From Desulfobacterales bacterium (lineage in GTDB: Bacteria; Desulfobacterota; Desulfobacteria; Desulfobacterales; JAHDSC01), in contig JAFGES010000069.1 in the NCBI GenBank assembly GCA_016931455.1, forward strand, positions 1 to 37,721: a stretch of DNA of 37,721 nt. Reading direction: 5' to 3'. The position numbers were made by a program, and so were the translations under genes. Numbering within the stretch: position 1 is the stretch's first letter; each line of letters opens with the position of its first letter. The notes beneath the pieces were generated by a model. That model was given only the letters and a program-made list of their open reading frames with translations. It did not search any database and had not been told where the DNA came from. Shown here piece after piece: positions 1 to 37,721 of this stretch.

Positions 1-86
1 ATCGTTTTCAATTGGTGTATCATATCTCTCACTATCAAGCCCTAGTTTATTCCTTTGGTTAATTTGCGAAGCAATCTATGTGCTCC

Positions 87-1790
87 TTATAAAAGATCGA
101 TGGTAAACCGAAAATGGATGCCATCATTCTGAAAGTCATAGTCCTGTTTTTCTGAAGCCGGCTCAAGGGCGTGGGCCACGTAGAGTTCGGCCTCAAGCCT
201 GTCTCCATAGGACCATAGCAACCCCAGACCGATGGAATGCAGTTTGTCATCATGGGCGGACTCTCCTTTATTCCAGGCTGAGCCGAAGTCCATGAACGGT
301 GCCAGATGTACAGTCCACTTTGTCTCGTCAGCATCTGTACGCGGCCAGAGCGGGTAGCGCCATTCAACGGAAAGGTTGTAACCATTGTCCCGGACAAGTT
401 CGTTTTCTCTATACCCCCGAACGGTGTTGGCCCCCCCGAGGGCAAAACGTTCCATGGACAAAAGTCGATCTTCTGAAATCTGGAGGTCTCCCCGAAAGAT
501 AAGCTGCCCCCAACTTTTCCTCAGACGCTGTGCATATTGCACCTGGCCCAACCAAGTCAGAAACTTGCCGTCCGGGAGTCTATTTCCATGAATCGTGGGG
601 CCGAAAAGATCGACACCCAGGCTAAAAGTGGAGCGAAGGGCCAGGGCTGTTGTGGAGGTCCGGTCAACAAAGGATTGGATCAATCGCAGGGCCGTAACGC
701 GGCTCTCACCTGCTTCAGCTCCGGACGTAAAGGAGAAGGGGTCCCCGAGAAGAAAGGTGTTACTCTTCTGAATCTCCAAGGTACCTCCTATTTCCAGAAT
801 TCGGCCAAGCCTGTGCAGAACGGGGTGGTCGAGTGTCAGTTCCACGGTTTCGGTTTCACTTTCAATATCCGCTGATGCAAGTGGTTCCTCAATCACGGAG
901 TTGTTACTGCGGCTGTAACCAAGCGACAGTCGCGTGCCTTCCCCGCTCAAAGGAATGGTATATCTTGCAGCAATTTCGTCACCCCCTTCACTCAGACTAA
1001 AGGAGGCGTCGAGTTTGTCACCAAAACCGGTCAGATTCCAGAGGATTCCTGCCAAGACGCCACGCTCCGCACCTATACTGGGCGGGCGGTGATTGTCCCC
1101 GATGAAACGAAGCGCATAGGGCCGGGACCGGTCGACATGTAGATCAAGAAAGGCCTCACCAGGAGACATGCCGGGCCGAATGCGGCCGTCCATCTGTTCG
1201 ATAAGGGGGTCTTGCAGGAGCAATTGGAATCGTTCCTGCAAAACCTTGATGTTGAAAGGCTGTTCCGGGTCAGGCCAGATCCTTTTCCGGATGTAGGTAG
1301 GACGCAGGCGCCGGTTGCCGGTCACCTCCACATCATCCAAACGACCCTCCTGTATGAGGTAGATGACTTCACCGTCATCCACCTGCTGGTCGGGCTTAAT
1401 AATGGCACCGGAATTTACGTATCCCTTGTCCACGTAATGGCGTGTGAGGCGGTACCGCAATTCCTCCAAGGCCTCCAAGGTGACCGAGTGTTTAAGAAAT
1501 GGAAAAGCAACCCTTCCAAGCTCTTCATCTGAAAAGACTATATTTCCTTCAAAAACCACACTCTTCAAAGTAAAGGAAGTCTTGCCGGGCAATTTATTCG
1601 ACCTTGTTGGCGGCGAGGGGAGAGTGAAGTCAGGACCTGCCGGCTGATGCAGATAATCCGGCAGATCTAGTCGATCTTTTCCGGGCTGAGTCTGAATTGG
1701 AATAGATGGCTCAGATGATTCTTCGGCTTGGCTGGTTACAGCAAAAACCATCAACGTAAGTAACAGGCTTATGTAAGCAACGGTTTTCAT
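87..1790 (-). CDS. Two-partner secretion outer-membrane transporter (TpsB, ShlB/FhaC family)
   Basis: Outer-membrane pore that would export the exoprotein encoded just upstream. The 567-residue protein starts with a clear signal peptide (MKTVAYISLLLTLMVFAVTSQA). A proline-rich linker follows, then two POTRA domains: about residues 70-150, opening with FTLKSVVFEGN, and about 150-225, opening with LDDVEVTGNRRL. The rest is a beta-barrel of about 16 strands. The Omp85/TpsB loop-6 signature VRGY is present in GGANTVRGYREN near residue 455, and the final strand ends FRFTIDLL, as expected for Bam recognition. Length matches the family. Its ATG overlaps the exoprotein stop codon by 4 nt (ATGA), so the pair is translationally coupled. 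Base composition is visibly more G+C-rich than the housekeeping genes, which could mean transfer. Family assignment is firm; the substrate is inferred from adjacency. Confidence 0.93.
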   Translation of the reverse strand: MKTVAYISLLLTLMVFAVTSQAEESSEPSIPIQTQPGKDRLDLPDYLHQPAGPDFTLPSPPTRSNKLPGKTSFTLKSVVFEGNIVFSDEELGRVAFPFLKHSVTLEALEELRYRLTRHYVDKGYVNSGAIIKPDQQVDDGEVIYLIQEGRLDDVEVTGNRRLRPTYIRKRIWPDPEQPFNIKVLQERFQLLLQDPLIEQMDGRIRPGMSPGEAFLDLHVDRSRPYALRFIGDNHRPPSIGAERGVLAGILWNLTGFGDKLDASFSLSEGGDEIAARYTIPLSGEGTRLSLGYSRSNNSVIEEPLASADIESETETVELTLDHPVLHRLGRILEIGGTLEIQKSNTFLLGDPFSFTSGAEAGESRVTALRLIQSFVDRTSTTALALRSTFSLGVDLFGPTIHGNRLPDGKFLTWLGQVQYAQRLRKSWGQLIFRGDLQISEDRLLSMERFALGGANTVRGYRENELVRDNGYNLSVEWRYPLWPRTDADETKWTVHLAPFMDFGSAWNKGESAHDDKLHSIGLGLLWSYGDRLEAELYVAHALEPASEKQDYDFQNDGIHFRFTIDLL

Positions 1791-4700
1791 TTTGCTACAT
1801 TCTCTGAAGAGTCTTTTTCGATTTCTTCCCGAAGCAATTTATCCAAACGTTCACCGCCGAAAGAAGTCGTCGAGGGCTCATCCGGACCTGCCGGGAGCCC
1901 ACCCCGTCCGACAGGAATTAAGGTACTGGGGGTTTGACCCGTTGCAGCCTGGCAGAAGTCTGTTGCCATTTGTAACTTTTCGGCAAAGTCGATGGATAAA
2001 TTTGCTAAAATCCCGCTGATATCCAACTCTGGGACGGCAATATTGATATTACCGGGATTACCATCAGGAGCAGCAGCCTGAATGATATTTATGCCGCTGC
2101 CGGGCTCAAAAAACTTTCTTTCCAATTCGCCGATTTTCAATATTTCCCTTGCCGCGATCACTGTCACTGAGCCGGGATCGATAAAAATATTTCCACCAGA
2201 GGCTTCTTCAGCCGCTGTGTTGGCCTGAATAAATCCGCTGTCGAGTATGAGGACATCAGCCAGACTGGCGGTCCCTTCGATGATAATGTCACCGCCGTCT
2301 CCCGATAGGCCTTCAACGGATGTAGTAATAAGGCCGTCACGCAGAAGAAGCGTTTCTGCTTTAATAGCTATTGTCCCCCCATCAGCATTTTCGGAGGTGG
2401 TCGTTATGCTGCTTCCATTTTTGACATACAATTGGTCCGCTACGAGTTTAATGGCGGCAGCCGGTACATTGTTTTTACTCTCCGCAGTAACTTGGCCATT
2501 CTGATCAAGATGCATACTATTTGAGATGATTTTAATCTTGCTATCGGGAATATCATCGAGACGATCATCTGGAAGCGTATTGAGCGCGGCGATACTGATT
2601 TGGCCATTGTTTTGAATTTTCAAGGAATCAGTCTTGATGAAGATTTTGCCAACATAACCGAGTGCTTCTTTCTCAGCGCGGCTAAATACACCGGTGTTCT
2701 TTTCATTGTTATATCCGTCAATTTGTAAAGAAGAGGCCGTAATCTTTATACTACCAGCATTTCCAACCGAAAAAGTCGTAGTTGCAATTTTTGCATCATT
2801 GGATAGCAACTCAATTTGACCATCAACAGAGACAACTATTGTTCCAGAGTTACCACTTGAACCGATACCTGCTTCGCTTAAAATGCCGCTGACATTTTCA
2901 ATTCTCAGTTCCCCTGCATTGACCGTTACACTTCCCGCATCGCCTGCAGCAAGAGTATCACTTGAAATCAATGCACCATTCAGCAATTCCAGCAGGCCAT
3001 CCACCGTTACCTCCACTGTCCCCGCATTGCCCGTTGAACCTGGATTTGACTGACTTGCAATCCCCGCGAATATGTCTTCCGCTCCTTCAATCTTGAGATC
3101 TCCTGCTTTAACCGTTACACTACCCGCATCACCTGCTGAAAATGTACTGCTTGATATTTCAGCAAAATTTAACAGTTCAAGCCCCCCATCAACAGAAACA
3201 TTTACCATACCAGCGTTGCCCGTTGAACCTGGATTTGCCTGGCTTGCAATACGCGCAAGTCTGCCTTCCGCTCCTTCAATCTTGAGATCCCCTGCTTTAA
3301 CCGTTACACTACCCGCATCACCTTCAGCATAAGTATCACTTGAAATGAATGCACCATTTAGCACTCCCAAAAGGCCATCCACCGTTACCTCCACTGTCCC
3401 CGCATTGCCCGTTGAACCTGGATTTGCCTGGCTCGTAATATTACTCATCCCTTCAATCTTGAGATCTCCTGCATTGACCGTTACACTGCCCGCATCACCT
3501 GCTGAAAATGTACTGCTTGATATTTCAGCAAAATTTAACAGTTCAAGCCCCCCATCAGCAGAGACATTTACCATACCGGCGTTGCTCGTTGAACCTGGAT
3601 TTGCCTTGCTTGCAATACGCGCAAGTCTGCCTTCCGCTCCTTCAATCTTGAGATCTCCTGCTTTAACCGTTACACTGCCCGCATCACCTTCAGCATAAGT
3701 ATCACTTGAAATGAATGCACCATTTAGCACTTCCAAAAGGCCATTCACCGCCACCTCCACTGTCCCGGCCTTGCCACTTGAACCTTGATTTGCCTGGCTC
3801 GTAATATTACTCATCCCTTCAATCTTGAGATCTCCTGCATTAACCGTTACACTGCCCGCAGCGCCTGCAGAATATGTGCTACTGGAAATTCTCGAATTAT
3901 TATTCAGTTCAAGGAGACCAGCCACAGAAACATCTATTGCTCCAGCGTTTCCACTTGAACCGGTACCCGCTCGGCTTAAAATGCCGCTACCATTTTTAAT
4001 TCTCAATTCCCCTGCATTGACCGTTACACTACCGGCATCGCCCTGAGCATCAGTACCACTTGAGATGAATGCACCATTCAGCACTTCCAAAAGGCCATCC
4101 ACCGTCACCTCCACTGTCCCGGCCTTGCCCGTTGAACCCACAACAGTAGCACTTAAAATACCACTGAATAATTCTATTCTGAGTTCCCCTGCATTGACCG
4201 TTACACTACCTGCATCGCCTGCAGAAAAGGTGCTGCTTGATATTGCCGAGCCATTCAGCACTTCCAGCTGGCCATCCACCGTCACCTCCAGTGTCCCGGC
4301 CTTGCCACTTGAATCTAGATTTGCCTGACTCGTAATATTACTCCTCCCTTCAATCTTGAGATCCCCTGCTTTAACCGTTACACTACCCGCATCGCCCTGA
4401 GCATAAGTATCACTTGAAATGAATGCACCATTCAGCACTTCCAAAAGGCCATCCACCGTCACCTCCACTGTCCCGGCATTGCCTTTTGAACCCATACCAG
4501 TAGCACTTAAAATACCACTGAATAATTCTATTCTGAGTTCCCCTGCTTCTATCCTTACATTACCAGCATCCCCCATACCATTGGTACAAGATGAGATTCC
4601 GAAGACATTGTTGATATAAATTTGATTTTTAGCAGAAATTGATACTTCTCCAGCATTGCCCTCTGACCCTACTGCTGTTTCACTGCTTATTCCGGCTATG

Positions 4701-5947
4701 AAATCTTTTTCACGATAAGAGACACCACGCCCTTCTCCATCAAATAGCACATCTCCGGCATCGATTCGAACCGGTCCTGCATTACCATTCCCCCATGTTG
4801 AACTTGTGATGGTTCCAACACCCTGGATGCTTATTGTATCTTCCACATCGACGGCAATTCCAGCGGCATTTCCGATAGCTGCTGGCTCTACTTCACTAAA
4901 CAAACCCGTAAGCCTTTCTCCCTCCTCTTGTTCTATCTGCAGACTTGCAGCCTTTACCTTAACGCAGCCGGAATCCCCGGCTCCAAATGCATTACTCTCA
5001 ACACGGCTACCCCGATCGATCCTGAGCAGTCCGTTAACCGCAATTTCAACTCCACCTTTAATATCATCAATATCGCTATCATTGTTAGCCGATACAGTCG
5101 CAGCACTTATCCGGGCATCGCCTGCGCCCAGAGTTACTCGTCCACCGCCTGCTCCGCTGGCATCCACGCGGGCAGCTTCGATAAGCACCTTTCCTCCTAT
5201 TTTTTCAAACCCACTGTTTTCCAAAAATACTGTTCCGGTCTGATCCCCCATGGCGGTCAACCTGATCTCCCCCCCCTCACTAACCAACGACGCTTCCTGA
5301 TTGTCAGCCCCCTTTATGGTCACATCCCCACCGTCAAGGGACACCTCACTTGACGGCGCAAAGGTCAGGCGACTTCCTTTCAGGACGATGCTCGCCGGCT
5401 GCGGTGACAGGTACCCGAAGTTAACCGGGGTAGCAATACTCAGGGTGCTCTTCCCCAGGTCTGTGGCGCTGAATACATTCCCGTCATCGAACCGCAACTC
5501 ATCAGCAGTGCTCACATGGAAAGCGGCGGGAACATCCACCTGGGCATTAGGTCCAAAGAAAACACCGGCTGGATTAATGAAGAAAAAATTCGCCTGTCCC
5601 ACCTGGGAGCGGAGTAGTCCGTCAATGGTCGACGCTTCGCCGCCAGTTACCCGGCTGATGACGTTATTGATAAAATTCGAGCCGGTAAAGGTGGCACTCT
5701 CATCACTGTTGAGGCCAAACCTTTCGAAGCTATGGAACAGGTTTCCGCCGGATGTCGTACCGAGAGTCTGCGGAATCTGGTAATTCGGACCGGCCAGCGA
5801 TTGTGCCGGGCCAACCGTGCCATCGGTTGCCACATCAGCAGCTAATTCTGGGGGAGCACAAAACAGTATAATAAGGGACATTAAAATGCTTATTAAGGAG
5901 GCGTTTCTTTGTGAATCGAGAAGAGGGAATGGGGGTATCATTTTCAT
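1787..5947 (-). CDS. Two-partner secretion exoprotein (TpsA, filamentous haemagglutinin-like)
   Basis: Secreted beta-helical exoprotein of 1386 residues. A long signal peptide covers residues 1-38 (hydrophobic core LISILMSLIILFCAPP, cleavage near ELAADVA). The TPS secretion domain runs about 40-180, with the typical SFERFGLN, FINNVISRVTGG and FFINPAGVFFGPNA blocks. The middle is a long beta-helix, with about eleven repeats of 59-63 residues between residues 460 and 1080 (anchor GDAGSVTV). The C terminus has the conserved Cys (DFCQAATG) and a GRGGLP motif near residue 1350, as in cyanobacterial-type TpsA proteins. No adhesin, toxin or protease domain is recognisable, so its surface role (adhesion or aggregation) is inference. 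The start is supported by an AGGAG-type ribosome site and a promoter 33-60 bp upstream. It is cotranscribed with the transporter gene. Confidence 0.92.
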   Translation of the reverse strand: MKMIPPFPLLDSQRNASLISILMSLIILFCAPPELAADVATDGTVGPAQSLAGPNYQIPQTLGTTSGGNLFHSFERFGLNSDESATFTGSNFINNVISRVTGGEASTIDGLLRSQVGQANFFFINPAGVFFGPNAQVDVPAAFHVSTADELRFDDGNVFSATDLGKSTLSIATPVNFGYLSPQPASIVLKGSRLTFAPSSEVSLDGGDVTIKGADNQEASLVSEGGEIRLTAMGDQTGTVFLENSGFEKIGGKVLIEAARVDASGAGGGRVTLGAGDARISAATVSANNDSDIDDIKGGVEIAVNGLLRIDRGSRVESNAFGAGDSGCVKVKAASLQIEQEEGERLTGLFSEVEPAAIGNAAGIAVDVEDTISIQGVGTITSSTWGNGNAGPVRIDAGDVLFDGEGRGVSYREKDFIAGISSETAVGSEGNAGEVSISAKNQIYINNVFGISSCTNGMGDAGNVRIEAGELRIELFSGILSATGMGSKGNAGTVEVTVDGLLEVLNGAFISSDTYAQGDAGSVTVKAGDLKIEGRSNITSQANLDSSGKAGTLEVTVDGQLEVLNGSAISSSTFSAGDAGSVTVNAGELRIELFSGILSATVVGSTGKAGTVEVTVDGLLEVLNGAFISSGTDAQGDAGSVTVNAGELRIKNGSGILSRAGTGSSGNAGAIDVSVAGLLELNNNSRISSSTYSAGAAGSVTVNAGDLKIEGMSNITSQANQGSSGKAGTVEVAVNGLLEVLNGAFISSDTYAEGDAGSVTVKAGDLKIEGAEGRLARIASKANPGSTSNAGMVNVSADGGLELLNFAEISSSTFSAGDAGSVTVNAGDLKIEGMSNITSQANPGSTGNAGTVEVTVDGLLGVLNGAFISSDTYAEGDAGSVTVKAGDLKIEGAEGRLARIASQANPGSTGNAGMVNVSVDGGLELLNFAEISSSTFSAGDAGSVTVKAGDLKIEGAEDIFAGIASQSNPGSTGNAGTVEVTVDGLLELLNGALISSDTLAAGDAGSVTVNAGELRIENVSGILSEAGIGSSGNSGTIVVSVDGQIELLSNDAKIATTTFSVGNAGSIKITASSLQIDGYNNEKNTGVFSRAEKEALGYVGKIFIKTDSLKIQNNGQISIAALNTLPDDRLDDIPDSKIKIISNSMHLDQNGQVTAESKNNVPAAAIKLVADQLYVKNGSSITTTSENADGGTIAIKAETLLLRDGLITTSVEGLSGDGGDIIIEGTASLADVLILDSGFIQANTAAEEASGGNIFIDPGSVTVIAAREILKIGELERKFFEPGSGINIIQAAAPDGNPGNINIAVPELDISGILANLSIDFAEKLQMATDFCQAATGQTPSTLIPVGRGGLPAGPDEPSTTSFGGERLDKLLREEIEKDSSENVAK
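2922..4560 (-). repeat. Tandem repeat array inside the exoprotein gene (177/189-bp period)
   Basis: The complement of the GDAGSVTV codons (accgttacac) recurs at 2922, 3111, 3300, 3477, 3666, 3843, 4020, 4197 and 4374, with a decayed copy near 4551. Spacings are exactly 189, 189, 177, 189, 177, 177, 177 and 177 bp, that is 63 or 59 codons. The 12-bp difference is a four-residue insertion (the AEGR/AEDI segment) in some units. Each unit reads as about two to three coils of a right-handed beta-helix. In-frame spacing means unit gain or loss would keep the reading frame. Confidence 0.95.
3111..3842 (-). repeat. Recent 366-bp tandem duplication within the array
   Basis: The two-unit block 3111-3476 (189+177 bp) is repeated at 3477-3842 with few mismatches, for example over the stretch beginning cctgctgaaaatg at 3132 and again at 3498, exactly 366 bp apart. 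The match is much closer than between other units. That points to a recent unequal crossover or slippage event adding 122 codons. Confidence 0.85.
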
Positions 5948-5979
5948 ATACCTCTATCTCCTTTTGATTTAGGCACTAA

Positions 5980-6007
5980 ATTCTAAGATTTGTATTTTTA
6001 ATGTCAA
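5980..6007 (-). promoter_or_regulatory. Sigma70-like promoter of the secretion operon
   Basis: On the minus strand, TTGACA (6007-6002) is followed after 16 bp by TAGAAT (5985-5980), five of six bases matching the -10 consensus. Transcription would start near 5973, giving a leader of about 25 nt with the AAGGAG ribosome site just before the ATG at 5947. Confidence 0.6.
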
Positions 6008-6024
6008 AAATAATAATATCGGTT

Positions 6025-6810
6025 CTAAGCAAGGCTTGCCAATTGAGGGATAATATAGAGTTCTTTAAGTTTCAATCCCGTAGTGATCACCTGGCTGCCA
6101 AACCGAGTCAGATAGTATTTATATGTGTTTGAAACCTTTTTCATCAAACCGTGCGTGAGGAGGCGTTTGAGTATTCTTGAGATTTGGCTTGTGTTTTTAT
6201 CATGTATTTTTTTCGCAGATGCTTGTTTTGAAATCCGCTGACAGTGAATTCACCAAATGCGATTGATAAAAAGACTTTTTGATCATCGCTGTCAAAGAAA
6301 TTAAAGCCTTTATAGTGGCGGTGATTTTCCACGACAGTGGTGGTCACTTTTTCTAGTTTTTTAACTCCGACACTGGGATCTGTTCAGTCCGAGATAAATT
6401 GCAGATACCGGCGATTCGAATCAAAAATAAGTTTCTGCAATGGACCGATACTATATAGTCCCTGGAGCCGACTTTTTTGAATTGTTTCTTTTGTGATGTT
6501 CTACCGTTCGGTAGTGTTTAAAAAAAAACATCATGGGCCGTTGTCTCAACATGAAGAATAAAATAGAGGCCTTTGCCATGGTATGTTTGATTCGGGTTCC
6601 TTCGATTCTTGTTGGAAAGGTGTTGCCCATTTCGTCCTGATAATTAGGGTGAAGCTTACAACCGAGAAAACTGGCGATATTGTTTGCTTTTACGCAGTGA
6701 ATAGTGGTTCATGTAAGGAACAGAACAATGGTCCAACCACAAAATTTAACGGTAAAGAAAACGGCCATACCATATCAACTTGCATATTATACACAACATA
6801 AATAATAATT
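6025..6810 (-). pseudogene. Decayed gene of an uncharacterised family with a C-terminal winged-helix-like region
   Basis: Reading the minus strand and switching frames recovers one continuous protein-like sequence. In order: YNMQVDMVWPF, HCVKANNIASFLG, NYQDEMGNTFPTRIEGTRIKH, a frame change near 6567, GLYFILHVETTAHDV then FFFKHYRTVEH, QKLIFDSNRRYLQFISD, an in-frame TGA at 6386-6384, TDPSVGVKKLEKV, HRHYKGFNFF, GEFTVSGFQNK, another frame change near 6205, ISRILKRLLTHGLMKKV, NTYKYYLTRFG and LKLKELYIIPQLA, with a stop at 6025-6027. At least one nonsense codon, three or more frame changes and an apparent deletion after RIKH make it non-functional. From memory, intact relatives are single proteins of roughly 400-500 residues found in many proteobacterial genomes, of unknown function. 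I cannot check this. The last 60 residues resemble a winged helix. Confidence 0.75.
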
Positions 6811-7152
6811 TATTACCTCAAAGAGGCGTGTTTTGCAAGAAATAAAATGCTTTAATTTGCTGAAAATTATGCGGAGAAAATGTGCCGTCTCCTGTGAAGT
6901 TTCTTTCATTTACAGTAATTCCGATCATTTGTAAAACGATATGAAAGCTGTTTCAAACCATAAGGTAAAGAGGGGAAGCTTCATTCATAAACAGTTCATT
7001 GTCAGGTTCCGGGTAACAATCGTCATCAAACGCCCTTTCCATAGCCACTTTCACTAATGAGAAGTTATCGTTGACTCAATGATCTTCCAGATGTTCGGGT
7101 AATTCATATTGTGGGAGCAGACTTTTGTAATCCGCTTCAATTTCAAGACAGC
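6811..7152. other. Gene-free stretch with weak coding traces on the minus strand
   Basis: No intact gene is present. The minus strand has short open stretches in single frames (ending LPEHLEDH at about 7080, MERAFDDDCYPEPDNELF near 7000, and FSPHNFQQIKAFYFLQ near 6860), each cut by stop codons. These may be the 5' remains of the neighbouring pseudogene or of another dead gene. I do not recognise them. Confidence 0.4.
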
Positions 7153-8259
7153 TTAATCCGCTCTCGACCCTAAGATCTTATTTACCGCTTCCCAAACGGA
7201 CTCAAAACTGATGCTGCTCATACAAAATCCATCCCCCAGCGGACAGTTCGACTTGGAGTGGCCGCAAGGACGGCAAGGGTATTCGGCCGCAATGACCCGA
7301 TCGTGTTTGCGTCGAGGGTACCAGCATTCCCATTTCGTAGGCCCGAATAAGGCCACCGTTGGCGTCTTTACCGCCGTGGCAATATGAATCGGTGCGGAGT
7401 CGTTACCGATCAGACATACACTTTCGGCGATCAAAGCCGGCAGTTCACCCAATGATATACGGCCCGCCAAGTTTAGAGCCGTTTCCTGCATCTTATCCAG
7501 AATGGATGCACAGGCATTTTGGTCTACGGCACTGCCGACCAGTACGAGACGAATCCCATAGGTTTGGATGATTCTATCGGCAAGCTTTGCAAAACACTCC
7601 GACGGCCAACTCTTATACCATCGCCTGGCCCCCGGGTGAATGACGGCATAGGCTTCTCCCGGTTTCAGCCCTTCAATATATAACTTTTCTTGCATATGTC
7701 GGAGACGCTCGGCAGAAATCCAAATCGATGGATGACGATCCTTGACGGGAAATTTCAAAAATTCGGCGACACTTAGATGATGATCCACTGTATGAACAGA
7801 ACCGAACTTTGATTGGACAACATGAGTATAAAACAATTTTCTTCGCAGAAACTTTTTACTATCATATCCGATACGCAACTTTGCACCGGTCATGAAGGTA
7901 AAAAAGGCGGCCCGATCATTACCGGTTATATCTATAACCAGGTCGTAGTGCTGTTTGCGGATACTACGGAGAAACTCTAAGATATAAGCGAAATTACTTT
8001 TAGCTGTTTTATAGTTAAACTCCAGGATTTTATCGATAAACGGATGATCCGAAAGTACGGAAGCCGTATCTTGATTGACGATCACATCCACTTGGGCATG
8101 GGGCAACCCCTCCTTAAAAGCATTTACCAATGGAGTCATTAAAACGGTATCCCCGATATAGCGCATTTTAATGATCAGTATTTTATGTATTTCGTCTCTT
8201 CGAAGAGCGATTGAGTTTTCGGGGGCAAAATTTTTACCGGTAGCTTTGATAATCTTCAT
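7153..8259 (-). CDS. Glycosyltransferase family 9 (lipopolysaccharide heptosyltransferase-like)
   Basis: Cytoplasmic or peripheral enzyme expected to move L-glycero-D-manno-heptose from ADP-heptose to the lipid A-Kdo core. The protein is 368 residues, normal for GT9. The N-terminal Rossmann half begins ILIIKMRYIGDTVLMTPL. The C-terminal donor-binding half has VIHPGARRWYKSWP, CLIGNDSAPIHIA and VALFGPTKWECWYPR, which are the usual ADP-heptose contacts. A four-cysteine segment (CRPCGHSKSNCPLGDGFC) near the C terminus is common in this family. It is the last gene of the hldD-gmhA-hldE-GT39-GT9 operon. Its ATG overlaps the previous stop by 4 nt. That context supports a heptose acceptor role, but WaaC, WaaF and WaaQ types cannot be told apart here. 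Confidence 0.88.
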   Translation of the reverse strand: MKIIKATGKNFAPENSIALRRDEIHKILIIKMRYIGDTVLMTPLVNAFKEGLPHAQVDVIVNQDTASVLSDHPFIDKILEFNYKTAKSNFAYILEFLRSIRKQHYDLVIDITGNDRAAFFTFMTGAKLRIGYDSKKFLRRKLFYTHVVQSKFGSVHTVDHHLSVAEFLKFPVKDRHPSIWISAERLRHMQEKLYIEGLKPGEAYAVIHPGARRWYKSWPSECFAKLADRIIQTYGIRLVLVGSAVDQNACASILDKMQETALNLAGRISLGELPALIAESVCLIGNDSAPIHIATAVKTPTVALFGPTKWECWYPRRKHDRVIAAEYPCRPCGHSKSNCPLGDGFCMSSISFESVWEAVNKILGSRAD

Positions 8260-9839
8260 GCTTTAATCTCATACAATATGAGTCGTCCCCTCCTGGAGGA
8301 ATTCCACTCTTTGACTTTCATAAACACCTGATCCGGATGTTTTAAAAATTGATTTAAACCCTCTTTGTGCCAACTTTTTGCGTCCCATACAAAGTAGTTG
8401 ACTCCCAATGCTATTATCCATTCAAACGCCTCTGAATCGGTGTTTTTTATCACCATGGAAGTCTCAAAACAGGGTGCGCCGGGATAATTTAAATTGGCAT
8501 AAAAATGGATGCATCGAACCCTTTTAAAGGCCCCTGCAACAGATACGGCGCGTTTATTATTTTCCCTATCGGCGATAAACTCACCGATTTCTTTAAATAC
8601 AAGCTTATCTTCGGCCCAATGAGCTCTTATGGTTTTGGGTAAAGCAATGATCAAGACAGCCAGACATATCAAGGCATAACTGCTCATTTTTTTTAATTGA
8701 AAATGCCGGTTGAGAAAATTTGCAATTTTTTCTAGACCCGCCCCCATGAATATCAACGCAGGAAATAAAAACAGGTAAACAAAACGGCTTGCCATCGCCC
8801 AATTATATATCACCTGAAAATAAAGGACGATGAGTGCGGAAATGGAAAGCAATGACAAATAGATCAAACGTGAGTCTTTTGGAATTTGGCGAATCCATTG
8901 CACAATACCCAGTATCAGAACAATAAAGAAAAAATAAAAAAGCGTTTCGACGATTTGGACACAAACAGTTCCCAAAGCAATCAACCAAATCAAATTTCTT
9001 ACTCTAGGTAAAAAAAAGGGGCTGAAACCGATCGGATTTTGATCCGCAAGTGCTTCTAAATTTTGTCTGAGGTCCTGGTATCTAGATAAAAATTCAACTC
9101 CGCGACTCAATATTCTTTCGGGCTTCAATAATGTCAAAATATCATGAGCGGAAAACACCACATAAAAAATGCTGAAAAATGAAAAAACAATGAAGGGTAA
9201 AAGAAAAAAAAACGTTTGTTGCCATTTTTTATCTTGTCGGCTTAAGATTAAGTAAATAATTGAAACGAGGATAAATAAAAATCCTTCGATCCTGGCCCAG
9301 GCCCCCATCATAAAACACAAGCTGCTGAACAAGCCAAAAAGCTTATTTTTTTTCTCCAACTGCAGAATAAATAGATACAATCCCAGCATAGAAAAAAACC
9401 AGTACACCGGCCCTCTTAAAACATCATGGCTTAGTTGAACAAAAGAAGGAAGCACCCCAAAAATCAGCAGTACCAAGCAACTAACGGTCTCATTAAAAAA
9501 CCGTCTCAGCATCCAATAAATGGGCAATAATGTCAGGGTACCGAAAAAGAGCGATACACTCTGAGCGGATAGCACCCAATTACCAAATATTTTGTAGCCG
9601 ATCGCAATAAATATCGGATAATTGGAAAGATAGGGGTAGCAGTTGAGGACCGAATCCCATAGACCGAAATACAGCGCCTTTGCCTGTTGAATGTAAAGGG
9701 TCCCATCGGGATTGATCAGCGGATGATGCAAAAATGAATACAACCGAAGGACAAAACCTAAAAAAATAATCAGTGCGGCAGTTCTTGATACATTCCAGTC
9801 GCTCAATGGATCTTTGAAAGATAGGTCGGAGGGATTCAT
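8256..9839 (-). CDS. Membrane glycosyltransferase, GT39/ArnT-like (PMT family)
   Basis: Polytopic inner-membrane protein of 527 residues with about 11-12 hydrophobic segments and a soluble C-terminal part. The first periplasmic loop carries the acidic motif expected of GT-C enzymes (PLINPDGTLYIQQAKAL, with the catalytic-type Asp near residue 45). Such enzymes use a polyprenyl-phosphate sugar to glycosylate lipid A, core sugars or proteins on the periplasmic face. It lies between hldE (4-bp gap) and the GT9 gene (4-nt overlap), so a role in decorating the LPS core is likely. The exact donor and acceptor are unknown. Family call is good; ArnT function itself (Ara4N transfer) is not supported, because no arn genes are nearby. 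Confidence 0.8.
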   Translation of the reverse strand: MNPSDLSFKDPLSDWNVSRTAALIIFLGFVLRLYSFLHHPLINPDGTLYIQQAKALYFGLWDSVLNCYPYLSNYPIFIAIGYKIFGNWVLSAQSVSLFFGTLTLLPIYWMLRRFFNETVSCLVLLIFGVLPSFVQLSHDVLRGPVYWFFSMLGLYLFILQLEKKNKLFGLFSSLCFMMGAWARIEGFLFILVSIIYLILSRQDKKWQQTFFFLLPFIVFSFFSIFYVVFSAHDILTLLKPERILSRGVEFLSRYQDLRQNLEALADQNPIGFSPFFLPRVRNLIWLIALGTVCVQIVETLFYFFFIVLILGIVQWIRQIPKDSRLIYLSLLSISALIVLYFQVIYNWAMASRFVYLFLFPALIFMGAGLEKIANFLNRHFQLKKMSSYALICLAVLIIALPKTIRAHWAEDKLVFKEIGEFIADRENNKRAVSVAGAFKRVRCIHFYANLNYPGAPCFETSMVIKNTDSEAFEWIIALGVNYFVWDAKSWHKEGLNQFLKHPDQVFMKVKEWNSSRRGRLILYEIKA

Positions 9840-9843
9840 TTTT

Positions 9844-11301
9844 TCACGGGCGTGCCGCGTTGTCTCGGGTTTTCACGGATTCGATCACTTTTGTCGTGCT
9901 GACTCCCGCCACCAAAGGAATCAAGACTACGGTTCCGCCCCAATTCCCTATGATATCATGCCCCACGACCGTTTCCGCCGTATAGTCCCCCCCTTTGACC
10001 AGAAAATCCGGCTGAAACGCGCGAATTAGTTCTATTGGCGTGTCTTCATCAAATAAAACCACGAGATCGACACAACTGATGCTCGATAATAGTGCCGCCC
10101 GCTCTTCTTCCGGTATGATCGGCCTGGAGTTGCCCTTCAGACGTCTGACGGAGGAATCGGAATTAAGCCCGATCACCAACTTATCGCCTTTTTCAGCCGA
10201 TGCTTGAAGCAGTTTGATATGACCGATATGAAGCAGGTCGAAACAACCATTGGTAAACACAATTCGCTTACCCTCGCTTTTCCAGGCGGAAATCACATTC
10301 TTTGCCTGAATGAGACTGCAAAATTTATTTGCATCTACAATTTTTTTGTCCCGAACGGCAGCTTTCAGCTCGGCGCTGTGAATCGGCTGCGTACCGAGTT
10401 TGCCCACTACAATACCGGCTGCGATATTAGCCCATTCAGCAGCTTGGGCGATCGGCAAACCGCTGCCGTACGCTGCTGCAAGCGTTGCGATGACGGTATC
10501 GCCGGCACCGGAAACATCAAAAACCTCTTTGACCTGTGTAGGTATATGAAGCGGCATAAAAGGATGTCCAAACAAGGAAAGGCCCCGAGGTCCACGAGTT
10601 ACCATCAAAAATTGCAAATTGAGCTGATCAATAATTTCTTTGGCTTGCGCATCAAAGTTTTGTTCATCATTGAGTGTCTCGGGCAGCACGGCTTGAAATT
10701 CGGCCCAATTGGGTGTTATACAGGTTGCGCCCTCATAGCGTTGCCACGACTTGCCCTTTGGATCAACAAAAACAGGCACCTGCCGCTGCCGACAAGCACA
10801 AATGATCTTTTGGGCCAAATCTTTTTTAAAAAGCCCTTTACCATAATCCGAAAGAATTACGACATCGGTCGTATCAAGAACATTACCCAGCTGATGCATC
10901 AACCGTCTGTTAATGTCTTCGGAAATTTCACGGATTTCTTCCTCATCTAGACGCAATAATTGCTGACCTTGTCCGATAATTCGAGTCTTTGTAGTTGTCG
11001 GCTGGGTGGGGTTTTTAATCAGATTATCGACAATCCCCTTTTGCATGAGTATTTCCGATAGATATCCACCGGAAAAATCATCCCCGCAAACCCCTATCAA
11101 AGTGGTTTGACATTTAAGACCGGCAAGATTCAAGGCCACATTACCGGCACCGCCAAGTGTTCGGGACTTCTCACGCACACGAACGACAGGAACCGGAGCT
11201 TCAGGTGAAATTCGCACAACTTCACCCCAAAAATAAACGTCGAGCATAACATCTCCGACAACCACTACCCGACAGTGCGAAAAATCAGAATAAGACTTCA
11301 T
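9844..11301 (-). CDS. hldE: Bifunctional heptose-7-phosphate kinase / heptose-1-phosphate adenylyltransferase
   Basis: Carries out two steps of ADP-heptose synthesis: phosphorylation of D-glycero-D-manno-heptose 7-phosphate at C1, and AMP transfer to heptose 1-phosphate. The 485-residue protein has both domains. The ribokinase-like kinase covers about residues 1-320 (GGAGNVALNLAGL, then DVSGAGDTVIATLA with the catalytic Asp and the GAGD anion hole). The nucleotidyltransferase covers about 345-485 (FTNGCFDLLHIGHIKLL with the HxGH motif, then GLNSDSSVRRLKG). Length is close to the E. coli enzyme. The ATG overlaps the gmhA stop by 4 nt. GmhB, the phosphatase acting between the two steps, is not in this window. 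Confidence 0.96.
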   Translation of the reverse strand: MKSYSDFSHCRVVVVGDVMLDVYFWGEVVRISPEAPVPVVRVREKSRTLGGAGNVALNLAGLKCQTTLIGVCGDDFSGGYLSEILMQKGIVDNLIKNPTQPTTTKTRIIGQGQQLLRLDEEEIREISEDINRRLMHQLGNVLDTTDVVILSDYGKGLFKKDLAQKIICACRQRQVPVFVDPKGKSWQRYEGATCITPNWAEFQAVLPETLNDEQNFDAQAKEIIDQLNLQFLMVTRGPRGLSLFGHPFMPLHIPTQVKEVFDVSGAGDTVIATLAAAYGSGLPIAQAAEWANIAAGIVVGKLGTQPIHSAELKAAVRDKKIVDANKFCSLIQAKNVISAWKSEGKRIVFTNGCFDLLHIGHIKLLQASAEKGDKLVIGLNSDSSVRRLKGNSRPIIPEEERAALLSSISCVDLVVLFDEDTPIELIRAFQPDFLVKGGDYTAETVVGHDIIGNWGGTVVLIPLVAGVSTTKVIESVKTRDNAARP

Positions 11302-11870
11302 AGATGCTTGATTTCACTGGTCAGCGTTTCTTCGATAAATTCAGCCCAGACATGGAGAATAAAGGCATGGACTTCTTGAATACGTGCCGTTGATATCGAA
11401 GGTACCACAATGATGTTATCGGCGGTAGTCATCAGCATGCCGCCGTCTTTGCCCAGCAGCAGAATTGTCTCCATATGGATTTGCTTGGCTTTTTCAACCG
11501 CTTTAATAATATTTTTGGAGTTTCCTGAAGTTGAGATGCCGATCAAAGCATCTCCCGAACTTCCCAAGCCCTCAATCTGTCGTGCAAATATGTCATCATA
11601 GGAGTAATCATTGGCAATCGCAGTCAGGATGGAAGTATCGGTGGTCAGAGCTACGGCCGGCCACGCTCGGCGTTCTTTTTCAAATCGGCCGACAATTTCC
11701 GCGGCAAAATGCTGCGCATCCGCAGCCGAACCGCCATTGCCGCAAACCAGTATCCGGCGGCCGTTCTCCAAGGTCTCGGCGAGTTTTCGGCCGGCATCCA
11801 AGATAATACCGGCCATTGCAGAAATAGATTGAAAGCACTTTAAATGTGCGTTTAACGCCTGTTCAAACAT
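11298..11870 (-). CDS. gmhA: Sedoheptulose-7-phosphate isomerase
   Basis: Cytoplasmic SIS-domain isomerase converting sedoheptulose 7-phosphate into D-glycero-D-manno-heptose 7-phosphate, the first committed step to ADP-heptose. Motifs include CGNGGSAADAQHFAAEI (about residues 45-60), the GISTSGNSKNIIKA phosphate-binding loop and RIQEVHAFILH near the C terminus, which supplies the conserved Glu and His. I place the start at the ATG at 11870, giving 190 residues beginning MFEQALNAHL. A longer reading from a TTG at 11900 would overlap hldD by 13 nt, while the ATG has an AGAGGGG ribosome site and lies just after the hldD stop. Length fits the family. Confidence 0.94.
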   Translation of the reverse strand: MFEQALNAHLKCFQSISAMAGIILDAGRKLAETLENGRRILVCGNGGSAADAQHFAAEIVGRFEKERRAWPAVALTTDTSILTAIANDYSYDDIFARQIEGLGSSGDALIGISTSGNSKNIIKAVEKAKQIHMETILLLGKDGGMLMTTADNIIVVPSISTARIQEVHAFILHVWAEFIEETLTSEIKHL

Positions 11871-11887
11871 AGCAGGATACCCCTCTT

Positions 11888-12856
11888 TTACAGGTAGCAA
11901 TCTGTTTGTTGCAGGTAATTGTTGATATAATCGCCGACAGCCGCTTCAAGAGATGAAAACCCAAGCGGACAACCAGCTACCGCCAGTTTTTCCATTGCTG
12001 CCTGGGTAAAATATTGGTAACGGTCGCGCAACGTTTGAGGCATCTCTATGTATTCAATCTTTCCGGGAACCTTCATCGCCTTAAATACCGCATGCGCCAA
12101 ATCATTCCAGTTTCGGGCCTGCCCGGTTCCAACGTTGAACAAACCGTTTACACCGGGGTTTTCCAACAGCCACCCAATCAAATCAACACAATCCTTGACA
12201 TAAACAAAATCCCGCTGCTGTCCCCCATGCAGATATTCCGGGTGATAGGACTTAAACAAACGGATGCAACCGGTTTCTTTCACCTGAAAAAAGGCTTTGA
12301 AGATAACGCTGCACATATCTCCTTTATGGTACTCGTTGGGTCCGAATACATTGAAAAATTTCAGGCTGACCAGTTTATCAAAAATTTTTTCCCTCAACGC
12401 CCACAAATCAAAAAGATGTTTTGTATAGCCATACATGTTGAGGGGTTTAAGCTGATTGAGTTTCAGGAGATCATCGGTAAATCCGATTTCACCTGAACCA
12501 TAGGTGGCGGCACTTGAGGCATTGATCAGACGAATCCCGTTTTCCAGAGCATACTTAGCCACTGCTTTTGAATAATGGTAATTGTTTTCCATTAGATATT
12601 CGGCATTTCTTTCCGTGGTGGAAGAACAGGCGCCTAAATGAATAATGGCTTCAATTTTACCAAAACCTTTTTTGCGAATTGCCTCAAGGAATGCGGATTT
12701 ATGCATGTAATCCGTATAGCTTCGATTAACCATATTTTTCCATTTTTCCGATTCACCGAGATTATCCACAATCAGAATATTGTCAATACCCGATAGATTC
12801 AGTTTCCAAACAACGGCACTACCGATAAATCCGGCACCTCCGGTAACGATAAACAT
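11888..12856 (-). CDS. hldD: ADP-L-glycero-D-manno-heptose 6-epimerase
   Basis: Last step of ADP-heptose synthesis: epimerises ADP-D-glycero-D-manno-heptose at C6. It is an extended short-chain dehydrogenase of 322 residues. The NAD(P)-binding TGGAGFIGSAVV is at the N terminus. The catalytic region has SSAATYGSG, and YGYTKHLFD supplies the Tyr and Lys. HldD-type segments STTERNAEYLMENNY and FNVFGPNEYHKGDMCSV are also present. It is the first gene of the heptose operon, with an AAGGGG ribosome site ahead of the ATG and a roughly 300-bp divergent intergenic region upstream. The order hldD-gmhA-hldE followed by two glycosyltransferases makes a compact pathway-to-product operon for the LPS inner core. 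Confidence 0.95.
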   Translation of the reverse strand: MFIVTGGAGFIGSAVVWKLNLSGIDNILIVDNLGESEKWKNMVNRSYTDYMHKSAFLEAIRKKGFGKIEAIIHLGACSSTTERNAEYLMENNYHYSKAVAKYALENGIRLINASSAATYGSGEIGFTDDLLKLNQLKPLNMYGYTKHLFDLWALREKIFDKLVSLKFFNVFGPNEYHKGDMCSVIFKAFFQVKETGCIRLFKSYHPEYLHGGQQRDFVYVKDCVDLIGWLLENPGVNGLFNVGTGQARNWNDLAHAVFKAMKVPGKIEYIEMPQTLRDRYQYFTQAAMEKLAVAGCPLGFSSLEAAVGDYINNYLQQTDCYL

Positions 12857-13152
12857 GAAGTATCCCCTTTAAGAAATTCAATTTATTAAATAATAAAATC
12901 AATCTGTCTTTCATAGCAATAGGCTTCAGAATATTCAAGCCATATAAGCAGCTAATCAAAAGATTTTTATAGGGTCGAACATCATTTTAAATGTTGTAAA
13001 ATTAATGCACGGATACTTGAAAATACTCCGAACATCTGGTAACCTGTTTTTATTTTGAAAATATTTTTTTAATATAATAATTAAGTTTACTAATTTAAAT
13101 CGGTATTTGACCCCTTCATAAACTTTTTGACAATAAGGCGACCTAAAATCTT
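12857..13152. promoter_or_regulatory. AT-rich divergent intergenic region between hldD and the Trm112-like gene
   Basis: About 300 bp with long A/T runs and no open reading frame of note. It must hold the hldD promoter (minus) and a promoter for the plus-strand housekeeping run. Only weak -10-like boxes are visible, such as TATAAT-like bases near 13072, with no convincing -35 partner, so I do not assign exact sites. Confidence 0.4.
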
Positions 13153-13326
13153 ATGGCAATCAGTCCAGAACTCCTTAAAATACTCGCTTGCCCCAAATGT
13201 AAAGGGGACCTTTATTTAAACGATACCCAAGACGGGCTTATATGTGACTCGTGTAAATTGCTATATGAAATCCGGGATGATATTCCAATTATGCTGATTG
13301 ATCAGGCAAAACCTATCAAACCGTAG
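13153..13326 (+). CDS. Trm112-family zinc-binding small protein (UPF0434/YcaR-like)
   Basis: A 57-residue protein starting MAISPELLKILACPKCKGDL. The family hallmark is two CxxC knuckles, CPKC at residues 13-16 and CDSC at 31-34. The pattern LLxILACPxCKGxL...YxIRDxIPxMLxDxA is typical of bacterial Trm112-like proteins. In eukaryotes and archaea Trm112 activates methyltransferases. The bacterial form is poorly understood; in other genomes it often sits beside lpxK and kdsB, which fits the LPS genes across the intergenic region. It opens the plus-strand housekeeping run. No strong ribosome site is visible, and it is easy to miss because of its size. Confidence 0.9.
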   Translation: MAISPELLKILACPKCKGDLYLNDTQDGLICDSCKLLYEIRDDIPIMLIDQAKPIKP

Positions 13327-13364
13327 CCTATTTCTTTGCGAATCTCCAATTATCAAATCACGAT

Positions 13365-13892
13365 ATGAGTCTACCTCAAACCGCCAAGCTTGCAAAATTG
13401 GTTATCGGTGTTTTTTTAAAAGAAAAAGATCTTATTGATCTTGTTTCACGGGATCTTAAAGAAAAATTCGGTCCACCTGACACGATTAGCGCCTGGCTTC
13501 CATTTAATTACACCAGCTATTACGAACCTGAAATGGGTTCTCCGCTATACAGACGGGTAATGAGTTTTCAGCAGCTGATCAAACAATGCACGTTGCCGGA
13601 GATTAAGCTCACAACCAATGCGATTGAGCTACAATATTCCAAGGCAGGCAAACGGATGGTTAATATCGATCCCGGCTATTTGCTGCATGAACGCTTTGTG
13701 CTGGCTACCGGTAAAAATTATACGCACAGAATTTATATCGGCAGCGGCATTTATGCCGATCTTACTTTAATTTATACCAAGGGCTGCTTTCAAAAATTAC
13801 CGTGGACTTATCCTGATTATGCAGCCGCAAATATGCTGCAATATCTGGAAATGGTACGCAAAAAATATATAACGGATCTAAAACCAATATAA
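13365..13892 (+). CDS. DUF4416 family protein
   Basis: A 175-residue soluble protein matching the uncharacterised DUF4416 family as I remember it. Recognisable parts are AKLVIGVFLKEKDLI, LKEKFGPPDTIS, FNYTSYYEPEMG, the YxxxxGxxxRR-like SPLYRRVMSF segment, VNIDPGYLLHERFVLATGKN and LPWTYPDYA. The conserved acidic and aromatic residues suggest an enzyme or nucleic-acid-related role, but nothing is established. It sits 38 bp after the Trm112-like gene and 103 bp before yicC, a neighbourhood typical of Desulfobacterota. Start codon ATG; the ribosome site is weak. Confidence 0.82.
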   Translation: MSLPQTAKLAKLVIGVFLKEKDLIDLVSRDLKEKFGPPDTISAWLPFNYTSYYEPEMGSPLYRRVMSFQQLIKQCTLPEIKLTTNAIELQYSKAGKRMVNIDPGYLLHERFVLATGKNYTHRIYIGSGIYADLTLIYTKGCFQKLPWTYPDYAAANMLQYLEMVRKKYITDLKPI

Positions 13893-13995
13893 TACCTATT
13901 GCTTTTTATGGGTCGTAATTAGATAAACGGATGTATGCAATTTGTCCGTAAGCAGCTCAGATAAGAAATAGGATTAGGAATATATAGGAATATAA

Positions 13996-14877
13996 ATGAT
14001 AAAAAGCATGACTGCTTTTTCAAGAGCAGAAAAAACGGAAAACGAATTTTCGATCTTAACCGAAATTCGCTCCTATAATAGCAGGTATCTTGATATTACG
14101 TTGCGTCTTCCACATGCCTATATTTCTCTGGAAGAAAAAATAAAGGAATTGATTTCCACCCAAGTGACCCGGGGACGAATAGAAATAACGGTTCAAATCC
14201 GGGACGAATCCGATGAGGCTTGCGCCTTTGAAATAAATACGGCTAAAGCGAAAGCCTACCATGAATCCCTTGTTCAATTGAAAAATAGCTTGAATATTTC
14301 TACGGAAATATCGCTGGAACTGTTGATGGGTGCAGGCGGAATCATCAGACCGGCCGAATCGGAAAGAGATGTGGAAAACAAGTGGCCGAAGATTCAGGAA
14401 TGCCTCACTGCAGCCATCGATGAGCTTGATTCCATGAGAATAAAAGAAGGAAATTTTATTGCTCAGGATTTTATTGAACGGCTTGATTACATTGAAAAAT
14501 GCCTTACACGGATAACAAAAGAGTCGGTCAACCTTTCCTCTTTTTATCAGCAACGACTGAAAGAGCGTATATCAATTCTGACCAAAGATTTGATTGAAAT
14601 CGATCCGATGCGAATTGCACAAGAAGCGGCTTTCTTGGCGGATCGAAGCGACATATCCGAAGAAATCACAAGGGTTTTGAGCCATATAAAACAATTTCGC
14701 GATATCATGGATTCAAACGAACCTGCAGGCCGGAAGCTGAATTTTTTATTGCAGGAATTTAATCGAGAATTCAATACAATGGGTTCCAAGGCCGGCAATG
14801 CAAATGTATCTCACTTAATCGTGGAAGTAAAATCAGAGCTTGAAAAACTTAGAGAACAGGTTCAGAACGTTGAATAG
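13996..14877 (+). CDS. yicC: YicC family endoribonuclease
   Basis: Cytoplasmic protein of 293 residues, normal for YicC. The N-terminal YicC domain begins [12 protein letters not shown], followed by [16 protein letters not shown] and the strongly conserved [11 protein letters not shown]. The C-terminal DUF1732 part has [16 protein letters not shown], then [22 protein letters not shown], the best-conserved stretch of the family. YicC proteins have been described as endoribonucleases that act on RNA. It heads a conserved yicC-remA-gmk set, with a 23-bp gap to remA. An AGGAAT ribosome site precedes the ATG. Confidence 0.92.
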
Positions 14878-14900
14878 AATCAAGCTCAATTTGGAGGAAT

Positions 14901-15152
14901 ATGGAACAGAATTTATTAAATATCGGATTTGGAAGTTCCGTGGTTGCCGAGCGTGTAATAGCGATCGTTTCACCCAATTCTTCACCGATGAAGCGTCTAA
15001 AAGATGAGGCTAGGGAGGATAAACGGCTAATCGATGCGACACACGGTCGCAAAACCCGTGCGATTGTTGTTATGGACAGCAAACATGTCATTCTTTCCGC
15101 CGTACAGGCGGAGACAATATCTCAGCGCTATTCCCAGCTCAAAGAAAAATAA
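14901..15152 (+). CDS. remA: RemA-like DNA-binding regulator (DUF370)
   Basis: An 83-residue protein matching RemA/DUF370: [58 protein letters not shown]. The Arg-rich RxGRKTR-type segment is expected to contact DNA. In Bacillus, RemA activates biofilm matrix and osmoprotection genes; in Gram-negative bacteria its role is unknown. A strong ribosome site (GGAGG, 6 nt before the ATG) fixes the start. It sits between yicC and gmk, an arrangement conserved in many phyla. Confidence 0.92.
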
Positions 15153-15161
15153 TAAACAGTT

Positions 15162-15764
15162 ATGAAAGAACAAAAAACAAGCCGAGCCGTCGGCCATCTC
15201 TTCATCATTTCGGGTCCTTCCGGTACCGGCAAGACAACGCTTTGCAGCCTCGTACTGAGTCGGATGCAAGATTTACTTTACTCCGTTTCCTACACCACTC
15301 GAAAACCTAGAAGGGGAGAACAGGACGGCATCGACTATTTTTTTATTGAAAAAACCGATTTTAAAAGAAAAATCCAAAACGGACGATGGGCCGAGTGGGC
15401 GAAAGTTCATGATAATTTTTATGGGACTTGTGCCGATTTTATAGATAAAGGACTAAAATCCGGTCATGATATCCTTTTAGATATTGATGTTCAAGGTACG
15501 GTTCAAATACTTAAAAATTATCCGGAAAGTGTCACGATTTTTATCATGCCGCCATCACTGGATATCCTCAAAAAACGACTGGAATCGAGAAAAACCGATA
15601 GTGAGGGGGAGATTGAGCAACGCCTTGTAAATGCCGCCAACGAAATTGCTCAAAAAAATATTTACCGCCATATTATTTACAATGTAAATTTATCAACTAC
15701 CGTTGTAGAGCTGACATCGCTTATAGAAAAATATCGCCATGTCCCCCGCTTATCCAATCCGTAA
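15162..15764 (+). CDS. gmk: Guanylate kinase
   Basis: Phosphorylates GMP to GDP in the cytoplasm. The 200-residue protein has the P-loop ISGPSGTGKTTLCSL near residue 17, the GMP-binding SYTTRKPRRGEQDGIDYFF at about 43-62 and DILLDIDVQGTVQI with the catalytic Asp near 105, all typical. The lid region has KRLESRKTDSE. Length matches the family. It follows remA by 9 bp. The rpoZ gene that often follows gmk is absent; rlmB comes next instead. Confidence 0.95.
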   Translation: MKEQKTSRAVGHLFIISGPSGTGKTTLCSLVLSRMQDLLYSVSYTTRKPRRGEQDGIDYFFIEKTDFKRKIQNGRWAEWAKVHDNFYGTCADFIDKGLKSGHDILLDIDVQGTVQILKNYPESVTIFIMPPSLDILKKRLESRKTDSEGEIEQRLVNAANEIAQKNIYRHIIYNVNLSTTVVELTSLIEKYRHVPRLSNP

Positions 15765-15821
15765 TTTTCGGGGAGCATGAATACAGACCCATAACCGTTA
15801 GAAAATAAAGTTTCAGACAAC

Positions 15822-16574
15822 GTGAAAACAGAAATACTTTATGCTGTTCATCCGGTTGCAGAAGCTCTCAAGGCAGGTCGAAGAACTTTTTTCGCACTCT
15901 ATATCACAGCAAGTAAAATTTCAAAACGCCTTGAAAAAATCGTGAACCTTGCCGAATCGATGCAAATCCCTATTAAAAAGGTAAGTTCATTGCAGTTGAA
16001 TGATATGGCCCAAACCCCATTGCATCAGGGAATCTCAGCAAAAGTCAGTCCCTATCCTTTCGCGTGCCTATCGGATATATTAAGCAGACCCGAATCAGCT
16101 GATAATCCTTATTTTCTGCTGTTACTGGACAATATCGTCGATCCTCAAAATATGGGGGCATTGATCAGAACCGCCTTTTGTGTCGGAACGGACGGCATCA
16201 TTATCCCAAAGGATCGATCCGTATCTGCTACCCCTGCCGTCTCTAAAGCTTCTGCAGGAGCCCTTGAACATGTCTTGTTGGCCCAAGTCACCAATATGGT
16301 CAATACCATCAAGATATTGAAACAAAAAGGACTTTGGATCGTCGGAATGGATAGAAAGGCCGACAGCCATCTTTTTTCGAGCAATCTAACCGGTTCTCTC
16401 GGCATTATCATCGGTGGGGAGCAAAAAGGAATTCGCCCTTTGATCAAAACGCATTGTGACTTTATCGTTTCGATTCCTCAAAAAGGATCGATAGATTCCT
16501 TGAATGCCTCTGTGGCCGGCGCAGTCGCTTTATACGAAGCTTACCGACAGCGCAATTATTCTGCTGAAAGCTAA
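15822..16574 (+). CDS. rlmB: 23S rRNA (guanosine-2'-O)-methyltransferase, SpoU family
   Basis: Expected to methylate the 2'-O of a guanosine in 23S rRNA (G2251 in E. coli), using AdoMet bound in a trefoil knot. The 250-residue protein has an L30e-like substrate domain (about residues 1-85; begins YAVHPVAEALKAGRR) and a SpoU/SPOUT domain. Motif 1 is LLLDNIVDPQNMGALIRTA with the catalytic Asn and Arg. Motif 2 is IIIGGEQKGIRP, and motif 3 is VSIPQKGSIDSLNASVAGAVALYEA. The start is a GTG at 15822. TrmH-type specificity cannot be excluded, but the N-terminal domain favours RlmB. Confidence 0.88.
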   Translation: MKTEILYAVHPVAEALKAGRRTFFALYITASKISKRLEKIVNLAESMQIPIKKVSSLQLNDMAQTPLHQGISAKVSPYPFACLSDILSRPESADNPYFLLLLDNIVDPQNMGALIRTAFCVGTDGIIIPKDRSVSATPAVSKASAGALEHVLLAQVTNMVNTIKILKQKGLWIVGMDRKADSHLFSSNLTGSLGIIIGGEQKGIRPLIKTHCDFIVSIPQKGSIDSLNASVAGAVALYEAYRQRNYSAES

Positions 16575-16595
16575 AACCTTAGAGGATTTTAAGGC

Positions 16596-17825
16596 ATGAA
16601 TCAGAAAGCTGAAATAACCCGGAAAATAAATGGAACCCTAGAGGTACCCGATTTCCCGATTATCCCATTTATCGAAGGCGACGGAATAGGACCGGACATC
16701 TGGCGGGCAACTCGCATGGTAATCGATAAAGCGGTCGAGGCCGCGTACGGTAGTCAAAAAAAAATATGCTGGCTTGAGGTCTACGCAGGAGAAAAAGGAT
16801 ATCGAGAAACAGGCCAATGGCTTCCTGAGACTACATTGGAAACGATCCAAAAGCATGTGATTGCCATCAAAGGTCCTTTGACTACGCCGGTGGGAAAAGG
16901 AATAAGAAGTTTAAATGTTTCCATACGCCGAAAATTACAGCTATATGCCTGCATGCGCCCGATAAAATATCTGGGTTCGGTTCCCAGCCCGATAAGATAT
17001 CCCGAAAAATTCGATATGGTTATTTTTCGTGAAAATACGGAAGATGTGTATGCCGGAATTGAATGGCAAGCCGGCAGCAGTCAAACAAAAAATATCCTAT
17101 CTTTTCTTAGTAAAGAAATGGGCATTTCTCTACCTCAGGATGCCGGTATCGGCCTAAAATCCATCAGTGAAAAAAACAGCAAGCGTTTGGTGACAAAAGC
17201 CATTGCATATGCTATTAAAAATAAGCTTCCGAGCGTTACACTGATGCATAAAGGCAACATAATGAAATTTACCGAAGGTGCATTTAGAAATTGGGGTTAT
17301 GAAGTTGCCGAGGAAATTTTTGGTGATCAAACTCTAACGGAAAAACAACTGCTTGATATTTATAACGGTAAACAACCGCCTGGAAAAGTTGTCATAAAGG
17401 ACCGCCTTGCCGATATGTTGTTTCAACAGGTGCTTATAGAGCCTGAAAAATATCATGTTATCGCTACACCGAACTTAAATGGTGATTATCTTTCAGATGC
17501 ACTGGCAGCGGCAGTTGGAGGATTGGGACTGGCTCCCGGAGCAAATATCGGCGACGATTATGCTGTTTTTGAAGCAACCCATGGAACTGCTCCGACTTTG
17601 GCTGGAAAGGATAAAGCCAACCCGAGTTCTTTAATTCTTTCCGGTGCCATGATGCTCGATTATATCGGCTGGACCAAAGCTTCGAAATTTATCAAACAGG
17701 CGCTTGAAGCGACTTTAAAAGCGGGTGTATTTACTTTGGATCTGGCATCACAAGTAAAGGGAGCCAAAGCAGTAAAATGCTCGCAATTCGCTCAAGCGAT
17801 TATCAAACGCATCGGCTCTTTTTGA
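16596..17825 (+). CDS. icd: NADP-dependent isocitrate dehydrogenase
   Basis: Oxidative decarboxylation of isocitrate to 2-oxoglutarate in the TCA cycle, or its reverse in autotrophs. The 409-residue protein is close to the E. coli enzyme (416). Conserved segments: IPFIEGDGIGPDIW at the N terminus, the substrate loop TTPVGKGIRSLNVSIRRKL with the Ser that is phosphorylated in enteric bacteria, FRENTEDVYAGIEW, LMHKGNIMKFTEGAF, ATPNLNGDYLSDALAA and the NADP site ATHGTAPTLAGKDKANPSS. No AceK-like kinase is present here. It follows rlmB by 21 bp and may be cotranscribed. Confidence 0.95.
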   Translation: MNQKAEITRKINGTLEVPDFPIIPFIEGDGIGPDIWRATRMVIDKAVEAAYGSQKKICWLEVYAGEKGYRETGQWLPETTLETIQKHVIAIKGPLTTPVGKGIRSLNVSIRRKLQLYACMRPIKYLGSVPSPIRYPEKFDMVIFRENTEDVYAGIEWQAGSSQTKNILSFLSKEMGISLPQDAGIGLKSISEKNSKRLVTKAIAYAIKNKLPSVTLMHKGNIMKFTEGAFRNWGYEVAEEIFGDQTLTEKQLLDIYNGKQPPGKVVIKDRLADMLFQQVLIEPEKYHVIATPNLNGDYLSDALAAAVGGLGLAPGANIGDDYAVFEATHGTAPTLAGKDKANPSSLILSGAMMLDYIGWTKASKFIKQALEATLKAGVFTLDLASQVKGAKAVKCSQFAQAIIKRIGSF

Positions 17826-17829
17826 CAAC

Positions 17830-18627
17830 TTGTTGATTTCAATTACCAAAACCCTAAAAAAGGCTTTTTTTCCGTCAAGATGCTTGGTTTGCGGTTCTTT
17901 TCTGCGTCCATCCGGGAAACCCAGTGGTTCTCAGCATGAAAAAATTCCTTTTGCAATGCTCCTGGCACCTTTTTGCTGTCCGAACTGTTCAAATGAATTT
18001 TTATCCATTGAGTCTCCGATCTGTCTGAAATGTGGAAGGATGTTTAACAACTATGACGGAGAGGATCACGTTTGCGGCGAATGCCTGACGTCTCCAAAAA
18101 CATTTTCAATCGCCCGCGCAGCCGGTGTTTATACGAAAGATTTGATCGAGGTCATCCATTGTTACAAGTATAAAAAAAAAATTCAGTTGGCGCGTCCCCT
18201 TGGAAAACTCCTTTTCTCGGCTTTCATTCGTTACTGGAGCAGTCAAAAAATCGATATTGTAGCGCCTATTCCTCTGCATATAAAAAAATTCAGACAACGC
18301 GGATTCAATCAAGCCTACCTTCTTATTAAAAATTGGTTTAATATTGCTACGGACTTAAAGATCGATCTATCCCACATGCAAATTGACAGAAATCTACTTG
18401 TCAGAAATCGCCGGACGCAGCCGCAGGTCGGTCTCAGTCGCATCAAACGGATGGAAAATATCAAAAATGCTTTTAGTATCAATGATCGCGATAAAGTTTT
18501 CAATAGAAAAATATTGCTTGTCGACGACGTCTATACTACGGGAACAACTGTAAATGAATGCGCAAAAGTTCTCATGGAAAACGGTGCAAAAGAGGTTGAC
18601 GTTCTCACACTTGCACGCGCTATGTGA
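17830..18627 (+). CDS. ComF family phosphoribosyltransferase-like protein
   Basis: A 265-residue protein with the ComF layout. An N-terminal double zinc ribbon has paired CxxC motifs at CLVC, CCPNC, CLKC and CGEC. A PRTase fold follows, with PIPLHIKKFRQRGFNQAYLL, RNRRTQPQVGLSRIKRMENIKNAF and the PRPP loop ILLVDDVYTTGTTVNEC. In competent bacteria ComF acts in DNA uptake; here the substrate is unknown. Two consecutive TTG codons (17830 and 17833) are the only plausible start, 4 bp after icd. It overlaps the next gene by 4 nt if that gene starts at its GTG. Confidence 0.88.
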   Translation: MLISITKTLKKAFFPSRCLVCGSFLRPSGKPSGSQHEKIPFAMLLAPFCCPNCSNEFLSIESPICLKCGRMFNNYDGEDHVCGECLTSPKTFSIARAAGVYTKDLIEVIHCYKYKKKIQLARPLGKLLFSAFIRYWSSQKIDIVAPIPLHIKKFRQRGFNQAYLLIKNWFNIATDLKIDLSHMQIDRNLLVRNRRTQPQVGLSRIKRMENIKNAFSINDRDKVFNRKILLVDDVYTTGTTVNECAKVLMENGAKEVDVLTLARAM

Positions 18628-19424
18628 TCGAAATGGATAAGGAAGTGATCTTAAGGCAAATAAACGGCATTTCATTTTTTCAATTTCCTCATCTGGCCGC
18701 TTTTCCCGAAATCTGCCATGGAATTTTTACTCGAAAATCCGGATTTAGCCGTTCACCTTATTGCAGCCTTAATGTCAGCTATGACGTCGGCGATTCTAAA
18801 AGCAATGTCTTCCGGAACAGACAGTCCATTTCAAGTTGCATAGATGCGCAGGATCTTGTTTTCGTAAAACAGACCCACGCAACAGATGTACTGATCTTTA
18901 AAAAAATGGAGACGCCGCAAACCCTGCAAAAGATCGTTTCTGAAAAGGGACTGTTTGGAGATGCGTTGGTAACAGACATCCCCAAAAAATTTCTGGCCAT
19001 TCAGGTTGCCGACTGCCAGGCGGTCCTGATGTATGATCCCGTGCGGCACGTCGTTGCAAATATACATGCCGGGTGGCGCGGAAGTATACACAATATCATC
19101 GCTCAAACTATAACCGTCATGCAAAAAATATTTAACTGCAATGCCGGCCATATTATTGCAGGAGTCGGCCCATCTCTGGGACCGTGCTGCGCGGAATTTA
19201 AAAACTACCGAGAAGAAATTCCACGCCGTTTTTGGAAATACAAAGATGATTCCAACCATTTTGATTTTTGGTCCATAAGCCGTGATCAACTTTGTGATGC
19301 GGGAGTTTTAGATGCAAACATAATCTCAAGCCGGCAATGCACAAAATGCAATCCGGAACTGTTTTTTTCCTATCGGGGTGAACACATCACGGGCAGGTTT
19401 GCCGCCGTCATTGGAATTAGATAG
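18624..19424 (+). CDS. pgeF: Peptidoglycan editing factor / purine nucleoside phosphorylase (YfiH, DUF152)
   Basis: Multicopper-oxidase-like (laccase-domain) cytoplasmic protein of 266 residues. Family motifs: VKQTHATDVLIF, where the His is a zinc ligand; FGDALVTD; VADCQAVLMYDP, which supplies the Cys; and ANIHAGWRGS, which supplies the second His. The C-terminal part has GVGPSLGPCCAEF and the ending CNPELFFSYRGEHITGRFAAVIGI. Relatives act on purine nucleosides and help keep peptidoglycan stem peptides correct. The start is either the GTG at 18624, overlapping comF, or the ATG at 18633; neither has a clear ribosome site. It follows comF in many bacteria only loosely, so functional linkage is not implied. 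Confidence 0.9.
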   Translation: MIEMDKEVILRQINGISFFQFPHLAAFPEICHGIFTRKSGFSRSPYCSLNVSYDVGDSKSNVFRNRQSISSCIDAQDLVFVKQTHATDVLIFKKMETPQTLQKIVSEKGLFGDALVTDIPKKFLAIQVADCQAVLMYDPVRHVVANIHAGWRGSIHNIIAQTITVMQKIFNCNAGHIIAGVGPSLGPCCAEFKNYREEIPRRFWKYKDDSNHFDFWSISRDQLCDAGVLDANIISSRQCTKCNPELFFSYRGEHITGRFAAVIGIR

Positions 19425-19471
19425 TCAATTTTAAAAAAACAGCCGAATATGAAAACCTGGGGTTAGAAAAC

Positions 19472-20266
19472 ATGTTTCAAGAAAAAGTTCAAATTCTCTG
19501 GAATAAAAAAGTAGGCCCTTTGTACTATAGGATCGGTTTAAAATCTCAGCGTATACATCTGAATGCAAAACCAGGTCAGTTCGTCATGCTGCACCTTGCA
19601 GACTCCTCTGCTGTTTTTCTGCGCCGTCCTTTTTCGATCCACAGATTAACTCCCTATAACGGTCCCTCGGAAGGTATCGAACTTCTTTATAAGGTCATCG
19701 GAAAGGGGACTCAAAAGCTTTCGATGTTTAAAAAAGGTAATTTTGTTGATCTACTCGGCCCATTGGGAAAAGGTTTTTCAATACCGGAGGATCTCCATCA
19801 TATTTTTATTGTTGCCGGAGGAGTTGGAGTCGCCCCAATGGTTTTTTTAGCCTTATCACTCCACACAAAAATGGATCTATCTCAATCCTCAGTATTTTTA
19901 GGAGGAAGAACAAAAGAAGATCTGTTGTGCAAAAATGATTTCGGCGCTCTTGGAATGAATGTCCATATCAGTACGGATGACGGGAGTGCCGGAGACAAAT
20001 GTTTGGTGACTCATCCACTTGAAATCGCTGTTAAAAAGAGCCGACCGCAAATAATTTATGCCTGCGGCCCTTGGAATATGCTTAAATGTGTCCGTGATAT
20101 TGCAAAAAAATATGCCGTACCCTGTCAAATCTCGATTGAAACAAGAATGGCCTGCGGTATCGGTGCCTGCCTTGGATGTGCGGTTGAACATCAAGGCAAT
20201 GGAGATAAATACCTGCATGCCTGCATTGATGGACCGGTTTTTGATGCAACCACCCTTGCTTTTTAA
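19472..20266 (+). CDS. pyrK: Dihydroorotate dehydrogenase electron-transfer subunit (PyrK-like)
   Basis: Flavin and iron-sulfur subunit that passes electrons from dihydroorotate dehydrogenase B to NAD+. The 264-residue protein has an FAD-binding beta-barrel (RRPFSIHRLTP for FAD, about residues 50-60), a ferredoxin-reductase NAD domain (IFIVAGGVGVAPMVFLAL) and a C-terminal [2Fe-2S] site with four cysteines (CGIGACLGCAVEH, plus the Cys in YLHAC). Length and cysteine spacing match PyrK. The catalytic partner pyrD, usually the next gene, is missing: the following genes are ATP synthase subunits. A related oxidoreductase subunit therefore remains possible, though the cluster pattern favours PyrK. 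Confidence 0.85.
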   Translation: MFQEKVQILWNKKVGPLYYRIGLKSQRIHLNAKPGQFVMLHLADSSAVFLRRPFSIHRLTPYNGPSEGIELLYKVIGKGTQKLSMFKKGNFVDLLGPLGKGFSIPEDLHHIFIVAGGVGVAPMVFLALSLHTKMDLSQSSVFLGGRTKEDLLCKNDFGALGMNVHISTDDGSAGDKCLVTHPLEIAVKKSRPQIIYACGPWNMLKCVRDIAKKYAVPCQISIETRMACGIGACLGCAVEHQGNGDKYLHACIDGPVFDATTLAF

Positions 20267-20321
20267 AAATATAAGTAAGATCAGCATCCCCGCTTAAAAG
20301 ATAAAGTAGGGTGACATTTTT

Positions 20322-20342
20322 AATTGCATTCTGTTTGCAATT
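20322..20342 (+). terminator. Weak hairpin after pyrK
   Basis: A perfect 7-bp inverted repeat (AATTGCA / TGCAATT) with a 7-nt loop is followed by a short T-rich stretch. The stem is A/T-rich and weak. It lies 56 bp past the pyrK stop and could separate it from the atp genes. Confidence 0.3.
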
Positions 20343-20438
20343 TTAGATTGACTTGCTCATAATCCTGTGTTAGTGCCTTGACTTTCAAATAGGGTTGATT
20401 GAGGACCTTTTCTCCAATTTTAGGAGGTGTCCTTTTTC

Positions 20439-20660
20439 ATGAAAAAAGAAAATAAACGTTATTTAAAAGATCTTGCATACTACAGCAGCCTTGGACTTTC
20501 GGTATCATTTTCAATCTTTATCGGGCTTGCGGTCGGTGTATACCTTGACCGGCACGTATTTCATACAACCCCTTGGCTCACACTTATTTTTCTTGGGCTA
20601 GGCATTGTAGCCGGTTACCGGAATATCGCACTTGCAATAAAAAAGAGTAGAAAATTTTGA
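20439..20660 (+). CDS. atpZ: AtpZ/AtpI-like small membrane protein
   Basis: A 73-residue protein (MKKENKRYLKDLAYYSS...) with two predicted membrane helices, about 15-35 and 45-65. It has the family pattern GxxVGxYLDRHxxxTxPWLTLIFLGLGIVAGYRN. AtpZ and AtpI-type proteins help assemble the c-ring and may carry Mg2+ or Ca2+ for the ATP synthase. A GTG at 20427 in the same frame would add four residues, but it overlaps the AGGAGG ribosome site at 20422-20427. The ATG at 20439 is therefore the better start. First gene of the F0 cluster; 17 bp before atpI. Confidence 0.85.
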   Translation: MKKENKRYLKDLAYYSSLGLSVSFSIFIGLAVGVYLDRHVFHTTPWLTLIFLGLGIVAGYRNIALAIKKSRKF

Positions 20661-20677
20661 CAAGAGAGATTTAGACC

Positions 20678-21064
20678 GTGGCAATTCACCAACGCCTTTT
20701 AAAATTTGTAACCCTTACAAACTGGATTCTCTTATTTATTGTGAGTATCTTGGGAATTAGCCTGACACCCTTTGATTTCGCAAAAGGCATCATGTTTGGG
20801 GGGCTTATTGTTACGGTCAATTTTCATCTGTTGTCCCGAACGCTTAAAAAATCTCTTACGCCACCGCATTTATCCTCGCATCGGGTGGTTTTGGCCAAAT
20901 ACTACCTCCGTTTTGCTGTCAGCGCATTTATTTTATATCTACTGATATCAAAACATTTCGTCGATCCTCTGGGTCTATTTATTGGGCTTTCCATTGTGGT
21001 TTTCAGTATAACTTTAGCAACCATCCTTGAATTAAAAAAACTAATATTAAAGGAGGCAATTTAA
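20678..21064 (+). CDS. atpI: ATP synthase subunit I-like membrane protein
   Basis: A 128-residue protein with four predicted membrane helices. It resembles the AtpI/AtpR group that lies before atpB: WILLFIVSILGI, FAKGIMFGGLIVTVNFHLLSRTLKK and AKYYLRFAVSAFILYLLIS are typical. It starts at a GTG. Proteins of this type are thought to help c-ring assembly and are not stable parts of the enzyme. The last codons contain the AAGGAGG ribosome site of atpB, only 1 bp away, so translation of the two is probably coupled. Assignment rests partly on position. Confidence 0.8.
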   Translation: MAIHQRLLKFVTLTNWILLFIVSILGISLTPFDFAKGIMFGGLIVTVNFHLLSRTLKKSLTPPHLSSHRVVLAKYYLRFAVSAFILYLLISKHFVDPLGLFIGLSIVVFSITLATILELKKLILKEAI

Positions 21065-21065
21065 G

Positions 21066-21755
21066 TTGGAACATCCTTATCTCTTTTTCGGCAAATTGTT
21101 TGAATGGATCGGTCTGGGACATTTTGCTCACGCCAATCCCCATGTTGTTTATTCATGGGTGGCTATGATCATTCTTATCGTTCTAGGTGCCATTGCCGCC
21201 AAGGGCGTCAGCATGATTCCCAAAAAATCACAAAACGTATTCGAGGTCGCCATTTCAGGCATCGAGCAATTTATGCTTGATATCACCGGGGAAGAAGGTC
21301 GTCAGTTTTTCCCGATCGTCTGCACGATATTTATTTATATTTTACTGTGCAACCTAATGGGCCTGATTCCCGGTTTTTTCTGCCCGACCGCCAACCTCAA
21401 TACAACCCTTTCAATGGCAATCCCGGTATTTATTTTTACTCATTATATTGGGATTAAATATCATGGTGCCAAATATATAAAGCATTTCATCGGGCCCGTA
21501 TGGTGGATGAGTCCTCTTATTTTTCCTATTGAACTCATCGGCCATTTCGCTCGTATTTTGTCACTGTCTTTCCGACTCTTCGGCAATATGATGGGACATG
21601 AGCTGGTCGTCGGCATCCTTCTCGCTTTAGCGGGTATTTTCTTTGCCCCCTTACCGATCATGGTGCTGGGTGTTTTGGTTGCCTTAATACAAGCATTTGT
21701 ATTTTTTATTCTTTCAATTATGTATTTCACGGGTTCGATGGAACATGCACATTAA
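21066..21755 (+). CDS. atpB: F0F1 ATP synthase subunit a
   Basis: Membrane half-channel subunit that carries ions to and from the c-ring. It is 229 residues, within the normal range, with five to six membrane helices. The essential Arg lies in the conserved FARILSLSFRLFGNMMGHELVVGILL near residue 172. Helices before it include LLCNLMGLIPGFFCPTANLNTTLSMAIPVF. It starts at a TTG at 21066, supported by AAGGAGG nine bases upstream and by placement 1 bp after atpI. It is followed after 90 bp by atpE. Confidence 0.95.
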   Translation: MEHPYLFFGKLFEWIGLGHFAHANPHVVYSWVAMIILIVLGAIAAKGVSMIPKKSQNVFEVAISGIEQFMLDITGEEGRQFFPIVCTIFIYILLCNLMGLIPGFFCPTANLNTTLSMAIPVFIFTHYIGIKYHGAKYIKHFIGPVWWMSPLIFPIELIGHFARILSLSFRLFGNMMGHELVVGILLALAGIFFAPLPIMVLGVLVALIQAFVFFILSIMYFTGSMEHAH

Positions 21756-21845
21756 TAAGACCCGTATAAACAGTTACATACATTTTTTTATGGGAAAAAT
21801 GGAAGAAGCAAATATATATTATTAATTAAAAGGAGGTAGAGTTTT

Positions 21846-22127
21846 ATGGGTTCAGAAGCATTACAATTTTTTGCCTATTGTGCTATCGCCGCCGGTTTCG
21901 GTCTGGGAATTGCAGCCTTGGGTTGCGGTATTGGTCAGGGTCTTGGTTTAAAAGGCGCTGTTGAAGGTGTTGCCAGAAATCCGGAATCTTCAGGTAAAGT
22001 AACGGTTACCATGCTGATCGGTCTAGCTATGATCGAATCACTGACGATTTACGCACTGGTTATCTCTCTGATCCTTATCTATGCACATCCGCAGGCATCA
22101 GCAATTGCTAAGCTGTTCGGTGCTTAA
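21846..22127 (+). CDS. atpE: F0F1 ATP synthase subunit c
   Basis: Rotor-ring subunit, 93 residues, a hairpin of two membrane helices joined by the ARNPESSGK loop. The ion-binding Glu is E64. Gln31 (GIGQG) in helix 1, plus E64, S65 and Y69 in helix 2 ([11 protein letters not shown]), match the Gln, Glu, Ser and Tyr of the known Na+-binding c-ring of Ilyobacter. The Thr after Ser is Leu here (L66). A very strong ribosome site (AAAGGAGGT) precedes the ATG, as expected for a subunit made in many copies. No atpF, atpH or F1 genes follow, so they must lie elsewhere. Confidence 0.96.
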
Positions 22128-22172
22128 TGGATAGATAATAGATAAACATTTAGATACATAATATCATCAAAA

Positions 22173-22222
22173 AAAATAAAACAAGGCTGAATTCTTAAAA
22201 GGGTTCAGCCTTGTTTTATTTT
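22173..22222. terminator. Bidirectional rho-independent terminator between atpE and uvrA
   Basis: A 19-bp perfect inverted repeat with left arm 22173-22191 (AAAATAAAACAAGGCTGAA), a 12-nt loop and right arm 22204-22222. The GC core (AAGGCTGAA) is flanked by A runs on the left and T runs on the right, so it works on both strands. The uvrA stop codon at 22216 lies within the right arm, so the end of uvrA coding sequence is part of the hairpin. Confidence 0.9.
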
Positions 22223-25044
22223 GTCTCACGAGATAAGACTTTTTTTAAAAATTGCCCGGTATAAGAGGCCTGGATATTTGTTAGTTCTTCCGGAGTGCCG
22301 CACCCTACGATATACCCCCCCTCATCACCGCCTTCCGGGCCGAGATCAACAATGTAGTCGGTTGATTTGATCACGTCCATATTATGTTCAATCACAACAA
22401 CCGTATTACCAGCATCCACCAGCTTATTCAGCACATCAAGAAGCTTATGGATGTCATCCATATGCAGTCCGGTAGTCGGCTCATCAAGGATATAAATCGT
22501 CCTACCGGTGCCTTTTTTGCTAAGTTCCCTTGCCAGTTTGATTCGTTGAGCCTCACCCCCGGAAAGTGTGGTAGCCGCTTGACCAATACGAATATAACCC
22601 AACCCGACATCAATCAGTGTTTGTAATTTTGTTGTGATATTTTTTATATTTCTCCAAAACACCAAGGATTGATTGATGGTCATATCGAGAACTTCAGCTA
22701 TATTTCTCCCCTTGTACCGAATTTCCAGCGTCTCGCGGTTATATCGTTTACCATGGCACATATCACAGGCAACATAAACATCCGGAAGAAAATGCATCTC
22801 TATTTTTATGATGCCGTCACCGCGGCAGGCCTCACACCTTCCACCCTTGAGATTGAAACTGAAACGACCGGTCTTGTAACCTCGCGTCCGAGCTTCCATC
22901 GTTCGGGCAAAAAGCTCGCGTATATCTGTAAAAACTCCTGTGTAGGTTCCTGGGTTCGATCGCGGTGTTTTCCCAATGGGTGTTTGATCGATGTTAACAA
23001 CTTTATCGATAGATTCAATCCCACGTATACATGAATGCTTTCCAGCCGGAATGCGGGCGTGATAAAGCCTTTGGGCGAGGGCTCGGTATAAGATCTCAAG
23101 GACAAGAGTTGATTTACCCGAGCCGGAGACACCGGTTACACCGATGAAGCAACCCAAAGGCAATTCCACATCAATACACTTAAGGTTATTTTCAGATGCC
23201 TCCTTGATAATCAGTTTTTTTCCTTGGCCTTTGCGTCGCTTTTGTGGGACTTCAATCCGCTTTTTGCCTGAAAGATACTGTCCCGTTAAGCTCTTACATT
23301 CCTGAAGCAATGCTTCAGGGGTTCCGGAAAATACAACCTGTCCCCCATTGATACCGGCACCCGGTCCCATATCAATAACATAATCGGAAGCAAGAATGGT
23401 CTCTTCATCATGTTCAACAATCAGCACCGTATTGTCGAGATCACGCATCTGTAAAAGCATCTCCAGCAAACGTTGATTATCGCGCTGATGCAATCCGATG
23501 CTAGGTTCATCTAGAACATAGAGCACGCCGGTTAATTTCGACCCAATCTGGGTGGCTAATCGTATCCTCTGGCTCTCACCACCGGATAACGTATTCGCAG
23601 ATCTGTTCAGAGTTAGATAACCGAGACCCAATTTCTCGAGAAAACCGAGCCGTTCATTGATTTCCTTCAAGATTCTTTCGGCAATGATTCGTTTTTTTCC
23701 ATTGAGTTTCAGCCCATTGATAAAATTTCGGGCTTTTACCAAAGAAAGCCCCGTTATTTCCGATAGAGTAAGATTGCCGACTTTAACGGATCGAGCGGCT
23801 TGGTTTAATTTGCTGCCATTGCATTCGGGGCAAGGACGAAAATCCATATACCGCTCAATCTCTCTTCGTATTTGATATGAATCGGTTTCTTTGTAACGTC
23901 GTTCTAAGGTCGGTATTAGCCCTTCAAATGGCTTTTTATAATAAAAGCGCTTATTATCTCGATCAAAATGAAAGGTTATTTTTTCATCACCTGATCCGTA
24001 AAGCAGAACCTGTTTAAAATCATCCGGCAACTCTTTATATGCGGCATAGAGATTGACTCCATAATGCAGCGTAAGTGCCTCTAAAAATTCATAAAAATGA
24101 GCAGAGTTCCGGTTTGCCCAGGGCAGGACCGCACCCTCCCTTAAAGAAATTTCTTGGTTTGGTGTAATAAGATCCGGATCAAACTCGGTAGTTGAGCCTA
24201 GACCGCCACATTTAGGACATGCACCTTGCGGAGAATTAAAAGAAAAACCGGCAGGAGTAAACTCAGGATAACTGACTCCGCATTGGACACAAGCCGCTTT
24301 TTCACTAAAAAGAATCGGTTCACTTCCTTGAATATCCACCGTCACAAGGCCACCGGACAGAGCCAAAGCCAATTCTAAAGAATCTGCAAGCCGTTTTTGA
24401 ATATTTTTCTTTGTGATCAAGCGATCGACCACGACATCAATGAAGTGTTTTTGGTTTTTGTCAAGCTTATTGATTTCCTCAATTTCAAGGATTTCACCAT
24501 TTAGACGCACGCGGGCAAAGCCCTCTTTTTTCAATTGCTTGAAAAGTTTTATATGCGTACCCTTCCGGCCGCGAATAATTGGTGCTAAAATAATAATTCG
24601 GGTACCTTCAGGTAAAGACATCAATTGATCGCCGATCTGATCCATTGTCTGCGATGTAATCGGCCTTCCACATTTGTAGCAATGGGCTGTGCCGATTCTA
24701 GCGAAAAGGAGTCGAAGGTAATCGTAAATTTCAGTGACTGTTCCAACGGTTGACCGAGGGTTGTGACCGGCTGTTTTTTGCTCAATGGCTATGGCCGGTG
24801 AAAGTCCTTCTATGATATCGACATCCGGTTTTTCCAACCGTTCGAGAAACTGTCGGGCATAGGTTGAAAGTGACTCCACATATCGTCGCTGACCTTCTGC
24901 ATAAAGCGTATCAAATGCAAGACTGGATTTACCGGAGCCGGAAAGACCGGTTATGACAACAAGCTGATTGCGAGGAAATTCAACATCGATATTTTTTAAG
25001 TTATGCTGTCTGGCACCACGAATGATGATTTGTTTGGATTGCAT
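22216..25044 (-). CDS. uvrA: Excinuclease ABC subunit A
   Basis: DNA damage-recognition ATPase of nucleotide excision repair, working with UvrB and UvrC. It is 942 residues, the usual size. Two ABC modules are visible. The first has Walker A TGLSGSGKSSLAFDTLYAEGQ and signature LSGGESQRIRLA. The second has Walker A TGVSGSGKSTLV and signature LSGGEAQRIKLARELSK, each followed by YxLDEP-type Walker B. The zinc knuckles include CYKCGRPI, CVQCGVSYPEF with CPKCGGLG, and CEACRGDG with CDMCHGKRY. It is transcribed alone, converging with atpE. There is no clear SOS box upstream. Confidence 0.97.
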   Translation of the reverse strand: MQSKQIIIRGARQHNLKNIDVEFPRNQLVVITGLSGSGKSSLAFDTLYAEGQRRYVESLSTYARQFLERLEKPDVDIIEGLSPAIAIEQKTAGHNPRSTVGTVTEIYDYLRLLFARIGTAHCYKCGRPITSQTMDQIGDQLMSLPEGTRIIILAPIIRGRKGTHIKLFKQLKKEGFARVRLNGEILEIEEINKLDKNQKHFIDVVVDRLITKKNIQKRLADSLELALALSGGLVTVDIQGSEPILFSEKAACVQCGVSYPEFTPAGFSFNSPQGACPKCGGLGSTTEFDPDLITPNQEISLREGAVLPWANRNSAHFYEFLEALTLHYGVNLYAAYKELPDDFKQVLLYGSGDEKITFHFDRDNKRFYYKKPFEGLIPTLERRYKETDSYQIRREIERYMDFRPCPECNGSKLNQAARSVKVGNLTLSEITGLSLVKARNFINGLKLNGKKRIIAERILKEINERLGFLEKLGLGYLTLNRSANTLSGGESQRIRLATQIGSKLTGVLYVLDEPSIGLHQRDNQRLLEMLLQMRDLDNTVLIVEHDEETILASDYVIDMGPGAGINGGQVVFSGTPEALLQECKSLTGQYLSGKKRIEVPQKRRKGQGKKLIIKEASENNLKCIDVELPLGCFIGVTGVSGSGKSTLVLEILYRALAQRLYHARIPAGKHSCIRGIESIDKVVNIDQTPIGKTPRSNPGTYTGVFTDIRELFARTMEARTRGYKTGRFSFNLKGGRCEACRGDGIIKIEMHFLPDVYVACDMCHGKRYNRETLEIRYKGRNIAEVLDMTINQSLVFWRNIKNITTKLQTLIDVGLGYIRIGQAATTLSGGEAQRIKLARELSKKGTGRTIYILDEPTTGLHMDDIHKLLDVLNKLVDAGNTVVVIEHNMDVIKSTDYIVDLGPEGGDEGGYIVGCGTPEELTNIQASYTGQFLKKVLSRETK

Positions 25045-25219
25045 CGGTAATGATTCGTTGAGATTTACTAAAAAAATTATCTACTTAAATCCGAGATAGC
25101 TTACAGAATTTTGAAATATTTTACAAATCATTTCCATTTCCCATAACTATTGGAAACTTATGTTATATATCTTAAAAAAATTCAGAACTGCTATTTTTTC
25201 AAAAATCGTAGAATATCAA

Positions 25220-25262
25220 AGAATAATTAAGATTTTGCAAGAATCGCTTTTTTAATTATTCT
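25220..25262. terminator. 11-bp perfect inverted repeat downstream of the small ORF
   Basis: AGAATAATTAA (25220-25230) pairs with TTAATTATTCT (25252-25262) across a 21-nt loop. It begins 41 bp past the stop of the small minus-strand ORF at 25303, and an A/T-rich stretch follows on that strand. It could be a weak terminator or a protein-binding palindrome in the uvrA upstream region. Confidence 0.35.
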
Positions 25263-25302
25263 GTTAACAACTCTCGATCTACCTAAAATGCTTAACAATA
25301 AA

Positions 25303-25539
25303 CTATGTTAGAGAAAGATTGTATTTAAAAGCAGTTGCCGATTTATTAATTTTTATTATAATAATTTCAGGCACTTTTAAATTGTTAATAACTTGTTCAC
25401 AACCAAATACAAAATCGTTTTCATCCCATTTGACATCAAAGCGCCGATATCTTAAATAGCACCCATCAACGGAAATTTTAGCACTATTTGCATAATCCGA
25501 CATAAAATTTGAGATAGATTTTTCAAACCGTTTATTCAT
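25303..25539 (-). CDS. Small hypothetical protein, unrecognised
   Basis: A 78-residue ORF beginning MNKRFEKSISNFMSDYANS, with KISVDGCYLRYRRFDVKWDEND in the middle and a basic C terminus. An in-frame GTG at 25581 would add 14 residues. No domain is recognised, and there is one Cys. It is divergent from the dnaA-like gene 80 bp away. The protein has normal-looking composition and a possible hairpin lies downstream, but the ribosome site is poor. A chance ORF in AT-rich DNA is possible. Confidence 0.4.
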   Translation of the reverse strand: MNKRFEKSISNFMSDYANSAKISVDGCYLRYRRFDVKWDENDFVFGCEQVINNLKVPEIIIIKINKSATAFKYNLSLT

Positions 25540-25620
25540 TTTATTTATTGTTTTCCAATTCGTCTCTTCTGAAAACAGCACATTAATCGAATATACTTAA
25601 AATTACGAGCGGGCAGGGCT

Positions 25621-26964
25621 ATGGAAGCTATTTGGGAAAAATTAAAAATCGCTGTTAGGGAAGTTATTCCCGAACACAGTTTCAGGATGTGGATTGAGCC
25701 GATAGAATGCAAAGAGGAAAAAGAGGACAAACTCGTACTTACTTGCCCTAATTTTTTCTCCAAAAAAAGAGTTCAAGATCATTACGGTTCCATACTAGAA
25801 TCAGAAGTAACCAAAATTTTAAATAGAAAATACGGAATTTTATTTGAAGTTTCCGGCGAAAAGGCGAATACCAAGAAACAAGATCCGAATTTAGACCATC
25901 AACTCACCCTTCCGAATGTACAATCTCATGGCTATGGGGGGCGCCTGTTAAGAAAAGATTTTACATTCGATCGCTTTGTGGTAAGCGGAAACAATAACTT
26001 TGCTTATTCAGCAGCCCGCTCACTCGCCTCACTAAACGGATCGAGCCAAAATTCACTGTTTTTATTATCAAAAACCGGGATGGGAAAAAGCCATTTAGCC
26101 CAGGCCGTGGGACACCATATTTTATCTCAACATCCTTCAGAGCGTTTATATTATATTACAGCTGAGGATTTTACGAACGAAATGGTTCATGCTATCCGCC
26201 ATGATTCAATTGACAAATTTAAACAAAGATACAGAAATCAATGTGATGTCTTGCTTTTAGAGGATATCCACTTTCTGACCGGTAAGGAACGGACTCAAAT
26301 TGAGCTGGCTTTAACGATCGATTGTTTGTTTGAAGCAAACAAAAAAATAATTTTCTCAAGTTGTTATCTTCCGGCAGAAATTCCAAAACTCAATGATAAG
26401 TTAAGCTCTCGGCTCGCATCAGGTATTATTTCCAATATAGATCCGCCGAACTTCAAAGAAAGAGTTAAAATATTACAGAAAAAATCAAATGAAAAAGGAT
26501 ACACCTTACCACCGGAGGTAACCGAATATTTGGCGGATGAACTTTCAGATAATGTCCGGCAACTTGAAAGCGGGCTAATCGGAGTTACCGCAAAAGCATC
26601 ACTTTTGGGGAAACCGATTGATCTTAAGCTTGCTCAAAGTATCGTAAAAAATATAGCCCGGCAGCGTAAAAATATAACAATCGATGTGATAAAAAAACTA
26701 GTATGCAAGGAATATAAAATTTCGATCAGTGATATTATTTCACGTTCGCGTAAACAATGTGTTGTCCGACCTAGACAAATCGCAATGTACCTTTCACGCA
26801 AGTATACGGACCAGCCGTTGCAGACAATTGGAAGAAGCTTTAACCGATATCATGCCACCGCACTGCATTCAATTGGTGCCATCGAACGTGAATTAAAGCA
26901 TAGTACTCCAACACAGAAACAAATTGAATTGCTGAGTCAAAAATTAGAGTCCGGCAATTTTTGA
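25621..26964 (+). CDS. Divergent DnaA-type replication initiator ATPase
   Basis: A 447-residue protein with the full DnaA layout. Domain I covers about 1-75 (IWEKLKIAVREVIPEHSFRMWIEPI), then a short linker. The AAA+ domain covers about 112-345 (FTFDRFVVSGNNNFAYSAA, LLLEDIHFLTGKERTQ). The C-terminal helix-turn-helix covers about 345-440 (RPRQIAMYLSRKYTDQPLQTIGRSF). Two key motifs differ from textbook DnaA. The P-loop is SKTGMGKS (150-157), with Ser in place of the first Gly. The DNA signature RDHTTVLH is RYHATALH (409-416). It stands alone, without dnaN, and faces away from uvrA. It may be the organism's main initiator in a divergent lineage or a second paralogue; I cannot decide from one window. 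Confidence 0.85.
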   Translation: MEAIWEKLKIAVREVIPEHSFRMWIEPIECKEEKEDKLVLTCPNFFSKKRVQDHYGSILESEVTKILNRKYGILFEVSGEKANTKKQDPNLDHQLTLPNVQSHGYGGRLLRKDFTFDRFVVSGNNNFAYSAARSLASLNGSSQNSLFLLSKTGMGKSHLAQAVGHHILSQHPSERLYYITAEDFTNEMVHAIRHDSIDKFKQRYRNQCDVLLLEDIHFLTGKERTQIELALTIDCLFEANKKIIFSSCYLPAEIPKLNDKLSSRLASGIISNIDPPNFKERVKILQKKSNEKGYTLPPEVTEYLADELSDNVRQLESGLIGVTAKASLLGKPIDLKLAQSIVKNIARQRKNITIDVIKKLVCKEYKISISDIISRSRKQCVVRPRQIAMYLSRKYTDQPLQTIGRSFNRYHATALHSIGAIERELKHSTPTQKQIELLSQKLESGNF

Positions 26965-27023
26965 TATTCCCTCATTTTAAATCATATTTCGAAAATTTTA
27001 TAAACATTGATAAAAAATGTTTT

Positions 27024-27061
27024 CTGCAAAGGGTTATGTAAAAACGACTATCCCTTTGCAG
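27024..27061. terminator. Hairpin downstream of the dnaA-like gene
   Basis: A perfect 10-bp inverted repeat, CTGCAAAGGG (27024-27033) and CCCTTTGCAG (27052-27061), with an 18-nt loop, 60 bp after the dnaA-like stop. There is no T-run directly after it on the plus strand, so termination is plausible but not assured. Confidence 0.45.
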
Positions 27062-27200
27062 CAACTATTTGATTTTTAATCTTAAATGGATAAAGCAGTT
27101 AAAAAAGGCATGATTTGCATTTTGCGTTTGAAAATATTATTGTGCAAACCATTAAAAAAAGAAAAGTGCAGTTAATGTCGGATTATGAATAAATTTATTT

Positions 27201-27398
27201 TTATTGTACCTTCATGAACATACTATCTGTAGATACCAGTTCTTCCAAAAGTTCTATTCGAATATTCTGATCAGATTCTATGGTGCAACGCAGGCTTAAT
27301 GCACATAATTTTTTACATATTGGGTCTTTTCGATTAAAATTCCCAAAACATCCTGAATGTGCATCAAGATAAATTCCATTATTCGAGTCTTTTTTCAT
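27201..27398 (-). CDS. Small four-cysteine protein coupled to suhB
   Basis: A 65-residue protein (MKKDSNNGIYLDAHSG...) with four Cys at residues 17, 28, 32 and 38, in the pattern C-x10-C-x3-C-x5-C (GCFGNFNRKDPICKKLCALSLRC), then a charged helix (RIELLEELV). Four clustered Cys with basic surroundings suggest a zinc or iron-sulfur knuckle. Its ATG overlaps the suhB stop by 4 nt (ATGA), which strongly argues that it is translated. I recall similar short CFGNFN...C...C proteins in related genomes but know no function. It is the last gene of the minus-strand run that begins at rpsF. Confidence 0.7.
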   Translation of the reverse strand: MKKDSNNGIYLDAHSGCFGNFNRKDPICKKLCALSLRCTIESDQNIRIELLEELVSTDSMFMKVQ

Positions 27399-28183
27399 AT
27401 TTTATCCTTTAGCTCCAGTAATAAGAGCATTTCATTATGAATTTTACCGTTAGTTGCAAGAATCTCTTTTTTCTCAACTGTAAACGGCTGGTCTGAAAAA
27501 TCGGTTACAGCAGCGCCGGCTTCACTTGCGATCAAAAATCCGGCGGCTGTATCCCAAGGTTTTAATTCCTGTTCCCAATATCCATCAAAACGTCCACAGG
27601 CGAGAAAACAAAGATCAAGCGCAGCAGAACCGAGCCTGCGAATCCCCTGAGATGCTTTTAAGCAATTTAAAAAACGCGTCATCAATGGATCTATAATCGT
27701 TTTAAAATTATAAGGAAATCCGGTTACCAACAGGCTTTCTGAAACTTCTTTCGTATTTGAAACGTTTATGGTTTGCCCATTTAGTTCTGCCCCATGGCCC
27801 TTGATAGCTGTAAATAGCTCACCGGTTATGGGGTTTAAGACAATACCCATTACGATATCGCTGTCTATGGCAAATGCGATTGAGATGGAAAAAAGGCTCA
27901 ATTGATGGGTAAAATTTGTTGTACCATCGAGCGGATCGATAATCCACTGATAGCCTTGCTTACCATCGATTCTCCCGCTTTCTTCCGCTAAGATTGAATG
28001 TTCGGGAAAATTCGAGCGAATGGTGTCAATTATTAATTTTTCAGCTTCAGTATCAGCTTCAGTCACAAGGTCAATCGCACCTTTTTTGTTGACCTTTGAT
28101 AAGTTCCCGAAGTGAAACAGAAGTTTCTTTGCACCTTTATCGGCAGCATCGATACCGACTTTTTTCACAAAATTCAAATCCAT
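27395..28183 (-). CDS. suhB: Inositol monophosphatase family protein (SuhB-like)
   Basis: Mg2+-dependent sugar or inositol phosphatase of 262 residues, normal length. The metal sites are visible: VTEADTEAEKLI, ILAEESG with the conserved Glu, WIIDPLDGTTNFTHQL (the DPxDGT motif, about residues 82-90) and the C-terminal WDTAAGFLIASEAGA. Substrates could be myo-inositol 1-phosphate, fructose 1,6-bisphosphate or others. In E. coli SuhB also assists ribosomal RNA transcription. Its place downstream of ribosomal and translation genes makes that side role thinkable but unproven. It starts 28 bp after hflX. Confidence 0.92.
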   Translation of the reverse strand: MDLNFVKKVGIDAADKGAKKLLFHFGNLSKVNKKGAIDLVTEADTEAEKLIIDTIRSNFPEHSILAEESGRIDGKQGYQWIIDPLDGTTNFTHQLSLFSISIAFAIDSDIVMGIVLNPITGELFTAIKGHGAELNGQTINVSNTKEVSESLLVTGFPYNFKTIIDPLMTRFLNCLKASQGIRRLGSAALDLCFLACGRFDGYWEQELKPWDTAAGFLIASEAGAAVTDFSDQPFTVEKKEILATNGKIHNEMLLLLELKDKI

Positions 28184-28211
28184 TAGAATAAATCTTTATA
28201 TTAATATTCTT

Positions 28212-29855
28212 TTAGATGTCAACTGAATTGTTTAACTTAGCGATAAGGTCCTCCATCATTTCAATCAGCGGCATCAATGTAGATTCATCATTTGCTGAAA
28301 TACTGATACCATTGAGTTGTCTACAAAGTTTCTCCGCTGTATTTTTTGGGACCAAATCACGCTTATTTAGAACTCGTATTGCAGGTATACGATATAAATT
28401 CAGATCGATTAGTATTTTTTCAACAGATTTAATTTGATCTTCAAAGCGCGGGTTGCTGATATCTATCACATGTAGCAACAGATCCGCACTTTCCAGCTCC
28501 TCAAGCGTTGCACGAAAGGCAACCATTAAGTCTTGCGGTAGATCTTTAATGAACCCGACGGTATCGGTAATAATGACCTCCATGTCTTTTGGAAACTTTA
28601 AGCGCCGACTCGATGGATCCAAGGTGGCAAAAAGTCGCTTCTCAGCCCTTACATTGCTCTTGGTAAGAGTGTTAAGAAGGGTCGATTTTCCGGCATTGGT
28701 ATATCCGATAATCGAAATAATCGGCAAACCGCGTTTATCGCGTTTTGCTTTTTGTTGTTTACGCTGTTTCTTGACCAAGACCAAATCTTTTTCCAATTGT
28801 GCAATTCGGTCGTGGACTCGCCGACGATTGATCTCCAGTTTTGTTTCACCCGGACCTCGGCCTCCAATTCCACCGGTTAAACGCGACATAGCCGTATTCT
28901 TGGTTATCAAGCGTGGAAGTAAATACTTAAGCTGAGCAAGTTCAACCTGAAGTTTACCCTCTCGGGTGATTGCACGCTGAGCAAAAATATCGAGAATCAG
29001 TTGGGTTCTGTCAATAACCTTTAAATCGGTCATATCTGTAATCGAGCGTATCTGCGCCGGATTCAATTCTTGATCAAAAACGATTAGGGTTGCGCCTTTT
29101 TGAAGTGCCAGAATGGTTATGTCTTTCAGTTTCCCTATGCCCATCAGAAACCGTGAATCCACTTGGCTGCGTTGTTGCAGGACGGATTCCAATACTTCAA
29201 TTCCGCTAGAGGCGGCGAGTTCTTCAAGCTCAGCCAAAGATTCCTCGGAACTACGTCTAGAAGCGGTGGTAACGCTGACAAGAAGCGCCCTTTCCGCATG
29301 GGTATCGGCAGCATATAATGGACCCACATGATCCAGTTCCGCTTCTATAGCTTGAATCAGTTCAAGACAACCGATGTTGAGTTGATTCGGATTCAGCGGC
29401 GGCATTATTTGATAGGGATCCACGTCGGAACTTGCCGGCAGTATATGAGCGGCATGAACCTGAAAAGGAAGTCCGTCTTTTGAAATTGTAACAGCTGCCA
29501 TGAGGTCGAGCCTCAAAAGGGCAAGATCGGTAAGATCATCCCGGGTAAGAGATTCATTTTTTAGATGAGTATGAATACATCTTAATCCTCTTAAACGGCC
29601 TGCCGCGATGCGATAGTCACTGATATCCGGGATAACAATGCCTTGATGATCACCTATAATCACATAGGCAACCTTACCAAGGCGGTTGATCAGCAAACCG
29701 ATCTGACGTCGAATTTCAAACGAAAGGTTGCTGATTTCACGGGAGAGCTCGGGGGTAATTATGAATTCCGGAGGCGTTCGTCGCCGGTAAAGTTTTTCAA
29801 GCCTTTGGACATGATTCGCCTTTAGCCCGCCGGTATTTCCAAAAAGACGTTTCAT
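28212..29855 (-). CDS. hflX: Ribosome-associated GTPase HflX with extended N terminus
   Basis: GTPase that splits stalled or idle ribosomes. It is 547 residues, about 120 longer than E. coli HflX. The HflX core is clear: the ligand-binding domain, then a coiled middle domain with GIGGRGPGETKLEINRRRVHDRI, then the G domain (P-loop GYTNAGKSTLLNTL near residue 385, DTVGFIKDLPQDLMVAF, NKRD). The first 170 residues are an extra domain with FEIRRQIGLLINRLGKVAYVIIGD and CIHTHLKNESLTRDDLTDLALLRLDLMAA. This extension also occurs, as I recall, in other deltaproteobacterial HflX. It lies between dnaB and suhB. Confidence 0.93.
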   Translation of the reverse strand: MKRLFGNTGGLKANHVQRLEKLYRRRTPPEFIITPELSREISNLSFEIRRQIGLLINRLGKVAYVIIGDHQGIVIPDISDYRIAAGRLRGLRCIHTHLKNESLTRDDLTDLALLRLDLMAAVTISKDGLPFQVHAAHILPASSDVDPYQIMPPLNPNQLNIGCLELIQAIEAELDHVGPLYAADTHAERALLVSVTTASRRSSEESLAELEELAASSGIEVLESVLQQRSQVDSRFLMGIGKLKDITILALQKGATLIVFDQELNPAQIRSITDMTDLKVIDRTQLILDIFAQRAITREGKLQVELAQLKYLLPRLITKNTAMSRLTGGIGGRGPGETKLEINRRRVHDRIAQLEKDLVLVKKQRKQQKAKRDKRGLPIISIIGYTNAGKSTLLNTLTKSNVRAEKRLFATLDPSSRRLKFPKDMEVIITDTVGFIKDLPQDLMVAFRATLEELESADLLLHVIDISNPRFEDQIKSVEKILIDLNLYRIPAIRVLNKRDLVPKNTAEKLCRQLNGISISANDESTLMPLIEMMEDLIAKLNNSVDI

Positions 29856-29890
29856 AGTGATTCAAGCAGTCAGAGAACTTATCTTGATTG

Positions 29891-31261
29891 CTATAAATAT
29901 TTCTCCTCGGCCAGATTTTCAAAACGGGTATAGGCACTTAGAAATGCCAGCGTAACTTCTCCAGTCGGCCCATTTCTTTGTTTTTTCAAAAGGATCTCCG
30001 CAGTACCTTTTTTCGGATTATTTTCATCTTTATTATATACTTCATCCCTATAAATAAAAGCAACCACATCCGCATCTTGTTCAAGGGCACCGGATTCTCT
30101 TAAATCAGAAAGTTGGGGTCTTTTTTCACTTCGTTCTTCCAATTTTCTGTTTAACTGAGAAAGGGCAACTACGGGAAGATCTAACTCTTTGGCCAGGTTT
30201 TTTAAAGATCTAGATATCTCCGAGATCTCCAGATCTCTACGCTCAGATGAATAACGCCCTTTCATCAGTTGCAAATAATCGATAATGACAAGACCGAGGC
30301 CTTTATCCATTTTGAGTCTACGAGCTTTTGTCCTTATTTCTAGGGCGGAAATATCCGGTGAATCATCAATATATATCGGAGCTTCAGATAACCGCCCAGC
30401 AGCATCTGTGAGACGTGCCCAATCATCCCGGCTAAAAAAACCGCTTCTCAGCCGGGATGAATCAACATTTGCCTCGGCACAGAGCATCCGCATCGATAAT
30501 TGTTCCTTTGACATTTCCAGTGAAAATACGGCAACCGGAATGTTTTCATTAACAGCCGCATTTCCGGCGATATTCAGAGCAAAAGCCGTTTTACCCATAC
30601 TAGGGCGAGCCGCAAGGATAATCAGATCAGATTTCTGGAAGCCCGCCGTCAAACTATCCAGCTTGGTAAAACCGGTTGGAACCCCGGTTACTAAAGCTTG
30701 ATTACCTTGACGTTCTTCAAGAGTATCAATATTGTTTTCAATGACTGCCCCAATGGGATAAAAGGCTTGTTTGGTCTTTTTTTCGGATATTTCAAAAACG
30801 GATGCTTCAGCAAAGTCAATAACGGCGTCAACATCACCCCGATCTTCAAAACATCGTTTTGCAATTGCATTGGCCTTTTCAATTAAACGTCTCAAGCACG
30901 CTTTGTCATAGACGATCTTGGCATAATGCTGCGCATTTACAGCTAGAGGCACCGTATCAACAAGCGAGGCTAAATATGTTGCGCCACCAATCTCTTCCAG
31001 CTCACTTTTTTCCCTTAAGATATTCGATAGGGTTACGAGATCCGCAGGTTCACTCCTTGAAAACAGTTCAGTGATCGCAGCAAAAATCTTCTGATGCGCT
31101 GATCGATAAAAATCCTCAGGTGCCAGCATCTCAATAATATCCAATAATACACTGTTATCGATGAGGATTGCGCTTAAGATCGACTCCTCGGCTTCGATAC
31201 TTTGCGGAGGAACTTTATTTAGAGAGAGATCATTTACGGTCTGTAGCTGGCGAACGCCCAT
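29891..31261 (-). CDS. dnaB: Replicative DNA helicase
   Basis: Hexameric 5'-3' helicase of the replication fork, 456 residues. The N-terminal collar domain covers about 15-120 (VPPQSIEAEESILSAILIDN). The RecA-like C-terminal domain has Walker A AARPSMGKTAFALNIA near 212, LGLVIIDYLQLMKG as Walker B, the VALSQLNRKLEERSEKRPQLSDLRESGALEQDADVV block, and the arginine-rich end. No intein is present. It follows rplI by 84 bp, the common rpsF-rpsR-rplI-dnaB order. Confidence 0.96.
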   Translation of the reverse strand: MGVRQLQTVNDLSLNKVPPQSIEAEESILSAILIDNSVLLDIIEMLAPEDFYRSAHQKIFAAITELFSRSEPADLVTLSNILREKSELEEIGGATYLASLVDTVPLAVNAQHYAKIVYDKACLRRLIEKANAIAKRCFEDRGDVDAVIDFAEASVFEISEKKTKQAFYPIGAVIENNIDTLEERQGNQALVTGVPTGFTKLDSLTAGFQKSDLIILAARPSMGKTAFALNIAGNAAVNENIPVAVFSLEMSKEQLSMRMLCAEANVDSSRLRSGFFSRDDWARLTDAAGRLSEAPIYIDDSPDISALEIRTKARRLKMDKGLGLVIIDYLQLMKGRYSSERRDLEISEISRSLKNLAKELDLPVVALSQLNRKLEERSEKRPQLSDLRESGALEQDADVVAFIYRDEVYNKDENNPKKGTAEILLKKQRNGPTGEVTLAFLSAYTRFENLAEEKYL

Positions 31262-31345
31262 TTGCTTGAGTAAATTCTAAATTCCAATGGTTGACCAAAA
31301 CCAAAGCGTATTTACCATCGCTCTGATATATTAAAAATATAATTT

Positions 31346-31789
31346 TTATTGGGGCAGAACTTCAACTGTGATTTCAGGTTCAACGCCTGCATAAACACGA
31401 ATCGGGACTTTATAAGTACCCGTAGTTTTAATCGGTTCGCTCAATAAAATCATTCTCTTTTCGATTTCTATATTCCGACCGGCAAGGGCATCCACAATAT
31501 CACGCGCAGATACGGATCCGTACAAACGGTCTTCTTCACTGACCTTAGCAAATATTTTGCAGGAAACCCCTTCAAGTCTTTTGGCCATTTCCTCTGCAAA
31601 TTCGCGCTCTTTGGCAATCTGGAGTTCAAATTTTGCCTTTTCCAGTTCCATCAACTTTCGATTCTGCGGGGTCGCAGGAACAGCCTTGTTTTGAGGTAAA
31701 AGATAATTACGGGCATAACCGTTTGCTACCGTCACTTCCGAACCGATTATACCCAACGCTTCTATTGTCTCTCTCAAGATTACTTTCAT
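31346..31789 (-). CDS. rplI: 50S ribosomal protein L9
   Basis: Large-subunit protein of 147 residues. The N-terminal rRNA-binding domain begins MKVILRETIEALGIIGSEVTVANGYARNYLLPQNKAV, followed by a long helix (LEKAKFELQIAKEREFAEEMAKRL) and a C-terminal domain ending EVLPQ. The start is the ATG at 31789, with GGAGG eight bases before it. An in-frame upstream extension to 31819 (MDNWFVEDPI...) is not part of L9. Standard neighbour of rpsR and dnaB. Confidence 0.96.
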   Translation of the reverse strand: MKVILRETIEALGIIGSEVTVANGYARNYLLPQNKAVPATPQNRKLMELEKAKFELQIAKEREFAEEMAKRLEGVSCKIFAKVSEEDRLYGSVSARDIVDALAGRNIEIEKRMILLSEPIKTTGTYKVPIRVYAGVEPEITVEVLPQ

Positions 31790-31856
31790 TATTGGGTCCT
31801 CCACAAACCAATTATCCATTCAACATACCTATGACCGATGCATAGATATTTTGTTA

Positions 31857-32840
31857 TTAATTGCCGTTTTTGATTTCCAGTTTTCTGAAATTCAGCCAAA
31901 TATCAAAAAAACCCAACCCGACAACAACAAACAATAAAACCTGTTGTAGTGCAATCAGGCTGTATAAACAGAATCTAAGCATACGCGGAAATCGTTTTTT
32001 TTCAAAATAAAAGGATACAATAGCGATGCCTTCAAAAAAATAGATCGTCATCAGAATAATCAAACCGTTTAAACCAATTACTCTGAACGTTGTTTCTTGT
32101 AAAAGCAGCAACAATCCGCATCCGATAACGATCCATACAAGAAATTCGGGCGCTTTCCACAATTTAAGCGAACCAAAATCCGGGTAAAGAAGAGATGTGG
32201 ATCTGAGGAGCGGCTTTGCGAGCAGCAAGTTTATCCACGCTATAAAAAAAATCAAAGCGGTTACCAATGCCGGTAAGATCCCGACCAAAATATAACGAAT
32301 ATTTTCCAATGTGTTGGAAACGGCATGGATGTTCTCTTCTGAAACACCTATATTTTTATACAAGGTCATTGAAAATTCAAGATTTTTGGCAACATAGGCG
32401 GATATCAGAGCAGAAATTCCAGTACCGGCCATGTTACTATAAAAAAACAGACCCACAATCCCTATCAGCAACACTGTACCGCAGGCATAGAGAAACGTCC
32501 TTTCGATCGAAAGATTCATCTCGATCAACTCACCAAGGGCAAAGCCGAGTATGAGCAGCTCACCAAAAAATAATAGATCAACGGATATCTTGCCGAGCAT
32601 GATAATCATAATGATCATCATTGCAACAGCCACTATAAACCCTTTTTTTCGGCCGAGTTTTAAGCGATAAAAAATAATCGGCAAAGGAATAAACAAAGAA
32701 GAGAAGAAACCAAATATCGGTGTATAAATTGAGATTGCAAATATAAAGCTTGTGATTGCAATACCATTTACGATAGATTTTGACATCTCCCGCTGATCAA
32801 TGTGAGGCACTATCCTCTTCTCCTTTGAGGCAGCCTGCAA
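31857..32840 (-). CDS. DUF2232 (YybS-like) membrane protein
   Basis: A 327-residue inner-membrane protein with about eight hydrophobic helices, for example FIFAISIYTPIFGFFSSLFIPLPIIFY near the N terminus and LVWIVIGCGLLLLLQ later. The layout matches DUF2232/YybS proteins, which are encoded beside rpsR and rplI in Bacillus and deltaproteobacteria and may be energy-coupling transporter-like components. No function is established. It lies 14 bp after rpsR and about 70 bp before rplI, so it belongs to the ribosomal operon. Confidence 0.82.
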   Translation of the reverse strand: MQAASKEKRIVPHIDQREMSKSIVNGIAITSFIFAISIYTPIFGFFSSLFIPLPIIFYRLKLGRKKGFIVAVAMMIIMIIMLGKISVDLLFFGELLILGFALGELIEMNLSIERTFLYACGTVLLIGIVGLFFYSNMAGTGISALISAYVAKNLEFSMTLYKNIGVSEENIHAVSNTLENIRYILVGILPALVTALIFFIAWINLLLAKPLLRSTSLLYPDFGSLKLWKAPEFLVWIVIGCGLLLLLQETTFRVIGLNGLIILMTIYFFEGIAIVSFYFEKKRFPRMLRFCLYSLIALQQVLLFVVVGLGFFDIWLNFRKLEIKNGN

Positions 32841-32854
32841 TTATATTGCGACAC

Positions 32855-33130
32855 CTATGATTCCATCGTACCAACGTAAGGCAAAAGCGCAATGGTTCGC
32901 GCCCGCTTGATTGCTGTTGTCAGAACACGTTGATGTTTTGCACATGTCCCCGATATTCGCCGCGGTATAATCTTACCACGTTCTGTTATAAAGTATCTCA
33001 GTGACCTTGGATCCTTATATTCTATTACCAAATTACTATCGGCACAGAAACGGCATACTTTGCGACGATGAAATACTCTTCTCTTGCGACTTCCATTTCT
33101 TCGTCTCTGGCGATTGAAAGCTGCAGCCAT
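32855..33130 (-). CDS. rpsR: 30S ribosomal protein S18
   Basis: Small-subunit protein of 91 residues, pairing with S6. It has the S18 core [40 protein letters not shown]. The zinc-binding form is retained: CRFC at residues 26-29 and the CAKH segment near 61. Many bacteria have lost these. An Arg-rich N-terminal tail precedes it. It starts 2 bp after rpsF; no ssb gene lies between them. Confidence 0.96.
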
Positions 33131-33132
33131 TT

Positions 33133-33615
33133 TTACTCCTCCTCATTTATTTCGGTTTGGGATGATACGTTCTTTTCTTCTTCGGTCTTCAGAGCATCAG
33201 TAGGATTTTCACCAACTTGATATTCAGCTTCTTCTTTTTCCGTGAAGGGTTCCTCCAGCGGCTCTTCGGACGATTCTTCCGCAGCTTCGGACTTGGCTAT
33301 TTCTTCCTTGATCCGTTCCATATCCACATTTTCATCGATCAAAACCGTCATATATTTTAGAACGCGGTCATCAATTCGGAAAGAACGTTCCATTTCATTG
33401 ACAAGCGGACCGGTTCCGCAATAATCTATTCGAACGTAGTATCCGCGCGGCTTTTTCTTGATATCATAAGCAAGTTTTTTCTGCCCCCATTCATCAAACA
33501 TCACCAATTCCCCGCCTTCCTGGGGTATAAGCTCTTTTATTTTTGTGAAAAGGGGCACCCGCTCTTCATCTCCAAGATCGGGATCGACAATAATAATTGT
33601 TTCATACCTTCGCAT
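33133..33615 (-). CDS. rpsF: 30S ribosomal protein S6 with acidic C-terminal tail
   Basis: Small-subunit protein, 160 residues. The ferredoxin-like core is the first 95-100 residues ([57 protein letters not shown]). The last 60 residues are a very acidic tail rich in Glu ([20 protein letters not shown]...), longer than the poly-Glu tail that RimK adds or extends in E. coli. The ribosome site AAGGAGG is strong. It heads the rpsF-rpsR-DUF2232-rplI-dnaB-hflX-suhB run. Confidence 0.96.
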
Positions 33616-33693
33616 ACAACCTCCTTTTGGGTATTAAAGCCCTGGTAAACATCCAGAGCAAGGATCGCGACTTACAGTTAGTAAATTAAATTT

Positions 33694-33736
33694 TTGCAAT
33701 TCACGGCATCAATGCATTGTTCGGCATTCGCTGCAA
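33694..33736 (-). ncRNA. Candidate S6:S18 leader RNA upstream of rpsF
   Basis: In the rpsF leader, minus-strand RNA, TTGCA and TGCAA at the ends (33736-33694) can form an outer stem. The interior holds two AUGCCG copies (in GAAUGCCGAAC and UGAUGCCGUGA) around a CAAUGCAUUG palindrome. Known rpsF leaders bind the S6:S18 dimer through a CCG bulge beside a stem, so position and the CCG elements fit autoregulation. The fold is judged by eye only. Confidence 0.4.
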
Positions 33737-33767
33737 ATTACTCAACCATTTCTAATAAAATTTGGTT

Positions 33768-33796
33768 TTATAACAATGAGTTCGTCCTAATGTCAA
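33768..33796 (-). promoter_or_regulatory. Sigma70-like promoter of the rpsF operon
   Basis: On the minus strand, a perfect -35 TTGACA (33796-33791) and a -10 TTATAA (33773-33768) are separated by 17 bp. The predicted start near 33761 gives a leader of about 145 nt, unusually long for a simple operon and containing the candidate regulatory RNA. Confidence 0.7.
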
Positions 33797-33931
33797 TATA
33801 ATTTTTACTTGAAAAAGCAGCCAATTCCGACAATTCTCTTTATAAAGGTAGAAATATTAAGCTTGTGCTGAGATAATAATTAATATATGAATAAAAATCA
33901 AACAATAAACTTATTTTGAGAATACGATAAA

Positions 33932-34393
33932 ATGGCAAAAAAGAAACGAAAAAACAAGTTTCCTAAAACGAATTCACCCAAGAGAATCTATAGGGAAAAG
34001 AGCGTTGACATTTCTGAAGCTATTTTGACGATTACAAATTCATTTATCGAAAATAATTTGCATGATGAAATTTCGAATCTTAGATCATTGATAAGTTTAT
34101 CCGTCATTGCTTGGAATGTGTCACTGTATCCGGAATCAAATCAAAAAGACCTTCATGATCAGATTACTAAAAGATTACCCGATACTTTCAGCGCTGACAC
34201 CATAGCTGGATTTGCAACTATCATTGAAAAAATTATGAATGAAAAAAAAAAGCTTTACCCCGATGTTAATCGCCTGATTGAAAAACATACCGTTTCCTAC
34301 CTTGACGATAAAATAGAGATAGATGTAAAATCAATTCCTTTTAAGATTAACGGCAAAAAAAAACCGAAAAAAACCGAAGCAAAGACTACTTAA
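33932..34393 (+). CDS. Conserved hypothetical protein with basic ends
   Basis: A 153-residue protein. The first 24 residues are Lys/Arg-rich ([21 protein letters not shown]), and the last 15 again ([15 protein letters not shown]). The middle is helical: [24 protein letters not shown], then [25 protein letters not shown]. The pattern VIAWNxSLxP...RKxxLFPxxxRxI reminds me of small uncharacterised proteins in other phyla, but I know no function. The basic tails suggest RNA or ribosome contact; this is inference. It overlaps the convergent ygiQ-like gene by 8 nt and is divergent from rpsF. Confidence 0.7.
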
Positions 34394-36242
34394 TCCTATG
34401 TACTGTTCTGTTTTCCACTTGAATCTGAAGAAACTTAATCTTTCCGATGAGTTTTTGCAGCCCTTTGCTTCGAAGAAAATCTAAGATGATCTTCTCGTTT
34501 TTCGGCAGGTAATACTGCATAAGAGCCTGCTGGAGTTTTTTATCGCTTGCGCCTCTGGCGACAAAAAGCTTTCTCCCACACGGATCTACTCCCGAAACAT
34601 ACATCGCCGTAGACATAGTCAGCGGCACCGGCACAAAATCCTGCACCTGTCTCGGCCTCCAGTTCCTGCTCAAGAGATATTGCATCAGTCGTAAAGCCTC
34701 ATTCCGACCGCAACCAGGATGAGCACTGATCAAATAAGGCACAAGGAACTGATTCTTTCCGCTCACCCTGCACGCTTCTTCAAACATCTTCTCAAATTTT
34801 TCGAATTCCTCAAACCTCGGCTTTCTCATCAGTCCCAACACTTGTGGGTCGTAGTGCTCCGGAGCCACTTTGAGCTGTCCGCTCACAAATTCACTTACAA
34901 GCAGACTGATATACTTTTTGCTGTGCACCGCCATTTCGTGTCTTACACCGCTTACAACAAACACATTTACTTTACACTTCTTGCTCTTCTTCCATTCTAC
35001 AAGCTTTTTCATCAGTGAAATAAGCGGACCGTAATCCACTTTGAGATTTCTACACGGCTGCGGAAAAATACAGCTCGACCGATTGCATTTGAATTCTTTC
35101 TCACAGCTCATCCCGTACATATTGGCACTTGGACCACCCACATCTTGTATCGTCCCCTTGAAATCCTTATCCGTATAAATCCGCTCAGCCTCGGCAAGTA
35201 TCGATTCATGCGATCGGCTTGTTATATGTTTGCCCTGATGAAAATATATCGAACAAAAATTACATCCACCAAAACATCCCCGATGAGCGGTTATCGAAAA
35301 TCGTACCGGTTCCAAAGCTGGAACTCCGCCTCGGTTGTCGTACTTCGGATGCCATCTTCCGGTAAAAGGCAGTTTATATATTCCGTCCATCTCTTTGGTT
35401 GTAAGCGGCCTCATCGGAGGCATTACACAGATCCTCCCCGCTACCCCTTGATTCTGAACCACCGGTGCTCCGCCCGGATACGCCTGCTGCTGGTAAAGTT
35501 TCTGAGACTCCATAAAAAGAAATCTGTCTTTTTCCTGCTCTTCCAGCCCAGGCAAAGTTACCGTGCCCTCAGGCACTTTCATACCTTTGCGCAGCCTGTA
35601 AGCCGTGCCGGTAATATCCGTCAGATCCTCAACGCTTGCCCCCTCATCAAGCCGTACGGCTATCTCCATTATCGCAAGCTCACCCATCCCATGAACAAGC
35701 AAATCAGCCTTGGCATCCAGCAGCACCGAGCGTTTTATCTTATCCTCGATATAATCGTAATGAACCAGCCTTCGAAGACTAGCCTCCAGACCCCCAAGAA
35801 CAATCGGCACTTCTTTGAAAGCCTCCCTAGCACGCGCCGAATAAACCAATAGCGGCCGAGTTGGTCGCATCCCCGGCTTACCTCCCGGACTATATACGTC
35901 TTTCTTGCGCTTATGCCCCATCGAAGCGTAGTCATTAAGCCGTGAATCAACCGCTCCGGAGGTTACCCCCCAAAACAGCCTAGGCGCTCCCAACGATCTG
36001 AAATCACCAACGCTTTTCCAATCCGGCTGTGCAAGCACTGCAACATTGTAGCCCGCCGCTTCAAGCCACCGACCGATCAACGCAACACCAAAGGAAGAAT
36101 GATCCACATAAGCATCTGCCGTTATTAATATAATATCTGCCTGCTTCCATCCCCGATGTTCCATCTCCCGCATGGTAGTCGGCAAAAACTCACCACCTAT
36201 TTCCATATTTTTTTCCGCCTTGATAAACTGATATGGCGCCAC
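34386..36242 (-). CDS. YgiQ family radical SAM protein
   Basis: A 618-residue cytoplasmic protein with the YgiQ layout. An N-terminal B12-binding-like segment ([42 protein letters not shown]) is followed by a radical SAM core. The cluster motif is [16 protein letters not shown] (CxxxCxxC). Further family blocks are PSANMYGM, the CNRSSC-x4-PC segment and [12 protein letters not shown]. The reaction is unknown for the family. The start could be the GTG at 36242 or the ATG at 36206 ([11 protein letters not shown]), which fits relatives slightly better. It looks more G+C-rich than its left neighbours. Confidence 0.92.
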
Positions 36243-36404
36243 GCACCTTAAAATAGACGTCTCTTTACAGAAAGTAGACGTATCGCCACATAATTATTTG
36301 ATTTTGTTCAACGGATTGATTAAAGCGAATCGCTCAACGATCAATTATTATAATAGGCAATATGAATTAATAACAAGTGCTTTATCTATCAGGATCGGAA
36401 CAAA

Positions 36405-37562
36405 ATGGAAAAAGGAATATTTAAAATACAGATGGCGGTATTTGCGCTGGTAACAGCTTCCTTCACTAATATTTATATTACCCAGCCCATCCTACCTGTA
36501 CTTCAGGATGAATTCGGAGTAACTCCGGTGCAAGTATCGTTAACCGTATCAATAGTGATCCTGGGTATCGTTCTCTCAAATCTCTTTTTCGGTTTTTTAT
36601 CGGACCGAGTTTCCATTCATCCCATCATCCTGACAGGCGGGTTTTGTGTGGCATTAGGCGGTTTGATCTCCGCTTTGACCTATGATTTCAGAATCCTGGT
36701 TGCTTCAAGGCTGTTCCAGGGTATCTTTATCCCGGCCCTCACTACCAGCCTTGCAGCCTGGTTGGCCAGAACACTGCCCGGGAAAAGTCTAAGCGTGGTT
36801 ATGGGATCCTATGTGTCCGCCACAGTCTTGGGAGGACTCGGCGGGCGTCTGCTGGGCGGTTGGATCCATCCGCCCCTTCACTGGCGATATGCTTTTTTGT
36901 CAGCCTCCGTTTTTATTTTGATAACAACGATTCTGGCATTGATAATGCTGCCCCGCACACAGGTAAAGAAAACCATATCTCAGGATACAGATGACGGTTT
37001 CTTCTCTCTATTAAAGCGCCGGGACTTGCTACTAGTCTATGGCTGCGGAGCCGGCGGGCTGCTCATATTTTCCCCGGTTTTTAACTTTTTGCCTTACCGG
37101 CTGGCCAATGCACCTTTTCATTATACAACCGAGATGATTACCCTGATATACCTTGTCTATGTGCTGGGAATCTTTTTGGGGCCGGTTGCCGGACGGATCA
37201 GCAATAAATTTGGTGGGGGCAATACCCTGATTGCCGGAACCTGTATCTTAGGTGCTTCACTTATCGTACTTCTGATCCCTTCCGTTACAGCTGTCATTGT
37301 GGGTCTTTTGGGGGTATGTGCCGGATTTTTTACCATTCACGCCGTGGCTGTGGGATTGCTGAATAAAAAACTTTCAAGCAGCCATGGAAGGGCCAACGCC
37401 CTTTATGTTCTGTTTTATTATATCGGTGGATGGATAGGCATTACAGGCGCTGGTTTTGCATTTCAGCGGGCCGGATGGAATGGAGTAATCTGCTTTGTCA
37501 TTTGTTTTTTGGTAATTCCATTTACAACCGGTCTTTTTGAAAAAAAAATTATGAAAGGATAG
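36405..37562 (+). CDS. MFS transporter (drug/sugar exporter type)
   Basis: Inner-membrane proton-driven transporter, 385 residues, with 12 hydrophobic helices. The N-terminal half starts with the export-type pattern TNIYITQPILPVLQDEFGVTP. It has a loop 2-3 motif FGFLSDRVSIHP (motif A-like). The second half has GPVAGRISNKFGGG, the repeat of motif A. It resembles YnfM-type proteins of the drug:H+ antiporter-1 group. The substrate cannot be predicted. It is divergent from the ygiQ-like gene with a 162-bp shared upstream region, and there is no adjacent regulator. Confidence 0.88.
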   Translation: MEKGIFKIQMAVFALVTASFTNIYITQPILPVLQDEFGVTPVQVSLTVSIVILGIVLSNLFFGFLSDRVSIHPIILTGGFCVALGGLISALTYDFRILVASRLFQGIFIPALTTSLAAWLARTLPGKSLSVVMGSYVSATVLGGLGGRLLGGWIHPPLHWRYAFLSASVFILITTILALIMLPRTQVKKTISQDTDDGFFSLLKRRDLLLVYGCGAGGLLIFSPVFNFLPYRLANAPFHYTTEMITLIYLVYVLGIFLGPVAGRISNKFGGGNTLIAGTCILGASLIVLLIPSVTAVIVGLLGVCAGFFTIHAVAVGLLNKKLSSSHGRANALYVLFYYIGGWIGITGAGFAFQRAGWNGVICFVICFLVIPFTTGLFEKKIMKG

Positions 37563-37641
37563 AGCTCAGCCATAGGGCAGGGAAGCCGATGCTTTACAGG
37601 CAAAAAAATAAAAAATAATTTGATTAGTTTTTATCAGTAAT

Positions 37642-37721
37642 GTCCGGTTAGGTTTTTGCATCTGACCGAATGTGTTCTTGTTCTTTGAAAAAATACGAAT
37701 CTGCAGAACTGCCGGAATCAC
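37642..37721. mobile_element. Possible insertion-sequence edge at the window border
   Basis: Past the MFS gene, the sequence from 37642 (TGTCCGGTTAGGTTTTTGCA, then CTGACCG) looks, from memory, like the terminal region of IS4-type elements in related genomes. CGGTTAG and CTGACCG form an imperfect inverted repeat. The window ends before any transposase, so this stays a guess. Confidence 0.25.

Follow-up and report, generated by a model that had tools for sequence, protein, structure and literature searches.

In general, DnaA is regarded as a single orthologous gene whose box is near-universal, the canonical case being DnaA and oriC of Escherichia coli and Bacillus subtilis. At least one origin survey counted solely TTATCCACA, with at most one mismatch (PMC4403523). 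The residue numbering and the contact roles of R399, P423, 432-435 and 438-439 used here follow PMC5742627 and PMC5043019; according to the former, from which the Arg finger R285 is also taken, Arg399 is the minor-groove reader of the 5' TTA of the box, and major-groove reading of the 3' part falls to the helix from 434. A lineage-specific shift in box reading is described for Epsilonproteobacteria, where the 433-434 dyad is called highly conserved, T is fixed at position 5 of the box and C is retained at position 6, a rare C-to-A change there being tolerated (PMC5043019). Among titles and abstract beginnings, a search in which subscription journals mostly fell outside the scope, we recognised no paper on the DnaA box of Desulfobacterales or on DnaA displacement.

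The DnaA of Desulfobacterales (hereafter, the order) that is analysed here resembles the canonical proteins in domains I, III and IV, in the Walker A core and in R285, R334, R399, H434 and T436, and its predicted box agrees with theirs as TTATN.ACA apart from position 6. It differs from them by P423 to Q, D433 to Y, T435 to A, Walker B D to E and the loss of the sensor 1 D, and the system as a whole differs in that C6 of the box would be replaced by A or G, dnaA is not next to dnaN, and the main split of the DnaA tree lies between this protein and theirs. The order would share with Epsilonproteobacteria a lineage-specific shift, although its change falls at position 6, which in the Epsilonproteobacterial boxes is C with a rare change to A tolerated (PMC5043019). 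It has in common with Thermotoga maritima an N-R-x-H motif with a changed residue 433 and a non-standard box, but the T. maritima box ACCTACCAC (PMC10316083) is unlike TTATNAACA, the A6 form of the order. Divergent DnaAs from other families of the phylum (for example G113, G150, G185, G112, G134) lie on the same side of the tree and are likewise not near dnaN, whereas residue 433 of such proteins is varied and the sites seen upstream of dnaN are TTATCCACA in G112 and G184 and TTTTCGACA in G169.

The DnaA of the window

The window, meaning the whole stretch of 37,721 nucleotides that was analysed, has the following features (names of genes flanking dnaA are read from the sequence, and a changed box is one with A or G at position 6):

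87-1790, minus strand: outer-membrane-transporter-like ORF, following the exoprotein-like ORF
1787-5947, minus strand: large, repetitive exoprotein-like ORF
22216-25044, minus strand: uvrA-like gene, upstream of dnaA
25262..25270, minus strand: candidate changed DnaA box TTGTTAACA, upstream of dnaA
25383..25391, minus strand: candidate changed DnaA box TTATTAACA, within TTGTTAATAA (25382-25391)
25394..25402, minus strand: candidate changed DnaA box TTGTGAACA, 11 bp from the TTATTAACA box
25429..25457, plus strand: probable dnaA promoter, TTTGACA-N16-TTAAAT, read from the sequence; the window has CATTTGACA
25621..26964, plus strand: dnaA, 447 aa, ATG start, with domains I, III (AAA+) and IV (HTH)
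26068..26091, plus strand: Walker A SKTGMGKS, S150 to S157 (aa 150-157)
26845..26868, plus strand: box-reading motif RYHATALH, R409 to H416; Y410 is E. coli D433 and A412 is T435
27395-28183, minus strand: inositol-monophosphatase-like gene, downstream of dnaA

The reading frame at 25621-26964, which a first-pass annotation had taken for a DnaA-type initiator, is a full-length DnaA whose coordinates and frame had been given exactly. DnaA_N, Bac_DnaA and Bac_DnaA_C (Pfam) all score above cut-off, TIGR00362 matches with 415.3 bits (cut-off 343.9) over positions 1-437 of 437, and the closest solved structure is B. subtilis DnaA 8btg (E 2e-81). All three motifs to which that annotation drew attention are present, namely SKTGMGKS, RYHATALH and the Arg-finger segment SSRLASGI (S262 to I269), as are the changes D433 to Y and T435 to A relative to E. 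coli. Its "altered P-loop" holds insofar as Ser takes the place of the first Gly in GxxGxGK[S/T], but the alteration is mild and GxGKS is intact; SKTGMGKSHL is found in 17 of 51 order rows and in 45 of 80 named loci. Two differences from E. coli that it did not mention are a Walker B of LLLED (vs LLIDD) and a sensor 1 of SSC (vs TSD), and Q401 stands where E. coli has P423. H434, T436, R399 and the Arg finger R285 are retained, and the protein has Walker A GxGK[S/T] as well as R334, which we take to be sensor II. V211 and R245, the ssDNA residues of PMC10316083, are also present.

In the genome of this organism (3.38 Mb in 133 contigs, 97% complete) the window ORF is the only Bac_DnaA match. 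Exactly one DnaA match above 150 bits was observed in 54 of 58 order genomes, while G006, G032 and G052 had no match and G057 a single one of 23.6 bits; all remaining matches in the 58 genomes reached at most 46.2 bits. In an overlapping second sample, 59 of 60 order genomes had one match at E <= 1e-30. It is close to certain that the window DnaA is the sole replication initiator of its genome. The notion of a "second initiator" is consequently wrong in its literal sense, this being the only DnaA found, but apt in an evolutionary one, as the protein groups with a second lineage that coexists with canonical DnaA in at least six genomes. The regulatory role that was also proposed finds no support, given that this is the one DnaA of the genome and that its core initiator residues are retained. 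One draft genome of the order (G239) has three separate Bac_DnaA_C matches, on contigs C6, C31 and C52 and in frames of 448-454 aa, which represent either duplication or contamination.

The changes of the window protein are those of the order. An alignment of 51 order rows with E. coli DnaA shows Tyr in 50 and His in one at the position of D433, Ala in 50 and Gly in one at that of T435, and Gln in 42 at that of P423, while R399, H434, T436 and R334 are retained in all 51 and R285 in 46. The Arg finger R285 is replaced by His in two order DnaAs and by Ser in three (L003, L022, L024, L038, L049), a loss that is surprising in an essential initiator. Among the 80 named loci, which are mostly titled Desulfobacterales, Desulfobacteraceae or Deltaproteobacteria and partly overlap the other order set, the motif reads FNRYHAT in 71, FNRQHAT in five, FNKYHAT in two, and FNRYHGT and FNRYHST in one each.

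The gap 5' of the window dnaA is 576 bp long and AT-rich. A promoter-like (G)GTTTGACA element is conserved upstream of dnaA, its window copy being that at 25429-25457, which a consensus promoter scan of the window did not report; GGTTTGAC is found in 14 of 29 order dnaA upstream regions, mostly 130-230 bases 5' of the start codon. Elsewhere in the window, the minus-strand ORFs at 87-5947 resemble what is presumably a two-partner secretion pair, and repeat finding in the intergenic regions gave weak pairs only.

Boxes upstream of dnaN and dnaA

The window has no dnaN, as had been noted before; the single dnaN match of the genome is on another contig, C48. Equally borne out was the lack of a standard-box cluster beside dnaA: TTWTNCACA occurs 6 times in the window (4.5 expected), its nearest copy to dnaA being at 28161. 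The changed boxes at 25262, 25383 and 25394 had been missed. The TTGTGAACA site reads TTGTTCACA on the plus strand (25393-25401), one letter from the E. coli consensus TTATNCACA. The pair pattern of the boxes at 25383 and 25394 occurs once in its own genome, and in its strict form it was seen in 10 of 56 genomes, once in each, and never in reversed controls; four of these ten sites are upstream of dnaA, two upstream of dnaN and four at neither. Contig C48 carries the following:

C48 55433-55581: second box array, with spacing 101, 22, 17 (vs 101, 23, 17 in the array at 72556-72705)
C48 69954-71066: dnaN, followed by gyrB
C48 71079 and 71118: candidate A/G6 boxes by dnaN
C48 72556 (minus), 72657 (plus), 72680 (minus), 72697 (plus): candidate A/G6 box array in an AT-rich gap, spanning 72556-72705

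The cumulative GC skew of C48 (153 kb) reaches its minimum at 70-75 kb and dips less deeply at 55 kb. Preceding dnaN there is an ORF without a Pfam match and then an RdgC-like gene (PF04381, 25.5 bits, cut-off 25), beyond which lie the 0.49-kb AT-rich gap and two tRNA-Ser genes. The A/G6 array of this genome lies at the skew minimum, near which the first-pass annotation had recommended looking for an enriched 9-mer. Only two TTATNCACA occur in all of C48 (89483 and 101824), none of them within 16 kb of the array, and no standard-box origin, in the sense of a cluster of TTATNCACA, was found in the order or in this genome. The two C48 modules (L370, L371) are AT-rich, 242 bp long, 82% identical and 17 kb apart, and would represent either a duplicated or a multi-part origin. 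A third, partial copy of the module lies by dnaN on C48, and repeated modules near dnaN were also seen in G049 and G090. Genome-wide, TTRTNAACAA is hardly enriched (121 vs 103 in the reversed control), so that the signal lies in clustering at dnaN and dnaA.

Initially, the dnaA upstream region was favoured as oriC for its box pair and AT-rich gap. It was dropped since the skews of G011 and G090 put dnaA far from the minus-to-plus switch and the minimum in the window's own genome is at dnaN. In G011, the sampled skew stays below zero between 2.5 and 4.45 Mb, save for one stretch, and is above zero over most of the span between the record start and 2.25 Mb; dnaN lies at 4.42 Mb and dnaA at 1.23 Mb, and the skew-placed origin is about 35 kb from dnaN. 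In G090, where dnaN is at position 1, the skew turns negative at 2.08-2.34 Mb and is positive or near zero at 4.25-4.9 Mb; dnaA, at 2.66 Mb, is nearer the presumed terminus, and the skew-placed origin is 0.3-0.9 Mb from dnaN. The skew of G049 was too noisy, one stretch being masked, and outside the window's own genome skew locates the origin only roughly.

For the order as a whole, we sampled at most 2.7 kb upstream of dnaN from each of 39 genomes (103,861 bp) and compared site counts with first-order resampling and with the rate in 52 20-kb stretches, free of dnaA and dnaN, taken from three order genomes. The A6 form TTATNAACA was found at 87 sites in 32 of the 39 genomes (7.8-8.1 by resampling, 6.1 from other regions), none being present in this 2.7 kb in the other seven, and the G6 form TTATNGACA at 27 sites in 16 genomes (3.9-4.1 and 4.8). 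The standard C6 form TTATNCACA is at chance, with five sites in five genomes (4.0-4.2 and 2.9), and T6, TTATNTACA, occurs four times in four genomes (5.2 and 2.8). Among the 24 single-letter variants of TTATNAACA, only G at position 6 is clearly raised (6.6-fold, the others being at most 2.6-fold). The densest TTRTNAACA arrays hold 14 sites in 0.83 kb (G032) and 7 in 0.37 kb (G007), a back-to-back box pair 17 bp apart is present in 10 of the 39 genomes, and no TTRTNAACA lies within 4.5 kb upstream of dnaN in five of them, two of which have TTATNGACA.

A6 is not exclusive to the order, because in 29 canonical genomes (dnaA flanks, 33,767 bp) an excess of A6 (19 sites, 1.7 expected) accompanies that of C6 (28 sites, 0.9 expected). 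Nevertheless, the A6:C6 ratio is 87:5 in the order vs 19:28 in canonical genomes (Fisher p 4e-12, with L055 omitted as a near-copy of L054, and comparing 2.7 kb upstream of dnaN in the order with 1.2 kb dnaA flanks in the canonical genomes); counted per genome, A exceeds C, C exceeds A or the two tie in 31, 1 and 7 order genomes vs 4, 11 and 14 canonical ones. Upstream of dnaA (700 bp) there are 40 TTATNAACA (3.7 expected) and 6 TTATNCACA (1.8 expected) at 50 order loci, as opposed to 9 (0.8 expected) and 19 (0.6 expected), respectively, at 39 canonical loci, and among the named loci A6 was found 96 times (5.8 expected) in 63 of 75 and C6 8 times (3.2 expected) in 8 of 75. The earlier suggestion that this protein may bind a different box is thereby reinforced, with TTATN(A/G)ACA as the putative replacement of TTATNCACA upstream of dnaN and TTATNAACA as the predicted main box upstream of dnaA, and these statistics strongly support a changed box as the predicted target of the order's DnaA.

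Two DnaA lineages and the history of the order

A tree of 115 rows, from which fragments (L007, L029, L078) and L062, L065 and L074 were dropped, splits the DnaAs of the phylum into 39 canonical and 76 divergent rows (SH-aLRT 99), groups that were named after the first tree had been seen, and all 51 order rows are among the 76. In a tree rooted on T. maritima, whose own placement is therefore fixed by choice, and containing 18 of the 51 order rows and neither L081 nor L121, the divergent side has a support of 99, and the support for placing E. coli and B. subtilis among the canonical rows is only 87. In a third tree, of 38 rows chosen by hand, the branch separating canonical DnaAs and E. coli from the rest has 100 bootstrap and 100 SH-aLRT support. 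A constraint that united the order with the canonical rows and kept both E. coli and the remaining divergent rows out of that group was rejected by 111 log units (p-AU 2e-83), although it also moves E. coli and the rejection may rest largely on that move. A constraint joining the order, the canonical rows and E. coli against the other divergent rows was not rejected (p-AU 0.154), though its tree may still hold the order beside divergent rows; due to this result the exact placement of the order within the divergent side is not fixed, and the odds for displacement are lowered. The window DnaA does not group with canonical DnaA in these trees, with some doubt arising from the long branches and from the latter constraint. 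Within the phylum, at least six genomes (G099, G113, G121, G131, G150, G185) possess both DnaA types. In three further genomes (G116, G153, G188) there are two DnaAs apiece, all of which the tree puts on the canonical side.

Gene order follows the same division. Canonical dnaA is within 5 kb of dnaN in all 27 genomes checked (G116, G153 and G188 being excluded), whereas this is the case for none of 27 divergent pairs outside the order (24 classed by tree and three, G163, G166 and G169, by score and family only) and for none of 51 order genomes, some of which were classed by one strong match only. The two genes are on separate contigs in 21 of the 27 divergent pairs and 46 of the 51 order genomes, and where they share a contig they are never closer than 103 kb in the order and 49 kb in the divergent pairs. 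The expectation that would have made this locus unremarkable, an ordinary single-copy DnaA with standard boxes, turned out to be half right: the protein is the ordinary DnaA of the order and single-copy, but its predicted boxes depart from the standard.

These observations suggest an order whose initiator has changed and whose origin has been rewritten to suit it. We consider it probable that the sole DnaA of the order derives from the second lineage, that the canonical gene was lost, and that the protein reads TTATN(A/G)ACA at an origin on the dnaN side. Judging from the tree and gene order, a second lineage would have split from the canonical dnaN-linked DnaA and taken over in the order, with loss of the canonical gene. 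Conserved residues point to a protein that would bind ATP through a slightly altered yet complete P-loop, oligomerise through its Arg finger, contact ssDNA and read sequence through the HTH of domain IV, where the recognition helix (Y410 and A412, with Q401) would recognise TTATN(A/G)ACA and not TTATNCACA, C6 becoming A or G. The array of such boxes upstream of dnaN is the probable replication start, the smaller set at the dnaA promoter probably serves autoregulation, dnaA would be located away from the origin, and origin opening and helicase loading are assumed to proceed as in other DnaAs.

One may also consider that no displacement took place. The order's DnaA would then be a vertical orthologue of the canonical one that left the vicinity of dnaN and diverged quickly, its box changing with it, and the divergent clade would in part be a long-branch artefact. 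This scenario is possible yet rather unlikely: long branches are indeed flagged in the trees, placement within the divergent side is not fixed, and T. maritima also pairs a changed NRSH motif with a changed box, but at least six genomes hold both DnaA types, the order rows sit with the second copies and away from canonical DnaA (SH-aLRT 99; 100/100 in the 38-row tree), and no dnaA of the divergent side is near dnaN (0/27 and 0/51). On balance, the evidence favours a history in which a second lineage replaced the ancestral DnaA, the main rival being fast divergence of a relocated dnaA.

That DnaA still reads standard boxes, and that the TTATN(A/G)ACA arrays are the sites of another protein or a by-product of AT-richness, appears improbable. 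Several sites are near-palindromic, as is the case with dimeric regulators; however, standard boxes are at chance upstream of dnaN (five vs four expected), the only clear rise among the variants of TTATNAACA is that of position-6 G, and the sites agree with the DnaA box at every other position and are located at dnaN and dnaA. Hardly credible is the scenario in which the window protein is an accessory or regulatory DnaA and the assembly, being incomplete, lacks the true canonical dnaA: the genome is a draft of 133 contigs, but no second strong DnaA was found in 54 of 58 order genomes or in 59 of 60 of the overlapping sample, and these include the single-contig genomes G011, G073, G077 and G090, which contradict a missing canonical dnaA.

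Residues 433 and 435 and box letter 6

P423 is changed besides 433 and 435, alongside box letter 6. Since Arg399 and the 5' half of the box are unchanged, whereas the start of the helix (433, 435) and letter 6 have changed, the direction of the change is the expected one. Residue 433 alone was rejected as the determinant of letter 6, the pattern not being clean. The following counts are small and uncorrected for relatedness. Genomes with D433 and A435 (G118, G127) have TTTTCAACA, so that A435 with D433 also accompanies A6; this box occurs three times each in G118, G127 and G134. Named loci with Q433 and A435 have TTATNAACA in four of five cases, and a canonical-type locus with N433 and T435 (L072) has five A6 and no C6. 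Divergent genomes with D433 and S435 (G112, G184) have TTATCCACA upstream of dnaN, in one and two copies, and canonical D433 genomes, under the looser TTWTN.ACA, have 49 C6 and 33 A6. In divergent DnaAs outside the order residue 433 is D, N, R, H, Q, K, S, T or G, and TTTTCGACA occurs seven times upstream of dnaN in G169. Some other-family divergent DnaAs (L351, L353, L355, L363) seem to be paired with yet other boxes. For the Gly435 (NRYHGT) loci L045 (of G011) and L201 no TT[AGT]TN.ACA was found upstream of dnaA, and upstream of dnaN G011 has only TTTTCCACA and TTGTTTACA; the box of these DnaAs may have changed again.

Taken as a whole, we lean slightly towards a history in which Desulfobacterales lost the dnaN-linked DnaA and run on the second one, the origin stayed by dnaN while its boxes went from TTATNCACA to TTATN(A/G)ACA, genomes elsewhere in the phylum with both DnaAs would document the state that preceded the exchange, and letter 6 would be set jointly by residues 433 and 435. 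If this is true, a whole order has changed both its initiator and its box, and searches for the standard box may readily overlook its origins or put them in the wrong place. The combinations of residues 433 and 435 with letter 6 would then form a natural residue-to-base series for the co-evolution of initiator and origin, and the genomes holding both DnaAs would be a setting in which to study the replacement of an essential initiator.
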